Assembly: GCF_000264455.2 (NCBI RefSeq) | Contig: NC_017956.1 | Location: 3,206,001 to 3,270,000, forward strand | Source: Tistrella mobilis KA081020-065 | GTDB lineage: Bacteria; Pseudomonadota; Alphaproteobacteria; Tistrellales; Tistrellaceae | DNA: 64,000 bases | Direction: 5' to 3' | Part shown: piece by piece, positions 1 through 64,000 of the stretch | Position numbering within the stretch: position 1 is the first letter of the stretch | Layout: every line of letters starts with the position of its first letter | Translations under genes and position numbers: made by a program | The notes under the pieces: generated by a model | What the model was told of the DNA's origin: nothing | The model's input: the letters and a program-made list of their open reading frames with translations, nothing else | Databases searched by the model: none

Positions 1-193
1 TGGTGAAGGCGCCGTGGGCGATACGGCCCTTGAACGGCGTCGTCTGTGCGAAGTCCTCGTCCAGATGGACCGGGTTGTGATCGCCCGAAATGTCGGCAAA
101 GGCCCGCACATCGGCGTCGGTCACGGTATGGGAGATCGTCGACTCCATGCCGACGGTCATGTCTTCGAGGCTCAGGCCGCTGATCGCGGTCAT
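1..193 (-). CDS. MaoC-like (R)-specific enoyl-CoA hydratase, N-terminal part (runs off the window)
   Basis: Only the first 64 codons lie in the window; the gene continues beyond base 1. The translation begins MTAISGLSLEDMTVG and reaches the hot-dog-fold hydratase signature around residues 30-45 (FADISGDHNPVHLDEDFA), which carries the Asp and His that act on the substrate in PhaJ and MaoC hydratases (knowledge of the family). Such enzymes convert trans-2-enoyl-CoA to (R)-3-hydroxyacyl-CoA, linking beta-oxidation to polyhydroxyalkanoate synthesis, but some MaoC proteins act in other acyl-CoA pathways. The 288 bases upstream hold a near-palindrome (328-349) that could be its operator. Family assignment is firm; the physiological substrate is not visible. 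Confidence 0.8.
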   Translation of the reverse strand, partial: MTAISGLSLEDMTVGMESTISHTVTDADVRAFADISGDHNPVHLDEDFAQTTPFKGRIAHGAFT

Positions 194-327
194 GGGAACC
201 AGACCTTTCGATACTGCGCCCGGTCGCGCGCGGCCGGACCCGTCATGCTCTCCACGAGCCCGCGGGCGGGCCGCGGGCGACTGCATTCTCGTCCGGTGGC
301 AGGGCGATGCCGGCCCCGGTCCCTTGT

Positions 328-349
328 TTTATGTGCAGTGCACTATAAA
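328..349. promoter_or_regulatory. Near-perfect palindrome upstream of the MaoC hydratase gene
   Basis: Arms TTTAT and GTGCA are mirrored as TGCAC and ATAAA around a central G, with one bulged T (inner GTGCAGTGCAC at 333-343). It lies 135 bases upstream of the hydratase start inside an otherwise geneless 194-481 gap that contains an AT-rich patch. It may be an operator; the binding protein is unknown. Confidence 0.35.
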
Positions 350-481
350 CCGGGCCGGCAGGTGGAGCAAGTGGCACATGGCGGGCAGAAATGGGCACTC
401 GATACGGATACAACCGCCGAATGCCCATTCAGAGTATCATGATGTCCATAAATCGTGCCTGACGGTAATATCCGTACAAAC

Positions 482-1378
482 CTATCCGCGCTTGCTGAGG
501 AAATCGCGGATATGGGCCTCCACCTCGTCCGGCGCCTCATGGGCGATCCAGTGGGTGGCATGCTGCACACGCTCAATTCTGAGATCCGGCACCCAGGCCT
601 CCAGCCCCTCGATCAGCCCGGGCACGAGCGCCGTATCGCCCAGCCCCCAGATCACCAGGGTCGGCACCCTGACCGAATAGACCGCGGGATCGAGCAGCGG
701 CTGCTCGGGCGGGGTCGTGCCCGCCGGCACCACGTCGATGGGCGAGGCCCGGTACCAGTTCAGCCCGCCGGTCAGCCGGCCGGGCCGGCCCCAGGCCTCC
801 AGATAGGCGGCACGGTCTTCGTCGGTCATCAGCCCCTTGTCGTAGACCGGGCGCATCGAGAACCGCCACAGCCAGTCGAAATCATTGGCCGACAGCTTCT
901 CTTCGGCTTCGGGCGTGCGGAACAGGCGGAAATACTGGCTGGCCCGGATCTGCTCGGGATTGCGCATCAGCTCGCGCTGGAAGGTCGCGGGATGGGGCGA
1001 GTTCAGGATGATCAGCCGGTGGATGCGGCCCGGATGGGCCATGGCGAAGGACCAGGCCGCCGCCCCGCCCCAGTCATGGGCGACCAGGATCACCTTTTCC
1101 ACCCCCAGCGCATCGATCAGCCCCAGGATGTCGCCCACCACCCGCTTCGTCCGGTAGGCTTCCACCTCGGCCGGGGCGTCGCTCTCGCCGAAGCCGCGCA
1201 GATCGGGGGCCACGCAGCGATACTCGCCTGCGAAGCGGGACATCATGCCCTTCCAGGCGTACCAGAATTCCGGAAAGCCGTGCAGGAACAGCATGACCGG
1301 GGCGTCGGCCCGGCCGGCTTCGGCGACATGCAGCGTGACCTCGCCGACCGGAACGCGGCGATGGGTGATTTCGACCAT
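482..1378 (-). CDS. Epoxide hydrolase-like alpha/beta hydrolase
   Basis: A 298-residue cytosolic alpha/beta-hydrolase of the soluble epoxide hydrolase / haloalkane dehalogenase branch. Visible landmarks in order: the oxyanion-hole motif HGFPEFWYAW near residue 30, the nucleophile elbow AHDWGGAAAW (Asp nucleophile) near residue 105, and the terminal catalytic His in HATHWIAHEAP shortly before the end. An Asp nucleophile with HGxP favours epoxide hydrolysis over ester hydrolysis (family knowledge). Start: GGGAGG sits nine bases before ATG 1378; the in-frame ATG at 1387 would directly abut that ribosome site, so 1378 is preferred. It stands alone, transcribed away from the lysO pair. Substrate unknown. 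Confidence 0.85.
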   Translation of the reverse strand: MVEITHRRVPVGEVTLHVAEAGRADAPVMLFLHGFPEFWYAWKGMMSRFAGEYRCVAPDLRGFGESDAPAEVEAYRTKRVVGDILGLIDALGVEKVILVAHDWGGAAAWSFAMAHPGRIHRLIILNSPHPATFQRELMRNPEQIRASQYFRLFRTPEAEEKLSANDFDWLWRFSMRPVYDKGLMTDEDRAAYLEAWGRPGRLTGGLNWYRASPIDVVPAGTTPPEQPLLDPAVYSVRVPTLVIWGLGDTALVPGLIEGLEAWVPDLRIERVQHATHWIAHEAPDEVEAHIRDFLSKRG

Positions 1379-1568
1379 GCGGGTCATCCTCCCTGGCGCG
1401 GCCGGGCCTTGCCGGTCCGCATTCATACGTTTGTTTTTATGCATGCTAGCGACATCCGCCCGGCACCGCCACCACTCAGGCGGTGGACATGGGATGGACA
1501 GCCGCCACCGGTCGCCGTAAAGCTCTGGCTGATCGCCGTTCCACCCCTGCGCACAAGGCCCCCGCCCC

Positions 1569-1859
1569 ATGCTCGCCCTTGCCCTCGCCTTTCTGGCCGG
1601 CCTCGTGCTCGGCCGCCTGCTCCGCGGCCATCGGACACGCATCGCCCGGCCGGTGGACCGGCTGACGACCGTGTCGATCGTCGTGCTGCTGGTGCTGATG
1701 GGCATCGGCACCGGCGCCATGCCCGATCTTGGCGCCACCCTCGCCGCCTCGGGGCTGAAGGCGGTCACGATCTCGGCCGCCGCAGTGGCGGGGTCGATCC
1801 TGGTGGCGCTGCTGCTGCTGGGGCTGATCGGCCGCACCCGGCGGAGGCCGCTGCCGTGA
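1569..1859 (+). CDS. lysO: LysO-family lysine exporter, N-terminal half protein
   Basis: A 96-residue hydrophobic protein with a first helix at residues 1-18 (carrying GLVLGRLL), and further helices near 35-50 and 62-88. It matches the N-terminal half of the LysO/YbjE (DUF340) family, which exports L-lysine and its analogues across the inner membrane. In E. coli the protein is one chain of about 300 residues; here the two halves are separate genes in consecutive frames, a split also known in other bacteria. The stop overlaps a GTG at 1856 and lies two bases before the ATG of the next gene, so they are translationally coupled. A hairpin (CACCGCC/GGCGGTG, 1464-1485) lies in the leader. Confidence 0.7.
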   Translation: MLALALAFLAGLVLGRLLRGHRTRIARPVDRLTTVSIVVLLVLMGIGTGAMPDLGATLAASGLKAVTISAAAVAGSILVALLLLGLIGRTRRRPLP

Positions 1860-1861
1860 TC

Positions 1862-2455
1862 ATGACCCTGATCATCCTCGGCGCCTATGTCGCCGGCATC
1901 GCCCTCGGTGCCCTCGCACCAGCTCTTGCAGACCAGACATCCGCGGCGACCCAGCCGGCCCTTATGCTGCTGGTCTTCCTGGTCGGGATCGGCACGGCAC
2001 TGGATCCGTCGGCCTGGGCCCGGCTGCGCAGCGCCGGCCCGCGCGCGATCGCCGTGCCTGTCGCGGTGATCCTGGGCACGCTCGGCGGTGCGGCGCTGGT
2101 GGCGCCGCTGCTGCCGGGGATGAGCCTGCCGGACGTGCTGGCCGTCGCCTCGGGCTTCGGCTGGTACAGCCTCTCCGCCGTGATGATCGCCGAGGCGCGC
2201 GGCGAGGTGATGGGCGCGCTGGCGCTGATGGCCAACATCTCGCGCGAGGTCATCACCCTGGTCTTCGCCGGGCTGATGGTGCGCGCCTTCGGCCCGATGG
2301 CGCCGGTCGCCTCGGCCGGTGCCACCGCCATGGATGTCTCGCTCGGCATCATCACCATCCATGGCGGGCGGGAGGCCGGGCTGGTGGCCCTGGCCAGCGG
2401 TTTCGCCGTCAGCCTGGCCACGCCGGTTTTCGTGGGCTTCTTCCTGTCGCTCTGA
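1862..2455 (+). CDS. lysO: LysO-family lysine exporter, C-terminal half protein
   Basis: A 197-residue integral membrane protein with about five or six hydrophobic helices. It contains the LysO C-terminal hallmarks GFGWYSLSAVMIAEARG (about 100-117) and SLGIITIHGG (about 160-170), with the ISREVITLVFAGLM helix between them. It is the partner of the 96-residue protein just upstream, and both should be needed to form one transporter (inference from the single-chain homologue). ATG 1862 follows the upstream stop by two bases; a GTG at 1856 is an alternative start in the same frame. The gene ends four bases from the convergent quinone oxidoreductase gene, with no terminator visible between. Confidence 0.75.
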   Translation: MTLIILGAYVAGIALGALAPALADQTSAATQPALMLLVFLVGIGTALDPSAWARLRSAGPRAIAVPVAVILGTLGGAALVAPLLPGMSLPDVLAVASGFGWYSLSAVMIAEARGEVMGALALMANISREVITLVFAGLMVRAFGPMAPVASAGATAMDVSLGIITIHGGREAGLVALASGFAVSLATPVFVGFFLSL

Positions 2456-2459
2456 CGCT

Positions 2460-3452
2460 TCAGTCCGGCCCCACCACGCCCGGCACCACCACAATCTTGC
2501 CGCCCTTGCTCCGAGACAGGGTCGCCGTCAACGCCTCGCGGGCCTGATCCAGCGGCATGGCCACAACCCGGGGCGGCTCCATCTCGCCCGCTGCCACACG
2601 GCCCATAAGGGCAAGCCGCACCGCGCGCGCCTCGTCGGCATGGGCCGTCAGATAGTGGCGGATCTCCACCCCGATCAGGGCCGCACTCTTGAGCAGGGGC
2701 AGATTGACCGGCAGGGCCGGGATCGCGCCGCCGACGAAGCCCAGGATCAGATGCCGCCCTTCCTTGTCGAGCGAGCGGAACAGGGGCTCGAAGCCGGGGC
2801 CGGCGACAGGGTCGAACACGATATCGATCGCGCCGCCCGGCAGGGTCTCGCGGATCCGGGCCCGGATGTCGGGGTCGAGCGACGATATGGCCGCAGCCGC
2901 GCCCAGCGCGATCGCCCGCGCCCGTCCCTCTTCGGTGCTGGCGAGCGCCACGACATGGGCGCCGGCCCGCGCCGCCAGTTGCACCGCCGCAGACCCGACC
3001 CCGCCCGACGCCCCGGTCACCAGCACCCGCTCCCCCGGCATCAGGCCTCCGCGCGGGAACAGGCCGTAGGCCGCCGTCTGATAGTCGACCAGCATGGCCG
3101 CCGCATGGAGCCCCGACAGCCCGTCGGGCACCGGATCGGCCTCGTCCTCCGCCACCACGACATGGGTGGCGAGGCCGCCGCCCATCTGCCAGGTCACCAC
3201 CCGGTCGCCCGGCACATACCGGGTGACGCCGGGGCCCGTCGCATCGACGATGCCGGCGATTTCGCCGCCCGGCACATAGGGCAGGTCGGGGCGGATCTGA
3301 TAGCGGCCATGGACGATCAGCCCGTCGACATAGCCGAGGGCGGCGGCCTCTGTCCGCAGCCGCATCTGCCCGGGCCCCGGCTCGGGCATCGGTCGCTCGA
3401 CCAGGGTGAAATCCTCGACGCGGCCCAGGGCCGTACCTTCCCAGCGCAGCAT
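2460..3452 (-). CDS. NADPH:quinone oxidoreductase-like MDR-family protein
   Basis: A 330-residue zinc-independent medium-chain dehydrogenase/reductase. The N-terminal GroES-like domain has YVPGGEIAGIVDATG and PGDRVVTW, and lacks the zinc-ligand cysteines of alcohol dehydrogenases. The Rossmann domain has the nucleotide motif VLVTGASGGVGSAAVQLA around residues 140-157. Members reduce quinones or enoyl/alkenal substrates with NADPH in the cytosol. ATG 3452 has AAGGA six bases ahead. It is followed, on the same strand and upstream, by the tetR gene of the efflux operon with a 57-base gap, so it could be read through from that operon. The exact substrate cannot be told from sequence. Confidence 0.85.
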   Translation of the reverse strand: MLRWEGTALGRVEDFTLVERPMPEPGPGQMRLRTEAAALGYVDGLIVHGRYQIRPDLPYVPGGEIAGIVDATGPGVTRYVPGDRVVTWQMGGGLATHVVVAEDEADPVPDGLSGLHAAAMLVDYQTAAYGLFPRGGLMPGERVLVTGASGGVGSAAVQLAARAGAHVVALASTEEGRARAIALGAAAAISSLDPDIRARIRETLPGGAIDIVFDPVAGPGFEPLFRSLDKEGRHLILGFVGGAIPALPVNLPLLKSAALIGVEIRHYLTAHADEARAVRLALMGRVAAGEMEPPRVVAMPLDQAREALTATLSRSKGGKIVVVPGVVGPD

Positions 3453-3509
3453 GCGTGTTCCTTCCCGGCATCCGGTTCGCGGGCCCCCGGGGGGCGCAGC
3501 GCCGCCGGG

Positions 3510-4229
3510 TCAGTCGGGGGCGTAGGCCTTCAGGAAGCGCCTGACCGCAGCCTCCACCCGCCGTTCGGCCTCGGCGTCGTCGGGCGGCGGCGCGGCGTGG
3601 AACAGCTGGCGGAGCTGCAATTTACCGTTCAGCATACCGAAGAAGTGTTCGGACGCGAGATCGGGATCATCGACCGACAGCCGGCCGGCACGATCCTGTG
3701 CCGCCAGCCAGTCGGCCAGCCTGCGGCCGTTGCGGGCCGGGCCGATCTCGTAGAAGGCGGCGGCGAGCTCCGGCGCCATGCCGCCCGGCCCCGAACCGGT
3801 CAGCATGCGCATGACCGAGACCATCTTACCCGTGATGACCACATCCATGAAATGCCAGGCGATGCGGGTCAGGATCTCGTGGGGTGAGGCCTCGGGGTCC
3901 GGGGTTTCCAGATGGGCGGTGATCTGGTCGGCGACCTCGGCGATCGCCGCCAGGAAAAGCTCGTCCTTGTTGCGGAAGGCGTTGTAGATCGTCTGCTTCG
4001 AGACCCCGGCCTCGGCCGCGATCTCGCCCATGCCGGCCACGAAGCCGTCGCGGGTGAACAGCCGGCGGGCTGCCTCCAGGATCGCGCGGCGCTTTTCCGT
4101 GTCGGGCGGCCGGCCGGGCCCCTGCCGGGCCGGCGGGCAGCCGGTACCGCAGGCTTCGGCCGCAGCTTCCCGGGCGGCGGCGACCGCGGCCCGCACCCGG
4201 CGGATGTCGGTCCGGCTCGCCTCGGTCAA
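3510..4229 (-). CDS. TetR/AcrR-family repressor of the EmrAB-type efflux operon
   Basis: A 239-residue regulator. After an unusually long, Ala/Arg-rich N-terminal extension of about 45 residues, the TetR DNA-binding domain runs from about residue 46 to 95 (REAILEAARRLF-like start, then GEIAAEAGVSKQTIYNAFRNKDELF). The C-terminal half resembles the AefR-like ligand/dimer domain. Its start codon overlaps the stop of the MFS gene by four bases (ATGA), making it the last gene of a three-gene efflux operon read emrA-emrB-tetR. Local autoregulation through the inverted repeat at 7041-7066 is plausible. A later start would remove the extension, but no better ribosome site is seen. Confidence 0.85.
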   Translation of the reverse strand: MTEASRTDIRRVRAAVAAAREAAAEACGTGCPPARQGPGRPPDTEKRRAILEAARRLFTRDGFVAGMGEIAAEAGVSKQTIYNAFRNKDELFLAAIAEVADQITAHLETPDPEASPHEILTRIAWHFMDVVITGKMVSVMRMLTGSGPGGMAPELAAAFYEIGPARNGRRLADWLAAQDRAGRLSVDDPDLASEHFFGMLNGKLQLRQLFHAAPPPDDAEAERRVEAAVRRFLKAYAPD

Positions 4230-5827
4230 TGCCCGCCTCCCCCGCCGGCTCCGGCCATCTGCGGCCGGCGCACGGTGGTGGTGATCACCGCCGCGGCGAC
4301 GAAGATCCCCGCCAGCACCAGAAAGACGTCGCCGAAGGTCATCACCTGCGCCTGAGCCTGGATCATGTTCATCAGCGTCTTGAGCGCCGCGAGCGAGCTG
4401 TCGCCGGCAATCGCCCCGTCAAAGCGCTGGCCAAGCGCATCGAGTGCCGCCTGGACCTCGGGCCGGTTCGGATTGGCAGCGTCGGCGATGCGTTCCAGAT
4501 GAAGGGCGTTGCGGTCGATCATCAGGGTGTTGATGCCGGCAAGCCCCACCGCCCCGCCCAGATTGCGCATCAGATTATAGAGCCCGCTCGCATTCTTCAG
4601 CATCTCCATCGGCAGCGTACCGAGGGCGATCTGGTTGACCGGCAGCATGCACAGCATCAGCGACATGCCGCGCATGATCTGCGGCCACAGCAGCTGGTCG
4701 AACTGCCAGTCGGCGGTGATGTGCGACATCCACCAGGTGGACCCGGCGAGCATGGTGAAGCCGATCGCCAGCATCACCCGCACGTCCATCTTGCGCGACA
4801 GCATGCCGGCAATGGGGGCCGAACAGAACTGGGCAAGGCCGGTGACGAACAGCACCTCGCCGATCTGCATGGCGTTGAGATCGCGGATCCGCGCCAGGTA
4901 GAGCGGCAGCACATAGACCAGACCGTAGAGGCCGACGCCGATCACGAAACTGAACACGCAGCCGGTGGCGAAATTGCGGTCGCGGAACGCCTTGAGATCG
5001 ACGATCGGGTTGTGGTGGCTCAGCACCCGCCAGAAGAAGCCGATGCCGGCTGCGACCATCACGACGAACAGGAAGGTGATCGTGCGGTCGTCGAACCAGT
5101 CGTCACGCGGCCCCTCTTCGACCACATATTCCATCGAACCCAGGAACAGCGCCATCAGCACCAGCCCGAGCAGATCCAGCCGGCGCAGCAGGCTGCGATC
5201 GCCGGTATCGAACGAGGGCGCGCGCCAGACCACCAGCGTGACCAGAATGCCGGGCACGACGTTCACCAGGAACAGCCAGTGCCACGAGAAGATCTCGGTC
5301 AGCCAGCCGCCGAGGGTCGGGCCGATGGTGGGGGCGAGTGTCGCGACCAGACCGATCACCACCGACACGCCGGCCCGCCGGTTGCCGGGGAAGAGCTGGA
5401 AGGCCGCCGCGAACACGGTCGGGATCATCGCGCCGCCGACGAAGCCCTGCAGCGCCCGCCAGAGGATCATCTCGTCGAGGGTGGTGGCGGTGGCGCAGAG
5501 CGCGCTCATCACCGTGAAGCCCGCGGCCGAGATCAGGAACAGACCGCGGGTCGACAGCGCCCGGGAGAGATAGCCCGAGAGCGGGATCATCACCACTTCG
5601 GCGATCAGATAGCTGGTCTGGATCCACGAGACCTCGTCGGGGCTGGCGGCAAGGCCGGCCTGGAGTTCCGACAGCGAGGACGACACGATCTGGATGTCCA
5701 GGATCGCCATGAACATGCCGAAGATCATGGCGATAAAGCCGGCGATCTGCCCCACCGAGGGCCCCTTGGGCGCCGCGGCGGCAGGCGCTGCCGGTGCGCT
5801 GCCCGCTGTAGACGTGGCCTCGGTCAT
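4226..5827 (-). CDS. emrB: DHA2-family (EmrB/QacA) 14-helix multidrug efflux MFS transporter
   Basis: A 533-residue inner-membrane drug:proton antiporter. After a short Ala/Pro-rich cytoplasmic start, helices begin at about residue 28. DHA2 hallmarks include LDIQIVSSSL in the first helix (motif D1 region), SYLIAEVVMIPLSGYLSR (motif A) and GLVATLAPTIGPTLGGWL (motif C, antiporter). Length and helix number fit the 14-helix EmrB group, which works with an EmrA-type adaptor and an outer-membrane channel. The adaptor gene lies 15 bases upstream and the TetR gene overlaps the 3' end, so the operon is complete except for the TolC-like channel, which is not in the window. Confidence 0.93.
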   Translation of the reverse strand: MTEATSTAGSAPAAPAAAAPKGPSVGQIAGFIAMIFGMFMAILDIQIVSSSLSELQAGLAASPDEVSWIQTSYLIAEVVMIPLSGYLSRALSTRGLFLISAAGFTVMSALCATATTLDEMILWRALQGFVGGAMIPTVFAAAFQLFPGNRRAGVSVVIGLVATLAPTIGPTLGGWLTEIFSWHWLFLVNVVPGILVTLVVWRAPSFDTGDRSLLRRLDLLGLVLMALFLGSMEYVVEEGPRDDWFDDRTITFLFVVMVAAGIGFFWRVLSHHNPIVDLKAFRDRNFATGCVFSFVIGVGLYGLVYVLPLYLARIRDLNAMQIGEVLFVTGLAQFCSAPIAGMLSRKMDVRVMLAIGFTMLAGSTWWMSHITADWQFDQLLWPQIMRGMSLMLCMLPVNQIALGTLPMEMLKNASGLYNLMRNLGGAVGLAGINTLMIDRNALHLERIADAANPNRPEVQAALDALGQRFDGAIAGDSSLAALKTLMNMIQAQAQVMTFGDVFLVLAGIFVAAAVITTTVRRPQMAGAGGGGGH

Positions 5828-5842
5828 CGGACCCGCCTCCGC

Positions 5843-6940
5843 TCAGCGCTGTGCGAGACGCGGGGCCGTGGGCTCGGCACCCAGGCCGTACTGGGGCTGA
5901 ACCGCTTCGGCCGCGGGTTCGGCCGCGGTATCGACCGCCACCACGACCGACAGGCCCGGCACCAGCAGCTTCGCCACGGGATCGGCCTCGTCCACCGCAA
6001 TGCGGACCGGCACACGCTGGACGATCTTGGTGAAGTTGCCGGTGGCGTTCTCGGGCGGCAGCAGGCTGAAGCGCGCGCCGCTGGCCGGCGACAGGCTTTC
6101 GACCCGGCCATGCAGCTCCCGCCCGCCGAGGGCGTCGACAGCGATGGTCACCGGCTGGCCGGGGCGCATCGCCGCAAGCTGGGTCTCCTTGAAATTCGCA
6201 ACCACATAGGTCTCGGGCAGCGGCACGATCGCAAGCGCGGTCTGGCCGGCCTTGACGTATTCGCCGGGCTCGACCGAGCGGTTGGCCACGATCCCCGACT
6301 GGGGCGCCCGCACCACGGTATGGGCAAGATCCAGCCGGGCCGCCTGAAGCGTCGCCTCGGCAGAGGCGATCTGGGCTTCGGCCTCCACGCGGTTCGCCTC
6401 CAGCACCGGCACCTGGCCCCGGGCCGCCGCCACGGCGGCCTTGGCCTCGGCCAGCGACGCCTCTGCCTTGCGGGCATCGGCGCGGGCGGTGTCGTAGCGC
6501 TGGGCGCTGGCGGCGGCGGTGCGGTTCAGTTCGGCATAGCGCTTGAGGTCGCCGGCCGCGCGGGCGCGTTCCGCCTCGGCCGAGGCGACGCCGGCCTCGG
6601 CGCGCGCGATCTCGGTCTTCTGCAGCTCCAGCTGGCGGTCGATCACGTCGACCGACGCCCGGGCGCGGGCCAGCGCCGCCTCGGCTTCGGCGACCTTGGC
6701 CTTGTAGTCGGCATCGTCGATCCGGAACAGCAGGGCGCCGGCATCAATCGCGGTGTTGTCCTTCACCGCCACCTCGGTGACCTGGCCGGCCACACGCGGC
6801 GCGATGTTGGCGATGTCGCCATGGACATAGGCGTCGTCGGTGCTTTCGACGAAGCGGCCATGGCGCCACCATTCCGCACCGTACCAGCCACCGCCGACCA
6901 GTGCCGCAACGACCACCGCGCCAAGGATGATCTTTTTCAT
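5843..6940 (-). CDS. emrA: EmrA/HlyD-family periplasmic adaptor subunit
   Basis: A 365-residue membrane-fusion protein. One N-terminal membrane anchor (residues 2-18, IILGAVVVAALVGGGWYG) is followed by the first biotinyl-lipoyl half-motif (YVHGDIANIAPRVAGQVTEV), a long Ala/Glu/Arg-rich coiled-coil hairpin of about residues 75-180, the second lipoyl half (VVRAPQSGIVANRSVEPGEYV) and a beta-barrel domain. It should bridge the EmrB-type pump to an outer-membrane channel. Start 6940 has GGAGG five bases ahead; an upstream in-frame ATG at 7009 adds a hydrophilic stretch before the anchor and lacks a ribosome site. First gene of the operon; a perfect inverted repeat lies about 100 bases upstream. 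Confidence 0.92.
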   Translation of the reverse strand: MKKIILGAVVVAALVGGGWYGAEWWRHGRFVESTDDAYVHGDIANIAPRVAGQVTEVAVKDNTAIDAGALLFRIDDADYKAKVAEAEAALARARASVDVIDRQLELQKTEIARAEAGVASAEAERARAAGDLKRYAELNRTAAASAQRYDTARADARKAEASLAEAKAAVAAARGQVPVLEANRVEAEAQIASAEATLQAARLDLAHTVVRAPQSGIVANRSVEPGEYVKAGQTALAIVPLPETYVVANFKETQLAAMRPGQPVTIAVDALGGRELHGRVESLSPASGARFSLLPPENATGNFTKIVQRVPVRIAVDEADPVAKLLVPGLSVVVAVDTAAEPAAEAVQPQYGLGAEPTAPRLAQR

Positions 6941-7040
6941 ACCGCCTCCGCCGAATGACCGGACCGCCCGAATTACTGGACCAGGGCGACCACGAATTGG
7001 TTTCCGCACAAGATGGCCGATCCGGCGGGGGCTTCAAGAC

Positions 7041-7066
7041 ATTTCTGGATGATCGGGTCCAGAAAT
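7041..7066. promoter_or_regulatory. Perfect 9-bp inverted repeat, candidate operator of the emrAB-tetR operon
   Basis: ATTTCTGGA (7041-7049) and TCCAGAAAT (7058-7066) are perfect mirror arms around an 8-base spacer. The element lies about 100 bases upstream of emrA, a few bases before a weak TTGAAG -35-like hexamer on the minus strand. Size and symmetry fit a TetR-family dimer site; the regulator encoded at 3510-4229 is the obvious candidate. Confidence 0.5.
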
Positions 7067-7110
7067 TCCGGAGGGGTCACCTTCGGGCAACGCATGGCGG
7101 TGACGGGGGT

Positions 7111-7148
7111 CACAAAACGGCGCAAGCCCGCCAGACGGCGGGCTTGCG
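7111..7148 (-). terminator. Rho-independent terminator of the Pro/Ala-rich lipoprotein gene
   Basis: A 12-bp perfect stem (7121-7132 with 7137-7148, arms CGCAAGCCCGCC/GGCGGGCTTGCG) closes on a four-base loop. Read on the minus strand it is followed by CCGTTTTGTG, a short U tract, so it should end transcripts coming from the lipoprotein gene at 7283-7699. Confidence 0.75.
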
Positions 7149-7282
7149 GACAGTGTGAGAGGGTACCCGAAAGGGAACGGGTCGGATGCGCCTTGCGGCA
7201 CACCCGACCCGTCCTGTCGGTCCTTGAGGGGAACCCGGCCGTCGGCGCACCCTTCCGACGGCCTGCTTCACGGTCGGACCGA

Positions 7283-7699
7283 TCAGGTGGCGCCGCCGGC
7301 GGGGTTGCCCGAAGGCGTCCCGCTCTGCGGCTCAAGATTGCTGCTGCCAGATCCGGAGCTGCCGGCCGAACCGGTATCGCCCGCGCCGGGGGTGGTGGCG
7401 CCGCTGCTGGCGTCACCCGGCGCATCGGGGGCGGGCTGTGCCGGCGTGGTCGGGCTGGGAGAAACCGGCGCCGGCGTGTTCGGAGCGGTCGGGGCACCGC
7501 TCTGATCAGTCGGCGCCGAAGGGCTGGCAGGCGCGGATGGGGCGGGGGCAGGTGCAGGCGCCGACGGCGCGGGGGCCGGGGCCGACTGTTCGGCCGGCGG
7601 CGTGCTCGGGGCGTCGGCGTCGTCACAGGCCGCGACCGCCAGAACCGCGGCTGCGGCGAAGGCGAGACGGGTTGCGACGCGGGGGAAAGCGATGCCCAT
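7283..7699 (-). CDS. Pro/Ala/Ser-rich low-complexity lipoprotein
   Basis: A 138-residue predicted lipoprotein. The signal peptide (residues 1-20, LAFAAAAVLAVAAC) ends in the lipobox VAAC, giving a lipidated Cys followed by DDAD, which would favour outer-membrane sorting. The rest is almost entirely Pro, Ala, Ser, Thr and Gly, with PAPAPSAPAP-type repeats and then a GSAGSSGSGSS stretch, so it is probably disordered and spans the periplasm or cell surface; no domain is recognised. Start 7699 has AGGAGC ten bases ahead; longer upstream readings lack a signal peptide. It has its own terminator and is divergent from the ECF sigma gene. Confidence 0.7.
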   Translation of the reverse strand: MGIAFPRVATRLAFAAAAVLAVAACDDADAPSTPPAEQSAPAPAPSAPAPAPAPSAPASPSAPTDQSGAPTAPNTPAPVSPSPTTPAQPAPDAPGDASSGATTPGAGDTGSAGSSGSGSSNLEPQSGTPSGNPAGGAT

Positions 7700-8107
7700 G
7701 TGAGATGTTGCTCCTGATGATGTCTCGGCTGCCCCCGGGGAGAGGGGCAGGTGGGCCGCGGCGGGCGCCGCACGGCCGGTCCGATGCCTCCTACGGGAAA
7801 GGAGGTGCCCCTCGGGAGAGAGAGGGGCTCCCATGAGCGGCGGGACGGGGCCGGGACATGGGCGACGGGATCGGTGGACCGGCGCGGTCGGGACGGGCGG
7901 GAGGTGTGCTGGTGCCCGTCGCGGCCACATCCCGACTGTCGCCCGGATCGCCCCGCCATGCACGTGAGCGATACCGGGCATCCGAGAGCCAGAGTTGTGA
8001 CCGGAAAAGGGCCGGCCTGCCGGGGCCGCGGCTTTTTGGAAACCCCCCGCCCGCCACCGACGTGATAGGGTTGCCCGTCATTCATTGCGAGGGGGCGGGG
8101 CGGGTCC
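7700..8107. other. Geneless divergent region with two similar hairpins
   Basis: This 408-base gap separates the lipoprotein gene (minus) from the ECF sigma gene (plus). It holds two look-alike stem-loops, 7729-7750 (CTGCCCC/GGGGCAG) and 7807-7828 (GCCCCTC/GAGGGGC), each with an 8-base purine-rich loop, and a candidate ECF promoter at 8038-8066. No convincing small gene was seen. Confidence 0.4.
8038..8066 (+). promoter_or_regulatory. Candidate ECF-type promoter of the sigma/anti-sigma operon
   Basis: GGAAAC (8038-8043), a 17-base spacer and CGTGAT (8061-8066) resemble the GGAAC...CGT pattern of many ECF sigma promoters. It lies 42 bases upstream of the sigma gene, where an autoregulated promoter would be expected. 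Confidence 0.45.
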
Positions 8108-8683
8108 ATGGACCACGGGCCGGAAACCGACCGTCTGCACGACCTGCTGACAGCCGTGGGCACCGGCGACCGGCGTGCTTTCGACGCGTTGTATCTCAGG
8201 CTGTCGGGCCGGCTGCACGCGGTCGCCCTGCGCATGCTGAGGGATGCCGATCTGGCCGAGGACGCCGTCCACGACGCCTTCGTGCAGATCTGGCGCAATG
8301 CCGGGCGCTACGACCGCGCCCGCGGCGAGGTCACCGCCTGGGCGATCGGCATTCTGCGCTATCGGGCGCTCGATCTGCTGCGCCGGCGCGGCCGCGAAAC
8401 CGCCGCCGACCCGGTCATCGTCGCCGATCTGGCCGATCAGGCGGCCGCCGCGGATCCCGACAATCCCCCCGCCTTCACGCCACCGGAACTGCCCGGCCGG
8501 CTCAACCGGCTGGAAACCTGTCTGGCCGAGCTGTCCGATGGAGCGCGCGGCAGCATCCGCCTTGCCTATGTCGACGGGTTGAGCCATGGCGAGATCGCCG
8601 GCCGCACCGGCCAGCCGCTCGGCACCGTCAAGAGCTGGATCCGTCGCGGCCTGGCCGCGCTGAAGGAGTGCCTGGAGCAATGA
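8108..8683 (+). CDS. ECF-family RNA polymerase sigma factor
   Basis: A 191-residue sigma factor. Region 2 occupies about residues 25-90 (DALYLRLSGRLHAVALRML then LAEDAVHDAFVQIWRNAGRY and AWAIGILRYRALDLLRRRG). Region 4 occupies about 130-188 (LAELSDGARGSIRLAYVDGLSHGEIAGRTGQPLGTVKSWIRRGLAAL), with a clear helix-turn-helix. Its last four bases overlap the start of a membrane-anchored anti-sigma gene, the standard arrangement for stress-responsive ECF factors. A GGAAAC...CGTGAT promoter-like pair upstream suggests autoregulation. The regulon beyond this operon is unknown. Confidence 0.92.
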   Translation: MDHGPETDRLHDLLTAVGTGDRRAFDALYLRLSGRLHAVALRMLRDADLAEDAVHDAFVQIWRNAGRYDRARGEVTAWAIGILRYRALDLLRRRGRETAADPVIVADLADQAAAADPDNPPAFTPPELPGRLNRLETCLAELSDGARGSIRLAYVDGLSHGEIAGRTGQPLGTVKSWIRRGLAALKECLEQ

Positions 8684-9468
8684 CCGCCGGCCCGACCGAT
8701 CCGCGGGAGGTTCCCGATCCGCGCGACGTCGACATTGCCGAATACGTGCTGGGGACGCTGGACGAGCCGGCGCGGACGGCGCTGCGCGCCGAGATCGCCC
8801 GGGATCCGGCGCTGCGCGCAGCGGTCGCCGACTGGGAACGCCGGCTGGCCCCGATGGTGCTGGCGCTGGATCCGGTCACGCCGCCCGCCCGCCTGAAGGC
8901 TGGCATCGATGCCAGCCTTGCGGGCGACACCAGCCGGAGCGAGGCGGCGCAGGTGATCGACCTCCGCCGCGGTCTGACCCTCTGGCGCTGGACCGCGGGG
9001 GCGGCCGGGCTTGCCGCGGTGGCGGCTGCGGCCATGGCCGCCTTCCTGCTGATCCGCCAGCCTCTGCCCGATCCCGACGCCACCCGGCTGGTGGCGGTGC
9101 TGCGCCCGCTGGAGGCCGCCGAAGCCCCGACCTGGGTGGTATCGGCCGAGCCGGGCGAAGGCTTCGGCCGGAAGCGGCTGCTGGTCCGCACGCTGGGCGT
9201 GCCGGCGGCCGGGACCGTGGCAGAGACCGCGCCCGGGCCCCGGGATTTCGAACTCTGGGCCCTGCCGGGCGAGGGCGCGGCACCGGTTTCGCTGGGCCTG
9301 ATCGATCCGGCGCACGAGACCCGGGTCGACCTGCCCGCGACGCTCGGCCCCCGCCTGGGTGACGGGCTGGGCCTGGCGGTTTCGATCGAACCCGCCGGCG
9401 GCTCGCCATCCGGCGCCCCCACCGGACCGGTGGTGCTGATCGGCGCGCTGACCCGCACCGGCGGCTGA
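8680..9468 (+). CDS. RskA-type membrane anti-sigma factor
   Basis: A 262-residue single-pass membrane protein. The N-terminal cytoplasmic part (about 1-100) has the helical anti-sigma features VDIAEYVLGTLDEPARTALRAEIARDPALRAAVADWERRLAPM; it lacks the His/Cys zinc motif of ZAS proteins. A single transmembrane helix spans about 104-126 (AGAAGLAAVAAAAMAAFLLI), followed by a periplasmic RskA-like domain with FELWALPGEGAAPVSLGLI. It should hold the upstream ECF factor inactive until a periplasmic signal triggers its release. ATG 8680 overlaps the sigma stop codon, giving translational coupling and matched dosage. Confidence 0.88.
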   Translation: MTAGPTDPREVPDPRDVDIAEYVLGTLDEPARTALRAEIARDPALRAAVADWERRLAPMVLALDPVTPPARLKAGIDASLAGDTSRSEAAQVIDLRRGLTLWRWTAGAAGLAAVAAAAMAAFLLIRQPLPDPDATRLVAVLRPLEAAEAPTWVVSAEPGEGFGRKRLLVRTLGVPAAGTVAETAPGPRDFELWALPGEGAAPVSLGLIDPAHETRVDLPATLGPRLGDGLGLAVSIEPAGGSPSGAPTGPVVLIGALTRTGG

Positions 9469-9561
9469 GCACCGACGCCTCGATCCCGCGACGGCCGACA
9501 TCTGCCTGCAACACGGACGTGGTATGCGGGCAGATCGGTTCGCCCGTGGAGATCACGCCCC

Positions 9562-10545
9562 ATGAAGACGCCCGCCCTGCTGCTGGCCGCGGCCCTTGCC
9601 GCAGCCACCCTGATGCCCGCCGCCGCCGATGCCGCCCAGGGCCGCCTGGTCGTCTACACCTCGACCCCCAACAAGGCGATGGCCGATCTGATCACCGCCT
9701 TCAACAAGGCGGAACCCGAGGTCACGGTCGAGTTCTTCCGGTCGGGCACCACCGAGGTGCTGGCCAAGCTGGATGCCGAATTCGCCGCCGGCAGCCCAGA
9801 ACCCGACCTGCTGCTGATCGCGGACAGTGTGGCCATGGCCGGGCTGAAGGCACGCGATCGCCTGGCGGCCTGGCCCGACGCGCCGGTCGAGGGGCTGCCC
9901 GTCTCGTCGTATGACCAGGATCGCACCTGGTTCGGCACCAAGATCATCGCCACCGGCATCGCCTGGAACACTGCCGCCGGCCTGCCCGCACCGACCGGCT
10001 GGGCCGATCTCGCCGCCCCCGCCGCAAAGGACCGGGTGGTGATGCCGAGCCCGCTCTATTCCGGTGCCGCCACCATCCATGTCGGCACCGTCACCGCCAC
10101 TCAAGACCTCGGCTGGTCCTACATGGAGGCGCTGAAGACCAATGGCGCGACCGCCCTGCAGGGCAATGGCGCGGTACTGGATGCGGTCGCGACCGGCCGC
10201 GCCGCCTATGGTGTGCTGGTCGATTTCATGGCCTTCAATGCCGCCGCCAAGGGCTCGCCGGTCGGTTTCGTCTACCCCGCGGAAGGGGCGACCGCCGTCA
10301 CCGAGCCGGTCGCGATTCTGAAGACCGCCCGCAATGTCGACGCCGCCCGCGCCTTCGTGGCCTGGCTGCTGTCGGAAGATGGCCAGCGCTTCACGGTCGC
10401 CCAGGGCTATATGCCGCTGCGGCCCGAGGCCGGCGCGCCGCCTGGCCGGCCGGCCAGCGTCAAGCTGCTCGAGGTTGCGCCCGACACCCTCGCCGCCATC
10501 GGCGAGGAGACCCGCCGCCACTTCGCGGCGCTGTTCGGCGGGTGA
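9562..10545 (+). CDS. ABC-type periplasmic substrate-binding protein (Fe3+/2-aminoethylphosphonate-type)
   Basis: A 327-residue type II binding protein with a cleavable signal peptide (MKTPALLLAAALAAATLMPAAADA, cut after about residue 24). The mature start RLVVYTSTPNKAMADLITAFNK and the core motifs DLLLIAD and PSPLYSGAATIHVGT are typical of the AfuA/FbpA/PhnS group, which bind Fe3+ or 2-aminoethylphosphonate. The consecutive Tyr pair that binds iron in FbpA is not evident, so a phosphonate or other small anion is as likely as iron. First gene of a three-gene importer operon; its stop overlaps the GTG start of the permease. Confidence 0.8.
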   Translation: MKTPALLLAAALAAATLMPAAADAAQGRLVVYTSTPNKAMADLITAFNKAEPEVTVEFFRSGTTEVLAKLDAEFAAGSPEPDLLLIADSVAMAGLKARDRLAAWPDAPVEGLPVSSYDQDRTWFGTKIIATGIAWNTAAGLPAPTGWADLAAPAAKDRVVMPSPLYSGAATIHVGTVTATQDLGWSYMEALKTNGATALQGNGAVLDAVATGRAAYGVLVDFMAFNAAAKGSPVGFVYPAEGATAVTEPVAILKTARNVDAARAFVAWLLSEDGQRFTVAQGYMPLRPEAGAPPGRPASVKLLEVAPDTLAAIGEETRRHFAALFGG

Positions 10546-12272
10546 TCCCGGCCTTTCGCCTCCGATTTCAGGCGCGTCCCCGCCTCTCACTGGCGGAGGC
10601 CGGCGGCCCGCCGGGCGATCCCCGCGCCGGCCGCGCGGGCCTGCCGGCGGTGGCGGCAGCACTGCTGCTGGCCGGCCTGCCGCTCGGCTTCATCGCGGTG
10701 GAAGCGGTGGCGGGCGGGCTCGGCCTCGGCCTGCTCGGCGACGGGCGGGTGCTGCAGGCCGGGCTCAACACGCTGGTGACGGCCGTGGCCTCCACGGTCG
10801 CGGCTCTGGTGCTGGGCGGTGGGACCGCCCTGCTGGCCGGGCTGACCGACCTGCCGGGCCGGCGCGGTTTCGCGGCCCTCGCCCTGTTGCCGATGCTGAT
10901 CCCCAGCCAGATTGCGGCGCTCGCCTGGGGGCGGGCCTTCGATCCCGCAGGCCCGCTGGCCCGGGTGCTGGGGCTGGGCGGGTTCGGCCCCAACCCGCTG
11001 GAGAGCGCCTGGGGCGTGTGGCTGGTGATGGGGGTGGAGCATATGCCGATCGCCTTTCTGGCGGTGATCGGCGCCGTCACCCGCATTCCGGCCGAACCCG
11101 CCGAGGCGGCACGGGTTGCAGGTGCCGGCCCCGCCGCGGCCCTGGCCGTCGCGGCCCGGCCGCTGGTCGCCCCGGCGTTTGCCGCGGCCGCGGCACTGTC
11201 GCTGGTGTCCGCCGCGGGCAATTTCGGCGTACCCGCCCTGCTCGGCATTCCCGGCGACTATCCGGTGCTGTCGACGCTGATCTATCAGCGTCTGTCGGGC
11301 TTCGGGCCGGCGGCGCTCGGCGAGGCAGCTGCCCTGGCCGGCCTGCTCGGCCTCGGCACGCTGGGCCTGCTGCGCCTGCAATCCCTGATGGCCGGGCGTG
11401 CCGCACGCGTCGCCGATGGCGGCCGGCTGGTGCCCCGCCTGCCGCTGGGCAGGCGCCGCCGTCAGATCGCGGGGCCGGCCTGGATGCTGATGATCGCCCT
11501 GTCGCTGCTGCCGCTGGCGGCCCTGGTCGTGGCCTCGCTGGTGCCGGCACCCGGCGTGCCCCTGACAGCGGCCACCGCCAGTCTCGACGGCTATCGCGCG
11601 GCACTGGACCTCCGCCACGGGGCGGGCAGCGCCGTGATCACCTCGGCCTGGCTCGCCCTGGTCACCGCGCTCGTGTCGGTTGCGGTGGCGCTGCCGCTGG
11701 GCCTGCTGGCGGCGCGCGGCGCACCCGCCGCCCGGCTGGCCGCCGGCGGCTTCGATCTGGCCCTCGCCCTGCCGGGCACGGTGTTCGCGATCGGGGTGAT
11801 CCTGGCCTTTCTGCCGCCGCTGCCGGGCATCGGGCTCACCCTCTACGGCACACCCGCCATTCTGCTCGCCGCCTATCTCGGCCGGTTTCCGGGGCTGGTG
11901 CTGGCGCCGGTGCGGGCCGCCGCGGAACGGCTGGACCCGGCCCCGGAACAGGCCGCGCGTCTGGCCGGCGCCGGCTTCCCGGCCCGGATCCGCGTCGGCG
12001 CCTGGCCGGCACTCGCCGGCCCCGCGGCCGGCGGCGCGCTGCTGGTGCTGCTCACCGCCTTCAACGAACTCACCCTCTCGGCCCTGCTCTGGTCGCGGGG
12101 GGCCGAGACCGTGGGTGTTGCGATCTATGCCCGCCAGGCCGAAGGCGACAGTGCCGGCGCCGCTGCGCTCTCCGTGGTCGCCCTGGCCGCAGCCCTCGGG
12201 CTTGCAGGCCTCGCCTTCCGGATGATCGCCCGCCTGCCCGGGCTTGAAAGCGCTTTCGGAGACCGCCCATGA
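10542..12272 (+). CDS. Fused two-domain ABC importer permease (FbpB/AfuB type)
   Basis: A 576-residue inner-membrane permease with about twelve helices arranged as two binding-protein-dependent transport domains in one chain. The EAA-like loops, which dock on the ATPase, fall in EAARVAGAGPAAALAVAARPLVAPAF (first half, about 185-210) and EQAARLAGAGFPARIRVGAWPAL (second half, about 470-490). Fused permeases with one ATPase and one binding protein are characteristic of the FbpABC/AfuABC group. GTG 10542 overlaps the binding-protein stop (GTGA), and ATGA joins its end to the ATPase gene. Strongly GC-rich, like its neighbours. Confidence 0.88.
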   Translation: MIPAFRLRFQARPRLSLAEAGGPPGDPRAGRAGLPAVAAALLLAGLPLGFIAVEAVAGGLGLGLLGDGRVLQAGLNTLVTAVASTVAALVLGGGTALLAGLTDLPGRRGFAALALLPMLIPSQIAALAWGRAFDPAGPLARVLGLGGFGPNPLESAWGVWLVMGVEHMPIAFLAVIGAVTRIPAEPAEAARVAGAGPAAALAVAARPLVAPAFAAAAALSLVSAAGNFGVPALLGIPGDYPVLSTLIYQRLSGFGPAALGEAAALAGLLGLGTLGLLRLQSLMAGRAARVADGGRLVPRLPLGRRRRQIAGPAWMLMIALSLLPLAALVVASLVPAPGVPLTAATASLDGYRAALDLRHGAGSAVITSAWLALVTALVSVAVALPLGLLAARGAPAARLAAGGFDLALALPGTVFAIGVILAFLPPLPGIGLTLYGTPAILLAAYLGRFPGLVLAPVRAAAERLDPAPEQAARLAGAGFPARIRVGAWPALAGPAAGGALLVLLTAFNELTLSALLWSRGAETVGVAIYARQAEGDSAGAAALSVVALAAALGLAGLAFRMIARLPGLESAFGDRP

Positions 12273-13384
12273 CGCCGCGCGCCCCTGCCTCATCACCCCC
12301 GCCGGATGCCATCCGGCTGGAGGCGGTGACCCGCCGTCACGGCCGCAAGGCGGCGCTCGACCGGGTCGATCTTCAGGTCATGCCCGGCGAATTCGTGGCC
12401 CTGCTCGGCCCGTCCGGCTGCGGCAAGACCACGCTGCTGCGCCTGGTCGCCGGGCTCGACGGCGCCGATGACGGACGGATCAGCCTGGCTGGCCGGCCGG
12501 TGGATCGCGACGGCCGGGTCCTGGTGCCGGCCGAGGCGCGCGGCGTGGGCATGGTGTTCCAGAGCTATGCCCTGTGGCCGCAGATGACGGTCGCGCGCAA
12601 TGTCGCCTATGCGCTGGAACGCGCCCGCCGGGCACCGGCCGAAACCGCCGCCCTGGTGGCAGAGGCGCTTGCGGCGGTGGGGCTGCAGGACCGCGCCGGG
12701 GCCATGCCCGATGCGCTGTCGGGCGGCCAGCGCCAGCGCGTCGCCCTGGCCCGGGTTCTGGCGGCGCGCCCCCCGGTCGTGCTGATGGACGAGCCGCTGG
12801 CCAATCTGGACCCGCATCTGCGCCGCGGCATCGGCGAAGAGATCCGGCGCCTGCATGATGCCACCGGTGCCGCCACGCTTTACGTCACCCATGATCAGGC
12901 CGAAGCGATGGCGCTGGCCGACCGGATCGCGGTGCTGAAAGGCGGCCGGATCACCCAGATCGACACGCCCGAAGCGATCTATGACCGGCCGGCCGATGCC
13001 TGGACGGCCGGTTTCATCGGTCAGGGCGCCGTGCTGCCGGTCACGATCCTGAGGGCCGAAGCCGACGGCCGCGCCCGCGCCCGCATTGGTGCCGGGCCCG
13101 ATCTGGTCGAGGCGGTGCTTCATGTGCCGCCCGGCACCGCCGCCGGTCCGGCACGCGCCGTGTTCCGGCCGGAACAGCTGGTGCCGGTGCCGCGCGGCAC
13201 CACCGGCAGCCTGCCGGCACTCGTCGACCGGCGGGTGTTCGAGGGGGCAGGACGCCTGCTCTGGCTGTCCGCCCCCTGGTCGCCAGAGCCGGTGCCGGTG
13301 CGCACCGGCCGCGAGGCCCCGCGCCCGGGCGACGTGCTGGGGGTGGTGGTGCGGGACGGCTGGGTCCTGCCGACCCCGGGCTAG
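12269..13384 (+). CDS. ABC importer ATP-binding protein with TOBE domain (FbpC/PotA type)
   Basis: A 371-residue ATPase that powers the adjacent fused permease. Walker A is GPSGCGKTT (about 49-57), the signature is LSGGQRQR, Walker B is VVLMDEPLANLD and the switch His is in YVTHDQAEAM. Residues from about 245 on form the TOBE regulatory domain. The FbpC/PotA-type layout fits Fe3+, phosphonate or polyamine importers; the substrate is set by the binding protein at 9562-10545. The operon ends here, eleven bases from the convergent FAD oxidase gene, without an obvious terminator. Confidence 0.92.
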   Translation: MTPRAPASSPPPDAIRLEAVTRRHGRKAALDRVDLQVMPGEFVALLGPSGCGKTTLLRLVAGLDGADDGRISLAGRPVDRDGRVLVPAEARGVGMVFQSYALWPQMTVARNVAYALERARRAPAETAALVAEALAAVGLQDRAGAMPDALSGGQRQRVALARVLAARPPVVLMDEPLANLDPHLRRGIGEEIRRLHDATGAATLYVTHDQAEAMALADRIAVLKGGRITQIDTPEAIYDRPADAWTAGFIGQGAVLPVTILRAEADGRARARIGAGPDLVEAVLHVPPGTAAGPARAVFRPEQLVPVPRGTTGSLPALVDRRVFEGAGRLLWLSAPWSPEPVPVRTGREAPRPGDVLGVVVRDGWVLPTPG

Positions 13385-13394
13385 ATCCCCCGGG

Positions 13395-14579
13395 CTAGAT
13401 CACCGCCAGTTCTACCAGCGGCCGCCCCTCGGCAACCCGGGCCGGGCTGAACTGGCCGAGGTCGAGCGTGACGAAGCGGCCATGGACGATCAGCTCGGCG
13501 AGCCCCCGGCCGGCGGCGGCGGCCTGCTGCAGACCATGACCGCTGAACCCGGCGATGACCTGGAAATTGGCGAGGTCCGGCATCGGGCCGATCAGGGCGT
13601 TGGCATCGAAGACGTTCATCTCGTAATGCCCCGCCCAGGACGCCCCCGGCCGCAGCCTTTCAAAGGCCGGCACGCGCGCCGCCAGCACGGGCCAGATCCG
13701 CTCTTCGAACAGGGGATGATCGACGATCAGTTCGAGCTGATCGGGGTCCGCATCCCCCTCTCCCGGCGACCAGCCGCAGATGAAGCGGTTGCCTTCCGGC
13801 CGGAAATAGACGCCGGCCGGGTCAACGGTCAGCGGGGCGTCGTGGGGGCCGTGCTCGCAATCGAACACGAAGACCGAGCGGCAGCGCGGCCGCACCGGCA
13901 GATCGAGCCCGGCCATCGCCGCCACGGTCGCGGCCAGGGGGCCTGCGGCGTCGACCACCTGGCCTGCGCCCAGCCTGCGGCCCGAGGCGAGGCGGACCGA
14001 GGCGATCCGATCCCCGTCCCTGTCCAGCCCCACCACCTCGTCGTCGAGATAGACCGCCCCGAGCGCCCGGGCCTTGCGCTTGAAGGCCTGAAGCAGCGCC
14101 CAGCCGTCAAACCAGCCCTCGCCTTCAAGCCCGAGCGTGCCGCCCGACAGCCCCTCGGTCGCAAGCCAGGGGAAACGGGCGGCGAGGTCGGCCGGATCGA
14201 GCAGCGCCGACCGGGCGCCCGCCTCTGCCTGGGCGGCATGGACCGCCGGCAGATGGGCACCGCCCGCCGGGCCCGCCAGCAGCAGATAGGCCCTGGGCAC
14301 CAGCCCCAGATCAGGTACGGCGCCGTCGACCGCCAGCAGCGACGGATCGCGCAACAGCGCATAGCCGAAGCGCGACATGTGGATATTGGCCGGGGTGGAA
14401 AATTGCTGGCGGATCGATCCCGCAGACAGCGCCGAGGACGCCCGGGCATAGCCGGGGTCGCGCTCGACCACCGCCACCCGGCCATCGAAGGCCGGGTCGA
14501 GCCCCAGGAAATAGGCGACCGCCGAGCCCATGGCTCCGCCGCCGATGATCACGACGTCGAACGTCTCTGCGGACGACAT
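13395..14579 (-). CDS. FAD-dependent D-amino-acid/glycine oxidase-family oxidoreductase
   Basis: A 394-residue DAO-family flavoenzyme. The ADP-binding Rossmann motif is at the extreme N-terminus (FDVVIIGGGAMGSAVAYFLG, residues 6-25). Later come SAGSIRQQFSTPANIHMS, the insert GGTLGLEGEGWFDGWALLQAFK and a C-terminal GFSGHGLQQAAAAGRGLAELI that closes the FAD site. Such enzymes oxidise secondary or primary amines (sarcosine, glycine, D-amino acids, betaine derivatives). ATG 14579 has GGAGGAG six bases upstream. It is convergent with the importer operon and divergent from tetR at 14742, which may control it. Substrate unknown; a link to the imported solute is only a guess. Confidence 0.87.
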   Translation of the reverse strand: MSSAETFDVVIIGGGAMGSAVAYFLGLDPAFDGRVAVVERDPGYARASSALSAGSIRQQFSTPANIHMSRFGYALLRDPSLLAVDGAVPDLGLVPRAYLLLAGPAGGAHLPAVHAAQAEAGARSALLDPADLAARFPWLATEGLSGGTLGLEGEGWFDGWALLQAFKRKARALGAVYLDDEVVGLDRDGDRIASVRLASGRRLGAGQVVDAAGPLAATVAAMAGLDLPVRPRCRSVFVFDCEHGPHDAPLTVDPAGVYFRPEGNRFICGWSPGEGDADPDQLELIVDHPLFEERIWPVLAARVPAFERLRPGASWAGHYEMNVFDANALIGPMPDLANFQVIAGFSGHGLQQAAAAGRGLAELIVHGRFVTLDLGQFSPARVAEGRPLVELAVI

Positions 14580-14673
14580 CCCGGTCTCCTCCTCCCTCGC
14601 AATCCGCAACCGGCCCGGCCGGTTGCGCGCGCCCACGTTAAACCGGCGCCACGGGCGGCGCCAGCGATGGCGC

Positions 14674-14715
14674 TTGACGCCGGCGGCCAGCCCAATTAGA
14701 ACCTCTCAATTAGAA
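14674..14715 (+). promoter_or_regulatory. Sigma-70-like promoter with a repeated CAATTAGAA operator motif
   Basis: TTGACG (14674-14679), a 17-base spacer and TAGAAC (14697-14702) form a good vegetative promoter for the downstream tetR-map pair. The nonamer CAATTAGAA occurs twice (14693-14701 and 14707-14715), covering the -10 and start region, and is followed by an AT-rich run to 14729. This would suit autorepression by the TetR protein encoded 27 bases downstream. Confidence 0.5.
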
Positions 14716-14741
14716 TAAATAATTTAATTCGGGAGACCCGG

Positions 14742-15344
14742 ATGGTCCGCACCCCCCGCTTCGCCGCCGAAGACTTTGTGGAAGCCGCGATCGGGCTGGT
14801 GGCCGAGGGCGGCCCTTCGGCTGCGACCATGGCCTCGATCGCCCGGGCCGTGGGGGCGCCGACGGGATCGCTCTATCATCGCTTCGACAGCCGTGCCGCG
14901 GTGATGGGGGCGATGTGGGCGGCCCTGCTCGATGAACTCGCCGGCATCCTCGCCCCGCCGCTTGCCGCAGGACAACCGGCCCGGGCGGCCCTGGCCCTCG
15001 CCGACTGGGCGGCGGCACGGCCGCGCCCGGCGCGCGCCCTGCTGCTGGCCGATCTCGACACCGTGCTCGACGCCCCGCCCGAAGGCGGCACGGCCGCGGC
15101 GATCGATGCCGCCGAGGCACGGATCGAGACCGCCTTCGATGCCTGTGCCGCACGGCTCGGGATCGCAGCCGAGGATGCGGCAGCACGCAATCGGCTGCGC
15201 TTTCTGGTCATCGACGCGCCGGTTGCGGCACTGCGCCCGGCGCTCAAGGCAGGCCGCACACCCGGCCCAGGGGAACGGCGCCTGATCGAGGAACTGGCCA
15301 CCCTGCTGCCCACCGCACCCGGCATCGAAGAGGACGCAGCATGA
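14742..15344 (+). CDS. TetR-family transcriptional regulator
   Basis: A 200-residue regulator. The DNA-binding domain lies in residues 5-52 (FAAEDFVEAAIGLVAEGGPSAATMASIARAVGAPTGSLYHRFDSRAAVM) with the usual YHRF recognition-helix end. The C-terminal ligand domain is Ala-rich and unassigned. Its stop overlaps the start of a methionine aminopeptidase gene (ATGA), so the two are co-translated. A promoter with repeated CAATTAGAA motifs sits immediately upstream and may be its own operator. The divergent FAD oxidase gene is a possible second target. Confidence 0.85.
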   Translation: MVRTPRFAAEDFVEAAIGLVAEGGPSAATMASIARAVGAPTGSLYHRFDSRAAVMGAMWAALLDELAGILAPPLAAGQPARAALALADWAAARPRPARALLLADLDTVLDAPPEGGTAAAIDAAEARIETAFDACAARLGIAAEDAAARNRLRFLVIDAPVAALRPALKAGRTPGPGERRLIEELATLLPTAPGIEEDAA

Positions 15345-16165
15345 CCCGCCTGTCGATCGAGGCCGACGATACCGGCCGCCACACGCCGATCCATGGTCCT
15401 GAGGCGATCGCCGCCCTGCGTGAAGCCGGCCGGATCGCGGCGCTCACCCTGGACCATATCGCCCCGCTGATCCGCCCGGGCATCTCCACCGCCGAGATCG
15501 ATCACGAAGCCGATGCCTTCATGCGGGCAGCCGGTGCCGTAGCCGCCACCATCGGCTACAAGGGCTATGCCCATGCCAGCTGCATTTCGATCAACCATGT
15601 GGCGGCCCATGGCATCCCGTCCGACATGAAGCGGCTGAAGGCCGGCGACATCGTCAATGTCGACGTGACCCCGCTGGTCGACGGCTGGCACGGCGATACC
15701 AGCCGCACCTTCGGCGTGGGGCCACTGCCGCTGAAGCTGAAGCGCCTGGTGCTGGCCACCTTCGAGGCGATGTGGGCGGGGATCGACGCCGTCCGGCCGG
15801 GGGCGCGCCTGGGCGATATCGGCGCCGCCATCCAGGCCCGGGCCGCCGCCGACCGGCTGGCGGTGCTGACCAGTTTCTGCGGCCACGGCACCGGCCGCAT
15901 CTTCCACGACGCGCCCCAGGTGCTGCATGTCGGACGTGCGGGTGACGGGATGCTGCTGGAGCCGGGCATGGTCTTCACCATCGAACCGATGCTGACCACC
16001 GGTCGCGACCGCACCACCATTCTGCCCGACGGCTGGACGGCCGTGACCGCCGACCGGGCCCCCACGGCACAGTTCGAACACACCGTAGCCGTGACCGATA
16101 CAGGGGTGGAGGTGCTGACACTCTCTCCCGATGATCCATCCCCCAGATCGTGGAATTTTGACTGA
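15341..16165 (+). CDS. map: Type I methionine aminopeptidase
   Basis: A 274-residue cytosolic metalloprotease that removes N-terminal Met from nascent proteins. The five metal ligands are visible: Asp in NVDVTPLVDGWHGD (two Asp), His in FCGHGTGR, Glu in FTIEPM and Glu in AQFEHT. The substrate-pocket His lies in SINHVAAHG. Length is typical of type Ia enzymes. Coupling to a tetR gene rather than to ribosomal-protein or adk genes suggests this is an extra, conditionally expressed Map, perhaps replacing the housekeeping enzyme under stress; that role is inference. Confidence 0.93.
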   Translation: MTRLSIEADDTGRHTPIHGPEAIAALREAGRIAALTLDHIAPLIRPGISTAEIDHEADAFMRAAGAVAATIGYKGYAHASCISINHVAAHGIPSDMKRLKAGDIVNVDVTPLVDGWHGDTSRTFGVGPLPLKLKRLVLATFEAMWAGIDAVRPGARLGDIGAAIQARAAADRLAVLTSFCGHGTGRIFHDAPQVLHVGRAGDGMLLEPGMVFTIEPMLTTGRDRTTILPDGWTAVTADRAPTAQFEHTVAVTDTGVEVLTLSPDDPSPRSWNFD

Positions 16166-16267
16166 CGGCAGGGAACCGGACGCTTTTCATCCCATTCTTG
16201 TCGCTGGACGGGCGTGTCACCTGCGGGGAACACTGCCGTTAACGTAAACTCCATCGGGGCGACAAGA

Positions 16268-17383
16268 ATGAAGATGATCAAACGGGCCGGCCTCACTCGG
16301 ACCGGTTCCGCATTCGGTGGTACGCTGGTTGCCGGGCTTGGGCTTGCCCTGCTTCCCGATCCCGCGGCCGCACAGGCGGCCAATGGCAGTGCCGTGACCG
16401 GCTCGGTGACCGCAGTGGTCGGCACGGCGGAGGGCACGCCGGACCAGCCGGTGGCGGTGGAGCACGACGCCGAGAACGGCACCTTCTCGCTGGTGTTCGA
16501 AAACGACTATTTCGCCGATACCGACCGCCATTACACCAACGGCTTCCGCTTTTCATACATGACCCCGCCGGGCGGCGACCCGCAATGGCTGCGCGATGCG
16601 GTGGGCGCGATCCCCTTCACCGGCTTTGGCGGCGACATCCGCGTGGTCTGGTCGCTGGGCCAGAACATGTACACGCCGCGCGATACCTCGCTCCGCAATC
16701 CCGACCCCGACGACCGTCCCTATGCCGGCTGGCTGTACGGCTCGGTCGGCGTGATCGCCGAAACCGGCGGCGTGCTCGACCAGATCGAACTGTCACTCGG
16801 CATCGTCGGCCCCTCCTCGCTTGCCGAGCAGACCCAGAAGGGCGTTCACGAGCTGATTTCGAGCGACGACCCCCAGGGCTGGGACACCCAGCTCAAGGAC
16901 GAGCCGATCGTCCAGCTGACCTATCAGAAGAGCTGGCGCGCCCTTGCGGCCGGCTCCGCCTGGGGTTTTGCCGCCGATGTCACGCCGCATGCCGGCTTCG
17001 CCCTCGGCAATGCCTTCACCTATGCCAATACCGGCGTCACCTTCCGCCTGGGCCAGGATCTGCCGCGCGATTACGGCCCGCCGCGGATCAGCCCCAGCCT
17101 GCCCGGCTCAACCTATTTCCGCCCGACCGACAGCTGGGGCTGGTATCTCTTCGCCGGCGTCGACGGTCGTGCGGTCGCCCGCAACATCTTCCTGGACGGC
17201 AACACCTGGAAGGACAGCCGCAGCGTCGACAAAAAGCCGCTGGTCGGCGACCTGCAGGCCGGTCTCGCCATCACCATCAACGGCGCCCGCATCGCCTACA
17301 CCCATGTGATCCGGTCGAAGGAGTTCGACGGCCAGGATCAGCATGATGAATTCGGCGCTCTGTCAGTATCGTTTAACTTTTAA
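16268..17383 (+). CDS. LpxR-family (DUF2219) outer-membrane protein, putative lipid A deacylase
   Basis: A 371-residue protein with a long signal peptide (MKMIKRAGLTRTG... ending near AAAQA, residue about 36) and a predicted outer-membrane beta-barrel ending in Phe (SVSFNF). The LpxR signature LVFENDYFADTDRHYTNGFRFSY (about 78-100) includes the Asn and Asp that bind Ca2+ in Salmonella LpxR, and RPYAGWLYGS follows near residue 155. LpxR removes the 3'-acyloxyacyl chain of lipid A. ATG 16268 is chosen because the signal peptide begins there; a GTG at 16214 would add 18 hydrophilic residues. Stands alone after map. Confidence 0.82.
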   Translation: MKMIKRAGLTRTGSAFGGTLVAGLGLALLPDPAAAQAANGSAVTGSVTAVVGTAEGTPDQPVAVEHDAENGTFSLVFENDYFADTDRHYTNGFRFSYMTPPGGDPQWLRDAVGAIPFTGFGGDIRVVWSLGQNMYTPRDTSLRNPDPDDRPYAGWLYGSVGVIAETGGVLDQIELSLGIVGPSSLAEQTQKGVHELISSDDPQGWDTQLKDEPIVQLTYQKSWRALAAGSAWGFAADVTPHAGFALGNAFTYANTGVTFRLGQDLPRDYGPPRISPSLPGSTYFRPTDSWGWYLFAGVDGRAVARNIFLDGNTWKDSRSVDKKPLVGDLQAGLAITINGARIAYTHVIRSKEFDGQDQHDEFGALSVSFNF

Positions 17384-17468
17384 AGGATGCGAATTTGAAC
17401 GCCCTCATCAATTGACATGACGCTTTGATTTTCCGTATTTCCGGTTTCCATAAGTATTTTGTTAAATC

Positions 17469-17531
17469 CTCCGACGTAGGCTCCGAGTGCGGCCGGCCCT
17501 CTCGTGGCCCCGCCTCAGAGCCACGTCGGAG
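17469..17531 (+). promoter_or_regulatory. Long leader hairpin that pairs the ribosome binding site of the first chemoreceptor gene
   Basis: CTCCGACGT plus GGCTC (17469-17483, one bulged A) pairs perfectly with GAGCC plus ACGTCGGAG (17518-17531). The 3' arm contains the GGAG that lies 11 bases before ATG 17543, so folding would hide the Shine-Dalgarno sequence. The loop is 34 bases. Confidence 0.55.
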
Positions 17532-17542
17532 CACCCGTCATC

Positions 17543-19231
17543 ATGTCGTCCGTCCGTTCCCTCAAAATCGGCGGCAAGCTCGTTCTCGCGTTTGCCGCCC
17601 TGATCCTGATCATCCTGGCCATTGCGCTTTTTGCGATCGACCGGCTGGCCCTGGTGGAGAGCACCGCCGCCGAGATGCGGAACAATCGCGTTCCCAGTCT
17701 CACTGCACTTGCGAATCTCGATTCGACCGCACTGGAGCATCGCGTGGCGGTTGCGCGCCATGTCATCTCGCAGGATGCGAAGACCATGGCGGAGGTCGAA
17801 GCGACCATCGGCTCGTTGACCGATCAGATGCAGAAACAGCTGGACGCCTATCGTCCGCTGATCTCCGACGAGGCTGAACGGCAGGCTTTCGACAAGCTGA
17901 CCAGCGCCTGGAGCGACTATACCCGCGGCACTGCCGCTCTTCTGACCGTGTCGCGCGAGAACCGCACCGCCGAGGCCATGGCCAATTACGAGGGCGAGAG
18001 CCGTGTCGCACGCGAGGCGGTCGCGAGCATGCTCGACCAGATCACCGACATGAACGTCGCCGCCGTCAAGGCTTCGGGGGAACATGCGCTCGGCGTTTAT
18101 GAGGGGGCTCGTTTCGCCCTTCTGACGGCACTCGCCATCGGCCTCGTCATCGCGATTGCCGCCGTTCTGCTGCTGGTCCGCTCGGTCGCCCGTCCGGTCA
18201 GTGCCATGACCGCCGCCATGCGCCGTCTGGCCGACAAGGACACCTCGGTCGAGATTCCGGGCGCCGGCCGCGGTGACGAGATCGGCGACATGGCCAAGGC
18301 GGTCGCGCATTTCCGCGACAACATGATCCGCGCCGACCAGCTTGCCGCCGAGCAGGAAGCCGGCCGCGCCGCCCGCGAGGCGGAGCGCAGCCGCCGGGAT
18401 GCGGCCACCAGCCGCTTCCTGGACCAGATCGGCCGCGTGGTCAGCAATCTGGGCTCGGCCGCGACCCAGATGAACGGCAATGCCGAAACGCTGAGCCATG
18501 CGGCGGATGAAAGCCAGAGCCGCACCACCACCGTCGCCGCCGCCGCCGAACAGGCCACGGTAAACGTCCAGACCGTCGCCACCGCGGCGGAAGAACTCGC
18601 CGCCTCGATCCGCGAGGTCGGCAGCCGCATCACCACCACCGCCGACGTCACCCGCCGGGCCGTCGATCAGGCAGAGACCACCAATGCCGTTGTGCAGGAC
18701 CTGACCCGCACCGCACAGAAGATCGGCGATGTGGTGCTGCTGATCCAGCAGATCGCCGCACAGACCAACCTGCTGGCGCTGAATGCCACCATCGAGGCGG
18801 CACGGGCCGGCGAGGCCGGCAAGGGCTTCGCGGTCGTCGCGTCCGAGGTGAAGAGCCTGGCCAGCCAGACCGGCAAGGCGACCGAAGAGATCCAGAGCCA
18901 GATCGACGCCATCGTCGGCGCCACCGACCGCACCGCCGGTGCCATCCGGTCGATCTCCACCACCATCGGCGAAGTGGGCGAGCTGACCTCGGCCGTTGCC
19001 GCGGCCGTCGAGGAACAGGTCGCCGCCACCGCCGAGATCGCCCGCAACACCCAGCAGGCCTCCAGCGGGACCGACGAGGTCATGCGCACCATCCACGGCG
19101 TCGCGGAACGGGCGATCGAGACCGGCCGGGCCGCCGGAGATGTCCGCAGCGCCGCCGGATCGCTCACTGGCGAAGCCGCGCGCCTGCGCGACCTGGTCGA
19201 GGGCTACGTCGCCGAGATCAAGGCTGCCTGA
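17543..19231 (+). CDS. Methyl-accepting chemotaxis protein (4HB sensor, HAMP, signalling domain), copy 1
   Basis: A 562-residue transmembrane chemoreceptor. Helix 1 spans about residues 12-32 ([20 protein letters not shown]), a four-helix-bundle periplasmic sensor covers about 33-190, helix 2 is about 195-217, HAMP follows ([24 protein letters not shown]), and the cytoplasmic domain carries the hairpin tip [34 protein letters not shown]. It ends [12 protein letters not shown] with no NWETF-type CheR-binding pentapeptide. Start 17543 matches the second copy, which has the same length. A leader hairpin may limit translation, and a strong terminator follows. Ligand unknown. Confidence 0.93.
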
Positions 19232-19260
19232 CCACACCCACGCGTTCCGACCCCGACTGC

Positions 19261-19294
19261 AGCCTCCCGCCCTTCCGGGCGGGAGGCTCTTTTT
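19261..19294 (+). terminator. Strong rho-independent terminator after the first chemoreceptor
   Basis: A 12-bp perfect stem (AGCCTCCCGCCC at 19261-19272 with its complement at 19277-19288) and a TTCC loop are followed by CTTTTTG. This separates the two tandem chemoreceptor genes into independent transcription units. Confidence 0.9.
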
Positions 19295-19457
19295 GCGTGG
19301 TCCATCACACGACCATACGCTTCTGTCAGGCTGATCCGTCGCGGATTGCGGCAGATCAATTCGCCATTGAGCCGCATGATGTAATCATTCCAGGATAAGA
19401 CATCTCCAGCACGCCGTCCCCGGACGTCGGTCACGAATGCCCCAACGGAGAAGCTGC

Positions 19458-21146
19458 ATGCGGTCGCTCAACTCTCTCAGGATCGGCACCAAGCTGATCC
19501 TCGCCTTCGTCCTGCTGATCGGATCGAGCGTGGTGGTCGCGGTCTTCACGATCGACCGGCTGGACCAGCTCGAGGCCGCTTCGGCGGACATGCGCGACAA
19601 CCGGACACCGGGCATGGTGACGATCGCAGAACTCGACGTGGCCGCCCTGGAACACCGGGTATCGGTGGCAGGCCACCTGCTTGCCGACACCGCCCCGGCC
19701 AAGGCGAAACTGGAAGCCACCGCCGCGGAAGATGCCGCGCGTGTGGAGCGGGCGCTCGCGGCCCTCCGGCCGCTGGTCTCGGATGCGGATGAACGGGCAC
19801 AGCTGGAGCGGCTGGCCAGGGGCTGGGCGGATTATCGCCGGGTGAGCGATCGGCTGCTCGCCCTGTCGCGCGACGGCAAGACGGCGGAGGCCCGGGCGAT
19901 CTACGAGGGCGACGCCCGCCGGCTGCGCCAGGAGGTTGCGACCACGCTGGCCGCGATGACCAATGCCACGGTCGAGGGGATCCATCGCGAAGGCGAGGCC
20001 GCCCGCACCGACTATCAGCTGACCCGGACGCTGCTGGTCATCGTCACCGCCATCGGCCCGCTGATCTCGGCCGGCATCGTCTATCTTCTGATCCTGTCGG
20101 TGTCGCGCCCGGTGTCGTCGATGACGGCTGCCATGCGGCGGCTGGCCGACAAGGACACCTCGGTTCAGATCCCCGGCGCCGGGCGCGGCGACGAGATCGG
20201 CGAGATGGCCGGGGCCGTGGCCTACTTCCGGGACAACATGATCCGTGCCGACCGCCTGACCGCCGAGCAGGAGCAGGCCAGTGCCGCGCGGGAGGCGGAA
20301 CGCGCGAAGCGTGACGCCTCGACCTCCCGCTTCCTGGAGGAAATCGCCAGCATCGTCACCCATCTGGGCTCGGCCGCCAGCCAGATGCACGGCAATGCCG
20401 AAAAGCTGAGCCGCACCGCCGACGACAGCCAGAGCCGCACCACCACGGTCGCAGCCGCGGCCGAGCAGGCGACCGTCAACGTCCAGACGGTCGCCACCGC
20501 CGCCGAGGAACTCGCCGCCTCGATCCGCGAAGTGGGCAGCCGCATCGCCGCCACAGCCGACGTCACCCGCCGGGCGGTCGATCAGGCCGAGACCACCAAT
20601 GCCGTGGTCCAGGATCTGGCAAGCTCGGCGCAGAAGATCGGTGATGTCGTGCTGTTGATCCAGCAGGTCGCCGAACAGACCAACCTGCTGGCGCTGAATG
20701 CCACGATCGAGGCGGCACGGGCCGGCGAGGCCGGCAAGGGCTTCGCGGTGGTCGCGGCGGAAGTGAAGAACCTCGCCGGTCAGACCGGCAATGCGACCCA
20801 GGAAATCCAGGCCCAGATCGATGCCATCGTCAAGGCGACCGACCGGGCGGTGGATGCGATCCGTTCCATCTCCACCACCATCGGCGACGTGGGGGAGCAG
20901 ACCTCGGCCGTGGCCGCCGCGGTGGAACAGCAGGTCGCCGCCACCTCTGAAATCGCCCGCAACACCCAGCAGGCCTCGTCGGGGACGGGGGAGGTGCTGC
21001 GCACGATCCATGGTGTCGCCGAACGCGCGGTCGAAACCGGCCACGCCGCCAGCGATGTCCGCAATGCCGCGGGATCGCTGTCCGACCAGGCCCAGCGGCT
21101 GCGCAACCTGGTCGAGGGCTATGTCGCCGAGATCAAGGCGGCCTGA
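19458..21146 (+). CDS. Methyl-accepting chemotaxis protein, copy 2
   Basis: A 562-residue chemoreceptor with the same layout as its neighbour: helix 1 ([20 protein letters not shown]), four-helix sensor, helix 2 near 195-217, HAMP ([32 protein letters not shown]) and a signalling domain with [34 protein letters not shown]. The cytoplasmic half is nearly identical to copy 1, whereas the sensor is clearly diverged, implying duplication with a change of ligand and possibly gene conversion of the signalling half. ATG 19458 (GGAG seven bases ahead) is preferred over ATG 19437 because it gives the same length and N-terminus type as copy 1. Confidence 0.93.
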
Positions 21147-21180
21147 CCCCCGCACCCGACATCTTCGGAGGACACCTACC

Positions 21181-21645
21181 ATGGCGGGTTCCGCATCGGT
21201 CATCCGTCTGCCGGCCGTTGCAGCGCTGCTGCTGCTGACGGCCGCCTGCGCCGGCCATCCGCAGGGGCCCGCACCCGGTGCCCCCGCCTGCCCGGCCGGC
21301 GATACGGCAATGGTCCAGACCACGCTGTTCTTCGGCCTGGACCGGCCCGGCGGCGCGCCGCAGATCACCCCCCGCGAATTCGACCGCTTCGTGGACGAGG
21401 TGGTGAGCCCGACCTTTCCGGACGGCTTCACCATCCAGCAGGCCGAAGGCGGCTGGCGGGACACCGAAACCGGCGCCACGATCCGCGAACCCTCACGGAC
21501 CATCCTGATCCTGGCGCCGGCCGCCGATGCGGCCGAGGCGTCGGCACTCCGGGACCGGCTCGACCGGGTCCGGTCGGCCTATATCCAGGCCTTCGACCAG
21601 CAGGCCGTGGGCCTTGCCAGCGCGCGGGCCTGCGTGGACTTCTGA
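21181..21645 (+). CDS. DUF3574 domain lipoprotein
   Basis: A 154-residue predicted lipoprotein. The signal peptide (VIRLPAVAALLLLTAAC) ends in the lipobox LTAAC at about residue 24. The mature part matches DUF3574: TTLFFGLDRPGG, then EFDRFVDEVVSPTFPDGFTIQQAEGGWRD, IREPSRTILIL and a helix RLDRVRSAYIQAFDQQAVG. The function of DUF3574 proteins is not known. GGAGG lies nine bases before the ATG, and the gene starts only 34 bases after the second chemoreceptor, so the two are probably co-transcribed; a role near periplasmic sensing would be speculation. Ends four bases from the convergent COG3650 gene. Confidence 0.78.
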   Translation: MAGSASVIRLPAVAALLLLTAACAGHPQGPAPGAPACPAGDTAMVQTTLFFGLDRPGGAPQITPREFDRFVDEVVSPTFPDGFTIQQAEGGWRDTETGATIREPSRTILILAPAADAAEASALRDRLDRVRSAYIQAFDQQAVGLASARACVDF

Positions 21646-21649
21646 GACA

Positions 21650-22498
21650 TCACTCCCGGCAGGGATCCCGGTGCAGCCAGCCGGCAAGCGCCCCGCCGCT
21701 CGCCAGAACCTCTTCGATCCGGCCGCAGGCGACGTTCGGCGGGCCGGCGACGTCGGGGTCTGCCGGCAGGAAGACGGGGTTCCCTTCCGCAGGCGCATCG
21801 GCCGGGCTTTCCCGCACCGGCACCAGGGTTTCCACCCGCGATCCGGTCGCATCGGCGATGCAGTCGTGGCGCGAGCCGTCGGGCGCACGCAGCCGGATGC
21901 CGGCCATGCCCCGGTTCATCGGCCAGGCCGAGACCACCGCCTCGACCGGTACCCGGCCATCGGCGATACAGGCACCGATGGCTGGCAGCAGATCGGCCAG
22001 ATGGCGGGTCCAGTCGTCGGGCTCGACATCGGGCGCCACCCGGGTGGCATCGGCACCGGCAAGACTGCAGCATCCGGCGGCGACACTGCCATCGGGGAAG
22101 GAGACCACGGCCCGCCAGGGCCTCTCGGGGGTCTGGTCCGACATGGTCGAGGCACAGCTTTCCCGGCGCATGGTGGCGACCAGCAGCCCTTCCCGCCCGT
22201 CCCCGCGGAAGACCGCGGCCGGCGGCTCCAGAAAATCCAGCGTATCCAGCCGGCCGGTCAGGATGATCTCGTCGATGCCGGCCGCCCCCGGACGCGACAG
22301 CCGCGCCTCGGTACGGCCGATCTCCAGCCCCCAGAACGGCTCCTCGCCCACGCAGCTCATGCCGCGGATGCTGGCCGCCTGCGGTCCCGGATCCGGCCGC
22401 GTCGGATCCGACGCCCGGGTCGGCACGGATGCCGAGAGCACGACCGCCATGGGGGCCAGTAAGGCCAGATGATGCAGACCGGCGCGGGATGGGAACAT
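21650..22498 (-). CDS. COG3650-like exported protein of unknown function
   Basis: A 282-residue protein with an N-terminal signal sequence (LALLAPMAVVLSASVPTRA, cut near residue 29). It shows the COG3650 hallmarks SCVGEEPFWGLEIG (about 48-61), CASTMSDQTPERPWRAVVSF and GSVAAGCC, a pattern found in periplasmic or lipid-anchored proteins of unknown role. The C-terminal third (CIADATGSRVETL to the final CREE region) is not recognised and may be a second domain. Several Cys residues suggest disulfides. GAGGAG precedes ATG 22498 by six bases. Transcribed alone, convergent with the DUF3574 gene. Confidence 0.65.
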   Translation of the reverse strand: MFPSRAGLHHLALLAPMAVVLSASVPTRASDPTRPDPGPQAASIRGMSCVGEEPFWGLEIGRTEARLSRPGAAGIDEIILTGRLDTLDFLEPPAAVFRGDGREGLLVATMRRESCASTMSDQTPERPWRAVVSFPDGSVAAGCCSLAGADATRVAPDVEPDDWTRHLADLLPAIGACIADGRVPVEAVVSAWPMNRGMAGIRLRAPDGSRHDCIADATGSRVETLVPVRESPADAPAEGNPVFLPADPDVAGPPNVACGRIEEVLASGGALAGWLHRDPCRE

Positions 22499-22550
22499 GA
22501 TCGTCTCCTCGTCGGATATCGCAAGCCACCCCGTCTCCCGCAGACGAGCA

Positions 22551-22621
22551 TATCACGTCGGCGGGCCTATCACGTCGGCGGACCGCTGGCGCCGGCATGA
22601 TCAGCGGGCCGCTGGCGCCGG
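22551..22621. repeat. Two pairs of short direct repeats between the COG3650 gene and eutB
   Basis: TATCACGTCGGCGG occurs at 22551-22564 and again at 22568-22581; GCTGGCGCCGG occurs at 22585-22595 and 22611-22621. They fill the divergent promoter region upstream of eutB and could be binding-site repeats or slippage products. Confidence 0.5.
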
Positions 22622-22682
22622 GAACGGGTTTGTCGCAGACTGGGTTACCCCCGCGCCCGCTCAGGAGGGATGCCGAACCCCC

Positions 22683-24098
22683 ATGTCCGCCACCTCACCG
22701 CGCGCACGCCATACGATCGATCTCGGCGGAACCCGCTGGGCCTTCGACGATCTGAAAACCCTGCTCGCCCGGGCAACGCCCCTGCGTTCCGGCGACCAGC
22801 TGGCGGGCCTTGCCGCCGACACGGCCGTCGAGCGCATGGCCGCACAGATGCTGCTGGCCGACCTGCCGCTCTCCACCTTCCTCGACGAAGCGGTCGTTCC
22901 CTATGAGGACTGCGAGGTCACGCGGGCGATCATCGATGATCACGACCCGGCCGCCTTTGCACCGATCCGCTCCCTGACGGTCGGCGCCTTTCGCGAATGG
23001 CTGCTGGGGCCCGAGGCGACGCCAGAGGCGCTGGCGGCGCTCCGCCCCGGGCTTACCCCGGAAATGGTCGCGGCCGTTTCCAAGATCATGCGGCTGCAGG
23101 ATCTGATCGCGGTGGCTGCCAAGGCGCGCGTCACCACCGCCTTCCGCACCACCCTCGGCCTGCCGGGCCGGCTCGCGACCCGGCTGCAGCCGAATCATCC
23201 CACCGACGACGACCGCGGCATCGCCGCGGCGCTGTTCGACGGGCTGATCACCGGTGCCGGGGATGCCGTGGTCGGCGTCAACCCCGCGACCGACGGCGTG
23301 GACGACTACATCCGGATCTGCAGCCTGATGGAGGAGGTGCGCCTGAAGCTCGAGGTGCCGATGCAGCATTGCTGCCTGGGCCATGTCACCACCGCGATCG
23401 AGGCGATCGGCCGCGGTGCGCCGGTCGATCTGGTCTTCCAGTCGATCGCCGGGTCCGAAGCCGCCAATCGCGGCTTCGGCGTCGATCTCGCCCTTCTGGC
23501 CGAAGCACAGGAGGCGGCGCTTGCGCTGGGGCGCGGCACCGCCGGCACCGATGTGATGTATTTCGAGACCGGTCAGGGCTCGGCGCTGTCGGCCGACGCC
23601 CATCACGGGGTCGATCAGCAGACCATGGAGGCGCGCGCCTATGCGGTCGCCCGCCGGTTCAGGCCGCTGCTGGTCAACACGGTCGTGGGCTTCATCGGCC
23701 CCGAATACCTCTATGACGGCAAGCAGATCACCCGGGCCGGGCTGGAAGACCATTTCTGCGGCAAGCTGCTCGGCCTGCCGATGGGGGTGGATGTCTGCTA
23801 CACCAACCATGCCGATGCGGATCAGGACGATATGGACGCCCTGCTCACCCTGCTGGTGCAGGCGGGCGTCACCTTCGTGATCACGGTGCCGGGGGCCGAC
23901 GACGTGATGCTGAATTATCAGAGCCTGTCCTATCACGACGCGCTCTATATCCGCGAATTGACCGGCCGGCGCCACGCGCCCGAATTCGAGGCCTGGCTCG
24001 TGAAGGTCGGGCTGATCGACCAGGCCGGCCGGCTGGCCGACGCCAATGCCGCCGCAGCGCTGCGCCCGGCCCTGGGCCTGATCCGGGGGGGCGCATGA
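22683..24098 (+). CDS. eutB: Ethanolamine ammonia-lyase, large (catalytic) subunit
   Basis: A 471-residue TIM-barrel subunit of the adenosylcobalamin-dependent enzyme that converts ethanolamine to acetaldehyde and ammonia. Characteristic stretches are QPNHPTDDDRGIAAALFDGL, VVGVNPATDGVDDYIRICSLMEEV, FETGQGSALSADAHHGVDQQTMEARAY and GPEYLYDGKQITRAGLEDHFCGKLLGLPMGVDVCYTNHADADQDDMD, which line the substrate and B12 sites in EutB. ATG 22683 follows a GGAGGG site. The small subunit overlaps its 3' end. No carboxysome-like shell or other eut genes are present, so this is the minimal cytosolic eutBC form. Confidence 0.95.
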   Translation: MSATSPRARHTIDLGGTRWAFDDLKTLLARATPLRSGDQLAGLAADTAVERMAAQMLLADLPLSTFLDEAVVPYEDCEVTRAIIDDHDPAAFAPIRSLTVGAFREWLLGPEATPEALAALRPGLTPEMVAAVSKIMRLQDLIAVAAKARVTTAFRTTLGLPGRLATRLQPNHPTDDDRGIAAALFDGLITGAGDAVVGVNPATDGVDDYIRICSLMEEVRLKLEVPMQHCCLGHVTTAIEAIGRGAPVDLVFQSIAGSEAANRGFGVDLALLAEAQEAALALGRGTAGTDVMYFETGQGSALSADAHHGVDQQTMEARAYAVARRFRPLLVNTVVGFIGPEYLYDGKQITRAGLEDHFCGKLLGLPMGVDVCYTNHADADQDDMDALLTLLVQAGVTFVITVPGADDVMLNYQSLSYHDALYIRELTGRRHAPEFEAWLVKVGLIDQAGRLADANAAAALRPALGLIRGGA

Positions 24099-24928
24099 CC
24101 CGTGACACCAAACTGCCCGCCACGATCCATGCGGATCAGGTGGTCCTGCCGGCGCCGGACGAGATCACGCGCCTGCGCCGCTTCACCGAGGCACGCATCG
24201 GCCTTGGCCGCGCCGGATCGGGCCTGCCCACCGCCGCCCATCTGCGCTTCGGCCTGGACCATGCCCGCGCCCGGGACGCGGTCTGGTCGGGCATCGATGC
24301 CGGAGCGCTGGTCGATGCGCTTCACGGACGGGGCCTGAGTTCTTGTCACGTTTCCAGCACGGCACGTGACCGTGCAGAATATCTGCGCCGCCCGGATCTG
24401 GGCCGGCGGCTGTCGGCCGAGGGGGCGGCCGCGCTGGGCGCCCTGCCGCCGCCGGCACCGGGGGCGGAGGTGGTGCTGATGCTGGGGGACGGGCTGTCGG
24501 CCGCCGCGGTGATGCTGAACGGCCTGGCGCTGATCGACGCGCTTTTGCCGAGGCTCACCGCCGCCCGCATCGGGGTGATGGCCGGTGTGGTGGCGACCCA
24601 GGCGCGGGTCGCCCTGGGCGATCCGGTCGGCGCGATCCTGGGTGCCCGGCTCGCGATCGTGCTGATCGGCGAGCGGCCGGGCCTCAGCGCCGCCGACGGC
24701 CTGGGCTGCTATCTCACCTTCGATCCCCGGCCGGGCACGCTCGACAGTGCCCGCAACTGCATCTCCAACATCCGTCCGGGCGGGCTCGATCCGGCGACCG
24801 CCGCCGCCAAGATCGCCTGGCTGGCGGCGGAAGCCCTTCGCCGCCAGTTGACCGGCGTCGGGCTGAAGGAGGCATCGGGTGTCGCGGTGCCGGCCGCCGG
24901 TCAGCCACGCGTGCTCACGGCGGAGTGA
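24095..24928 (+). CDS. eutC: Ethanolamine ammonia-lyase, small subunit
   Basis: A 277-residue subunit that pairs with EutB to bind adenosylcobalamin at the interface. EutC hallmarks include ARIGLGRAGSGLPTAAHLRFGLDHARARDAVW near the start, SSTARDRAEYLRRPDLGRRL, VLMLGDGLSAAAV, and the C-terminal LTFDPRPGTLDSARNCISNIRPGGLDP. Its ATG overlaps the eutB stop (ATGA), giving matched synthesis. The last 14 bases overlap the convergent DNA glycosylase gene. Activity depends on B12, which may be supplied or made with cobalt from the cbiMNQO importer farther along this window. Confidence 0.95.
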   Translation: MTRDTKLPATIHADQVVLPAPDEITRLRRFTEARIGLGRAGSGLPTAAHLRFGLDHARARDAVWSGIDAGALVDALHGRGLSSCHVSSTARDRAEYLRRPDLGRRLSAEGAAALGALPPPAPGAEVVLMLGDGLSAAAVMLNGLALIDALLPRLTAARIGVMAGVVATQARVALGDPVGAILGARLAIVLIGERPGLSAADGLGCYLTFDPRPGTLDSARNCISNIRPGGLDPATAAAKIAWLAAEALRRQLTGVGLKEASGVAVPAAGQPRVLTAE

Positions 24929-26138
24929 GCGCGGCGACGGCCTGCGACAATGCAGGGGCCAGATCGCCACGGGGCTCGACCTCCACACGGTCGAGCCCCA
25001 GCCACCCGGCCATGAGCTGAAGCCTGAGTGCCAGACGGGCCGCGACCTTGCCGACCGCATGGCCCGGCTCGGCATGGGCGGCTCTGGCGAGCAGCGCCCC
25101 GCTCTTCCGGTCGGCCTTGAGGTCGACCCGGGCGGCCAGATGCTCCCCCATCAGAAAGGGCAGCACGTAATAGCCATGGACCCGCTTTTCGGCAGGGACA
25201 TAGATCTCGATCCGATAGCGGAAGCCGAACAGCCGTTCAGCGCGGTCGCGCTCCCAGACCAGCGGATCGAAGGGGGCGAGCAGCGCGTCGCTGCGGCAGC
25301 CTTTGGGCGCCGGCGCCTCGACATGCAGGAAGGCGGGCTGGCGCCAGCCTTCCACCTCGACCGGTAGCAGCCGGCCGGCCTCGACCAGATCGGCGATGGC
25401 GGGCCTGGTTTCGGCGGTCGCGAGGCGGAAATAGTCGGCAATGTCGGATGCGGTGGCGATGCCCAGCGCCCGGGCGGCGATGTCGGCGAGCGCGCGATGG
25501 GCATCGGCGACATCCGGCGTCGGTACCTCCATCACCTCGGCCGGCAGCACCCGTTCCGTCAGGTCATAGAGCCGTTCAAAGCCCCCCTGACGGCGACGGG
25601 TGGTGATTTCTCCCGCCCAGAACAGCCATTCCAGCGCCTGCTTCGCCTCCCCCCATCCCCACCAGCCGCCGGCTCCACGGCGGCCCTGGTCGAAAGCGCC
25701 GGCCGTCATCGGCCCTTCGGCGGCGATGCGGTCGCGCACCGCGCGGATGAAATCCTGCCGCTCGCGGCCGAATGTCGCGACGCCGCGCCAGATGCCGATG
25801 CCCTGGGCGGCCCGGGCCATGCGCCAGCGAAACAGCGGCTGCATCGCCACGGGGATGAGCGAGGCCTCGTGCCCCCAATACTCGAACAGATGGCGGGCAT
25901 CGGTCGCCGCCGCATCCAGCAGCCCCGGATCATAGGCGCCGAGCCGGGCATGGAGCGGCAGGTAATGCGCACGGGCCAGCACGTTGACGCTGTCGATCTG
26001 CACCAGCCCCAACCGATCGACCTGGCTCGCCAGCCGACGGATGCCGATGCCGCCCGACGGCCGGCCGCCGCCCAGCCCCTGGGCTGCGATCGCGATCCGC
26101 CGGGCGTCTGCAAGGCTGAGGCTCGCCTGCGCCGTCAC
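24915..26138 (-). CDS. YcaQ/AlkX-type DNA glycosylase (HTH_42 winged-helix family)
   Basis: A 407-residue protein of the winged-helix DNA glycosylase family typified by E. coli YcaQ, which unhooks interstrand crosslinks and removes alkylated bases. The catalytic loop LVQIDSVNVLARAHYLPLHARLG (about residues 35-57) has the Q-x-D form seen in YcaQ-like members. Further conserved pieces are LFEYWGHEASLIP, GPMTAGAFDQ, WGWGEAKQALEWLFWAGEI and PFDPLVWERDRAERLFGFRYRIEIYVP near the C-terminus. The start is uncertain: GTG 26138 begins just before the conserved domain; TTG 26153 is an alternative close to a GGGGAGAG stretch. Confidence 0.82.
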   Translation of the reverse strand: MTAQASLSLADARRIAIAAQGLGGGRPSGGIGIRRLASQVDRLGLVQIDSVNVLARAHYLPLHARLGAYDPGLLDAAATDARHLFEYWGHEASLIPVAMQPLFRWRMARAAQGIGIWRGVATFGRERQDFIRAVRDRIAAEGPMTAGAFDQGRRGAGGWWGWGEAKQALEWLFWAGEITTRRRQGGFERLYDLTERVLPAEVMEVPTPDVADAHRALADIAARALGIATASDIADYFRLATAETRPAIADLVEAGRLLPVEVEGWRQPAFLHVEAPAPKGCRSDALLAPFDPLVWERDRAERLFGFRYRIEIYVPAEKRVHGYYVLPFLMGEHLAARVDLKADRKSGALLARAAHAEPGHAVGKVAARLALRLQLMAGWLGLDRVEVEPRGDLAPALSQAVAALTPP

Positions 26139-26434
26139 GCTGCCGTCGCGCAAACTCTCTCTCCCCAAAATCTCAGCATGGCTGCCCCGATCATAGCCCC
26201 GGACGAATCCGCAAGGCGAGCCTCCGGCCCGGCCACGTGCTGTCGTCCTGCCATCCTCCTGACGCGTCCGGATGATTGTCCCATTGCGCAAGCTGGTACA
26301 GTCATCGTGAGATTCCCGCAGATCGTCCCTTCATCAATCCGCCAGCCGGTGGACAATTCATGAAATACCGGTGCCCCCCATCCAGGTCATGAACCGCCGG
26401 CACCGCACGATCAAGAAACGCCACGGAGGAAACC

Positions 26435-27472
26435 ATGCAGAGACGATTGATCGCGCTGGCGCTGGCCGGCTGCGCCTGGGTTGCCATGCCCGCCGCGCTT
26501 CACGCCGCCGGGGCACCGGCCCTTGAATACACGGCGGAGATGCGCGGCCCCGCCCCGATCCCGCCGGCAGAGCAGGGATTGCAGACCATCACCGCCACGC
26601 CCTGGTTCAAGGTATCCGACGATGGGCTGCAGCTGGAGGGACCGGTCTTCGACCGGGCCGGCAACCTGATCTTCACCGAGGTCTTCGGCGGCAAGGTCTT
26701 CCGCCTGACCCCCGACAAGAGGCTCGAGACGATCCTGGGCGAGAATGCGCTGGCACCGGCAGGGCTGGCCATCCACAGGGACGGGCGGATCTTCATCGCC
26801 GGGCTCGGTGACTTCAAAGATGCGGGCTCGGTGGTGGCGATGAACCCGGACGGATCCGGGCTGACCGCCATCGTCCCCGACACGGCGGGTTTCCTGCCCG
26901 ACGATCTGGTCTTCGACGACAAGGGCGGCTTCTATTTCACCGACTTCAAGGGCACCTCCACCGATCCGACCGGCGGGGTCTACTATGTGGGACCAGAGGG
27001 CGGTGAGAAGGGCGGCGAGCCGGTGGCCGTGCTGCCGAACCTCTCGGTCGCCAATGGCGTCGGCCTGTCGCCCGACGGCAAGACGCTGTGGGTGACGGAG
27101 TTCAGCAAGGGGCTGCTGCATCGGGTGTCGCTCAGCGACGCCACCACCATCGCGCCCTTCGGGACCACGGTGCCCTATCATTTCACCGGGCCGGCCCCGG
27201 ATTCGCTGCGCACCGATGCCGACGGCAATGTCTATGTCGCCATGTACGGCCAGGGGCGGGTGCTGGTGTTCAATCCGAACGGCATGCCGATCGCCCAGAT
27301 CCTTCTGCCCGGCCGCGAGACCGGCCATAATCTCCGCTCGACCAGCATGGTGATCCGGCCCGGCACCAACGACATGTACATCCTGACCAATGACTGGAAG
27401 GCGGGCGAGGGATCGACGATCTTCCACTGCAAGGCCCTGGCCGCCGCACCGGTGGATTTCTCCCACCGCTGA
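26435..27472 (+). CDS. Exported SMP-30/gluconolactonase-family (Drp35-like) six-bladed propeller protein
   Basis: A 345-residue protein with a signal peptide (MQRRLIALALAGCAWVAMPAALHA, cut after about residue 24). The mature part is a six-bladed beta-propeller of the SMP-30/LRE family: GLQLEGPVFDRAGNLIFTEVFGGKVF supplies the metal-binding Glu near residue 68, followed by GLAIHRDGRIFIAGLGD, FLPDDLVFDDKGGFYFTDF and NGVGLSPDGKTLWVTEF (Asn and Asp ligands). Such enzymes are Ca2+-dependent lactonases acting in the periplasm. GGAGG lies seven bases before the ATG. A 296-base divergent gap separates it from the glycosylase gene; no clear operator was seen there. Substrate unknown. Confidence 0.85.
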   Translation: MQRRLIALALAGCAWVAMPAALHAAGAPALEYTAEMRGPAPIPPAEQGLQTITATPWFKVSDDGLQLEGPVFDRAGNLIFTEVFGGKVFRLTPDKRLETILGENALAPAGLAIHRDGRIFIAGLGDFKDAGSVVAMNPDGSGLTAIVPDTAGFLPDDLVFDDKGGFYFTDFKGTSTDPTGGVYYVGPEGGEKGGEPVAVLPNLSVANGVGLSPDGKTLWVTEFSKGLLHRVSLSDATTIAPFGTTVPYHFTGPAPDSLRTDADGNVYVAMYGQGRVLVFNPNGMPIAQILLPGRETGHNLRSTSMVIRPGTNDMYILTNDWKAGEGSTIFHCKALAAAPVDFSHR

Positions 27473-27567
27473 CGCGAGATCAGGTCGGGATGGCGGGTGA
27501 GCATTGCTCGTTTCACGCCGCGGTCGGGCGGCGCCATGATCGGGGAGCAAGGATTGGAGTCCCGCTC

Positions 27568-28098
27568 ATGACACTGCCCGCTTTCTCCCTCCGCCCACCA
27601 CGCCCGGCGGATGCCGCAGCGCTCGAAGCTGTGGTCTCGGACCCGGAAGTGGCCCTGCCCACCGCCGCCATCCCGCATCCCTATCCGCCGGGCGGAGCCG
27701 CGGAGCACCTGGCCGATCTCGCCCGTCGCGGCGCCGCCGGCCGGGAGATCGCCGTCGCCATCATCGATGGCCCCGATCCCGAGACGGGCAGCCTTATCGG
27801 CATGGTCACGCTGCGCCTCGATGGCGAGGGCGGCGCCGCCCTCGGCTATGTACTGGGGCGGGCCTGGTGGGGGCGCGGCCTGATGACCGAAGCCGTCCGC
27901 CGGGTTCTGCTCCTCGCCCGCGACCACCCGGAGATCGCCCGGATCGAGGCCGATGTGATGGTGTCCAACACCCGCTCCGCCGCCGTCCTCACCCGCCTCG
28001 GCTTCACCGAAACCGGCCGGGCCCGGGCAGCGTTTCCGGCACGGGGGCGGGAGGTGGAGGTCAGGCAGTTCCTGCTGAACCTCGGCAATCCTGTCTGA
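27568..28098 (+). CDS. GNAT N-acetyltransferase, RimJ/RimL-like
   Basis: A 176-residue acetyltransferase. It begins FSLRPPRPADAAALEAVVSD, has the acetyl-CoA core ALGYVLGRAWWGRGLMTEAVRRVL (motif A with an R-G/R-G-L-M-T loop, about residues 92-115), and the RimJ-type ending VMVSNTRSAAVLTRLGFTETGRARA. It could acetylate a protein N-terminus, a ribosomal protein or a small amine or antibiotic. ATG 27568 has GGAG eight bases ahead and gives a domain-complete protein; an earlier in-frame start at 27490 lacks one. Transcribed singly, convergent with the iron-transport operon. Confidence 0.88.
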   Translation: MTLPAFSLRPPRPADAAALEAVVSDPEVALPTAAIPHPYPPGGAAEHLADLARRGAAGREIAVAIIDGPDPETGSLIGMVTLRLDGEGGAALGYVLGRAWWGRGLMTEAVRRVLLLARDHPEIARIEADVMVSNTRSAAVLTRLGFTETGRARAAFPARGREVEVRQFLLNLGNPV

Positions 28099-28190
28099 TA
28101 CCCCCGTCTGCTCGGCCCCCTCCGCTCAACGCTTTTCACCCGGCAGGATGTCCGCTTTTCTGGCCGCAAGCCGGGGGTCGGGCTGCGTCC

Positions 28191-29006
28191 TCAGGCCAAC
28201 CCCTCCACCTCCACCCTCACCCGGCCGTCATCCCGGGCATCCACCCTGGCGGCGACGCCCCAGACGTCGTGCAGGATCCGGGGGGTGACGGCCTCGGCGG
28301 GGGTGCCGAAGGCATGAAGGCGGCCCTGGCCGAGCACGGCGATGCGATGGGCCCAGCGGCAGGCGAGGTCCAGGTCGTGCAGGACCACGATCACCTGCAA
28401 GGCCCGCTCGCGTGCCAGATCTCTGACGGTGGCCATCACCCGGTACTGGTGGCGCAGGTCGAGCGCGCTGGTCGGCTCGTCCAGCAGCAGCACCCGCGGA
28501 TCGCGGACCAGCGCCTGGGCAAGCGCCGCCATCTGCCGCTGCCCGCCGGAAAGCGTGTCGAGCGGCTGCAGCGCCAGCGCGGTGATGCCCAGCCGGTCCA
28601 GAACCGCCACGGCGCGTTCGGCATCACCCTTGGGCGTGCCCGGCGGCGGATCGCCGGCAGGGCCGGCGCGCAGGGCGCCGATCACCGCATCCAGCACCGT
28701 CAGCGCCACCCGGTCGGGCAGGGCCTGGGGCATGTGGGCGACCAGCCGCGCGCGGTCTCTCGGCGTCATCGCGATCAGGTCGCGGCTGCCCAACATCGCC
28801 CGGCCGCGAACCGGCATGGCGCCCGCCAGTCCTTTGAGCAGGGTGGACTTGCCGGCCCCGTTAGGCCCGACCAGCGCCGTGATGCTGGCGGGCGGCAGGG
28901 GGCCGAGGCGGACATCATGCACCACGGGCCTGCGGCGATAGCCGGCCGAAATGCCGTCAAGCGCCAGAATCTCGCCCGCACCGTCGAAGATGCCGATATC
29001 GCGCAT
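28191..29006 (-). CDS. FecE/HmuV-type ABC transporter ATP-binding protein
   Basis: A 271-residue ATPase for a siderophore, heme or cobalamin importer. Walker A is GPNGAGKSTL (about 45-54), the signature LSGGQRQM, Walker B VLLLDEPTSALD and the switch His in VVLHDLDLACRWAHR. The loop GYRRRPVVHDV near the start and the C-terminal AEAVTPRILHDVWGV are typical of the FepC/FecE/BtuD group. Its ATG shares one base with the permease stop (TGATG). Last gene of the operon TonB receptor-DUF2218-binding protein-permease-ATPase, all on the minus strand. Confidence 0.93.
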   Translation of the reverse strand: MRDIGIFDGAGEILALDGISAGYRRRPVVHDVRLGPLPPASITALVGPNGAGKSTLLKGLAGAMPVRGRAMLGSRDLIAMTPRDRARLVAHMPQALPDRVALTVLDAVIGALRAGPAGDPPPGTPKGDAERAVAVLDRLGITALALQPLDTLSGGQRQMAALAQALVRDPRVLLLDEPTSALDLRHQYRVMATVRDLARERALQVIVVLHDLDLACRWAHRIAVLGQGRLHAFGTPAEAVTPRILHDVWGVAARVDARDDGRVRVEVEGLA

Positions 29007-30055
29007 CAGCTCCGCTCCTTGCGTCCGATGATCAGCGCCAGGAAGGCCGGAACGCCGATCAGCGCGGTCACGATGCCGACCGGGATCGTCACCCCCGGCA
29101 TCAGCAGCTTGCCGGCCAGGCTCGCCAGCGACATCACCAGCGCGCCGGCAAAGGCGCTGGCCGGCAGCAGGAAGCGGTGATCCTCTCCCAGCAGCAGCCG
29201 CGCGAGATGGGGGCCGACCAGCCCCACGAAGCCGATCGTGCCGACGAAGGCGACGGCCGTGGCGGCCAGCAGGCTGACCCGAAGCAAGGCCACGAAACGC
29301 AGCCGTGCCACGTTGAGCCCGAAGCTGAGCGCCCGTTCCTCCCCAAGGCGCAGCGCCGTCAGGGCGGGCGCCTGCACCAGCGCCCAGGGCAGGACCACCG
29401 CCACCACCAGAGCCAGGATGCCGACCTTGTTCCAGTCGGTGCGCGACAATGAGCCCATGCTCCAGAACACCAGCTGCTGCAGGGCTTCCTGGGATGCCAC
29501 GAACTGGATCATCGCGGTCAGCGCATTGAAGGCGAAGACCAGGGCGATGCCGAACAGCACCAGGGTCTCGATCCCCGCGCCACGCAGCCGGGCCAGCGCC
29601 TGAAGCGTCAGCACCGACAGGAAGGCGAAGATGAAGGCGTTGGCCGAGATGATCCAGTTGGCCGGAATGCCCGGCAGGCTGATCCCGAGCACGATCGCGA
29701 TCGAGGCGCCGAAGGCCGCCGCCGACGAAACCCCGAGGGTGAAGGGGCTGGCCAGCGGGTTGGAGAGAATGGTCTGCATCTCGGCCCCGGCCAGGGCGAG
29801 TGCGGCCCCGACCAGCACCGCCATCAGCGCCTGGGGCAGACGGACCTGGAACAGGATCACCGACTGGACGCGGCTCAGCGTTTCGGGGTCGATCAGCCCG
29901 CGGATCACGGTGCCCGGCCCCATGCCCGAGGCGCCGGTCGCGATATCGGCGATCACGGCCAGACACAGCAGAAAGCCGAGTGCCGACACGGTCGACACCC
30001 GGCGCGCCATCTGCCGGCGATGGCCGGCGAGAGCTTCAAGAGGCGTTGTGGTCAT
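29006..30055 (-). CDS. FecCD-family ABC importer permease
   Basis: A 349-residue inner-membrane permease with about nine or ten helices. FecCD hallmarks include RLPQALMAVLVGAALALAGAEMQTILSNPLASPFTLGVSSAAAFGA (about 72-117) and the ATPase-docking/closing region VGTIGFVGLVGPHLARLLLGEDHRFLLPASAFAGA (about 270-305). The homodimer forms the channel for Fe-siderophore, heme or B12. ATGA overlap joins it to the binding-protein gene and TGATG to the ATPase gene. The first two or three residues after ATG 30055 are well supported by this overlap; an ORF extending to 30172 would only be read inside the binding-protein gene. Confidence 0.92.
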   Translation of the reverse strand: MTTTPLEALAGHRRQMARRVSTVSALGFLLCLAVIADIATGASGMGPGTVIRGLIDPETLSRVQSVILFQVRLPQALMAVLVGAALALAGAEMQTILSNPLASPFTLGVSSAAAFGASIAIVLGISLPGIPANWIISANAFIFAFLSVLTLQALARLRGAGIETLVLFGIALVFAFNALTAMIQFVASQEALQQLVFWSMGSLSRTDWNKVGILALVVAVVLPWALVQAPALTALRLGEERALSFGLNVARLRFVALLRVSLLAATAVAFVGTIGFVGLVGPHLARLLLGEDHRFLLPASAFAGALVMSLASLAGKLLMPGVTIPVGIVTALIGVPAFLALIIGRKERS

Positions 30056-31179
30056 TCGGGCTTCAGGGCCACCGCATAGGAACCGTCGAGGGAAACCGGC
30101 AGGAAGCCGGTGTTGATATCCGCCAGCACGGCATCCGGGTCGAGATCGGCGAAGAGATCCGGCCGGACCCATTTCGCGATCGCCTCCACCGCCACGATGT
30201 TGAGCGGGGAATTGTAGAAGCTGTGCCAGAGCGCATAGACCCGGCCATCGCGGACGGCCGACAGATCGCCGACCACCGGACGGTGCGCCAGACGGTCGAG
30301 GCTTTCGCGGGTGACCGCCGGATCGATCCCCGCCCCCATCTGGATGCCGCCGGTCTCGGCACCACCGGCCGTGCCGGTCGCGATGTAGACCGCCGGATCC
30401 TGCGTCAGGACATATTCCGCATCAAGCTGCCCGAGCGGCCCGGGCAGCACGTCGGCGCCGATGTTGTGGCCGCCGGCAAGGTCGACGAACTCACCCAGAT
30501 TGCCCTTGCCCGGAGAACCGCAGCAGCCGCCATCCATGGTCGGGCGCATGTCCACCAGCACCTTCGGCCGGGGGGCGGTCGAGGCGGCGACCCGGCTCTT
30601 CACCAGCTCCAGCCGCGCGCGATAGAAATCGATATAGCGCGCGACCCGCTCTTCCTGGCCCAGCACCTTGCCCAGGATTTCCAGGCTCGGGATAGTGTTC
30701 TCCAGCGGCTTGCCGCGGAAGTCGATGAACACGATCGGAATGCCCGCCTCGGTCAGCCGGTCGATGACCTCCTTCGATCGCGGCGAAGGTCCGTGGCCGG
30801 CAAAGCCCAGCACCGCCAGATCGGGTGCCACCGACAGCGCCTTCTCGATCGAGAAGCTCTCCTCATTGGTGCTGCCGACCAGCGGCACCCGTTCGATCGC
30901 CGGATAGGCGGCCTTGAACCTGTCATAGGTGTCGGTGTCGAGCAGGCGCAGATCCCCCAGCCAGCCGGCCAGCACCGACACCGGATCGGGATGCACCACC
31001 GACAGGGTCACCAGATCACGCCCCTCGCCCAGCAGCAGCCGCTTTGCGGGCGCCGGAATGGTCACCTCGCGGCCGGCGACGTCGGTGACGGTGATCGGAT
31101 CGGCGACCGCCATCCCGGCGGTCGCGACGACGAGGGCGACCGCGGCGGCTGCGGCCTTGAGCTTGCGCAGAATGATCAT
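30052..31179 (-). CDS. Periplasmic iron-complex (FecB/FepB-like) binding protein
   Basis: A 375-residue type III binding protein with signal peptide KLKAAAAAVALVVATAGMAVA (cut after about residue 27). The mature start DPITVTDVAGREVTIPAPAKRLLLGEGRDL is typical of siderophore/heme binding proteins, and two alpha/beta lobes are joined by a long helix around 165-190. The unusual segment DMRPTMDGGCCGSPGKGNLGEFVDLAGGHN contains adjacent cysteines. Ligand is probably a ferric siderophore or heme, judged from the TonB receptor upstream. The gene overlaps the DUF2218 gene by four bases at its start and the permease gene by four at its end. Confidence 0.88.
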   Translation of the reverse strand: MIILRKLKAAAAAVALVVATAGMAVADPITVTDVAGREVTIPAPAKRLLLGEGRDLVTLSVVHPDPVSVLAGWLGDLRLLDTDTYDRFKAAYPAIERVPLVGSTNEESFSIEKALSVAPDLAVLGFAGHGPSPRSKEVIDRLTEAGIPIVFIDFRGKPLENTIPSLEILGKVLGQEERVARYIDFYRARLELVKSRVAASTAPRPKVLVDMRPTMDGGCCGSPGKGNLGEFVDLAGGHNIGADVLPGPLGQLDAEYVLTQDPAVYIATGTAGGAETGGIQMGAGIDPAVTRESLDRLAHRPVVGDLSAVRDGRVYALWHSFYNSPLNIVAVEAIAKWVRPDLFADLDPDAVLADINTGFLPVSLDGSYAVALKPE

Positions 31180-31469
31180 GGCCGGCGGCTCCAGGTGATG
31201 GTGAGCGGGTCCTTGAAGGCGAAGCGGTTCAGATGGTCGGCCACCACCCCGGTCAGCTGCCCGGCCGTCTCGGCATCCTCCGCCTCGACCACGATCCCGA
31301 GCCGGTCTTCCGACGCCTGCATGATGCAGCAGCTGGTCCCGGAGAACGGGATCCGTGCCGACACGGCATCAGATTCGACGGCGAAGCGGTGGCTCCAGTG
31401 TTTGGCAAGCTGGGTCATGTAACGCCGCGCCAGCGGCGTCGTGACCGAGGCCTCGAAGATCGTGGTCAT
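31176..31469 (-). CDS. DUF2218 small protein of the iron-uptake operon
   Basis: A 97-residue cytosolic protein with the DUF2218 pattern: ATTPLARRYMTQLAKHWSHRFAV near the start, then an IPFSG...CCIMQA segment, and the ending HLNRFAFKDPLTITWSR. DUF2218 genes are commonly found next to siderophore or heme uptake genes, and a role in reducing or handling imported iron complexes has been suggested from context only. ATGA overlap with the binding-protein gene downstream and 66 bases from the receptor gene upstream place it firmly in the operon. The paired Cys residues (SCCIM) could bind metal. Confidence 0.85.
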   Translation of the reverse strand: MTTIFEASVTTPLARRYMTQLAKHWSHRFAVESDAVSARIPFSGTSCCIMQASEDRLGIVVEAEDAETAGQLTGVVADHLNRFAFKDPLTITWSRRP

Positions 31470-31535
31470 GGGCTTTGCTCCTTGCCGCGGCTCCGGCCCC
31501 CGCGTCCGGGGGCCGGAGCCGTGGATGAGGGGTGA

Positions 31536-33539
31536 TCAGAAGCGCGCCGAGGCGCCGACGAACACGGTCCGGCCGCGTTCGACGAAGGCATAGGCATCGT
31601 CCGGGTCGTCGGTGCGGCTGTCGGCCACGTTCAGCACGCCGCCGCGCACCGAGAAGGTCTCGTTGATCATCCAGTCGGCGCCGAGGTCGACGACGGTATA
31701 AGGGTCGAGGGTCAGGGCTCCCGACCGCTGGCGGCCGGTATAGGTGGCACGGGTATAGGCGGTCACCTCGTCCGACACGAACCAGTCGAGCTTGCCGTTG
31801 ATCGTGTGCTTGGGCCGGTTGTCGAGCACGGCACCGGTCACCTCGTTGCGCGGATCGAGCCAGGTCCAGTTGGCCGACAGCCGGCCGAAATCCCAGAGCA
31901 TGGTGTAGGCATTGGCTTCGACGCCGCGGATGCGTGCCTCGTTGATGTTCACGGGCACGAAGACATTGCGGCCGTTCTCCTGGCCGACCGGGGTCACGCC
32001 ATTGCCGCGCGGCGTCTCGATCAGGTTCTCGATATCGTTCTGGAACAGGGTGACGGTCGCCCCCCAGGAACCGGTGTCATAGCCGGCGGAGAGTTCGTAG
32101 TTCACGCTCTCCTCGGGCTTCAGATCCGGATTGCCCTTGATGTAGCAGCTGCCGCGGCAGGACGAGGTGCGCGAATCCTCGGTCAGCTGACGCAGGGTCG
32201 GCGCCTTGAAACCGGTGGAGACGCCGCCCTTGATCGTGATCTCGCGCGTCGGTGTCCAGACGACATAGCCGCGGGGTGTGAAATGGGTGCCGAAATACTT
32301 ATCTTCATCCAGGCGACCGCCCGCGAGCAGCTTGATCTCGTCGGTCAGACGAAACTCGTCCTGAAGATAGAGCGCCTGGGCATCGGTTTCGGCCCGCCCG
32401 CTGTCGAACTCTTCCGGCGATTTGAGTTCGATCCATCGCGCCTCGGCACCCATCACCAGGGTATGGCGGTCGAGAGGCAGCGAGACATTGCCCTCGATGA
32501 CCCGGTTCTCCTGGCGGATGCTGTCTTCCGCGGTCTCGGAGGTTTCGGCATAGGCGCGGATGAAGGTGGTGCCCCAATCCCAGTCGCCTTCGTGCGACAG
32601 CCCCATGTCGCGGCGCTTCACCACCGCATCGGCATCGCCCCAGCCGCTGATATAGTACTCGCCGAAGCGGGTCTGGCGCGACTGGCCGTATTCGGCCTCG
32701 ATTGTCTGGTCGTCGTCGGGGGTCAGGGTGAACTTGACCCGGCCCTGATAATCCTCGCGGCCTTCGAGCGTGGCGAGATCGGACCGGTTCACGACCGTGC
32801 CGTTCGGACGGATGACCGGGTTGCCGCTGCCGTCGGTGACCGCGCCACCATCCAGCCCGTTCCAGATCTCCCGGCGATCGAAGGTGCCGGTGACGGTGAC
32901 GGCGAGCTTTTCGTCGACCAGCGGCCCCGACAGGAAGAAGCTGGTCCGGGCTTCGGTACCCCGGTCGCCCTCGGTCGGCATGTCGAAGCCCAGATCGACG
33001 CTGCCGGTCCAGTGCCGTGCGGCCGGCTTCGTGATGATGTTCACCACGCCGCCCATGGCTTCGGAGCCGTAGAGGGCCGACATGCCGCCCCGGACCACCT
33101 CGATCCGGTCGATGGCGGCGACCGGGATGGCGCCGATGTCGAAATCATTGTGGCGGAAAACGGATTCGGTCGAATTGACCCGCTTACCGTCGAGCAGCAT
33201 CAGGGTGAAGGACGGGTCCATACCGCGAATGCTGATCTGCCGGCGCCCCTGGCTGCCGGCGGTCAGGCTGATGCCGGGAATGTCGCGGATCGCCTCGGTC
33301 AGGTCCGAGACCGGATAGGCCTTCAGATCCTCGCCGTCGACCACGGTCACCGAGGCCGGCGCGGTGCGCGCCTCTTCTTCGGTGCGGGTGGCGGAGACCA
33401 CCATCTGGTCCAGCTCCACCGCCCTCCGCTCCTGCGCTTCGGCCGCCACCGACATCATCATGCCCGCCATGGCCGCCCCGGCCGTCGTGGTGGTGGTGGC
33501 GCGCCAGCGCGCGCGCCGTCCGCGGCGATCCGTCATCAT
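31536..33539 (-). CDS. TonB-dependent outer-membrane receptor (FepA/CirA-like siderophore receptor)
   Basis: A 667-residue receptor. A signal peptide ends near AAEAQE (residue about 38), followed by a TonB-box region (VELDQMVVSATRTEEE), the plug domain (VTVVDGEDLKAYPVSDLTEAIRDIPGISL to LYGSEAMGGVVNIITK) and a 22-strand barrel ending in Phe (VGASARF). A loop holds the disulfide pair CRGSC followed by the barrel motif NPDLKPEESVNYELSAG. Start 33539 has GGGAG upstream; ATG 33536 is equally possible. A TGCGAGT-A-ACTCGCA palindrome 32 bases upstream suggests Fur-type iron repression of the whole operon. The precise siderophore is unknown. Confidence 0.93.
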   Translation of the reverse strand: MMTDRRGRRARWRATTTTTAGAAMAGMMMSVAAEAQERRAVELDQMVVSATRTEEEARTAPASVTVVDGEDLKAYPVSDLTEAIRDIPGISLTAGSQGRRQISIRGMDPSFTLMLLDGKRVNSTESVFRHNDFDIGAIPVAAIDRIEVVRGGMSALYGSEAMGGVVNIITKPAARHWTGSVDLGFDMPTEGDRGTEARTSFFLSGPLVDEKLAVTVTGTFDRREIWNGLDGGAVTDGSGNPVIRPNGTVVNRSDLATLEGREDYQGRVKFTLTPDDDQTIEAEYGQSRQTRFGEYYISGWGDADAVVKRRDMGLSHEGDWDWGTTFIRAYAETSETAEDSIRQENRVIEGNVSLPLDRHTLVMGAEARWIELKSPEEFDSGRAETDAQALYLQDEFRLTDEIKLLAGGRLDEDKYFGTHFTPRGYVVWTPTREITIKGGVSTGFKAPTLRQLTEDSRTSSCRGSCYIKGNPDLKPEESVNYELSAGYDTGSWGATVTLFQNDIENLIETPRGNGVTPVGQENGRNVFVPVNINEARIRGVEANAYTMLWDFGRLSANWTWLDPRNEVTGAVLDNRPKHTINGKLDWFVSDEVTAYTRATYTGRQRSGALTLDPYTVVDLGADWMINETFSVRGGVLNVADSRTDDPDDAYAFVERGRTVFVGASARF

Positions 33540-33570
33540 CCCACTCCCGTGCAAGGGTTTACTCAAACTT

Positions 33571-33585
33571 TGCGAGTAACTCGCA
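33571..33585 (-). promoter_or_regulatory. Perfect 7-1-7 palindrome, candidate Fur-type iron box
   Basis: TGCGAGT (33571-33577), A, ACTCGCA (33579-33585). The 7-1-7 symmetry and TGCRA...YGCA ends match the kind of box used by alphaproteobacterial Fur/Mur proteins (recalled family knowledge, not searched). It lies 32-46 bases upstream of the TonB receptor start, where it would cover the promoter of the iron-uptake operon. Confidence 0.6.
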
Positions 33586-33625
33586 CTTGCATAACGGAAA
33601 GGGAAATACGCGGTTCGGATATCGG

Positions 33626-34564
33626 TTATGCGCATGCCGGATCACCGACGGCCGCCGTTATGCGCTCAATGAGCCAATGGAGCGCCGGATCCCTGCGGGC
33701 GCGTTCATGCCAGACCAGCCAGTAGTCGAAGGTGCCGAACACGTCGGGCGCCTCGAACATCACCAGCCCGCGGGCTTCGGCGAAGCGCTTCGCAGCGCGC
33801 TCCGGCAGGATCAGCAGCGCATCCGACTGCTCGACCAGCAGCGGCGCCACCGAGAAATACGGCATCTGCACCGCCACCTGGCGCCGCTTGTCCAGGCGGC
33901 GCAGCTGGCGGGCGACATGGCTGCCGGTCAGATCGCCCAGCACCGTGATCACCACATGCGGCCAGGCAAGGCAGGCATCGATGGTGGGCGGCCGGCCGGC
34001 CATGACATCGGGGTCGCGGGTGATCGGGTGATGCTCGCGCACCAGACAGGCACGGCGTTCGGTGAACAGCCGGCGGCGATACAGCTCGGGCCGCTCGGGC
34101 GTGCGGCCGATGATCACCATGTCGAGCGCGCCGGCGGCCAGCTTCTGATGATCGTCGTCGCTCAACGGATCGACGGCGATCTCGATATTGGGGGTGGCGG
34201 CAAGCTCGCCCATCACGGGTGCCAGCACCGACAGCACGCCGTAATCGGTCGACGACACCCGGAAGCGTCGCCGATCGGTGGCGGGGTCGAAGCCGGCCGG
34301 CTTGAACAGCCGCCGGATGTCGCCAAGTGCCGCCGCGACCGGCCCCTTCAGCGCCAGCGCCCGGGGCGTGGGCACCATCTCCTTGCCGGATTTGATCAGC
34401 AGCGGGTCGCCGAACAGCTCGCGCAGCCGCGCGAGCGAGCGGCTGACCGCCGGCTGGCTGGATCGCAGCCGTTCGGCGGCACGGGTCACGCTGCCGGTCT
34501 CGATCAGCGCCGAGAACACGACCAGAAGGTTGAGATCGATCCGGGTGAGGTCGTCGTCGGACAT
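33626..34564 (-). CDS. LysR-family transcriptional regulator
   Basis: A 312-residue LTTR of the NodD/SyrM-like branch. The winged HTH is at residues 8-66 (DLNLLVVFSALIETGSVTRAAERLRSSQPAVSRSLARLRELFGDPLLIKSGKEMVPTPRA), followed by the periplasmic-binding-like effector domain (RFRVSSTDYGVLSVLAPVMGELAATPNIEIAVDPL). It sits upstream of the TonB receptor on the same strand with 86 bases between, so it could affect iron uptake or unrelated genes. ATG 34564 begins just before the HTH as is usual; longer readings add a low-complexity tail. Effector and targets are unknown. Confidence 0.88.
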   Translation of the reverse strand: MSDDDLTRIDLNLLVVFSALIETGSVTRAAERLRSSQPAVSRSLARLRELFGDPLLIKSGKEMVPTPRALALKGPVAAALGDIRRLFKPAGFDPATDRRRFRVSSTDYGVLSVLAPVMGELAATPNIEIAVDPLSDDDHQKLAAGALDMVIIGRTPERPELYRRRLFTERRACLVREHHPITRDPDVMAGRPPTIDACLAWPHVVITVLGDLTGSHVARQLRRLDKRRQVAVQMPYFSVAPLLVEQSDALLILPERAAKRFAEARGLVMFEAPDVFGTFDYWLVWHERARRDPALHWLIERITAAVGDPACA

Positions 34565-34759
34565 GGGTCTCGCGGCGAAGGCAGGTGCCGGCAGGCGGGC
34601 CGGCATCTCGAACCGCAAATAAGTCGCAAGTGCACCTTGAGCGCAAGCCTGCAACCATGCCCCGCGACGCTTTCGCGCGGACCCGGGTGCGGAAGGCCAC
34701 AATCGTGACGGTCCGGCGGTGACGGGTCTGCCTGCCGGTTCGGGCCCAGCCCCGGCGTT

Positions 34760-34775
34760 TACCATGTTTCAGGTA
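34760..34775 (+). promoter_or_regulatory. TACCAT-N4-CAGGTA site upstream of the response regulator (site 1 of 3)
   Basis: TACCATGTTTCAGGTA matches the two sites upstream of the secreted-protein genes in the left half and the outer GGTA. Its centre is 80 bases from ATG 34848, and about 32 bases upstream of a TAGACT -10-like hexamer (34799), a classical activator position. The conserved TACC...GGTA spacing suits a NarL/FixJ dimer, so autoregulation by the adjacent response regulator is inferred. Confidence 0.55.
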
Positions 34776-34847
34776 GAGCCAGCGCCGCCCCCCCGGCATA
34801 GACTGGCGGTGCCATTTGATCGGCGCATCGCTGTGATCGGGGAGTGA

Positions 34848-35528
34848 ATGACGGAAGAACGCGAGACGCGCCGCATACGCATCGTGCTGACCGAAGACGA
34901 TGCCCCGGTTCGCGACCGGCTGGCCCAGATCATCCGGGGCTGGCCGATGGCGGAACTGGTCGGGGCCTGCGCCACGCTGGCCGAGACCTGCGCCGTGATC
35001 GAGGCCGAGCCGATCAACCTGCTGATCACCGACCTCAAACTGCCCGACGGCAACGGCATCGAGGCGATCCGCCTGCTGTCCCGCCGGCAGCGCGACGCCC
35101 AGGCGATGGTCATCTCGGCACTGGCCGACGAGACCACCGTGCTGGCGGCGATCGAGGCCGGGGCGACCGGCTATCTGCTCAAGGACATGGAGTCGCACGA
35201 TCTCTGCGAGGCCGTGCTGGATGTGATGCTCGGCAGATCCCCCATCTCGTCCAGCATCGCCCGGGTTCTGGTGCGCCGCCTGTCGGATACTGCGCGCCCC
35301 GGCGCGCAGGAGGCAGCGACGGTTCCGGCCCCGACCCTGACGCCGCGGGAGATGGATATCCTCTGGGGGATCGCCAAGGGCTTCACCTATGCCGAACTGG
35401 CCGAGCGGCTGGGCATCTCGCACCAGACCGTGCCCGTGCATGTCCGGAACATCTATCGCAAGCTTCAGGCGTCCAACCGCTCGGAGGCCGTCTATGAGGC
35501 GACCCGCCTGGGGCTGATCCGCCTGTGA
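34848..35528 (+). CDS. NarL/FixJ-family response regulator
   Basis: A 226-residue response regulator. The receiver domain (about 10-125) has the acidic pocket LTEDDAPVRD, the phosphorylatable Asp62 in LLITDLKLPDG, the Ser/Ala switch residue in VISALADE and the Lys in GYLLKDM. The LuxR-type HTH (about 160-222) reads LTPREMDILWGIAKGFTYAELAERLGISHQTVPVHVRNIYRKLQASNRSEAV. Its stop overlaps the GTG start of a histidine kinase, forming a cognate pair. TACCAT...GGTA sites upstream of this gene and of the two secreted-protein genes downstream are its likely targets. It is transcribed divergently from the LysR gene. Confidence 0.92.
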   Translation: MTEERETRRIRIVLTEDDAPVRDRLAQIIRGWPMAELVGACATLAETCAVIEAEPINLLITDLKLPDGNGIEAIRLLSRRQRDAQAMVISALADETTVLAAIEAGATGYLLKDMESHDLCEAVLDVMLGRSPISSSIARVLVRRLSDTARPGAQEAATVPAPTLTPREMDILWGIAKGFTYAELAERLGISHQTVPVHVRNIYRKLQASNRSEAVYEATRLGLIRL

Positions 35529-37357
35529 CCGCGGCGGGCCCGGCAGATCACCGGCACGGCGTTGCGGTCGCTGTGCTGCTGGCGGTCATGATCGCTCTTG
35601 CCGGGCTTCCCTTTCTGGTCGGCCTGCCTTCCCCCAAGGCCGCGCTGGTGCTGGATCGGGCACAGCTGTCGCTGAACGGCGGCCCGGCTCATCCGGTCCG
35701 GCTGCCGCACAGCTGGCAACGCGATCTGCCCGAGCGGACGCAAGCGGTTTATCTGATCGATGTCGTCATCGATGCGGTTCCCGACCGGCCACAGAGCCTG
35801 TTCATCCCGTCGATCCGGCAGAAGCTGGCGGTGCAGTTGAACGGCCGGGTTCTGTATCGCCAGCGGGCGGCATCATGGGCCGATCTGTCGCGCGGCTATT
35901 TCGAGCTGCGGCAGATCCCGCCCGATCTTCTGGTCACCGGCACCAATCATCTGGTACTGACGCTGACCCGCACAGACGGGCTGATCCCGGCCCATCTCTC
36001 CCGGATCTATATCGGTGATGCCGAGGGGATGATCGATCCTCCGTGGCTCAGGCCGCTCATCAATACCGAGCTGCGCAGCATTTCGCTGGCGCTGCATCTG
36101 TTCATCGCGGCAGGGCTGTTCGCGATCTGGGCCGGGCGACCCTCCGATCCGGTGTTTCGCTGGCTGATGGTGCTCAGCGTCAGCAGTCTGGCGATGGCCG
36201 GGATCGAGCTCTGGCCCTTCCCGCGTCTCATCCCGTTCGCGACGTCTCATATCGTGCTGATGCTGCCGGCTTTCGGGCTGATGATGATCGGCCTTGCCCT
36301 GGCGATCACCGGACGCCCCAGACCGCGCTGGCTGGTACCGGCCATCATCCTCGTCCCCGCCCTGCTGCTGACGGTCCGGATCCTCGCCGATGCGCCGATC
36401 GCTCCCACGCAGCTTCTGGGGGCGGGCATCGGCATTGCCGGCCATGCCGTGGCCGGCCTGGTGCTTCTGCATGCTTTCGTCACACAGCGGTTGTGGACAG
36501 GGGGGCTGCTCGGCGTGTCCGCGCTGTTGACCGCCTGGTTCGGCATTCACGACGTTGCCGTGGCCTTCGGCCTGATCCCGGGCGCGTTCCTGCTGTCGAC
36601 CTTCGTGCGGCTGCTGACCTATCTCGCCTTCCTCATCCTGCTGATGTCGCGGCTCGCCACCAGTCTCAACCGGCTCGACCGGGCCAATGACGATCTGCGC
36701 GCCCGGCTGGCGGAGCGCGAAGCCGAGCTGTCGATCCTGCACGAGACGGAGAAACATCTGGTCGGCCAGGCGGTCCGCGAACAGGAACGCCGCCGGCTGA
36801 TGCAGGATCTGCATGACGGGCTGAGCGGCCATCTGGTGTCGATCATCGCCCTCTCCGAGACCGGACAGCGGCGCGACGACATCGAGCGGACCGCGCGCGA
36901 GGCCCTCGACGATCTCAGGCTGGTCATCCACTCGCTCGACCTCGGCGATACCGATCTGCCGCTGGCGCTGGCCGGCTTCCGAGAACGACTGACCCCGCGG
37001 CTTCGGCGGCTGGATGTCCGGCTGGTCTGGTCGATGGAAGCGCTACCCGAAATCCAGGGCGTCACACCAGGCAACGCCCTGTCGATCCTCCGGATCCTGC
37101 AGGAAGCCGTGACGAATGCCCTGAAGCACGGCCCCGCACGGTTGATCGAGATCAGGGGCACCCCCGACCCCGCAGGTGCCGGCGGAAAGATCGTCGTCAC
37201 AGATGACGGCACATCGACCGCGCCCATCGGCAAAGGCTTCGGCCTTGAGAACATGCGACGGCGCGCCAGACAGGTTGGCGGCAGCATCTCCCTGGTCAAG
37301 AACACAAATGGCAATGCGCTGCAATTATGTTTGCCAACTCGGCTTAACGACTGTTAA
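35525..37357 (+). CDS. Seven-helix membrane sensor histidine kinase (7TMR-DISM-like, HisKA_3)
   Basis: A 610-residue kinase. A first helix (about 14-32) leads into a periplasmic jelly-roll-like domain (about 35-180, with WQRDLPERTQAVYLIDVVID and TNHLVLTLTRT), then seven hydrophobic helices (about 190-385), a short coiled coil, the HisKA_3 dimerisation motif with phospho-accepting His430 (LMQDLHDGLSGHLVSII) and an HATPase domain (ILQEAVTNALKHGP, then VTDDGTS, KGFGLENMRRRARQVGG). The layout resembles 7TMR-DISM receptors, in which the periplasmic domain binds an extracellular ligand, often carbohydrate. GTG 35525 overlaps the response-regulator stop. It probably controls the secreted-protein genes that follow. 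Confidence 0.9.
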   Translation: MTAAGPADHRHGVAVAVLLAVMIALAGLPFLVGLPSPKAALVLDRAQLSLNGGPAHPVRLPHSWQRDLPERTQAVYLIDVVIDAVPDRPQSLFIPSIRQKLAVQLNGRVLYRQRAASWADLSRGYFELRQIPPDLLVTGTNHLVLTLTRTDGLIPAHLSRIYIGDAEGMIDPPWLRPLINTELRSISLALHLFIAAGLFAIWAGRPSDPVFRWLMVLSVSSLAMAGIELWPFPRLIPFATSHIVLMLPAFGLMMIGLALAITGRPRPRWLVPAIILVPALLLTVRILADAPIAPTQLLGAGIGIAGHAVAGLVLLHAFVTQRLWTGGLLGVSALLTAWFGIHDVAVAFGLIPGAFLLSTFVRLLTYLAFLILLMSRLATSLNRLDRANDDLRARLAEREAELSILHETEKHLVGQAVREQERRRLMQDLHDGLSGHLVSIIALSETGQRRDDIERTAREALDDLRLVIHSLDLGDTDLPLALAGFRERLTPRLRRLDVRLVWSMEALPEIQGVTPGNALSILRILQEAVTNALKHGPARLIEIRGTPDPAGAGGKIVVTDDGTSTAPIGKGFGLENMRRRARQVGGSISLVKNTNGNALQLCLPTRLNDC

Positions 37358-37401
37358 TTCGCGTAAATACGTATTTATTTTGAGAGATTTTCTGCAAGCT
37401 T

Positions 37402-37419
37402 ATACCATATTGATGGTAT
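37402..37419 (+). promoter_or_regulatory. Palindrome ATACCAT-ATTG-ATGGTAT upstream of secreted protein A (site 2 of 3)
   Basis: Seven-base perfect arms around ATTG; core TACCATATTGATGGTA at 37403-37418, centre 82 bases from ATG 37493. The surrounding 100 bases are AT-rich and also contain the 14-bp palindrome TAAATACGTATTTA (37364-37377). Downstream leader sequence (CTCTACGAGGGTA, 37445-37457) is partly shared with the leader of secreted protein B. Confidence 0.65.
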
Positions 37420-37492
37420 TTTGCTCAGATGTTTCACGTGTCTCTCTACGAGGGTACTTGATCGCCCCTCACATGAAACATGGGAGACAATG

Positions 37493-38641
37493 ATGATGAA
37501 AATACGCAAATGGGCCTGCAGCGTGTCGAGCATCGTCCTGATCCTCAACGGTTCAGCAGCCTTCGCCCAGGACTGTGCCAGCCTGGCAAGCGACGTTGGT
37601 ACGCGGATCGCGGATCTGAAGAAGAAGGCAGATACGGCGCCTGACGACGTCGAGAGCGACTATGCGTCGGCAACGTCGAAGGACTATGCGAACAAGCTCT
37701 TCTCCAGATTTGAGGATCTCAACAAGAAGGCAATACAGGCCTCGCAGCTCATCAACCAAGGATATAATCTTGCCGGTTACACTTCACCATTCAAGGAAGG
37801 GCAGCAGCAGACCAAGATACCACCGGTTGTGACCAATACGATGAGCAATGCTGAAGCCCTCGCTCAGGCCGCGGCGGATGACGACAACACCAAACTCGAC
37901 ATCCTGAGCCTGCGCTGCAGCCAGTCCACCGAACAGACTGCGCTCTCAGCCTATCTTGCCCAGGCTGATGCCGGCACCGTCTCGTCCTACGAGGCTGCCA
38001 AATACAACATCTGCAAGGTCGTTCACATTCTGGCCGATCTCCAGGACAAACGACAGAAGCTGAATGACATCCGCGAGAACGGATATCCACTCTTCTATCT
38101 CCATGAAAAGGAGAAGAAGAGCTATGACGGCCACAGCCGGACAATCCAGCTCAAAGTTGACCTCCGGCTCTACCCCGTATACCCGGAGCATGAGGATCAG
38201 GACATTCTTCTGGGTAAGTTGGAGAAAATTCGCCTGTCCTACAATTCGTACTTTAAGTGGAGCGACAATAACTGGACCAAGCTCAACGTCCTCCAGAAAC
38301 TGGTCGACGACCAGAATGATGAAAAGGAGGTCTGCTGGGGCAGCATCAAGATCACCAGCAGCGTGAAAGCCGACATCTGTTCCCAGGTTTACAACATCAG
38401 CACCGACAGCTTGAAGATCAAAGTCCGGGCGAAATTCAAGTACAGCGGTGACACGCATGCCGTCAGCCTCGGTACGGTCACTGTCCCGGCGCCGTTCGGA
38501 TATCTGTCGGATCTGTCGGACATGAAGGAGAAGAAAATGCAGGATCTGCAGGCGAAGGTCGTCGATCGCATTGCATCCCTGTTCGGAGCCTATGGTGACG
38601 TGATCGAGAAAGCCCAGAGCTGGCAGAAATCCTGCTCGTGA
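37493..38641 (+). CDS. Secreted six-cysteine protein of unknown family, paralogue A
   Basis: A 382-residue exported protein; no family is recognised. The signal peptide (KIRKWACSVSSIVLILNGSAAFA) is cut near residue 25, leaving QDC. The N-terminal half is helical and Lys/Ala-rich (IADLKKKAD, FSRFEDLNKKAIQASQLINQGYNLAGY, then SLRCSQSTEQTALSAYLAQADAG and KVVHILADLQDKRQKLNDIRENGYPLF). The C-terminal half is predicted beta-rich (TIQLKVDLRLYPVYP, RLSYNSYFKWSDNNW) and ends with the helix DMKEKKMQDLQAKVV. Mature cysteines are 28, 142, 174, 281, 296 and 381, conserved in paralogue B, suggesting three disulfides. Three consecutive ATGs (37490, 37493, 37496) are possible; 37493 is best spaced from GGGAG. 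Lower GC than neighbours. Confidence 0.8.
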   Translation: MMKIRKWACSVSSIVLILNGSAAFAQDCASLASDVGTRIADLKKKADTAPDDVESDYASATSKDYANKLFSRFEDLNKKAIQASQLINQGYNLAGYTSPFKEGQQQTKIPPVVTNTMSNAEALAQAAADDDNTKLDILSLRCSQSTEQTALSAYLAQADAGTVSSYEAAKYNICKVVHILADLQDKRQKLNDIRENGYPLFYLHEKEKKSYDGHSRTIQLKVDLRLYPVYPEHEDQDILLGKLEKIRLSYNSYFKWSDNNWTKLNVLQKLVDDQNDEKEVCWGSIKITSSVKADICSQVYNISTDSLKIKVRAKFKYSGDTHAVSLGTVTVPAPFGYLSDLSDMKEKKMQDLQAKVVDRIASLFGAYGDVIEKAQSWQKSCS

Positions 38642-38657
38642 TCCTCACCACATTCAG

Positions 38658-38688
38658 GGGGCACGGATGCTGGATGCCGCCGTGCCCC
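38658..38688 (+). terminator. Terminator-like hairpin after secreted protein A
   Basis: GGGGCACGG (38658-38666) pairs perfectly with CCGTGCCCC (38680-38688) around a 13-base loop, 17 bases after the stop codon. No U tract follows, so it may be a weak terminator or an mRNA 3'-end stabiliser. Confidence 0.45.
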
Positions 38689-38733
38689 AGCCACATTTCC
38701 ATGAGAGCCCGGGTTCATGGCGGTCCCAGCTCG

Positions 38734-38767
38734 TGAGAAATTCCGGGCCCATGAGAAATTCCGGGCC
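38734..38767. repeat. Two copies of a 16-bp direct repeat in the gap between the secreted-protein genes
   Basis: TGAGAAATTCCGGGCC occurs at 38734-38749 and 38752-38767, an 18-base period. It lies in the 311-base gap between paralogues A and B. Apart from this repeat, the 3' hairpin and operator site 3, the gap shows no coding sequence. Confidence 0.7.
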
Positions 38768-38868
38768 GGAGACCAGGCCGCAGTGACCTGCCACTGCAAA
38801 GGTCCGGTTCGACGACTGCCAGCATTCATGACCATCGTCCGGGATCCGGGCCGGAGATTCGCTCCGGG

Positions 38869-38884
38869 TACCATGTTGATGGTA
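38869..38884 (+). promoter_or_regulatory. Palindrome TACCAT-GTTG-ATGGTA upstream of secreted protein B (site 3 of 3)
   Basis: Perfect six-base arms; differs from site 2 by one base in the spacer and shares the following TATT. Its centre is 76 bases from ATG 38953. The leader after it (GTGTGCCCCTCTAGGAGGTA) parallels that of paralogue A. Its presence shows that gene B has its own promoter rather than relying on read-through from A. Confidence 0.65.
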
Positions 38885-38952
38885 TTCCGCTACCGGCGAT
38901 CGTGTGCCCCTCTAGGAGGTATCGCGCGTCCCTCGGATGAGACAGAAAGATA

Positions 38953-40122
38953 ATGAAAAAGCAGATGCATAACTGGGCATGCAGCATTGCGGCCCTTGCC
39001 GTCATCCTCAATGTTTCAACTGCCGCTGCCCAGGACTGTCTCGGCCTGGCGGGCGATGTCGGCGCGAGAATCACCGACCTGAAAAAGAAGGCCGATGCTG
39101 CACCGGGAGACGTCCAGAACGACTATGCCTCGGCGACCTCTAAGGACTACGCAAAGAGCTTCTTCACAGCGTTCGATGACCTCAACAAAAAGGCCAATGA
39201 GGCATCTCAACTTGTCGGTCAGGGCTACAAGCTGGCGGGCTACACGGCGGTCTTCCAGGAAGGCCAGATCCAGACAAAGATGCCACCAGTCGTGACCAAC
39301 ACCATGAGCAATGCCGAAGCCCTCGCCCAGGTGGCGGCCGATGGTGACAAGACGAAACTGGACATCCTGAGCCTGCGCTGCAGCCAGTCGACTGAACAGA
39401 CTGCGCTCGCCACCTATCTCGCCCAGGCGGATGCAGGAACCGTCTCCGCCTACAAGACCGCAAAATACGAAGCCTGCAAGGTCATCCACATCCTGGCCGA
39501 CCTTCAGGACAAGCGGCAGAAGCTGAACGATATCCGTGAAAACGGATATCCGCTGTTTTTTCTCCATGCCAAGGACAAGAAGAAATTTGCCGGCCACAGC
39601 CGGACTATCCAGCTGAAGGTCGACCTGCGGATGTTTCCAATCTACCCCGACAAGACAATGAAGGTGGATGGAAAAGACCAACCCGTCCTCCTTGGACAGA
39701 TCCAGGGAATCGACTTGTCGTATAATAGCTATTTCAAGTGGAGTGATGATAACTGGACTACACTCAACCTGTATCAGTATATTATTTCGGATACGCGGAA
39801 GGATGACTACACCTGCGCCCCCTATTTCCACATGACCAGCCACGTGGAGGCGACGCTCTGCGTCAAGGTCGAAGCGGCGAGTGCCGATAAACTCAAGGTC
39901 GGGGCGAAGGCCAAATTCAAATACAAAGGCGACACGAAAGAGGTCGGTTTCGGTACCCAGACCATCCCGGCGCCCTTTGGTTATCTCGCCGATCTCTCCG
40001 ACATGAAGGAAAAGAAGATGCAGGACCTCCAGTCAAAGGTCGTGCATCGCGTCGCCTCGCTCTTTGACGCCTATGATGCGGTGTCGGAGAAGGCCGAAGC
40101 CTGGCAGAAGTCCTGCAAATGA
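38953..40122 (+). CDS. Secreted six-cysteine protein of unknown family, paralogue B
   Basis: A 389-residue exported protein clearly homologous to paralogue A over its whole length, especially in the N-terminal half (PPVVTNTMSNAEALAQ, LDILSLRCSQSTEQTAL, HILADLQDKRQKLNDIRENGYPLF) and near the C-terminus (APFGYLADLSDMKEKKMQDLQ). The signal peptide (MKKQMHNWACSIAALAVILNVSTAAA) is cut near residue 26, again leaving QDC. All six mature cysteines of A are conserved; the segment between the fourth and fifth cysteines and the PDKTMKVDGKDQ insertion are the most diverged parts. The stop codon overlaps the start of the secretin-like lipoprotein gene (ATGA), implying a shared pathway. No known domain. 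Confidence 0.82.
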   Translation: MKKQMHNWACSIAALAVILNVSTAAAQDCLGLAGDVGARITDLKKKADAAPGDVQNDYASATSKDYAKSFFTAFDDLNKKANEASQLVGQGYKLAGYTAVFQEGQIQTKMPPVVTNTMSNAEALAQVAADGDKTKLDILSLRCSQSTEQTALATYLAQADAGTVSAYKTAKYEACKVIHILADLQDKRQKLNDIRENGYPLFFLHAKDKKKFAGHSRTIQLKVDLRMFPIYPDKTMKVDGKDQPVLLGQIQGIDLSYNSYFKWSDDNWTTLNLYQYIISDTRKDDYTCAPYFHMTSHVEATLCVKVEAASADKLKVGAKAKFKYKGDTKEVGFGTQTIPAPFGYLADLSDMKEKKMQDLQSKVVHRVASLFDAYDAVSEKAEAWQKSCK

Positions 40123-41663
40123 ACCTGGTGCCGTCTCCTGCGGCCCCGACGTCCCCCCGGCGCCCACACGGTTTTTTCAGGCCGCCCGAACGCCGGGCCA
40201 TTCCGGGCCGGCGCATCCGGGCGGCCGCAGCCGCCAGCGCCTGTATCATCCTGTCGGCCTGCTTCGGCGGCACACCACACTTCGCCGAACCCATGGCTCC
40301 GATCCATGAACTCGGGCATGACTGGCGCAAGCACTTCAGCTACGGGCTGGATCTGCTCGACCAGGACACCCCGCTCAACAACCGGGCAGTCTTCACGCGT
40401 GCCGCTTTCGCCAGTGCCGCACGTTTTGCCCGTGACCATGCCCCTTCCTATGTCGGGCTCGGCCTCGCCGAGAGCATGCTCGGCAATCAGGGAGAGGCTG
40501 AGGTCGCCTTTCTAAATGCCGCATTGATCGAGGATCGTAGCCTGTACTGGGCACTCGCGACCATTGCAGCCCTGCGCAACGGTGACGAGGCTGTCGCACG
40601 CACCCTCTTCGATGCGATGCAATCCGCGAAAATCCAGAGTGACGACCCGGCGAGCCGCTTCGTGCGAGAGGTCTATCTGGCAGAAAACCCTCCGTCAGAG
40701 GCCGCCATAACCAGGATCCCCTATCAGGCCAGGATTGAAGGCCTGGACGATGATCTCATCTGCAACGATACATCTGATGACGACGTGTGCCGCGACCTGA
40801 ACATCGTCGCCAATCTTTACTTCGTCCGCCGGACGTCGTCCGAAACGATGGCCCGAGGCACCGACTTCTTCAACGAACTCACGGTTCAGCTCGGCGCAGA
40901 ACGAACCCAGAGCTGGGAGAAAAACTCCGGTCAGGACTGGCAAATGAGCATCCTGAACGAAGTCACGCTCTCAATCCCCGAGATTCAGTATGCGGTCCGC
41001 ATCACCCCCCAGGCCAGCAACAGCAAGGTCTATGTCGACGCGGCACCCTCGGTGGTAACGTCCATCGGAAATACCTCGGAGATCCATGAAGGGGCCAATC
41101 TGACGATCCTCTACAACTCGACCGGCGATGCCGAGGAGTACACGGCCGAGACAGGGCTGACGCTCCATATAGAACCGGATCGGGCGACACCCAGATATGC
41201 CAGTCTGCAATTGCAGTTCGAGTTCAGCTCGATCGCAACCTTCGAACCATCAGCCCTGGCACAGGTCCTGAACGTGTCGAAGAACACCTATCAAATCACC
41301 GGCTATTTCCCCTATGGCCGGCCAGTGGTTCTCGGCACGATTGCCAACACCACGAAACAACACACCAATAGCGGTCAGACTGTCCTCGACCGCATTCCTC
41401 TGGTCGGCGGTGCTTTTGGGCAGTCGGACACACAGCTTGCGACATCAGACACACTGATCCTCGCCCGATTGTCTGTCCCATCTGCCTTCCATGGCTCGCA
41501 CGAGCAACGGGTACTTGATGCGATGCGGGGCATGGGTGTCGAGGTGATGGGATATGACATGATCGAACGTCGCAGGATTGTCCATCTGGCACCGGACCTT
41601 CTCGACTTCCTGCCAGCCTTCCTCAAAACCGGTGCCCTTTCGGGCACCGGTTTTGAGGGCTGA
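40119..41663 (+). CDS. TPR-containing lipoprotein with a C-terminal secretin-like domain
   Basis: A 514-residue predicted outer-membrane lipoprotein. A basic stretch precedes a hydrophobic segment and lipobox (IILSAC, Cys about residue 48). Residues about 65-200 read as TPR-like helical repeats (AVFTRAAFASAARFARDHAPSYVGLGLAESMLGNQGEAEVAFLNAALIEDRSLYWALATIAALR). From about 270 the pattern follows the secretin barrel: an AAPSVVTSIGNTSEIHEG strand pair, TGLTLHIEPDRATPRYASLQLQFEF, then YGRPVVLGTIANTTKQHTNSGQTVLDRIPLVGGAFG (about 398-433) and SDTLILARLSVP. This mirrors GETVVLGG...VPLLGDIPLLGxLF of GspD/PilQ. Lipidated secretins exist (BfpB-type). ATG overlaps the paralogue B stop. The last 14 codons run into a terminator hairpin. 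The assignment rests on motif reading only. Confidence 0.62.
   Translation: MNLVPSPAAPTSPRRPHGFFRPPERRAIPGRRIRAAAAASACIILSACFGGTPHFAEPMAPIHELGHDWRKHFSYGLDLLDQDTPLNNRAVFTRAAFASAARFARDHAPSYVGLGLAESMLGNQGEAEVAFLNAALIEDRSLYWALATIAALRNGDEAVARTLFDAMQSAKIQSDDPASRFVREVYLAENPPSEAAITRIPYQARIEGLDDDLICNDTSDDDVCRDLNIVANLYFVRRTSSETMARGTDFFNELTVQLGAERTQSWEKNSGQDWQMSILNEVTLSIPEIQYAVRITPQASNSKVYVDAAPSVVTSIGNTSEIHEGANLTILYNSTGDAEEYTAETGLTLHIEPDRATPRYASLQLQFEFSSIATFEPSALAQVLNVSKNTYQITGYFPYGRPVVLGTIANTTKQHTNSGQTVLDRIPLVGGAFGQSDTQLATSDTLILARLSVPSAFHGSHEQRVLDAMRGMGVEVMGYDMIERRRIVHLAPDLLDFLPAFLKTGALSGTGFEG
41621..41658. terminator. Bidirectional rho-independent terminator inside the last codons of the secretin-like gene
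   Basis: A perfect 17-bp stem (CCTCAAAACCGGTGCCC at 41621-41637 with its complement at 41642-41658) and TTTC loop. The core CCGGTGCCC/GGGCACCGG is flanked by AAAA and TTTT, so it can terminate both the plus-strand operon and the convergent alcohol dehydrogenase gene. It overlaps coding sequence up to five bases before the stop. Confidence 0.85.
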
Positions 41664-41670
41664 TCGCCCG

Positions 41671-42702
41671 TCAGATCTTCAGCACGACCCGGCCTTCGAT
41701 TTTGCCGGCCCGCATGCGATCGAAGACGTCGTTGACGTCTTCCAGCCGCGCGGTCGAATAGGTCGCCGCCACCTTGCCCTCGCCGGCGAAGGTGAGGCAT
41801 TCGGCAAGATCGGCCCGGGTGCCGACGATCGATCCGCGGATGGTGCGACGGTTCAACACCATGTTGAAGATCGAGATCGGGAAGGTGCCGGGCGGCAGGC
41901 CGCAAAGCGCCATGATGCCGCGGCGGCGGAGCATGTCGGCGGCCTGGGCGAAGGCCTTCTCGGAAACCGCGGTGACCAGCACGCCATGGGCGCCGCCCTC
42001 GGTCTCGGTGATCATCTTCTGCACGACCTCGGGGTCGCGGGCATCCAGCGCCACATCGGCGCCCAACCGGCGGGCGAGGGCCAGCTTTTCATCCCCGATA
42101 TCGACCGCCGCCACATGCAGCCCCATCGCCTTGCCGTATTGCACGGCCAGATGACCGAGGCCGCCGACGCCCGAGACCACCAGCCACTGGCCGGGCCGGG
42201 CCTCGGTCTCCTTGATGCCCTTGTAGACGGTGACGCCGGCACAAAGGATCGGGGCCGCCGCCTCGAAGCCCAGCGCCTGGGGCAGGTGGCCGACATAGGC
42301 CGGGTCGGCAAGCACATAGTCGGCAAAACCGCCGTCGACGGAATAGCCGGTGTTCTGCTGATCGCCGCAGAGAGTTTCCCAGCCGGTAATGCAGTGCTCG
42401 CAATGGCCGCAGGCGGTGTGCAGCCAGGGCACGCCCACCCGGTCGCCCTCTTTCACCGACCGCACCCCGGCGCCCACGGCGGCGACATAACCCACGCCTT
42501 CATGGCCGGGGATGAAGGGCGGTTCCGGCTTCACCGGCCAGTCGCCCTCGGCCGCATGAAGATCGGTATGGCAGACACCCGAGGCCACGACCTTGATCAG
42601 GACCTGCCCGGGATCCGGGCGCGGCACGGGAACCTCGTCTATGACCAGCGGCTGGCCGAAAGCGCGCACCACGGCCGCCTTCATCGTGTTCGGCAGAGAC
42701 AT
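41671..42702 (-). CDS. adhP: Zinc-dependent alcohol dehydrogenase (AdhP/AdhA type)
   Basis: A 343-residue NAD-dependent alcohol dehydrogenase. The catalytic zinc ligands are in GVCHTDLHAAEGDW and PGHEGVGYV; the structural zinc site is ACGHCEHCITGWETLC (about 98-113); the coenzyme motif is VVSGVGGLGHLAVQYGKAMG near residue 175. It oxidises short primary alcohols or reduces aldehydes in the cytosol. ATG 42702 has GGAGG ten bases ahead. A sigma-54 promoter and paired palindromic enhancers lie upstream, and a sigma-54 activator gene is divergent, so induction by an alcohol, aldehyde or acetoin-like signal is likely. The acetaldehyde made by EutBC would be a suitable substrate. Confidence 0.93.
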   Translation of the reverse strand: MSLPNTMKAAVVRAFGQPLVIDEVPVPRPDPGQVLIKVVASGVCHTDLHAAEGDWPVKPEPPFIPGHEGVGYVAAVGAGVRSVKEGDRVGVPWLHTACGHCEHCITGWETLCGDQQNTGYSVDGGFADYVLADPAYVGHLPQALGFEAAAPILCAGVTVYKGIKETEARPGQWLVVSGVGGLGHLAVQYGKAMGLHVAAVDIGDEKLALARRLGADVALDARDPEVVQKMITETEGGAHGVLVTAVSEKAFAQAADMLRRRGIMALCGLPPGTFPISIFNMVLNRRTIRGSIVGTRADLAECLTFAGEGKVAATYSTARLEDVNDVFDRMRAGKIEGRVVLKI

Positions 42703-42911
42703 CTTCGCGTTTCCTCCATCGGTGAGACGTCCGGACGGTTTGTCCGCCCCCCTTCATGCGGACGCAGCCGGCGGGGGGTCTCGTTGTGGATGGTCTGGAA
42801 AGAGAGATGATCGCGCAGGTGGCGCAACACGATCAGCATAGCGCGTTCCGGGCGGAACCGCACGCCCGCTGCCCCGGGGCGTATCAGGATCCGGCCGTCC
42901 GGAGACGATGA

Positions 42912-42941
42912 CGGGGGCGGCGCACGGGAACACCGCCCCCG
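42912..42941 (-). promoter_or_regulatory. GC-rich hairpin in the adhP leader
   Basis: CGGGGGCGG (42912-42920) pairs perfectly with CCGCCCCCG (42933-42941) around a 12-base loop. It would form within the long 5' leader of adhP; no U tract follows on the minus strand, so it may be an mRNA-stabilising or attenuating structure. Confidence 0.4.
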
Positions 42942-43031
42942 CAAGTTAAGCACCGCATCCGCGAGGGATATGCTGACGCGGTGGGGGAAATGGCGGGTAG
43001 GGACGCCCGACACCATTCCGACGGATCTATT

Positions 43032-43047
43032 GGCAAAGGCCGTGCCA
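43032..43047 (-). promoter_or_regulatory. Sigma-54 (-24/-12) promoter reading towards adhP
   Basis: On the minus strand the sequence is TGGCACG-GCCT-TTGC, with GG and GC exactly ten bases apart, matching the sigma-54 consensus TGGCACG-N4-TTGC. Transcription would start near 43020 and run into adhP. Confidence 0.8.
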
Positions 43048-43122
43048 GTTGAGGTTTCCCCCCGGAAACCGCGAGACAGCGCCGGGTGGACGGCCCCGGC
43101 GACAGCGGCCGTTGTCGACCGC

Positions 43123-43160
43123 CTGTCGCAAGACGCGACAGTTGTGCGACAGATGTCGCA
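43123..43160. promoter_or_regulatory. Paired palindromic enhancer sites for the sigma-54 activator
   Basis: Two adjacent palindromes share the half-site TGTCGC: CTGTCGC-N5-GCGACAG (43123-43141) and TGCGACA-GA-TGTCGCA (43145-43160). A weaker CGACA...TGTCG pair lies at 43100-43117. They sit about 75-115 bases upstream of the -24 element, the usual place for an enhancer bound by a sigma-54 activator, here probably the AcoR-like protein encoded divergently. Confidence 0.7.
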
Positions 43161-43371
43161 AAAGGCCGCAATGTCACGCCGTCCCCGGGCCGCCATCCTG
43201 ATGCGCAAACCCTTGCATCCCTTGCATAACTGTCACCGCCGGGGCATTCTGGAGGGATAGTGTTGCGGCAAGGCAGGCGCCCGCCGCCGCAACCGGGACC
43301 GGGGTGACGGCGGCCACAGCCATAACCGACGGTCGATGAACATCAAGGGGCGCCGCGGGGAGAACGACCGG

Positions 43372-45333
43372 ATGTCCCAGCAGTCCGGGCTGCAGATGCA
43401 GACGATCACCGGCGTCCGCGGCCAGTTCCGCGATGCCGGCCACCTGCCTGACGGATCCGTGCCCGAGGTGATCGGCCGGTCCTGGCAACGCTGCGCCTCT
43501 CGCGGGCTGGCGATGAACCGGCCGGCGCGACAGGATCCGCTCGGCCTGGCGGCGCTGCGCCGCCAGCGGGAGCGCAATCACGACCTGCTGCGCCTTGCCA
43601 CCCCCGAACTCGACCTGCTCGCCCATGCCATGGCGGATGCGCGCGGCGTGGCGATCCTGACCGATTCCCGCGGCCTGATCCTGGATGCCCGCGGCGATGA
43701 CGGCTTCGCCGGCCGGGCCCGCCGGGTGTTCCTGCAGCCGGGCGCCTGCTGGTCGGAAGAACATGAAGGCACCAATGCGGTCGGCACGGCGCTGGCCGAA
43801 GGCGGCCTGGTGGAGGTCGACGGGGCGGAGCATTATCTGGACGAGAACCGCTTCCTGGTCTGCACCGCGATGCCGGTCTTCGATCCGTCCGGGCGGATCG
43901 CCGGACTGTTCGATCTGTCGGCCGATGCCCGCCGCCCGCAAACCCATGCCCGGACCCTGATCCGCCTGGCGGTCGTCAATCTGGAGCATCGCTGGGCGAT
44001 GCAGGCCGCAGAGGCCGACGGTGCCGATCTGCTGGTGCGGCTGCATTCCCACCCCTCCTGGCTCGGCACCCCGCATGAGGGGCTGCTGGCCTTCCGAGAC
44101 GGGCGGCTGACCGCGGCCAACCGCATCGCCCTCGGCCTGCTCGGCGTCGATGCCTCGACGATCGGCGAGACCGACTGGGAAGCCCTGTTCGACGGGGCGA
44201 TGACCGGCGAGGCCCGGCTTCTGCACACCCGTGCCGGCGGTGTGCCGATGCATCTGCGCGTCTCGCGCCCCGCCCCCGCGGCACCGCGCCGCCGCCCGAC
44301 GCCTGGCCCCGTCGCCGAGGCCCAGGCCGTGACCGTTCGCGGCGGCATGGTGTGGGACAGCGGCACCGATGCCCTGCTCGCCCGCGCCGTGCGGGCCGCA
44401 GATGCCGATATCCCGGTGCTGCTACAGGGGGAAACCGGTACCGGCAAAGAGGTCTTCGTGCGCGCGCTGCACCGCCGGTCCAGCCTGGCCGACCGGCCCC
44501 TGGTCGCCGTGAACTGCGCCGCCATTCCGGAAGGCCTGCTGGAAAGCGAGCTGTTCGGCTACGAGGATGGCGCCTTCACCGGCGCCCGGCGGCGTGGCTC
44601 CACCGGCCGCATCCGCCAGGCCGAGGGCGGTATCCTGTTTCTGGACGAAATCGGCGACATGCCGCTTGGCCTGCAGGCGCGGCTGCTGAGGGTGCTTCAG
44701 GATGGCGAGGTCCTGCCGCTGGGTGCCGGCAAGCCGGTCAAGGTCGATTTCCGGCTGGTCGCCGCCACCCATCAGGACCTGAAGACGGCCGTGGCCGAAG
44801 GGCGCTTCCGCAGCGACCTCTATTACCGCCTGAACCATCTGTCGGTGACGCTGACGCCGCTGCGCGACCGCCGGCCGCTGGACGGCATCGTCGACGCCGT
44901 CTTCGCCGCCACCGGGGCCGCCACACGCGCCATCCGCCTGTCGGACGAGGCCCGCCGCCGGCTGATCGGTCACGGCTGGCCCGGCAATCTGCGCGAGCTG
45001 GCCAACCTGCTGCGCACCCTGGTCGCGCTGGCGGATGACGGAGCGGTGATCGAGGCGGAAGACCTGCCGGAAGACATCAGGGCAGAGGCAAAACCCAACC
45101 CCGCTAACCCCACCAACCCCATGGCCGGGGCCGAGGCCCCGGCACAGCCGTCTCAGGCCTCTTTGGTCACGCCGGCGGTTTCGGCCTCGCCGGGCCCCGC
45201 CTCCCTCCGCGCCCTGACCGATGAGGCGGTCTTCCGCGCCCTGGCGGGGACCGGGGGCAATATCAGCGCAGCCGCCCGTGTGCTGGGCATTCACCGCGCC
45301 ACGCTTCACCGCCGGCTGAAGGCTTCGGGCTGA
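43372..45333 (+). CDS. AcoR-like sigma-54-dependent transcriptional activator
   Basis: A 653-residue bacterial enhancer-binding protein. The N-terminal half is a GAF-type sensor (about 60-220, with [24 protein letters not shown] and [18 protein letters not shown], typical of AcoR/DhaR), followed by a PAS-like piece. The AAA+ domain has Walker A GETGTGKE (353-360), the sigma-54-contacting GAFTGA loop (400-405), Walker [13 protein letters not shown] and arginine fingers in [10 protein letters not shown]-like context. A Fis-type HTH ends the protein ([23 protein letters not shown]). ATG 43372 has GGGGAGA upstream; ATG 43336 does not. It most likely activates the divergent adhP. Confidence 0.93.
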
Positions 45334-45370
45334 GGAAGGCGGGGGCTGACGAAGGCCGGGTGGGCACCCG

Positions 45371-45410
45371 GCCCCGGTTATCGCAATGGCGCCCCGGTTA
45401 TCGCAATGGC
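45371..45410. repeat. Perfect 20-bp tandem duplication across the cbiO stop codon
   Basis: GCCCCGGTTATCGCAATGGC is present at 45371-45390 and 45391-45410. The second copy contains the cbiO stop codon (TAA, minus strand) and its last codons, the first lies just downstream. A recent slippage duplication is the simplest reading. Confidence 0.85.
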
Positions 45411-46222
45411 GGTAGTGCCGCCACCAGATCCTCCAGCCGCCGCGGCAGGGGCCCGGCCGGCAAAAGTCCGCGGGATGCCAGGGCAGAGGCCAGACGGTGC
45501 AGCATCGGCAGGCGCAGCCCCAGCCCCGACAGCAGCACCTCGTCTTCGAAAACCGTGTCGGGCGCCCCGTCCAGGACGATCCGGCCACGGCCGAAAACGG
45601 CGACACGGTCGGCCCAGCCATTGGCCAGATCCATGTCATGGGTGGCGATGACCACGGCGGTGCCGGTGTCCGCCACCGCATCCAGGCGCTGCATCAGTTC
45701 GTCCACCCCCGCCGGATCCAGGCCCGCCGTCGGCTCGTCGAGCAGCAGAATGCCGGGACGCATGGCGAGCAGCCCCGCGATCGCGACCCGCTTACGCTGG
45801 CCGAAGCTGAGCATATGGGTGGCCCGGTCGGCGAGGTGGGCGACGCCCATCATCGCCAGCGCCTCGGCCGTGCGCTCCCTGGCCTCGGCTGCCGTCAGCC
45901 CCAGATTGAGCGGGCCGAAGCTCACATCCTCGGCGACGGTCGCCGCAAAGAGCTGATCATCCGGGTCCTGAAACACCAGACCGACGCGGTGCCGCAGCCG
46001 GGTCAGCCCCTTGCGGTCGTGGGTGACCGGGGTGCCGTCCAGCACGACCTGCCCCTGATCGGTGCGGATCGCCCCGGCCAGCGCCAGCAGCAGGGTCGAT
46101 TTGCCGGCGCCATTGGCGCCCAGAATGGCCAGCCGGCCGCCGGCCGGGATCGCCAGATCAACATGGTCGAGCGCCGTGACGCCGCCCGGATAATGATGGA
46201 CCAGACCGCGGGCTTCGAGCAT
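45398..46222 (-). CDS. cbiO: Cobalt ECF transporter ATP-binding protein CbiO
   Basis: A 274-residue energy-coupling-factor ATPase. Walker A is GANGAGKSTL (about 36-45), the Q loop VFQDPDDQLF, the signature LSFGQRKRV (Phe instead of the usual Gly), Walker B ILLLDEPTAGLDP and the switch His in VIATHDMDLA. VAEDVSFGPLNLGL is characteristic of CbiO/EcfA. It powers cobalt uptake with CbiMNQ. Its ATG shares a base with the cbiQ stop (TGATG). Last gene of the riboswitch-controlled operon. A 20-bp tandem duplication covers its stop codon. Confidence 0.93.
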   Translation of the reverse strand: MLEARGLVHHYPGGVTALDHVDLAIPAGGRLAILGANGAGKSTLLLALAGAIRTDQGQVVLDGTPVTHDRKGLTRLRHRVGLVFQDPDDQLFAATVAEDVSFGPLNLGLTAAEARERTAEALAMMGVAHLADRATHMLSFGQRKRVAIAGLLAMRPGILLLDEPTAGLDPAGVDELMQRLDAVADTGTAVVIATHDMDLANGWADRVAVFGRGRIVLDGAPDTVFEDEVLLSGLGLRLPMLHRLASALASRGLLPAGPLPRRLEDLVAALPPLR

Positions 46223-46979
46223 CAGCCGATCCAGACCGCGCCGGCCGCAGCAAGCACCAGACCACCGGCAAGCAGGGCAAGCCGCGCCGGGGCCGCAACC
46301 GCCTCGGTGCCGGCAAAGCGCAGCCGGCCGTCATAGCCGCGCACCGCGAGCCCGGCATTCATCCGCTGCGCCCGATCCAGCACCCGGGGCAGAAGCCCGG
46401 CAAGCAGCCGCCCGCCCGAACGGATCTGCCGGCCCCAGCCGGCATGCCCCAGCCGGGCCGCCTGGGCACGCTGCCCGGTCTCCAGACAGTCCAGCACCAG
46501 CCAGACGATGCGGAACATCATCATCGCCAGATCCGAGATGTCGGGGGCAGCCCGCGACGCTGAACCATCTGCAGCAGCGAGGTGAGCGGCGTGGTCAGCG
46601 CAAGCCCGATCAGACAGACGACGCAGGTGATGCTTCTGAGGCCGGTGAAGGCGGCGGCAGACAGCATCTCGGGCCCGGCGATGCCCACAACCGGCCCCAC
46701 CACTTCTGGCCCGCCCGCCCAATGCAGCGTGATCATCTGCACCGCAGTACCGGCCAGGATGAAACCGGCCGGCACCACGGCCGCGGCGCGCAGATCCCGC
46801 GGCGCCACCCGTGCCGCCCCCAGCACCAGGCAGAGGACCAGCATCAGGATCACGATCTGGCCGATCCAGCCGGCCGCGATGAGCGAGACCAGCATCAGCC
46901 CGATGAAGATCAGGGCCTTTTCGGCAGCCGGTCGTCTGCGCCAGCGGTTGGTCTGCGCGGCACGATCGATGGCCCGCAT
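46222..46979 (-). pseudogene. cbiQ: Cobalt ECF transporter transmembrane protein CbiQ, interrupted by a one-base frameshift
   Basis: Read from ATG 46979 the protein ([13 protein letters not shown]...) shows CbiQ helices and runs to LTSLLQMVQRRGLPP, then drops out of frame and stops at 46521. The expected continuation DISDLAMMMFRIVWLVLDCLE...RAQRMNAGLAVRGYDGR is intact in the neighbouring frame down to the TGA at 46222. Adding one G in the GGGGG run (46543-46547) restores the CbiQ sequence RGLPPDISDLA. CbiQ couples CbiMN to the CbiO ATPase, so a true frameshift would disable cobalt uptake. Both flanking genes overlap it properly, and everything else is intact, so a sequencing error or phase-variable homopolymer is as likely as decay. 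Confidence 0.85.
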
Positions 46980-47308
46980 CAGGCGCGGGGTCCGTCGGCA
47001 CGTGCCGGCGCCGCCTCGTCCCCGGCCGGATCCGCCTCGCGGCGGCCACGGCGCAGGCCGAAATAATAGCCGAGCAGACCGGCGCCGATCGCTGCCTGAA
47101 GGGCGAAGAGCAGGCTTTCGATCTCGCCGCTCGGCGGCTCCCACAGCGGCTGGAACCAGGGCACGTAGTCCGGCGCGATCTCGCCGATCACCAGTTCCGC
47201 CTGACCGTCGGCCCCGGCGAATTCCACCGTGCCGGGCGGATGGATCAGCAGCGGCGCGATCGCCAGCATCACGACCAGGGCGAGCAGAACCAGATTGCGC
47301 TTCATCAT
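46979..47308 (-). CDS. cbiN: Cobalt transporter small subunit CbiN
   Basis: A 109-residue protein with two transmembrane helices (about 5-23, [17 protein letters not shown]; and about 72-92, [20 protein letters not shown]) bracketing a periplasmic loop containing [40 protein letters not shown], the standard CbiN signature. CbiN assists CbiM in loading Co2+. ATG 47308 overlaps the cbiM stop (ATGA) and its own stop overlaps the cbiQ start (TGATG), so the four genes are tightly coupled. The cytoplasmic tail is rich in Arg, Glu, Asp and Ala. Confidence 0.92.
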
Positions 47309-47979
47309 GACGCCACCCGCCCGCGGAACAGATCCAGCGCCTTCAGTTCCGAGCGGCTGTAGCGGCCGAGCATGTTGAACACCACCACGGTCAGCAGCCC
47401 CTCGCTGATCGCCAGCGGCACCTGGGTGAGGGCGAAAATGCCCAGGAACTTCGACGCCGCCCCGGCGATGCCGCCGGCCGGATCGGGGAAGGCGAGCGCC
47501 AGTTGCAGCGAGGTCACCACATAGGTCGCAAGATCGCCGAGCGTCGCCGCAAAGAAGATCGCGAGCGCGGCCCCGGCCCCCATGCGCGTCAGGCCGTGGA
47601 ACAACCCCCAGGCAACGAAGGGCCCGGCGATCGCCATGGAGAATACGTTGGCGCCAAGGGTGGTGAGCCCGCCATGGGCGAGCAGCAGGGCCTGAAACAG
47701 CAGCACGATGGTGCCGAGCACGGTGGTCACCGTGGGGCCGAACAGGGTGGCGGCCAGCCCCGTTCCGGTCGGATGGGAACAGCTGCCGGTCACCGAGGGC
47801 AGTTTCAGCGCCGAGAGCACGAAGACATAGGCGCCGGATGCCGCCAGCAGCAGCTTCACTTCCGGCGTTTCGCGGACCAGCCAGGTGATGCGGCGGGCAC
47901 CGTGAATGACGAAGGGTGCCGAGACCGCCGCCCAGAGGGCGGCATGGGTCGCCGGCAGATAACCTTCCATAATATGCAA
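47305..47979 (-). CDS. cbiM: Cobalt transporter substrate-binding membrane protein CbiM
   Basis: A 224-residue S-component with about seven helices. Starting at TTG 47979 it reads M-H-I-M-E-G-Y-L-P; the N-terminal Met-His, whose His2 binds the metal in CbiM/NikM, is present only with this start, and GGAGG lies eight bases ahead. An ATG three codons later would lose His2, and longer readings have no basis in the family. Conserved [20 protein letters not shown] (about 100-120) and [17 protein letters not shown] follow. It binds Co2+ for cobalamin synthesis. The ribosome site is enclosed in a hairpin controlled by the cobalamin riboswitch upstream. Confidence 0.93.
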
Positions 47980-47987
47980 GGGCCGAT

Positions 47988-48027
47988 CCTCCGAAGGCGT
48001 TGGCCACGTGCGGCAAGGCCTTCGGAG
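47988..48027 (-). promoter_or_regulatory. Riboswitch expression platform: hairpin sequestering the cbiM Shine-Dalgarno
   Basis: On the minus strand CTCCGAAGGC (48027-48018) pairs perfectly with GCCTTCGGAG (47998-47989); the second arm contains most of the GGAGG (47992-47988) that serves TTG 47979. A second short hairpin (TCCGAAC...TTCGGA) lies between it and the aptamer and could be the alternative partner. This indicates control of translation initiation rather than transcription termination. Confidence 0.75.
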
Positions 48028-48097
48028 AAATCCCGGCAGGTTCCGGGGACCCCGCCCCCATCCGAACACCCCGTTCGGAGAGTGGCCCTGTCAGATG

Positions 48098-48306
48098 CGA
48101 AGGCAGGTTTCCTGGCTTGCGGGTCACCATCCGTCGCCGGCCTTCCCGGTTGCCCAGTGGCCTGACGGCCCGGAACCTCAGGTCCCGGGCGGGCGACGAA
48201 CTCTCCGCTTACAGTTGCGGGGGCAGCCATGGCTCCCGGACGCAGCGCCCGTGCCCATGTTCCCTTTTACACCGCCCTCCCCCGTCAGGAGCGAGAGGCG
48301 GACCTT
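48098..48306 (-). promoter_or_regulatory. Cobalamin riboswitch (aptamer) of the cbiMNQO operon
   Basis: All hallmark blocks of the B12 aptamer are present on the minus strand in order: AAGGTCCGCCTC at the 5' end (48305-48294), AAAGGGAACATGGG, the core GCCCCCGCAACTGTAAGCGG (48224-48205), GCCACTGGG with GGGAAGGCC (48161-48141), and the B12 box AAGCCAGGAAACCTGCC (48118-48102). Binding of adenosylcobalamin is expected to switch off cobalt uptake. Confidence 0.95.
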
Positions 48307-48521
48307 CATGGGGGGTGATTCTGATCTGTGGTTGTATCGGGTGTCAAGTCGTCGGCCCGCGGGTGGGGTCGGCACCGGACATCCCCGCCTCAAAAAAAAT
48401 CTCGGGCCGCACGGCGTCGCTGTCGAAATCGCCATGGCCCGGGGCTCATCATTCCGGACGGGGAAGAGCGGCCCGCGGGGTGCGGGCACGGCGTGCCGTC
48501 CGCAGATGAGGGATGCGAACG

Positions 48522-48896
48522 ATGCAGTACATGATGGTGATCTACGAAACCGCCGAAGCCCATGCGAAGCAGAAGGATCCGGCCCGGGCCGGGGCCTATT
48601 GGGGCGGCTGGGGCGCCTATGTCGAGGCAATCCGCGCCTCGGGCATCATGCTGGAAGGCCACGGGCTGCTGCCGCCCGAGACGGCGACGACGCTGCGGAT
48701 CACGGACGGGCGCCGCGAGGTGCAGGACGGCCCCTTTGCCGATACCAAGGAGCGGCTCGCCGGCTATTTCGTGATTGAGGTGCCGGATCTGGACACGGCC
48801 CTCGACTGGGCCGCCCGCTGCCCCGCGGCGGCCGAGGGCGCGGTGGAGCTGCGGCCGGTGATGCCGCCGGTGCAGGAACCCGGGGGCGCGGCGTGA
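48522..48896 (+). CDS. DGPF/YCII-family protein (partner of an ECF42 sigma factor)
   Basis: A 124-residue ferredoxin-like-fold protein. It begins MQYMMVIYET, as YCII/DGPF proteins do, and contains the eponymous DGPFADTKERLAGYFVIEV (about 68-86) and DLDTALDWAARCP. DGPF genes are the conserved partners and targets of ECF42 sigma factors; their biochemical role is unknown. The next gene, whose GTG overlaps this stop, is such a factor. ATG 48522 is preferred over ATG 48513 because it gives the family N-terminus and better spacing to GAGGG. A TGTCGA at 48421 could be the -35 element reported for ECF42 promoters (recalled, weak). Confidence 0.88.
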   Translation: MQYMMVIYETAEAHAKQKDPARAGAYWGGWGAYVEAIRASGIMLEGHGLLPPETATTLRITDGRREVQDGPFADTKERLAGYFVIEVPDLDTALDWAARCPAAAEGAVELRPVMPPVQEPGGAA

Positions 48897-50143
48897 CCGG
48901 CCCCGACGCGGCACACAGGGCGGTCGAGGCGGCGGCACGGCATTCCCGTGCCCGCCTCGTCGCCTTCCTGGCCGCACGGTTCCGCGACCTCGCCGCGGCA
49001 GAGGATGCCGTGGCCGATGCCTTTCGGATCGCGCTCGACCTCTGGCCCCGGCAGGGTGTGCCGCACGCGCCGGAGGCCTGGCTCACCACGGTCGCCCGCC
49101 GCCGGATCACCCATGCCCTGCGCCATGGGGCCGTGCGTCGGGCGGCCGAACCGGCCCTGACCCTGCTGGCGGGGGAGGCGGAGGATGCGGCGATGGCGGC
49201 GCGCCCCCTGCCCGACGACCGCCTGGCCCTGCTGTTCGTCTGCGCCCATCCCGCGATCGCCCCCGAGATGCGCGCGCCGTTGATGCTGCAGGCGGTGCTG
49301 GGGCTGGATGCAGCCCGGATCGGATCGGCCTTTCTGGTAGCGCCCGCCACCATGGGGCAGCGGCTGGTCAGGGCCAAGGCGCGGATCCGCAGCGCCGGCA
49401 TCGGCTTTCAGTTGCCCGAGCCGCAGGATCTGCCGGAACGGTTGAACCATGTGCTGGATGCCGTCTACGCCGCCTTCGGCACCGGCTGGGAGATGGTGGC
49501 CGGCGGCGATACCCGCGGCGCCGACCTGACCGGCGAGGCCCTGTGGCTGGGCCGGCTGCTGGTGGAGCTGATGCCGTCCGCGGCCGAGGCGCGCGGTCTT
49601 CTGGCCCTGATGGCCCATTGCGAGGCACGCCGCCCGGCAAGGCGCGACACCGCCGGGCGCTATGTCCCGATCGATCTTCAGGACACCACGCTCTGGCGGG
49701 CCGATCTGATCGCCGAGGCCGAAGCCCAGCTGACCGCGGCCGCAGCCCTGGGGCGCCCCGGCCGCTATCAGCTGGAAGCGGCGATCCAGTCCGCCCATAA
49801 CGCACGCGCCGACCCGGCCGGCCGGCCGCAACCCGGCCCCGACATCCGCCTGGCCCTCTATAAGGCCCTGATGGCGATCGCCCCATCCGCGGGGGCCGCC
49901 GTTGGCCATGCCGCCGCGCTCGCCGGAACGGCGGGCCCGATGCACGGCCTTCATGCCCTCGACGCCGTCGCCGGGCTTGAGACCTATCAGCCCGCCTGGG
50001 CGCTTCGGGCCCATCTGCTGGCGGCGTCGGGCGATGCCGCATCGGCGCGCGCCGCCTATGCCCGGGCGATCGGCCTTGCCGAGGATCCGGCCGTGCGCAG
50101 CTGGCTTGCGGCCGCGGCCGCCGGCCTCAATGACGGGGCGTGA
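48893..50143 (+). CDS. ECF42-type RNA polymerase sigma factor with C-terminal TPR-like extension
   Basis: A 416-residue sigma factor, about twice the usual ECF length. Region 2 covers about residues 10-75 (LVAFLAARFRDLAAAEDAVADAFRIALDLWPRQGVPHAPEAWLTTVARRRITHALR), region 4 about 105-165 (LALLFVCAHPAIAPEMRAPLMLQAVLGLDAARIGSAFLVAPATMGQRLVRAKARIR), and the remaining 250 residues are helical repeats (EARGLLALMAHCEARRPARRD; YQLEAAIQSAHNA; LYKALMAIAPSAGAAVGHAAAL) typical of ECF42 proteins, where the extension is required for activity. No anti-sigma gene is present. GTG 48893 overlaps the DGPF stop. Its 3' end overlaps the convergent cupin gene by 17 bases. Confidence 0.9.
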   Translation: MTGPDAAHRAVEAAARHSRARLVAFLAARFRDLAAAEDAVADAFRIALDLWPRQGVPHAPEAWLTTVARRRITHALRHGAVRRAAEPALTLLAGEAEDAAMAARPLPDDRLALLFVCAHPAIAPEMRAPLMLQAVLGLDAARIGSAFLVAPATMGQRLVRAKARIRSAGIGFQLPEPQDLPERLNHVLDAVYAAFGTGWEMVAGGDTRGADLTGEALWLGRLLVELMPSAAEARGLLALMAHCEARRPARRDTAGRYVPIDLQDTTLWRADLIAEAEAQLTAAAALGRPGRYQLEAAIQSAHNARADPAGRPQPGPDIRLALYKALMAIAPSAGAAVGHAAALAGTAGPMHGLHALDAVAGLETYQPAWALRAHLLAASGDAASARAAYARAIGLAEDPAVRSWLAAAAAGLNDGA

Positions 50144-50528
50144 CCGACGGATCATCGGTCCAGGCGCTGCTGCCGTCGCGGGGGGTGAAGAACAGGATGT
50201 CGAGGGCGGGCGTGTGCAGGACCGCGCCGTGGGTCATGGCCCTGGGCACACAGAGGACGTCGCCGGGCCCGACCTCCAGCTGCATGTCTTCCCCACCCGT
50301 GCCGATGGTGCCCGTGCTGATGGTAAAAGTGGCGCGGCCGGCCAGGATCACCAGGATTTCGTCGCCGCCGTCATGGCGTTCCCAGAAGCCTTTCACGCTG
50401 CCTGCATCGATCCGGATCACCCCGGTCATCACCGGCCCGTCGGCCAGATGATGATCGAGCAGACGGAAATCGCCGCCCGGCACCAGTGTCGCGAGTTCCT
50501 GGGCAATCGAGAACACGGCCGGCTTCAT
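50127..50528 (-). CDS. Small cupin-domain protein
   Basis: A 133-residue single-domain cupin. Motif 1 includes WERHDGGDEILVILAGRATFTI (about 49-71, with a His and Glu as potential metal ligands) and motif 2 is VGPGDVLCVPRAMTHGAVLHT (about 87-107, with the second His). Such proteins may be metal-dependent dioxygenases, isomerases or ligand-binding proteins; the substrate cannot be inferred. It is divergent from a TetR gene and the 91-base space between them holds a 32-bp two-fold symmetric element, so it is very probably repressed by that TetR protein. The 3' end overlaps the sigma-factor gene. Confidence 0.85.
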   Translation of the reverse strand: MKPAVFSIAQELATLVPGGDFRLLDHHLADGPVMTGVIRIDAGSVKGFWERHDGGDEILVILAGRATFTISTGTIGTGGEDMQLEVGPGDVLCVPRAMTHGAVLHTPALDILFFTPRDGSSAWTDDPSVTPRH

Positions 50529-50566
50529 CGGAACACCTCGTTCATCGGGGGGCTTGATCGGTCGCC

Positions 50567-50598
50567 TTCAGAATACGAAGATTCCTTCGGTTTCTGAA
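50567..50598. promoter_or_regulatory. 32-bp operator between the cupin and tetR genes
   Basis: The outer arms TTCAGAA (50567-50573) and TTCTGAA (50592-50598) and the inner arms CGAAG (50576-50580) and CTTCG (50585-50589) are perfect mirror images; only the 2-base links and the 4-base centre break symmetry. Position between two divergent genes, one of them tetR, marks it as the likely TetR operator controlling both. Confidence 0.75.
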
Positions 50599-50619
50599 TT
50601 CGCATCCGGAGCCCCGCCG

Positions 50620-51273
50620 ATGCCGCCTGTCCCCCTTGCCACAAGCCCGCGGAAACGGCCGGTTCAGGCCCGATCGCGCGCCACCGTCGAGACGATCCTG
50701 GACGGCGCCGCTCACATTCTGATCCGCGACGGCTTCGACCGTGCCACCACCACTCGCATCGCCGAGGCGGCAGGCGTGGGCATCGGCTCGCTCTATCAGT
50801 ATTTCCCGTCCAAGGAAGCGGTGGTCGCGGCGCTGATCGACCGCCACGCCGCGGCCCTGACCCGGGTGTTCGACGATCTGGCGCCGCGGCTTGCCGGCAG
50901 ACCGCCGGCCGAGGCGGTGGCGATGATCGTCGCGGCCGCGACCGATGCCCACCGGCTGCACCCGGCCCTGCACCGGGTGCTGAACGAACAGGTGCCGCGG
51001 ATCGGCGACATGGCCCGGATCAGGGACGTCTCGGCCACGATCACCAGCCATGTCGCCCGCTGGATCGCCACCCTGCCCCTGGCCCCCGGCCGGGATCCCG
51101 CCATTCTTGCCGTGCTGGTGGAGCGGAGCATCGAGGCCGTCGTCCACGGCGCCCTCGCCGACGGGCATGACCGCCTGCCCCGGGCGCTGCATGACGAACT
51201 GGTCACCATGCTCGCCCGGCATCTGGCGCCGGACACACCCCGACAGGATCAGCGCATCTCGAAAGCTTCCTGA
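50620..51273 (+). CDS. TetR-family transcriptional regulator divergent from the cupin gene
   Basis: A 217-residue repressor. The HTH domain spans about residues 12-60 (RKRPVQARSRATVETILDGAAHILIRDGFDRATTTRIAEAAGVGIGSLYQYFPSKEAVV), typical of TetR proteins with the GSLYQYFPSKE recognition end. The C-terminal part resembles the TetR_C_33-like ligand domain (LHPALHRVLNEQVPRIGDMARI). ATG 50620 has GGAG eight bases ahead; an earlier start at 50554 would place codons over the operator. Its 3' end overlaps the convergent reductase gene by 25 bases. Confidence 0.88.
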   Translation: MPPVPLATSPRKRPVQARSRATVETILDGAAHILIRDGFDRATTTRIAEAAGVGIGSLYQYFPSKEAVVAALIDRHAAALTRVFDDLAPRLAGRPPAEAVAMIVAAATDAHRLHPALHRVLNEQVPRIGDMARIRDVSATITSHVARWIATLPLAPGRDPAILAVLVERSIEAVVHGALADGHDRLPRALHDELVTMLARHLAPDTPRQDQRISKAS

Positions 51274-52577
51274 TGGAAGCGGCCGCGGGCGAGGCCAAGA
51301 CGTTCGAGCCCGCGACGGAGGCTGCGGCCGAACCCGGCCGGACCGCAGAACCAGATCGAAGCCTCGCGCCAGCCCGGCACCAGCCCCGCCAGACGGCCGG
51401 CATCGAGCCGGCCGTCGCGACCGCTGGCCAGGATATGCAGCCGCACACCGGCCGCCGTCGCCAGCGCCTGGAGCCGGGCGACGACATCCGGCGCCGGCGC
51501 CGCCGCGCAATAGACCAGATCGACCGGCCGCCGCTCGGGTGCTGCCGCCAGCGCCTCCAGCCGTGCAAGGAAGGGCGTGATGCCGATACCGCCGGCCACC
51601 CAGAGCTGGGCCGGCTGGTGATCGATGAAGTCGAAGCGGCCATAGGGCCCTTCGACGGTCACCGGATCACCCTGTTTCACCCGGGCCGGCAGGGCCCGGG
51701 TGTGATCCCCCAACGCCTTGACATGGAAGCGCAGCCGCCCGTCGCCCTGCCAGGCGGAGGAAATGGTGAAGGGGTGCGGGCCTTCGGCGGCATCGAAGGT
51801 GACGAAGGCGAACTGCCCCGCCCGATGCCCCGGCCAGCTGCCCGAGAGCGCCAGATCGACCTCCAGCACATGGGTGGCCGGATCATGCGCCAGGCGGGAG
51901 ACCCGGCCGGCCACGCGCCGGCGGATCCCGATCCGGCCGAACAGGGCCAGGAGGGCCGAGACGGTGCCGGCCGCCAGCAGCAGGGCCACCACGATGCCGA
52001 CCGGCTGGACCCACTGATCGAAGGTGAACAGCACCGCGGCATGGAAGACCAGCACCAGATAGGCCAGGGCCAGCAGCCGGTGGACCTGAAAGACCCGGCG
52101 ATAGGGGAAGCGCCGGATCAGCGCCAGCAGGATAAGTGCCGCCGCCGCATAGAAGGCCCATTCGCCGACGCTTTCCGCGAAGCCGCGCCAGCTGCGCAGG
52201 GTCGCCTCCAACGTGCCCGGCTCGACTGGCACCCGGTTGCGCGCCGGCCGGTCGAGCAGCCCCCAGCCCACCGCCCATTTCGGCGCCTGGGCCCACAGCC
52301 AATGGATGACGGCCGCGACCAGCGCCGTGATGCCCAGCCATTTGTGCAGCCGATAGCCCTTGTCGAGCCCGCCGAGCAGGCCTTCAAGGCGCACCGGCCG
52401 CATCGCCAGCACCAGGGCCAGGCTCATCGCACCGATCGCCAGGATGCCGGTGCCCTGCATCATCGCCGGGCGGATGGCGAAAATCTCTGCGGGCGCCTGG
52501 AAGATCTGCCCGGTGGCGAGCCAGAGGCCGGGCAGGACGACAAGGAAGGCAATCAGCAACCGCTTGGGCGCGGACAT
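51249..52577 (-). CDS. Ferric-reductase-like transmembrane flavocytochrome
   Basis: A 442-residue membrane oxidoreductase of the ferric reductase/NADPH-oxidase fold. The N-terminal half has about six helices with heme-ligand candidate histidines (GYRLHKWLGITALVAAVIHWLW, VFQVHRLLALAYLVLVFHAAVLF). The C-terminal half is a ferredoxin-NADP reductase module: FAD motif GPHPFTISSAW (about 272-282), GPYGRFDF, the nucleotide motif VAGGIGITPFLARLEALA (about 335-352) and the ending WFCGPAGFGRSLRRGL. It should pass electrons from NAD(P)H across the inner membrane to ferric iron or a quinone-like acceptor. Transcribed alone after the MarR/FUSC pair on the same strand. Confidence 0.87.
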   Translation of the reverse strand: MSAPKRLLIAFLVVLPGLWLATGQIFQAPAEIFAIRPAMMQGTGILAIGAMSLALVLAMRPVRLEGLLGGLDKGYRLHKWLGITALVAAVIHWLWAQAPKWAVGWGLLDRPARNRVPVEPGTLEATLRSWRGFAESVGEWAFYAAAALILLALIRRFPYRRVFQVHRLLALAYLVLVFHAAVLFTFDQWVQPVGIVVALLLAAGTVSALLALFGRIGIRRRVAGRVSRLAHDPATHVLEVDLALSGSWPGHRAGQFAFVTFDAAEGPHPFTISSAWQGDGRLRFHVKALGDHTRALPARVKQGDPVTVEGPYGRFDFIDHQPAQLWVAGGIGITPFLARLEALAAAPERRPVDLVYCAAAPAPDVVARLQALATAAGVRLHILASGRDGRLDAGRLAGLVPGWREASIWFCGPAGFGRSLRRGLERLGLARGRFHQEAFEMR

Positions 52578-52637
52578 GGGACGGGTACTCCATCAGGCGA
52601 CGTCATCGCTCCTTTTTACGCCGCCTGACTGGGAAAC

Positions 52638-53153
52638 CTACGGGGCACGCATGCGACCCGGTGCCGCATCCCGAAGATTGGCCTCCACCTGCGCCATGAC
52701 CTTGAGCGTGACGGCCAGATCGGCATCGGCAACGCCCCGGAAGATACCCTCGCGCAGCGTGGTCAGGTCACGGCCGAGCCGTTCCGCCAGCTCCCGCCCG
52801 GCCGGCGTCAGGCGGACGAGCCGGGCCCGTCGGTCGTCGCTGTCCTCCACCCGCTCGACATGGCCGTCGGCGACCAGCTGGTCGATCACCCGGACCAGGG
52901 TCGGGCCCTCCAGGTTCATCACCTCGGCCAGCCGGCCCTGACGGGTGCCGTCGCCCAGCCGCGCCAGATAGCGGAGCGGCAAAGCCCTGGCCTCGGACAG
53001 GCCGTGACCGTGCAACGCCTGATCCAGCAGCCGGCGATAGAGCCGGGCAATCAGGACCAGGTGCATGCCGAAGCGCTCCATGCGGCCCGGCCGGCCGAGG
53101 GGGGCGTCGTCGGTGGTGGTGGCGTCGTCAGTGGTTCGGGCGTCGTCCGTCAT
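52638..53153 (-). CDS. MarR-family regulator of the FUSC exporter operon
   Basis: A 171-residue winged-helix regulator. It starts with an acidic repeat (MTDDARTTDDATTTDDAP), encoded by a slippage-prone GTCGTC repeat, then has the MarR fold from about residue 25: LIARLYRRLLDQALHGHGLSEARALPLRYLARLGDG, recognition helix QGRLAEVMNLEGPTLVRVIDQLVADGHVERVEDSDDRRARLVRLTPAGREL. The D-x-R wing (DSDDRRARLVRLT) is clear. Its ATG overlaps the FUSC stop (ATGA), giving the usual exporter-MarR pair in which the regulator responds to an aromatic acid or drug exported by the pump. Confidence 0.9.
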   Translation of the reverse strand: MTDDARTTDDATTTDDAPLGRPGRMERFGMHLVLIARLYRRLLDQALHGHGLSEARALPLRYLARLGDGTRQGRLAEVMNLEGPTLVRVIDQLVADGHVERVEDSDDRRARLVRLTPAGRELAERLGRDLTTLREGIFRGVADADLAVTLKVMAQVEANLRDAAPGRMRAP

Positions 53154-54941
53154 GCCACTCCCTTCCCGACCGGCCCCAGGATCCTGCCGCCCGCCTTCAG
53201 CGCCGCGGCCGCCAGCAGAAGCGACCGGCCGAGATCGGGATCCGCAGCTGCTGCGGACAGGGCCTCCAACGCACGCGCGGTGCCTGCCGGATCCTGGGCG
53301 AAGCCCGCCAGCGCCGCAAGCCCCGGCCGGCCTTCGGGGTGGGCGGCCAGCATCGCCACCGCACGGGCCAGCACCAGGACGGCGAGCGGCCGCCCGGGCA
53401 AGGCCGCCATGCCGCCGGCCCGGCCCAGATGCAGCATCAGCCGCAGAATGCCGCGGGTGCTCCGCGCCGCATGGCGGGCAGCCGCCGCTTCGGTCGCAGG
53501 GCCGGCGATCAGCCGGCGCAGATCGTCGCGCAGCACGGCCGCAACCCGCGCCGCCTGACCCTCGGGCCGGCGCGGCAGGGCGATGCAGGTCCCCGCCACC
53601 AGCGCCGCCCCCAGGATCAGGGCGGCGGAGCCCGCCAGAATCTCGGACGCCCCGGCCGCCGGCATGCCGGCCTGAGAGGCGAGCAGGAAGCACATATTGG
53701 CATCCAGCGCCGGCAGGGCGGTGCGGGTCGAGGCGCGCCCGAGCCCGCCGATCAGGAAGATCGGCGCCATGGTCAGGATCAGCATGGCCGTGCCGTCCAG
53801 ATATGGCTGAACCAGCAAGCGATAGCCGGTCGCGAGCGCGACGCCGCTGACCACCCCCAGGAACATCAGCGGCGCCACCTTTTGCGGCAGCGGCATCGAT
53901 CCCAGCACCATCGAAAAGATGCAGACCCCGAGCGCCGCAAGCTCTGCCGCCGGCCAACCGGTGGCAAGACCTGCGGCACCGGCAAGAAAACTGGCGCCGC
54001 CTGCGACCGCTCCCATGCGCCAGGCCGCCCCGCCAGTCGCGATCGGCGCCGAGTGTGGGGCGGTCGGACGTCAGCCGGGTCGCTTCCGGCGGCGTCCCCT
54101 GGCCGGCCAGTCGCCGACGGGCCACTTCAAGCCGGATCTCTGCTGCATCGGGTCGCGCGCCGTCATCCAGACCAAGGCGTCGGGTTTCTGCTGCCGCCAT
54201 CATGTCGAAGCAGGCGAAGAGCAGCGCATCGACATGGCGGCGCCGGCGATAACCGTCGACCGATCCGGCGGTCACTGGCGCCGTCAGGGCATCGAGCCGG
54301 GTCATCTGTGTAAGCAGGCGATGTTCAGCCGCGGCCACTTCCGCCTCGGGCGCCCGGGCACGGCACAGGCCGGCAAAATCGCGCACACCTCCGACCAGAC
54401 GGTCGAGACCGTCGAGGAAATCCGCATGGCGCGCGGGCGGCGTGAAGAGGCCGGTCACCAGAGTCACCACCACCACACCGATCAGCGTGCATTCCACCCG
54501 CGCCATGGCGAGTGCGATCGACTGATCCGGCGCAAAGAGCGATGGCAGCACCACCACGGCCGCGGTCATGCCGGCCATCAGTGGCGCATAGGACGCCGTG
54601 CCGCGGATCAGCCGCGTGGCACCGGCGCCGGCGGCCATCCAGAACCCGAGAACGACCAGCGTCAGCAGGGGATCCCCCGCAAACGTGACCGCCGCCAGCC
54701 CAAAGCCCGCCCCGATCAGGGTGCCGAGGATGCGAAAGATGCCGCGCTCGATCAGCAGGCCGCGCGCGGACTGGGCGACCACCCAGACCGGCATCGCCGC
54801 CCAATAGGCGTTCTGAACATGCAGCAGGGCGGCGATCGAGAAGGCGATCAGGGCGGCGGCGGCAAGGCGCACCGCCTGGAAGAGCCCGGCCCGATCGAGC
54901 CCGAGCCGCGCCGGCCAGCCGTGAACGGCGAGAGACATCAT
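53150..54941 (-). pseudogene. FUSC-family aromatic-acid/drug exporter, interrupted by a one-base frameshift
   Basis: From ATG 54941 (or 54938) the N-terminal half shows six helices of a FUSC/AaeB-type exporter (LAAAALIAFSIAALLHVQNAYWAAMPVWVVAQ, then VECTLIGVVVVTLVTGLFTP) and reaches GADRDWRG, where the frame is lost. The second membrane domain (AAWRMGAVAGGASFLAGAAGLATGWPAAELAALGVCIFSMVLGSMP to the terminal TGA at 53150) is intact in another frame. One extra G/C in the CCCC run at 54027-54030 restores RDWRGAAWRMGAV. Full length would be about 596 residues. Real inactivation and a homopolymer sequencing error cannot be separated from sequence alone. Confidence 0.82.
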
Positions 54942-54956
54942 GACGAACCCCGATGA

Positions 54957-55010
54957 TGAGCATGGGAGTCAGATTATCATTAGGTAGGTGAGCTATCTTT
55001 ATGCACTTTG
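54957..55010 (-). promoter_or_regulatory. AT-rich promoter/operator region of the FUSC-marR operon
   Basis: A marked AT-rich patch (ATTATCATTAGG, GCTATCTTTATGC) in the 139-base divergent gap between the exporter gene and the DUF72 gene. TAATGAT-type -10 candidates read towards the exporter and a GATA...TATC imperfect symmetry is visible, as expected for a MarR-controlled promoter. No exact operator can be fixed. Confidence 0.35.
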
Positions 55011-55080
55011 CGCAGAGGACACATGCGGGCGATGATGGACACCGCACCCGGGCCTTCCCTCCTTCAACCTGGTGGATCCC

Positions 55081-55875
55081 ATGACCGGCACCATCCGTAT
55101 CGGCATCGGCGGCTGGACCTTCGAGCCCTGGCGCGGCCGCTTCTATCCCGACGGGCTGCCCCATAAGCGCGAGCTGGAATATGCCGCCGGTCGGCTCAGT
55201 TCGATCGAGGTCAACGGCACCTATTACGGCACGCAAAAGCCCGAGACCTTCGCCCGCTGGCGTGACGAGACGCCCGAGGATTTCGTCTTTGCCCTCAAGG
55301 GGCCGCGTTTCACCACGAATCGTCGGGTGCTGGCGGAGGCCGGGGCGTCCGTGGAACGTTTTCTTGAAGGCGCGGTGGTGCTCGGCCCCAAACTGGGCCC
55401 GATCAACTGGCAGTTCATGCCCACCAAGGCCTTCCTGCCCGAGGATTTCGAAGCCTTCCTCGACCTGCTGCCGCCGGAGCGCAACGGCCTGCGCCTCCGC
55501 CATGCAGTGGAGCTTCGCCATCAGAGCTTCGCGGTTCCGGAGCTGATCACCCTGGCCCGGACCCGCGGTGTGGCGATCGTGATCGCGGGCGATTCGGAGC
55601 ATCCGCAGATCGCCGACCCCACCGCCGACTTCGCCTATCTTCGGATCATGGGCACGCACGAGGACGCGGAGACCGGCTATACGCCGGAGGCGCTTGACCT
55701 CTGGGCCACCCGCGCTCGTGCCATCGCCGCCGGGACCACGCCCGAGGGCCTGACGATGGTGGGGCAACCGCCTGCGACGCCCACGCCACGTGACGTCTTC
55801 CTCTATGTCATCTCGGGCTTCAAACCCGCCAATCCGGCAGCCGCCATGGCACTGATCGAGCGGCTGAGCCGCTAG
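55081..55875 (+). CDS. DUF72-family TIM-barrel protein
   Basis: A 264-residue cytosolic DUF72 protein (YecE-like). Family landmarks are IRIGIGGWTFEPWRGRFYPDGLPHKRELEYAAGRLSSIEVNGTYYGTQKPETFARW at the N-terminus, FVFALKGPRFTTNRR, LGPINWQFMPT and VELRHQSFAVPE. DUF72 proteins adopt a TIM-barrel fold and some have been linked to nucleotide or metal-dependent hydrolysis, but the function is not established. ATG 55081 is preceded by GGTGG; a GTG at 55072 is possible. It is divergent from the FUSC operon and its stop overlaps the convergent AlkC-like gene by four bases. Confidence 0.88.
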   Translation: MTGTIRIGIGGWTFEPWRGRFYPDGLPHKRELEYAAGRLSSIEVNGTYYGTQKPETFARWRDETPEDFVFALKGPRFTTNRRVLAEAGASVERFLEGAVVLGPKLGPINWQFMPTKAFLPEDFEAFLDLLPPERNGLRLRHAVELRHQSFAVPELITLARTRGVAIVIAGDSEHPQIADPTADFAYLRIMGTHEDAETGYTPEALDLWATRARAIAAGTTPEGLTMVGQPPATPTPRDVFLYVISGFKPANPAAAMALIERLSR

Positions 55876-56984
55876 CTTCCAAGGTCGAAGCCGGTCACCG
55901 CCAGCACCACCCCATTGACCAGCAGTTCCACCGTATGATGGCCGGGATGATGGCGGCGGGTGGAAAAGTCGCGGATCACCTGGGAGCGGGAGAGTTGCAG
56001 CCGCTCGCCGGGCCCGAGATCGACGGTACGAAGCTTGAAGACCTTGCGGGAAATGCCGGTCGGGCGGACATAGCCGATGGCATAGTCGATCACCAGTCGT
56101 TGGGGCGTTGCCGCGGTGGAGACCAGATCGACGGCAAGGGTGATGCGATCGCCCGGACGGATCCTGGCCGGGGTGATCGCCGCCGCCTCCACCCGCAGCT
56201 CTGCGGGCCGGTCGGCACCGATCAGCGCCAGCGCCCGCGTATCGCCGGCCTTGATCCGGCTGCGCAGACCGTGGCGGATGATCCAGGCGATATGCGGATG
56301 ATCCCGGTCCCAGCCGGCAAGCCGATCCAGCAGCCAGTCGGGATGGTCCTTCGAGACGTCGTTCAGGTGGTTGGCGACCGAGCGGCGGACATAGATCGCG
56401 GGATCGGTCTTCAGCCGGTCGAGGATCGGCCAGGTCAGCGCCGGATCGGCGACCACCGCCTCCAGCCGGAAGGACCAGGGCAGGCGCGGCCTGCCCCCCT
56501 CGCTCGCCAGGCGGCGGACATGTTCGGATGCATCGGCGGTCCAGTCGGTCATCACCCCCAGCACATGGGCCGGGTCGCGGCGGATGAAGGGGCGGATGCC
56601 GAACTCCGACGAGCCGAACCGGGTGAAGAAGGCGAGTGCATCCAGCGCCCGATCCGTGTCGTCGGACGCAAACCGGGCCACCCAGTCGGGCAGGATCAGG
56701 GTCGCGAAGCCCGATCCCATGCGCGGCGCCAGGTCGCGCAGCACATCGAGCGCCCGCTCGACCGGCAGGTCGAGCGCCGCATGCATCGCCCCGCTGACCT
56801 GACCAAGCCGGGCCATCAGGGCCAGATCGTCGAGGTCACGCAGCGCCGCCTCAAGAAAGCACGCGCGATCGAAGGCGGGCGAGAGATCGGCCAGATGACC
56901 GGCGATCGTCTCGATCCGGGCGCGGTCGAAGATTTCTTTGAGGGCAGGCTCTTTGAGGTCAGGTTGGACGGCAGTATCGGTCAT
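55872..56984 (-). CDS. alkC: AlkC-like HEAT-repeat DNA glycosylase for alkylated bases
   Basis: A 370-residue protein of the AlkC branch of HEAT-like DNA glycosylases, which excise 3-methyl-adenine-type lesions. The helical repeat domain (about 10-255) contains the family motifs FTRFGSSEFGIRPFIRRDP, WTADASEHVRRLASEGGRPRLPW and DPAIYVRRSVANHLNDVSKDHPDWLL. The C-terminal immunoglobulin-like domain (about 260-368, AELRVEAAAITPARIRPGDRITLAVDL to HHTVELLVNGVVLAVTGFDL) is also found in AlkC and is thought to contact DNA. A second repair-type gene (YcaQ-like) lies at 24915-26138. Start 56984 gives the usual length. Confidence 0.87.
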   Translation of the reverse strand: MTDTAVQPDLKEPALKEIFDRARIETIAGHLADLSPAFDRACFLEAALRDLDDLALMARLGQVSGAMHAALDLPVERALDVLRDLAPRMGSGFATLILPDWVARFASDDTDRALDALAFFTRFGSSEFGIRPFIRRDPAHVLGVMTDWTADASEHVRRLASEGGRPRLPWSFRLEAVVADPALTWPILDRLKTDPAIYVRRSVANHLNDVSKDHPDWLLDRLAGWDRDHPHIAWIIRHGLRSRIKAGDTRALALIGADRPAELRVEAAAITPARIRPGDRITLAVDLVSTAATPQRLVIDYAIGYVRPTGISRKVFKLRTVDLGPGERLQLSRSQVIRDFSTRRHHPGHHTVELLVNGVVLAVTGFDLGS

Positions 56985-57086
56985 GGCATCCGGGCGCGGT
57001 TCGGTGGTGCTGGAACCGGCATCCTGCCATGGAAGATGACAGAAACCTGTCAGGAGGTTTCGCCTGCGCCGGGCAAACCCCGCGCC

Positions 57087-57683
57087 TCAGGCCGGCATGC
57101 GCTCGCGGATCCGGCAGACCATCAGCAGACCCTCGCCATTGACCCCGCCGGCCTCGGCCAGGCCGCGGCGGTCGATGAGCAGGGCGTCGAGCGGTGCAAG
57201 ATCGACCGTTTCGCCCCGGATCTGCACGCCGACCTGACCGCTGACGCACAGCAGCAGCACGATCTCGGACACCACGGCCAGATCGACGGGGCCGGCGACC
57301 CGCATCCGCTCCATTTCGTGGACGAATCCCGCCCGCCGGGTCATCAGGTTGAGATCGGTGATCGGCCCGTCGATCAGCCGGGCGGTGGTGGGCTGATCGG
57401 CGGGGAAGGCGAAGGGCTCGGCGGCGGGGTCCAGGCTGCAGCTGCCCACCCCTGCCACCGACAGCTCCATCCCCGCGCCCCGGATCACCGCGAGCGACCG
57501 GTCGATGCCGGGGAAGATCGAGAACGGCCCGTCGGTGGCGACGGTCGCCATGCTCAACCGCCAGTCAAAGCCGTCGAGCCCGGCATCGGCGGGCGAGATC
57601 GCGATTTCCACGGTCTCGCCGCCGCCGTTCTTCCAGGGCATGCGCCGATGTCCGGCCGCAGGCAGCAGACGCATCGGGGCCAT
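57087..57683 (-). CDS. hutD: HutD-family cupin protein of histidine utilisation
   Basis: A 198-residue bicupin of the HutD family. The N-terminal motif RLLPAAGHRRMPWKNGGGETVEIAI (about 5-29) and DWRLSMATVATDGPFSIFPGIDRSLAVIRG (about 40-69) are diagnostic. HutD proteins are proposed to bind formiminoglutamate or urocanate and to limit hut over-expression, but no catalytic activity is established. It is the last gene of the hutXWV-H-U-D group, 39 bases after hutU on the same strand. An internal ATG (57674) is an alternative start. No hutC repressor or hutG/hutF/hutI is present in the window. Confidence 0.9.
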   Translation of the reverse strand: MAPMRLLPAAGHRRMPWKNGGGETVEIAISPADAGLDGFDWRLSMATVATDGPFSIFPGIDRSLAVIRGAGMELSVAGVGSCSLDPAAEPFAFPADQPTTARLIDGPITDLNLMTRRAGFVHEMERMRVAGPVDLAVVSEIVLLLCVSGQVGVQIRGETVDLAPLDALLIDRRGLAEAGGVNGEGLLMVCRIRERMPA

Positions 57684-57722
57684 GACCGTTCCTCCGTCTT
57701 GCCCGGCCGCCGACGGCCGGTC

Positions 57723-59396
57723 TCAGTTCCCCAGGATCGCGGGCAGACGCAGCCCCTGTTCGCGGGCGCAGTCGAGCGCGATGTCATAGCCGGCATCGGC
57801 ATGGCGCATCACGCCGGTCGCAGGGTCGTTCCACAGAACCCGCTCCACCCGGCGCGCCGCATCCTCGGTACCGTCACAGACGACGACCATACCCGAATGC
57901 TGCGAAAAGCCCATACCCACGCCGCCGCCATGATGGAGGCTGACCCAGGTGGCGCCGCTCGCGCAGTTGAGCAGGGCATTCAGCAGCGGCCAGTCCGACA
58001 CCGCATCCGAGCCGTCCTTCATCGCCTCGGTCTCGCGGTTGGGGCTGGCGACCGACCCCGAATCCAGATGGTCGCGGCCGATCACCACCGGTGCCTTCAG
58101 CTCGCCCTTCGCGACCATCTCGTTGAAGGCGAGACCAAGACGGTGACGATCGCCCAGGCCGACCCAGCAGATCCGCGCCGGCAGACCCTGGAAGGAGATG
58201 CGCTCCCGCGCCATGTCCAGCCAGCGGTGGAGATGGGCGTTGTCGGGCAGCAGCTCCTTCACCTTGGCATCGGTCTTGTAGATGTCTTCCGGATCGCCGG
58301 AGAGCGCTGCCCAGCGGAACGGGCCGACGCCGCGGCAGAAGAGCGGGCGGATATAGGCCGGCACAAAGCCCGGGAAGGCGAAGGCGTTTTCCAGCCCCTC
58401 ATCCTTCGCGACCTGGCGGATGTTGTTGCCATAGTCGAGGGTCGGCACGCCCTGGTTCCAGAAGTCGAGCATCGCCTGGACATGGACCTTCATCGAGGCC
58501 CGTGCCGCCGCTTCCACCGCCTTGGGGTCGCTCTCGCGCTTCGCCCGCCATTCGGCCATGTTCCAGCCGATCGGCAGATAGCCGTTGATCGGATCATGGG
58601 CCGAGGTCTGGTCGGTGACGATGTCGGGGCGGACGCCGCGGCGGACCAGTTCGGGCAGAATCTCGGCGGCATTGCCGAGCAGACCGACCGATTTCGCCTC
58701 GCCGGCCCCGGTCCAGACCCGAATCATCTCCAGCGCCTCGTCGAGCGATTCCGTCTTCGCATCCAGATAGCGGGTGCGGAGGCGGAAATCGATCGAGTCG
58801 GGGTTGCACTCCACCGCCAGGCAGCAGGCGCCGGCCATCACCGCCGCCAGCGGCTGGGCGCCGCCCATGCCGCCGAGCCCGCCGGTCAGGATCCAGCGGC
58901 CCTGCAGATTGCCGTCATAATGCTGGCGGCCGGCTTCGACGAAGGTCTCGTAGGTGCCCTGAACGATGCCCTGGGTGCCGATATAGATCCAGGATCCGGC
59001 GGTCATCTGGCCGTACATGGCCAGGCCCTTGCGGTCCAGTTCGTTGAAATGGTCCCAGGTCGCCCAATGCGGCACCAGGTTGGAATTGGCGATCAGCACC
59101 CGGGGCGCATCTTTGTGGGTGCGGAACACGCCCACCGGCTTGCCCGACTGGACCAGCAGGGTTTCGTCATCCGAAAGCGTGCGCAGCGTGGCCGCGATCC
59201 GGTCGAAATCCGCCCAGGTGCGGGCGGCGCGGCCGATGCCGCCATAGACCACCAGTTCGTTGGGGTTCTCGGCGACGTCCGGATCGAGGTTGTTCATCAG
59301 CATGCGGAGCGGGGCCTCGGTCAGCCAGCTCCGGGCGCTGATCTCGGGTCCGCGCGGCGCCCTGATCTCGCGGATGTTGTGGCGCGGATTGCTCAT
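57723..59396 (-). CDS. hutU: Urocanate hydratase
   Basis: A 557-residue cytosolic enzyme, the family's normal length, that hydrates urocanate to imidazolone propionate using tightly bound NAD+ as an electrophile. The N-terminal region has [34 protein letters not shown]; the NAD-binding Rossmann motif is [24 protein letters not shown] (about 170-193); [24 protein letters not shown] and DEAL-type helices follow. ATG 59396 ([16 protein letters not shown]) is the family start; a longer reading to 59465 adds an unrelated Pro-rich stretch. Second enzyme of the pathway, downstream of the HutH-like gene with a 74-base gap. Confidence 0.96.
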
Positions 59397-59470
59397 CGGA
59401 TGTGCTCCTCGGGCGAAGTGTAGGCCGGGTCGGTCTGGGGGCGGCAGGGGCTGAAAGGCGGACATCGCCG

Positions 59471-61033
59471 TCAGGGACGGGTGGTCCTGAGGATGGTGTG
59501 CAGGGCGGCGAAATCGCCGTTGAGCGGCCGGTCGTCGGCATAGGGGGCCACGCGTGCCCGGATGCGGCGATAGAGCGCGTCGGTGCGCGGCGCCCGGGCG
59601 AGGGCCGGGGGTTGCAGATCATAGGCCTGGGCGGCGGCCAGCAGCTCGATCGCCAGGATGCGCTCAAGATTGTCGAGCACCGCCAGCGCCTTGCCCGCGG
59701 CCGGGGTGGCGTGGGTCAGGATGTCTTCCTGAAGCGCCGAGGTGATGCCACCATCCAGGCTGGCCGGGGCGGCGAGCCGCCGGCATTCGGCAGCCAGCGC
59801 CGCGGCGGTGTACTGGGCGATCATGAAGCCCGAACACACCCCGCTGTCGCCGGCAAGGAAGGCCGGCAGCCGGCTGACCAGCGGGTTGACCAGCCGGTCG
59901 ACCCGGCGTTCCGAAATCGCGGCAAGCTCTGCCGCCGCCACCGCCAGCCCGTCCATGGCAAGACCCAGCGCCGCACCCACGGCATGCGCCTGGGAATGCA
60001 CCTCGGGTGCCTCGGGTGTGCCCGACACCGCCGGGTTGTCGGTGACGCTGGCAAGCTCCCGATCGACCACCACCGCCAGCTGCTCCACCTGGTCGCGCAC
60101 CGCACCATGGATCTGGGGGACGGCGCGCAGGCTCAGCGGATCCTGGGTGCGGCTGCCGGCGGCGGCGGCCAGCAGCTCGCTGCCGGCAAGCCAGGCATCG
60201 AGCCTGGCGCCGACAGTCTGCAGGCCCGGGGAGGTGCGCAGCGCCAGCGGTGCCGGCGCGAAGGCCCCCGCCTGGGCGCCCAGATTCTCGTAAGCCAGCG
60301 TCGCCGCGGCATCCGCCCAGTCCATCGCCCGGTCCATGCGGGAGAGCGCCAGACAGGCGAGGCCGGTGGCACAGGGTGTGCCGTTGACCAGGCTGAGACC
60401 TTCCTTGGCCTCCAGCACCAGCGGCTCCAGCCCGATCCTGGCCAGCGCCTCGCGGCCGGTCAGCAGCTCGGTCCCGTGGCGGGCCGTGCCATGGCCGATC
60501 AGCACCAGCCCGATCTGGGCCGCATGGGTCAGGTAGCCGACGGAGCCGCGCGACGGGATCACCGGCAGGATGTTGGCATTGAGCAGCGCCAGCAATACCT
60601 CGACCGTCTGCGGCCGCACGCCCGAGTGACCATGGGCAAAATTGGCGATCTGGGCCGCCATGATCGCCCGGGTCTCGGCCTCACCCAAAGGTTCGCCCAC
60701 GCCGCAGGCATGGCTGAACAGGATGTTGCGCGACAGGCTCTGCTGGGCGGAGCGGTCGATGATCACGTCGCAGAGCGCGCCGACACCGGTGTTGATGCCA
60801 TAGCCGCGGATGCCACGGTCGACCAGGGCGTCGACCACCCGGCGTGCCGCCTCGATCCGCGCCCAGGCAGCGGGCGACAGCTCCAGCCCGGCCCCTTCGG
60901 CAATGGAGGCGAGATCGCGCCAGCCGAGGACGCGGTCGAGGATGATGCGGTTCGCCTGCACGAGCGCCTCCGCGGTCACGTCCCCGGAAAGGAAGCCGTC
61001 CGGCGCGGCCGGATCCTGCATGGGATCAGTCAT
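59471..61033 (-). CDS. hutH: HutH-type aromatic amino acid lyase lacking the MIO tripeptide
   Basis: A 520-residue protein of the histidine/phenylalanine ammonia-lyase fold, an intact reading frame with conserved [12 protein letters not shown] (about 72-83), [53 protein letters not shown] and [16 protein letters not shown]. At the cofactor site, however, it reads [23 protein letters not shown]: after Gly166 the Ala-Ser-Gly that cyclises to the MIO electrophile is absent and the chain resumes at Tyr167 exactly three residues shorter. Without MIO, classical histidine deamination is not expected, yet the gene lies between the transporter and hutU. Start 61033 has GGAGG five bases ahead and overlaps hutV by eight bases. 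Confidence 0.88.
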
Positions 61034-61847
61034 GTCCACCTCCGGTCCGGCGCTGGACGAAACGGGCGACATAGTCATTGGCGGGATTGGTCAGGATCTC
61101 GTCGGGGCTGCCGACCTGAACCAGGCGGCCATCCTTCAGGATCGCGATCTCCGAGCCGATGCGCAGCGCCTCGTCCAGATCATGGGTGATGAAGACGATG
61201 GTCTTGGCGAGGTTCTGTTGCAGCTGAAGCAGCTGGTCCTGCATGTCGGTGCGGATCAGCGGATCCAGCGCCGAGAAGGCCTCGTCCATCAGGATCACGT
61301 CGGTATCGGCGGCCAGCGCCCGGGCCAGACCCACGCGCTGTTTCATGCCGCCCGACAGCTGGTGCGGATATTTGTCTTCATAACCCGAGAGACCGACCGC
61401 CTCGATCCACTGCATGCCGATCGGCCGGGCCTCGGCGCGCGACAGGCCACGCACCCGCTGGCCATAGACGACGTTCTGCAGCACGGTGCGATGCGGCATC
61501 AGCCCGAAGCTCTGGAACACCATGCTGACCCGGTGGGTGCGGAAATCCCTGAGCGCCTTCGCCCCCAGATCCAGGATGTTGCGGCCGTCGAAGCGGACCT
61601 CGCCGGCGGTGGGCTCGATCAGCCGGTTGATGTGGCGGACCAGGGTCGACTTGCCCGAGCCCGACAGCCCCATGATCACGAAGATCCGGCCGGCACCGAT
61701 CGTCAGGCTGACATCGTCGAGACCGACGCTGCAGCCGGTGCGGGCCAGCACCTCGGCCTTGTCGAGCCCGTCCTTGACAAGCTTCAGAGCCGTGCCGGTA
61801 TCGCGGCCGAAGATCTTGTAGACATTGCGGATCTCGATCTCAGCCAT
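61026..61847 (-). CDS. hutV: Histidine/betaine-type ABC transporter ATP-binding protein (HutV/ProV family)
   Basis: A 273-residue ProV-family ATPase lacking the CBS domains found in E. coli ProV. A family-specific N-terminal part (IRNVYKIFGRDTGTALKLVKDGLDKAEVLARTG) precedes Walker A GLSGSGKSTL (about 61-70), the signature LSGGMKQRVGLARALA, Walker B VILMDEAFSALDP and the switch His in ITHDLDEALRIG. In Sinorhizobium HutV belongs to a histidine importer; the adjacent hut genes argue for histidine rather than betaine here. Its start overlaps the permease by eight bases and its end overlaps hutH by eight. Confidence 0.88.
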   Translation of the reverse strand: MAEIEIRNVYKIFGRDTGTALKLVKDGLDKAEVLARTGCSVGLDDVSLTIGAGRIFVIMGLSGSGKSTLVRHINRLIEPTAGEVRFDGRNILDLGAKALRDFRTHRVSMVFQSFGLMPHRTVLQNVVYGQRVRGLSRAEARPIGMQWIEAVGLSGYEDKYPHQLSGGMKQRVGLARALAADTDVILMDEAFSALDPLIRTDMQDQLLQLQQNLAKTIVFITHDLDEALRIGSEIAILKDGRLVQVGSPDEILTNPANDYVARFVQRRTGGGHD

Positions 61848-62697
61848 GACGGGCGTCCTCGTTGCGCGGCCGGCCGAAGCCCTGGGTGATGCGGTCGAGC
61901 ACGATGGCCAGGATCACGATGCCGAGCCCGGCTTCCAGCCCCTTGCCGACATCGAGCGTCTGAATGCCGTTCAGCACCTGCTCGCCCAGGCCGCGGGCAC
62001 CGATCATCGAGGCGACCACCACCATCGACAGGGCCATCATGATCGTCTGATTGAGGCCGGCCATGATGGTCGGCGTGGCCAGCGGCAGTTCCACCCCGAA
62101 CAGGATCTGGCGCGGGCTGCCGCCGAAGGCCTGCGCCGCCTCGATCACCTCGCGGTCGACCTGACGGATGCCCAGATCGGTGAGGCGGATCAGCGGCGGC
62201 ACGGCATAGATGATCGTGGCCAGCACGGCCGGCACCTTGCCCAGGCCGAAGAGCATGATCGCCGGGATCAGATAGACGAAGCTCGGCATGGTCTGCATCA
62301 CGTCGAGCACCGGCAGGGTGATGCCGCGCATGATCCGGCTTTTGGCGACCCAGATACCGACGGGGATGCCGATGACCACCGAGACCAGGGTCGCCATCAG
62401 CATCAGGGCCAGCGTCTGCATGGTCAGATCCCAGAGCCCGAGCACGCCCACGACCAGCAGCATCGCGGCGATCATCACCGTCGGTGCGATCCGGCGGGTC
62501 GCCTGCCAGGCGAGCCCCGTGAACACCAGGAACACCACCCACCAGGGCAGGCCGCGCAGGATCTGCTCGATGACCAGGATGCCCTGGAGGATGACGTTCG
62601 ACACGGCCTTGAACACGAAGCCGTAATCGACCACCAGCATCCGGACGAAGTCGTTGATCGGCCCGCGAATGGAGATGTGCAGGGACTCAGGGAACAT
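61840..62697 (-). CDS. hutW: Histidine/betaine-type ABC transporter permease (HutW/ProW family)
   Basis: A 285-residue inner-membrane permease with about six helices. The conserved ProW core is LMATLVSVVIGIPVGIWVAKSRIMRGITLPVLDVMQTMPSFVYLIPAIMLFGLGKVPAVLATIIYAVPPLIRLTDLGIRQVDREVIEAAQAFGGSPRQILFGVELPLATPTIMAG, which includes the ATPase-docking EAA loop. It pairs with HutV and the binding protein HutX. It is separated from hutX by 117 bases that contain a strong hairpin, a common arrangement that leaves more binding protein than permease mRNA. Specificity for histidine is inferred from neighbours. Confidence 0.9.
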   Translation of the reverse strand: MFPESLHISIRGPINDFVRMLVVDYGFVFKAVSNVILQGILVIEQILRGLPWWVVFLVFTGLAWQATRRIAPTVMIAAMLLVVGVLGLWDLTMQTLALMLMATLVSVVIGIPVGIWVAKSRIMRGITLPVLDVMQTMPSFVYLIPAIMLFGLGKVPAVLATIIYAVPPLIRLTDLGIRQVDREVIEAAQAFGGSPRQILFGVELPLATPTIMAGLNQTIMMALSMVVVASMIGARGLGEQVLNGIQTLDVGKGLEAGLGIVILAIVLDRITQGFGRPRNEDARHG

Positions 62698-62741
62698 GGG
62701 CTGGCTTCCTTGCCGCGGGTGAAGCGGAGGATGGCGCGGCC

Positions 62742-62768
62742 CCGCCGCCGGGCGGGGGCCGGCGGCGG
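62742..62768 (-). other. GC-rich hairpin between hutX and hutW
   Basis: CCGCCGCCGG (62742-62751) pairs perfectly with CCGGCGGCGG (62759-62768) around a 7-base loop. No U tract follows on the minus strand. It may stabilise the hutX message or partly attenuate transcription into hutW. Confidence 0.6.
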
Positions 62769-62814
62769 ACCGTGCGAGAGGCAGGGATGGAGGCTGCGGG
62801 CGAGGCGCGGCCCC

Positions 62815-63858
62815 TTACTTCACCGCCGCCTCGATCTTCGCCCGGGCCTCGGCCGGAACCCAGCCGCCCCAGACATCGCCCTTGGTCGCCAGGAAGCGCT
62901 TCGCGGCAGCCTCGGCATCGGCCTTTTCGTCGACCATGTAGGCGAGGCTGGCATTCACCTCGGCCAGCGGGAAGGTCGCCTTCTCCAGCATCTCGACGAT
63001 CTCGGGCGCCGCCTTGGCGAAATCGGCGTTCAGGCCATAGGCGACCTCGACCGCCGGGAAGGCGCAGCCGCGGTCGCGCTTGCCGGTGGCGCTGGTCAGC
63101 TCGGTCCAGCAGGCCTCGTCATAGGCCGGTTCCTTCAGCTGGACCAGATCGTACTTGCCCATGATCGCGGTCGGCGTCCAGTAGTAGAACAGGATCGGCT
63201 CGCCGCGCAGATAGGCGGCCGAGATCGCCGCATCCAGCGCGGTGCCGGTGCCGGGGCGGAAATTCACATAGTCGTCGGTGAGCTTGTAAGCCTGGAGCTT
63301 GGCGGTGTTGACGCCCTCGCAGGTCCAGCCCGAGGGGCAGTTCAGGAAGCGGCCCTTGGACGGCTCCTCCGGGTCGGTGAACAGCTTCACGATCGCCGGA
63401 TCCTTGAGCTGCTCCACCGTCTCCAGCTTGGGCGCGGTGGGGGCGATGCCGCGGGTGGTGTCGCCCTTGACCATATAGGCCGGGACATACCAGCCCTCGC
63501 TGGCGCCGACGAAGGTCTTGCCGACCGACACCACCTGGCCGGCGGCGGCAGCGTTGTTCCAGACGTCGCTGCGGCCGATCCATTCCTCGGCGAAGATCTG
63601 GACGTCGTTATTGGCGGTCGCCTGTTCCAGCGTCACCGAATTGCCGGGGATCGCATCCACGGCGCAGCCATAGCCTTCGGACAGGATGGTCTTCATCACC
63701 TCGGTGATGAAGGCACCGCTTTCCCAGTCGATGCCGGCAAAGGTGACGGTCTTGCCGTCCCCGCAATACGAGGCCTGGGCGCTGCCGGTGGAGACCGCGA
63801 ACACGGCGGCCGTGGTGGCGAGCGCGAGCTTGAGCGTGGTGAAGGTGAAATTCGACAC
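62815..63858 (-). CDS. hutX: Periplasmic OpuAC-type binding protein (HutX-like)
   Basis: A 347-residue exported binding protein. The GTG start (63858) has AAGGGA seven bases ahead and opens a signal peptide (TLKLALATTAAVFAVSTGSAQA, cut after about residue 29) followed by SYCGDGKTVTFAGIDWESGAFITEVMKTIL. OpuAC-family features include GYGCAVDAIPGNSVTLEQATANNDVQIFAEEWIGRSDVW, EGWYVPAYMVKGD and EPILFYYWTPTAIMGKYDLVQLKEP, where aromatic residues form the ligand cage. Four or more cysteines are present. Genetic linkage to hutVW and hutHUD suggests histidine as ligand; choline or proline betaine are the alternatives for this family. Confidence 0.88.
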   Translation of the reverse strand: MSNFTFTTLKLALATTAAVFAVSTGSAQASYCGDGKTVTFAGIDWESGAFITEVMKTILSEGYGCAVDAIPGNSVTLEQATANNDVQIFAEEWIGRSDVWNNAAAAGQVVSVGKTFVGASEGWYVPAYMVKGDTTRGIAPTAPKLETVEQLKDPAIVKLFTDPEEPSKGRFLNCPSGWTCEGVNTAKLQAYKLTDDYVNFRPGTGTALDAAISAAYLRGEPILFYYWTPTAIMGKYDLVQLKEPAYDEACWTELTSATGKRDRGCAFPAVEVAYGLNADFAKAAPEIVEMLEKATFPLAEVNASLAYMVDEKADAEAAAKRFLATKGDVWGGWVPAEARAKIEAAVK

Positions 63859-64000
63859 CGTGCGTTCCCTTTATTGCTTGGCGTACCCGGTCAGGATCTT
63901 CGGTCGTCGCCTCCTCGCCGGGCCGCACGGACAGGGGCCGCCGGGCCGGGGGTGCGCTTTGGCCCGCGCGCCCCCCGTCGTTCCCCGGAGCGCCACAGGC
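63859..64000. other. Upstream region of hutX at the window edge
   Basis: This 142-base stretch contains the hutX ribosome site but no recognisable gene or clear operator; it is GC-rich with short G and C runs. The hut promoter probably lies here or just outside the window. Confidence 0.4.

Follow-up and report, generated by a model that had tools for sequence, protein, structure and literature searches.

Secretins are known as the gates of large machines. In Tad systems, TadD and RcpA constitute a pair made of a TPR lipoprotein pilotin and a secretin (PMC10499894). The locus described here, found in the window (the whole 64,000-nucleotide stretch of Tistrella mobilis KA081020-065 DNA that was analysed), resembles this pair in bringing together a lipid-anchored TPR part and a secretin barrel at the outer membrane, but the two are fused in one polypeptide where Tad has a separate pilotin and secretin. 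The block encodes no Tad ATPase, platform or pilin and hence falls outside the Tad/Flp systems, and the VirB9-like N-domain of RcpA was not detected in its lipoprotein. With GspD of type II secretion and with PilQ it shares a PF00263 barrel; however, the N0-N3 domains of secretins were not matched, its score lies far below the NCBIfam cut-offs (23.2 bits against 351 for the GspD model), and no ATPase, platform, pseudopilin or other T2SS/T4P gene is present in the inserted five-gene block. A weak PHROG match links the barrel region to the filamentous-phage pIV secretin (E 4e-4), but the module carries no phage genes and its secretin is a TPR lipoprotein. Its signalling part is close to NarX/NarL-type two-component systems by its HisKA_3-type kinase, NarL-type regulator and candidate 7-2-7 operator, and differs from them by a kinase with a periplasmic domain and about seven transmembrane helices, possibly akin to 7TMR-DISM sensors, and by a candidate regulon comprising the secretin and S, our label for the six-cysteine exported proteins of the block. 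EmbRS of Rubrivivax, a different, PEP-CTERM two-component locus, was set aside.

Secretins associated with tectonin, secretins standing alone and secretion in Tistrella are topics on which the open-access literature yielded nothing relevant and, as far as that literature goes, the locus seems to be an export or surface system under signal control that has not been described before. If so, this compact mobile cassette would reveal the least machinery with which a folded protein can cross the outer membrane, or would represent a novel surface structure. It also defines a family of exported proteins without recognised domain, and its conserved candidate operator makes the regulon directly testable.

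A five-gene block inserted at a single site

The block (Table 1) comprises a response regulator (RR), a sensor histidine kinase (HK), the exported proteins S-A and S-B and a TPR-secretin lipoprotein. A sequence-only reading had described these plus-strand genes as one coherent block, and the gene calls, domains, recurrence and an exact empty site all agree with this view: the five genes are a single module. The gene coordinates bear out the overlaps that it had reported, GTGA between RR and HK and ATGA between S-B and the lipoprotein, and, as it had stated, none of the five inserted genes encodes an ATPase, a pilin or an inner-membrane platform.

Table 1. Features of the inserted block and of its borders (window positions).
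Feature	Position	Strand	Basis or remark
Whole inserted block	34709..41624	.	blastn against L085 (G001:C4)
Degenerate palindrome copy TACCATGTTTCAGGTA	34760..34775	.	72 nt 5' of RR start
RR, NarL/FixJ-type response regulator	34848..35528	+	Pfam, alignment
HK, sensor histidine kinase	35525..37357	+	Pfam, hydropathy, alignment
7-2-7 palindrome TACCATATTGATGGTA, 5' of S-A	37403..37418	.	exact; kept in relatives
S-A, exported six-cysteine protein, probable recombinant	37493..38641	+	
7-2-7 palindrome TACCATGTTGATGGTA, 5' of S-B	38869..38884	.	exact
S-B, exported six-cysteine protein	38953..40122	+	
TPR-secretin lipoprotein	40119..41663	+	Pfam, profile matches, lipobox
Terminator hairpin of convergent dehydrogenase gene	41621..41658	.	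not part of module

In the sister species G001, the two flanks are joined, window positions 34708 and 41625 mapping to the same base by blastn. This exact empty site (34708/41625) indicates that the insertion holds the five genes and no others. A second genome of the same species, G059, carries the module with a single S gene. The S genes have a G+C content of 54-55%, against 69% for the window, which, together with the patchy distribution of the module, favours gain over loss in G001; judging from these sequence features, the module was probably acquired horizontally. The terminator thought to close the block proved to be a real hairpin, with a perfect 17-bp stem (41621-41637/41642-41658, z -5.6) in which the last codons of the secretin frame lie, but it is also present in the empty site of G001. 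It is therefore the terminator of the neighbouring dehydrogenase gene and is older than the insertion.

Regulator, kinase and candidate operator

RR matches Response_reg (1.3e-18) and GerE (2.8e-17) in Pfam, and its residues D62 and K112 are unchanged across eight homologues. A receiver with an invariant phospho-acceptor Asp (D62) followed by a GerE helix-turn-helix places it in the NarL/FixJ family. HK matches HATPase_c (1.1e-7) and, below threshold, HisKA_3, and residues H430 and N531 are invariant in the homologue alignment. Hydropathy shows a periplasmic domain, with one N-terminal segment and then about seven more hydrophobic segments. Pfam gave no 7TMR-DISM_7TM match in the window HK itself; two of its relatives match this family below cut-off (7.9e-5 and 6.8e-4).

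The palindrome TACCATNNTGATGGTA occurs exactly at 37403 and 38869, ahead of both S genes. Of the three copies claimed at the outset, these two are exact, but the third, before RR, is degenerate, with three mismatches to TACCATNNTGATGGTA or two to TACCATN4ATGGTA; the same degenerate sequence is found in G059. Allowing up to three mismatches, the window contains seven matches (each of the two palindromes being counted on both strands) against 0.87 expected, and seven was reached in none of 100 shuffles. As the motif was derived from the window, the test is fair for the other loci only. There, the best TACCATN4ATGGTA match was taken within 150 nt of S, some homologue starts being chosen by alignment, and seven of the eight relative loci displayed zero to three mismatches, 62-93 nt 5' of the S start used; in the shuffle control, 0-5% of 200 shuffles per stretch matched equally well. 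In Sphingopyxis, Oricola and Luteimonas sp. 8-5, where the secretin gene is preceded by an upstream region of its own, the palindrome also lies 5' of that gene, and it precedes S in Luteimonas too, where S is unlinked to the secretin. In Alishewanella, no palindrome was found before S (best match, six mismatches), and only the catalytic part of the HK profile was matched in the genome. Lacking both kinase and operator, this genome serves as an internal control. NarL binds 7-2-7 sites (PMC7419079), and the palindromes of the window have this arrangement, which makes them candidate NarL-type operators. Taken together, these sequence comparisons indicate that the site seems to have been kept in two classes of Proteobacteria, also where S is unlinked, and that the regulatory half of the mechanism proposed below is well supported.

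The exported proteins

S-A and S-B share 67% identity. The initial description of two exported six-cysteine proteins without recognised domain was accurate: Pfam and NCBIfam searches returned no family, the N-terminus is signal-peptide-like, and the six cysteines (29, 143, 175, 288, 303 and 388 in S-B numbering) are all invariant among 11 aligned S proteins. The S model (pLDDT 67) begins and ends with long helices and has seven strands in between (199-339), this beta region being the most divergent stretch between S-A and S-B. The profile and structure searches suggested by the sequence-only reading yielded no clear fold and no family for S, with no sequence match in PDB, no Foldseek match at E<=0.001 for this moderate model and a best VIA Z of 4.7, but did reveal distant relatives of its C-terminal part, in G627 and G841. 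The G841 relative lacks C29 and C388 jointly, and these two cysteines may therefore pair with each other in S and link its termini.

The pairing of S proteins, by contrast, is not a feature of the module. Two S genes occur only in this strain, and relatives, including G059, carry one per locus. S-B is the copy in common with G059 (81%). For the N-terminal half of S-A, grouping with Parvibaculum was rejected (p 0.0018), whereas its C-terminal half groups with Parvibaculum (p 0.056 when forced with S-B instead). From these groupings, S-A probably combines an N half of the B type with a C half close to that of Parvibaculum, and the conflict between its halves makes such a mosaic more likely than a simple tandem duplication, which we set aside.

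A TPR-secretin with possible dedicated partners

The lipoprotein was predicted to combine TPR-like repeats with a secretin-like C-terminal domain, and both parts were recovered. Its residues 300-448 match Secretin PF00263 (4.8e-12, 46.2 bits against a curated cut-off of 27.5), relatives scoring 68-114 bits, and the profile match to solved GspD barrels is confined to residues 285-443 (about 160 residues). The TPR part was not matched by Pfam in the window protein; it was recognised from a profile match to solved TPR proteins (residues ~70-170), from modelled helix pairs (69-168, block pLDDT about 64-91) and from wider relatives, in which Pfam TPR matches exceed the cut-off. The overall layout is a lipobox (LSAC, C48), whose cysteine is invariant in nine sequences, TPR-like repeats at ~60-190 and the barrel at ~290-450. 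The predicted monomer model of the secretin is poor.

A wider set of lipoproteins with this layout was found in further genomes. Their neighbours are exported proteins with tectonin repeats, a ricin-type lectin domain or cysteine-rich repeats, and in other cases pentapeptide-repeat proteins. In a Parvibaculum-type genome, a second TPR-secretin adjoins a 212-aa cysteine-containing exported protein, which gave no match to the S profile. These gene neighbourhoods support a common theme, in which the secretin would go with a dedicated exported partner.

Distribution of the module

Scanning 84,980 species genomes yielded nine loci: three in Parvibaculum and close kin, two in Luteimonas, and one each in Oricola, Alishewanella, Aliidiomarina and Sphingopyxis. 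RR, HK, S and the TPR-secretin occur together in Parvibaculum, Oricola, Sphingopyxis and Aliidiomarina. In total, outside the window the four-part set was found in seven loci, which come down to five clearly distinct ones once the three Parvibaculum-type loci are grouped; since the profiles were built from these same loci, the counts are biased, and the least biased cases are Luteimonas, for which the profile contained no Luteimonas sequences, and G627. In Luteimonas, S lies away from the cluster, and the TPR-secretin adjoins an RR and an HK of the same families. Alishewanella kept S and the secretin, but not the kinase. The S and secretin genes overlap in several loci. The suggested search for the same five-gene order in other genomes thus recovers the four components together, but order and orientation vary, and S is single. 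The homologues do not occur mostly singly in unrelated contexts, the outcome that had been named as contradicting the module; instead, the set recurs in distant bacteria. Across genera, the locus neighbourhoods have no other family in common, if one leaves aside shadow reading frames and widespread enzyme types (dehydrogenases and ABC transporters, for instance). When 387 genomes were drawn evenly from the class, S was found in the species of the window only, and among 397 genomes of the phylum a convincing S match was limited to the genome of the window and the distant relative G627. The module is rare among the genomes sampled. What stands of the earlier interpretation is therefore a recurring block linked to a two-component system, but not the pairing of S, the third exact palindrome or the closing terminator.

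Proposed mechanism and alternatives

We consider it somewhat probable that a signal induces the synthesis of S and of a self-piloting outer-membrane secretin, with S either leaving the cell through this secretin or joining it in a channel complex. Given the families observed, the putative 7TMR-type kinase would sense a periplasmic signal and phosphorylate the NarL-type regulator, a dimer of which may bind the conserved 7-2-7 repeat ~60-90 nt 5' of S and turn on S, the secretin and probably its own gene. With its signal-like N-terminus and six cysteines, S would leave the cytoplasm by way of Sec and then form three disulfides. The architecture of the lipoprotein suggests that it would be sorted to the outer membrane and assemble as a secretin, the fused TPR part acting in place of a TPR pilotin of the TadD or PilF kind. 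In the least certain step, which would require no dedicated ATPase, S may then exit through the secretin or be displayed by it. We infer this transport half, and regard passage or display of S via the secretin as about evenly poised, and a role of S as a fixed structural partner as appreciably less likely. The fuller version, a minimal system in which one self-piloting TPR-secretin lipoprotein exports one dedicated, disulfide-stabilised protein on demand and needs neither an ATPase nor inner-membrane machinery, the same type of secretin being paired elsewhere with lectin-like and other exported partners, is possible but less likely than not.

The tight coupling between S and the secretin, whose genes overlap in several loci, could also reflect a fixed trans-periplasmic complex, in which S would not be cargo but would replace N0-N3 as a plug, ring or extension, and which would pass a small molecule or polymer in or out under sensor control. 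The long helices and beta domain of the S model, and a secretin in which no N-domains were matched, are consistent with this arrangement. However, the exported partners of related TPR-secretins are unrelated, and several carry lectin-type domains typical of surface proteins; moreover, S is unlinked from the secretin in Luteimonas; we consider a fixed complex possible but rather unlikely.

Elsewhere in the genome of the strain, a T2SSE ATPase, a T2SSF platform protein, a prepilin and a secretin are encoded at one separate locus, and the module could thus provide an extra outer-membrane gate to a host type II or type IV pilus-like machine, with S as the substrate of this machine. This appears improbable: the host T2SSE/T2SSF locus already has its own secretin, the module secretin displays no detectable N-domains, through which such machines dock, and G756, a Parvibaculum-type genome with the full module, has weaker T2SSE matches only (best E 1.3e-64), resembling what seem to be Tad/T4SS types. 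Secretin mislocalisation is a known envelope stress and the kinase is of a periplasmic-sensing type, but an ordinary envelope-stress regulon, signalled by misassembled secretin or envelope damage and with S as a periplasmic chaperone or quality-control factor, is highly improbable, as the same regulator inducing the secretin would feed the stress and as Pfam and NCBIfam recognised no protease or chaperone domain in S.

Other origins and functions were considered. There was no match in PADLOC for a defence system, nor any for plasmid carriage, and a phage origin was rejected, as neither phage records nor viral contigs matched S and the weak barrel match to pIV was the only one.

Several observations bear on the preferred reading, that of a secretin serving as exporter of S or as its partner in a channel complex. 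Against it, the block encodes no energy source, and the host secretin locus with its T2SSE ATPase could be involved; no secretin adjoins the G627 relative of S, Luteimonas has S and the secretin in separate places, the secretin model is poor, and Alishewanella retains S and the secretin although it is kinase-less. In its favour, the distant S relative of G841 also lies near a secretin gene, encoding a protein of 1029 aa and located ~5 kb away.

Further secretin-encoding loci

In Parvibaculum indicum, the gene of the TPR-secretin, a lipoprotein with TPR-like repeats and a C-terminal secretin barrel, is split by an insert of ~0.9 kb that reads like an IS5-type transposase gene and is bordered by an apparent 8-bp target duplication. 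The gene is uninterrupted in the close relative L007. At a locus of a Parvibaculum-type genome, a second TPR-secretin adjoins a 212-aa cysteine-containing exported protein, for which a Pfam search gave no match and homology to the six-cysteine exported family S was not detectable.

In two alphaproteobacterial genomes, the TPR-secretin lipoprotein is flanked by a cysteine-rich exported protein and a tectonin-repeat protein, the former with tectonin in L068 and with ricin-lectin in L069. Three other TPR-secretin lipoproteins adjoin pentapeptide-repeat proteins, two of which also possess a solute-binding domain.

Loci and coordinates (within each locus)
Locus	Coordinates	Feature
L006	11807-12730	Insert
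L035	9290-11697	Exported protein, second TPR-secretin
L068	5620-12822	Tectonin-type neighbours
L069	6357-13351	Ricin-lectin and tectonin-repeat neighbours
L072	8320-12182	Pentapeptide-repeat neighbour
L073	6574-10415	Pentapeptide-repeat neighbour
L070	1512-5076	Pentapeptide-repeat neighbour
L037	132-9024	Distant S-like protein, 1029-aa secretin, HAMP/MFS fusion protein
L074	8801-17052	T. mobilis contig C1, ~2114300-2122550

Separately, the T. mobilis genome itself carries a small locus (L074) that resembles a T2SS or type IV pilus cluster, with a T2SSE ATPase, T2SSF, a secretin and a prepilin.

Follow-up and report, generated by a model that had tools for sequence, protein, structure and literature searches.

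Gene content and divergence of the block

Within the 64,000-nucleotide stretch of Tistrella mobilis KA081020-065 DNA that we analysed (the window), a block of genes on the forward strand encodes a two-component system, a pair of secreted proteins and a predicted lipoprotein with a C-terminal secretin domain. A NarL/LuxR-type response regulator (34848..35528, +; Pfam Response_reg 1.3e-18, GerE 2.8e-17) is followed by a membrane sensor histidine kinase (35525..37357, +; Pfam HATPase_c 1.1e-7, HisKA_3 4e-4), whose gene overlaps that of the regulator by 4 nt. Downstream lie c1 (37490..38641, +), which starts with ATG and has a signal peptide ending in ...NGSAAFAQ, and its paralogue c2 (38953..40122, +), with a signal peptide ending in ...NVSTAAAQ, both read from the sequence. 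The two secreted proteins, of about 384-389 aa and 68% identical to each other, are considered here as candidate cargo. The stop codon of c2 overlaps the start of a 514-aa ORF (40119..41663, +) in the sequence ATGA. The initial annotation had dealt with this last ORF; the more informative fact is found outside it, in the upstream pair of secreted-protein genes together with the two-component system.

When the window was compared by blastn with the corresponding region of the congener G001 (L182), the match stopped at 34708 and restarted at 41628, at adjacent positions in G001. The 6.9-kb block between these points (34709..41628) comprises the response regulator, the kinase, c1, c2 and the secretin minus its last codons. 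All of these genes were absent from the G001 region, in which the LysR and ADH genes were present; the genes of the block are thus present or absent jointly. A hairpin, AAAACCGGTGCCC..GGGCACCGGTTTT (41625..41654), could be read from the sequence at the end of the secretin gene, and the G001 junction, which is without the block, already has a related hairpin. From this we concluded that the hairpin, located downstream of the ADH gene, predates the block and that the ORF of the secretin passes through it with its final codons. This read-through may explain why the window secretin is without the conserved C-terminal tail (EFRTGD...FLYY) that its relatives have in the family alignment.

The block also differed from its counterpart in G190, a genome labelled as the same species. 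Between the two genomes dS was 0.80 for c2, 1.15 for the secretin and 0.20 for the kinase, compared with 0.04-0.05 for LysR, the response regulator, ADH and the sigma-54 regulator. A sequence identity of 95-99% gave way to one of about 80% near 36.9-37.1 kb and was back to 99% just past the secretin stop, at about 41.66 kb. Two c genes are found in the window genome and one in G190. For c2 a dN/dS of 0.12 was obtained, and the same value for the secretin indicated purifying selection. The GC content of c1, c2 and the secretin was 54-60%, as opposed to 67-70% in the flanks. If cargo and channel are a matched pair, they would be expected to be replaced together, but their linkage in one recombined segment could have the same effect. 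A plasmid-borne origin was rejected, as no match to the TPR-secretin was found among the PLSDB plasmids.

Domain architecture and predicted fold of the 514-aa protein

Secretins form the outer gates of large machines, among them the type II (T2SS) and type III (T3SS) secretion systems, type IV pili (T4P), the Tad system and filamentous phage. Their N-domains dock them onto these machines, N0 binding to the inner-membrane protein GspC or PilP. The initial annotation had described the 514-aa ORF, which is present on the + strand with the C-terminal string it quoted, as a lipobox protein in which helical repeats replace N0-N3 and precede a secretin-like part ending in the secretin signature. The Pfam profile PF00263 (Secretin) matched residues 300-448 (41016-41462, +) with 46.2 bits, above the curated cut-off of 27.5 (E 4.8e-12). 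The NCBIfam GspD profile TIGR02517 reached 23.2 bits (E 2.1e-5), below its cut-off of 351.35, the NCBIfam PilQ profile (E 1.2e-3) stayed far under its own, and the PHROG pIV match was weak (E 4e-4). By sequence the nearest solved relative was E. coli GspD (PDB 5wq7, E 2.4e-5). N0, Secretin_N and STN were not detected at E≤10 in the Pfam scan; neither was DUF560, the only matches besides Secretin being weak TPR ones below significance (best TPR_16, E 5.4). Nor did the PilW profile reach significance with the window protein itself. An ordinary GspD or PilQ was ruled out, because the N-domains are missing and the scores lie below the respective cut-offs.

The lipobox LSAC, read from the sequence, contains Cys48 (40260..40262, +), preceded by a long N-region and then a hydrophobic stretch, and all 17 sequences of the alignment, the window protein and 16 relatives, have the lipobox cysteine at this position. 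The signature SGQTVLDRIPLVGGAFG (41370..41420, +) aligned with the family motif SGVPxLQDIPGVQYLFS. An AlphaFold2 monomer calculated with 59 relatives in the alignment (mean pLDDT 69, pTM 0.45) contained helices over residues 60-189, some blocks of which exceeded 90 pLDDT, then a long strand (228-246) and, beyond a region of poor model quality at 255-299, the secretin-domain strands up to 452 and C-terminal helices. Residues 57-198 superposed on TPR domains in VIA-align (Z 12-13.6), which places the TPR solenoid at about 40287..40712 (+). Foldseek returned secretins at all of ranks 1-40 (GspD, PilQ, InvG, RcpA, pIV and others; E 7.6e-14 to 6.4e-9) and mostly TPR proteins below that. The 50 VIA-align matches listed were of TPR type only, which says nothing against the secretin domain, since Foldseek shows secretins. 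Taking Pfam, the model and Foldseek together, the secretin domain, with its first long strand counted in, covers residues 226-455 (40794..41483, +). The description given in the initial annotation was right, as the domain, model and fold-search results agree: the protein carries a lipobox, a TPR solenoid and, after it, a genuine secretin domain, and has neither N0 nor Secretin_N.

For c2 the AlphaFold2 model had a mean pLDDT of 49.9 and a beta-rich C-terminal half of low confidence. The folds of a dust-mite allergen and of actin capping protein were considered for c2 and rejected, as the Foldseek E values were no better than 1e-3.

Relatives, neighbouring genes and platform genes

A single-protein pattern scan of genome contigs found no relative, so the family was reached through profiles. 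The first relatives of the same plan (L021, L022, L023 and L024) each have Secretin and TPR without N0 or Secretin_N, whereas ordinary GspDs in the same search carry one or both N-domain types (both in L025, L030 and L033). With a five-sequence profile about 24 of 385 alphaproteobacterial genomes matched at E≤1e-33, as counted by eye. A seven-sequence alignment searched against GTDB genomes gave 105 relatives. The 80 loci retained represent Rhodospirillales, Thalassospira, Caedibacter, Magnetococcales and Idiomarina/Cellvibrionaceae as well as many Betaproteobacteria, among them Limnobacter, Herminiimonas and Rhodoferax. The TPR-secretin family thus spans Alpha-, Beta- and Gammaproteobacteria. 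Among 60 members examined, Secretin was found in all, TPR_2 in 45 and a lipobox-like motif in only 36, and N-domains in none. Profiles of the T4P pilotin PilW, of PilQ and of GspD matched 55, 59 and 60 of these members, those of PgaA and BcsC six and four. In a tree of the secretin domain the TPR-secretins were split from 14 other secretins with a support of 0.96, and the window protein grouped with the G190 copy and L021 (0.97), on a divergent branch with 17-23% identity to the other 59 alignment rows. The initial annotation had held that such an architecture outside known secretion operons would be new. A full-text literature search, which mostly covered sources other than subscription journals and preprints, gave no description of a TPR-secretin fusion. 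The family is broad and the window gene is no singleton.

Across the family loci, 115 genes lie on the same strand as the TPR-secretin and no more than 250 nt from it. A simple, crude rule assigned a signal peptide to 95 of them, compared with 232 of the 587 remaining genes at these loci (a background of 40%; Fisher 6e-18). At least one adjacent signal-peptide gene was present at 68 of 78 TPR-secretin loci and none at the remaining 10. Pfam assigned the 87 neighbours that were scanned (out of 115) to Tectonin (21), Pentapeptide (17), NMT1_3 (11), Jacalin (10), Ricin_B (4) and Tachylectin (1). From these tallies we concluded that the TPR-secretin recurrently has a lectin-like or repeat exoprotein as its partner. 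Some of the neighbours, the TAXI-type NMT1_3 proteins (11 of 87), look periplasmic and not exported. A glycan-synthesis gene is absent from the window block and does not recur among the 87 neighbours. Export of the neighbours via the TPR-secretin is suggested through guilt by association.

The regulators and c1/c2 of the window also have counterparts at other family loci. Response regulator homologues of 37-38% identity occur in TPR-secretin loci L155, L157, L114 and L132, and kinase homologues in L159, L155 and L114. The c1/c2 family was found in two of 385 alphaproteobacterial genomes, both of this species and with the secretin adjacent, and in none of the 368 other genomes in the class of G385. 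In MAGs of Azoarcus (L098), Burkholderiales (L157) and Rhodospirillales (L151), homologues of c1/c2 are located at most 8 kb from a TPR-secretin, at about 5 kb in L157 and on the opposite strand in L098 and L151. In G391 and G399, two TPR-secretin genomes chosen partly for the co-occurrence of both genes, no TPR-secretin is found near the c1/c2-family gene, which looks broken in G399; physical linkage is therefore not obligatory. Once the three genomes that first revealed the link were dropped, c1/c2 was present in 2 of the remaining 13 TPR-secretin genomes, as against 0 of 368 genomes that were sampled differently and without regard to TPR-secretins (p 0.001).

We counted secretin and platform genes in 26 genomes, i.e. 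25 with the family plus G001. Four genomes of 98-99% completeness (G104, G105, G210 and G134) contain a single secretin, which is the TPR-secretin, and gave no match to the GspF/PilC/TadB platform (T2SSF). G118, which is 80% complete and has family fragments only, is without T2SSF or T2SSE, and the remaining 20 of the 25 family-bearing genomes have T2SSF. A T2SSE-like ATPase, probably of the VirB11/TadA type, is retained in G105, G210 and G134; it is partial in two of them and contains a stop codon in G210. In the window genome T2SSF and T2SSE matches lie at C1:2.115 and 2.44 Mb, far from the TPR-secretin near 3.247 Mb, and no GspE/GspF genes adjoin the latter, which bears out its placement outside T2SS, T4P and T3SS operons in the initial annotation. 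The GspE/GspF cluster at C1:2.115 Mb has its own secretin, L001.

A candidate stand-alone secretin and competing explanations

The window protein has in common with GspD, PilQ, SctC, pIV and RcpA the C-terminal secretin domain, the signature and the predicted fold. It differs from them in having TPRs instead of N0-N3 and no linked platform genes. HxcQ, a liposecretin with its own lipid anchor, keeps the N-domains and works with a T2SS; the window protein is like it in the anchor and unlike it in being without N-domains. With the PilW, PilF and TadD pilotins it shares a predicted-lipidated TPR solenoid (LSAC and the model), but those pilotins are separate from their secretins, whereas in the TPR-secretin family both parts form one chain. 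According to PMC10499894, the TPR pilotin TadD folds like PilF, has a cysteine predicted to be lipidated and holds the C-terminus of its secretin, RcpA, in a groove. This binding makes a fused pilotin plausible. In the account of PMC8406197, the type XI systems (Slam, NilB and HrpB; DUF560) have periplasmic TPRs, an outer-membrane barrel and co-occurring cargo genes, and PMC9100927 speaks of one known required component. Their barrel is DUF560 and that of the window protein would be a secretin domain. By analogy, type XI offers a possible functional parallel in its periplasmic TPRs and co-occurring cargo.

We propose that the window protein is a self-piloting, stand-alone outer-membrane secretin that exports neighbouring proteins, and give this mechanism as a whole a probability of roughly 60%. 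The lipid anchor and the TPR domain would replace a separate TPR pilotin of the PilW/PilF/TadD type and bring the chain to the outer membrane, where the C-terminal domain would assemble as an oligomeric, gated secretin ring. The TPR domains would project into the periplasm at the usual position of N0-N3, catch a dedicated substrate previously exported by Sec and hand it over to the pore. In the window genome this substrate would most likely be the c1/c2 pair from the same operon, possibly turned on by the adjacent kinase and response regulator; in the relatives it may be a tectonin, jacalin, ricin-B or pentapeptide-repeat exoprotein.

The protein might instead serve as an alternative outer-membrane channel for a T2SS- or T4P-like platform encoded elsewhere in the genome, such as the GspE/GspF cluster at C1:2.115 Mb. 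The T2SSF and T2SSE genes of the window genome could in principle drive the TPR-secretin, and T2SSF accompanies the family in 20 of 25 genomes. We nevertheless consider this unlikely, since that cluster has a secretin of its own, the inner-membrane docking domain N0 is missing from the window protein and four nearly complete genomes carry the family without T2SSF. Slightly less probable is a channel for a polysaccharide or small molecule, with the lectin-like neighbours acting in the periplasm or on glycans. PgaA and BcsC have a similar plan of TPR plus barrel, their profiles match a few family members and many of the neighbours are lectin-like; against such a channel stands the lack of a glycan-synthesis gene, both in the window block and as a recurring gene among the neighbours scanned.

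A non-channel scaffold in the outer membrane, which would display or assemble the neighbouring proteins, could be envisaged from the poorly modelled stretch at 255-299, which may include gate elements, and from the loss of the C-terminal tail that is conserved in the relatives. However, nothing is missing from the secretin domain between the first strand and the signature, and it is under purifying selection; we regard a scaffold as distinctly improbable. The weak PHROG pIV match and the mobile block would also fit the remnant of a filamentous phage with a pIV-like secretin. Searches of 50,697 phage records gave no match and no relative was confirmed in viral contigs; no phage gene was recognised in the block, and pIV carries N-domains, so that we assign a phage origin a very low likelihood.

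The stand-alone secretin could thus represent an undescribed and essentially one-component Gram-negative pathway, in which a TPR pilotin-fused secretin works without an inner-membrane machine, has dedicated lectin-like cargo and is exchanged between strains together with it as a cassette; for this broader proposal we put the odds at slightly under even. If it is true, a secretin pore can work alone, without a platform, and the necessity of the N-domains and the need of an inner-membrane motor for secretin gating become testable. It would also provide an export route for dozens of uncharacterised lectin-like exoproteins.

Gene copies and 3' end of the TPR-secretin locus in the window

The candidate cargo genes c1 and c2, encoded as a two-gene pair at 37490-40122 of the window, share 68% identity, whereas the conspecific genome G190 contains one c gene, which is nearer to c2 (81%) than to c1 (65%). 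At 41625-41663 the final codons of the TPR-secretin overlap a hairpin, and a related hairpin was found in the congener G001 although the block is absent there. The conserved C-terminal tail of the TPR-secretin family was absent from the window protein and from that of locus L021. The other secretin of the window's genome (G000:C1:2112000-2123000, L019) comprises 590 aa with a lipobox and adjoins GspE-like and GspF-like genes.

Neighbours and architecture of TPR-secretins

TAXI-type solute-binding proteins (NMT1_3) made up 11 of the 87 scanned TPR-secretin neighbours, immediately adjoining the secretin gene at L113:7024-7992 and L104:6727-7752, for example, and several such pairs overlap by 4 nt. 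In G118 a 2384-aa ORF (L082:9836-16990) with a hydrophobic stretch at its N-terminus lies immediately upstream of a TPR-secretin and is a candidate giant cargo. In one family member (L023:9219-11390) the TPR and secretin parts are separated by a LysM domain (3e-10), which suggests that this protein is anchored to peptidoglycan.

Split TPR-secretin genes, and TPR-secretins in reduced genomes

In G141, two TPR-secretin genes (L077, L078) were each broken into two ORFs and are possibly decaying copies. TPR-secretins were retained in very small genomes of 0.6-0.8 Mb (G018, G149, G327, G132 and G234; L086, L081, L083), in one case in tandem. This retention suggests that the TPR-secretin is important in reduced genomes.
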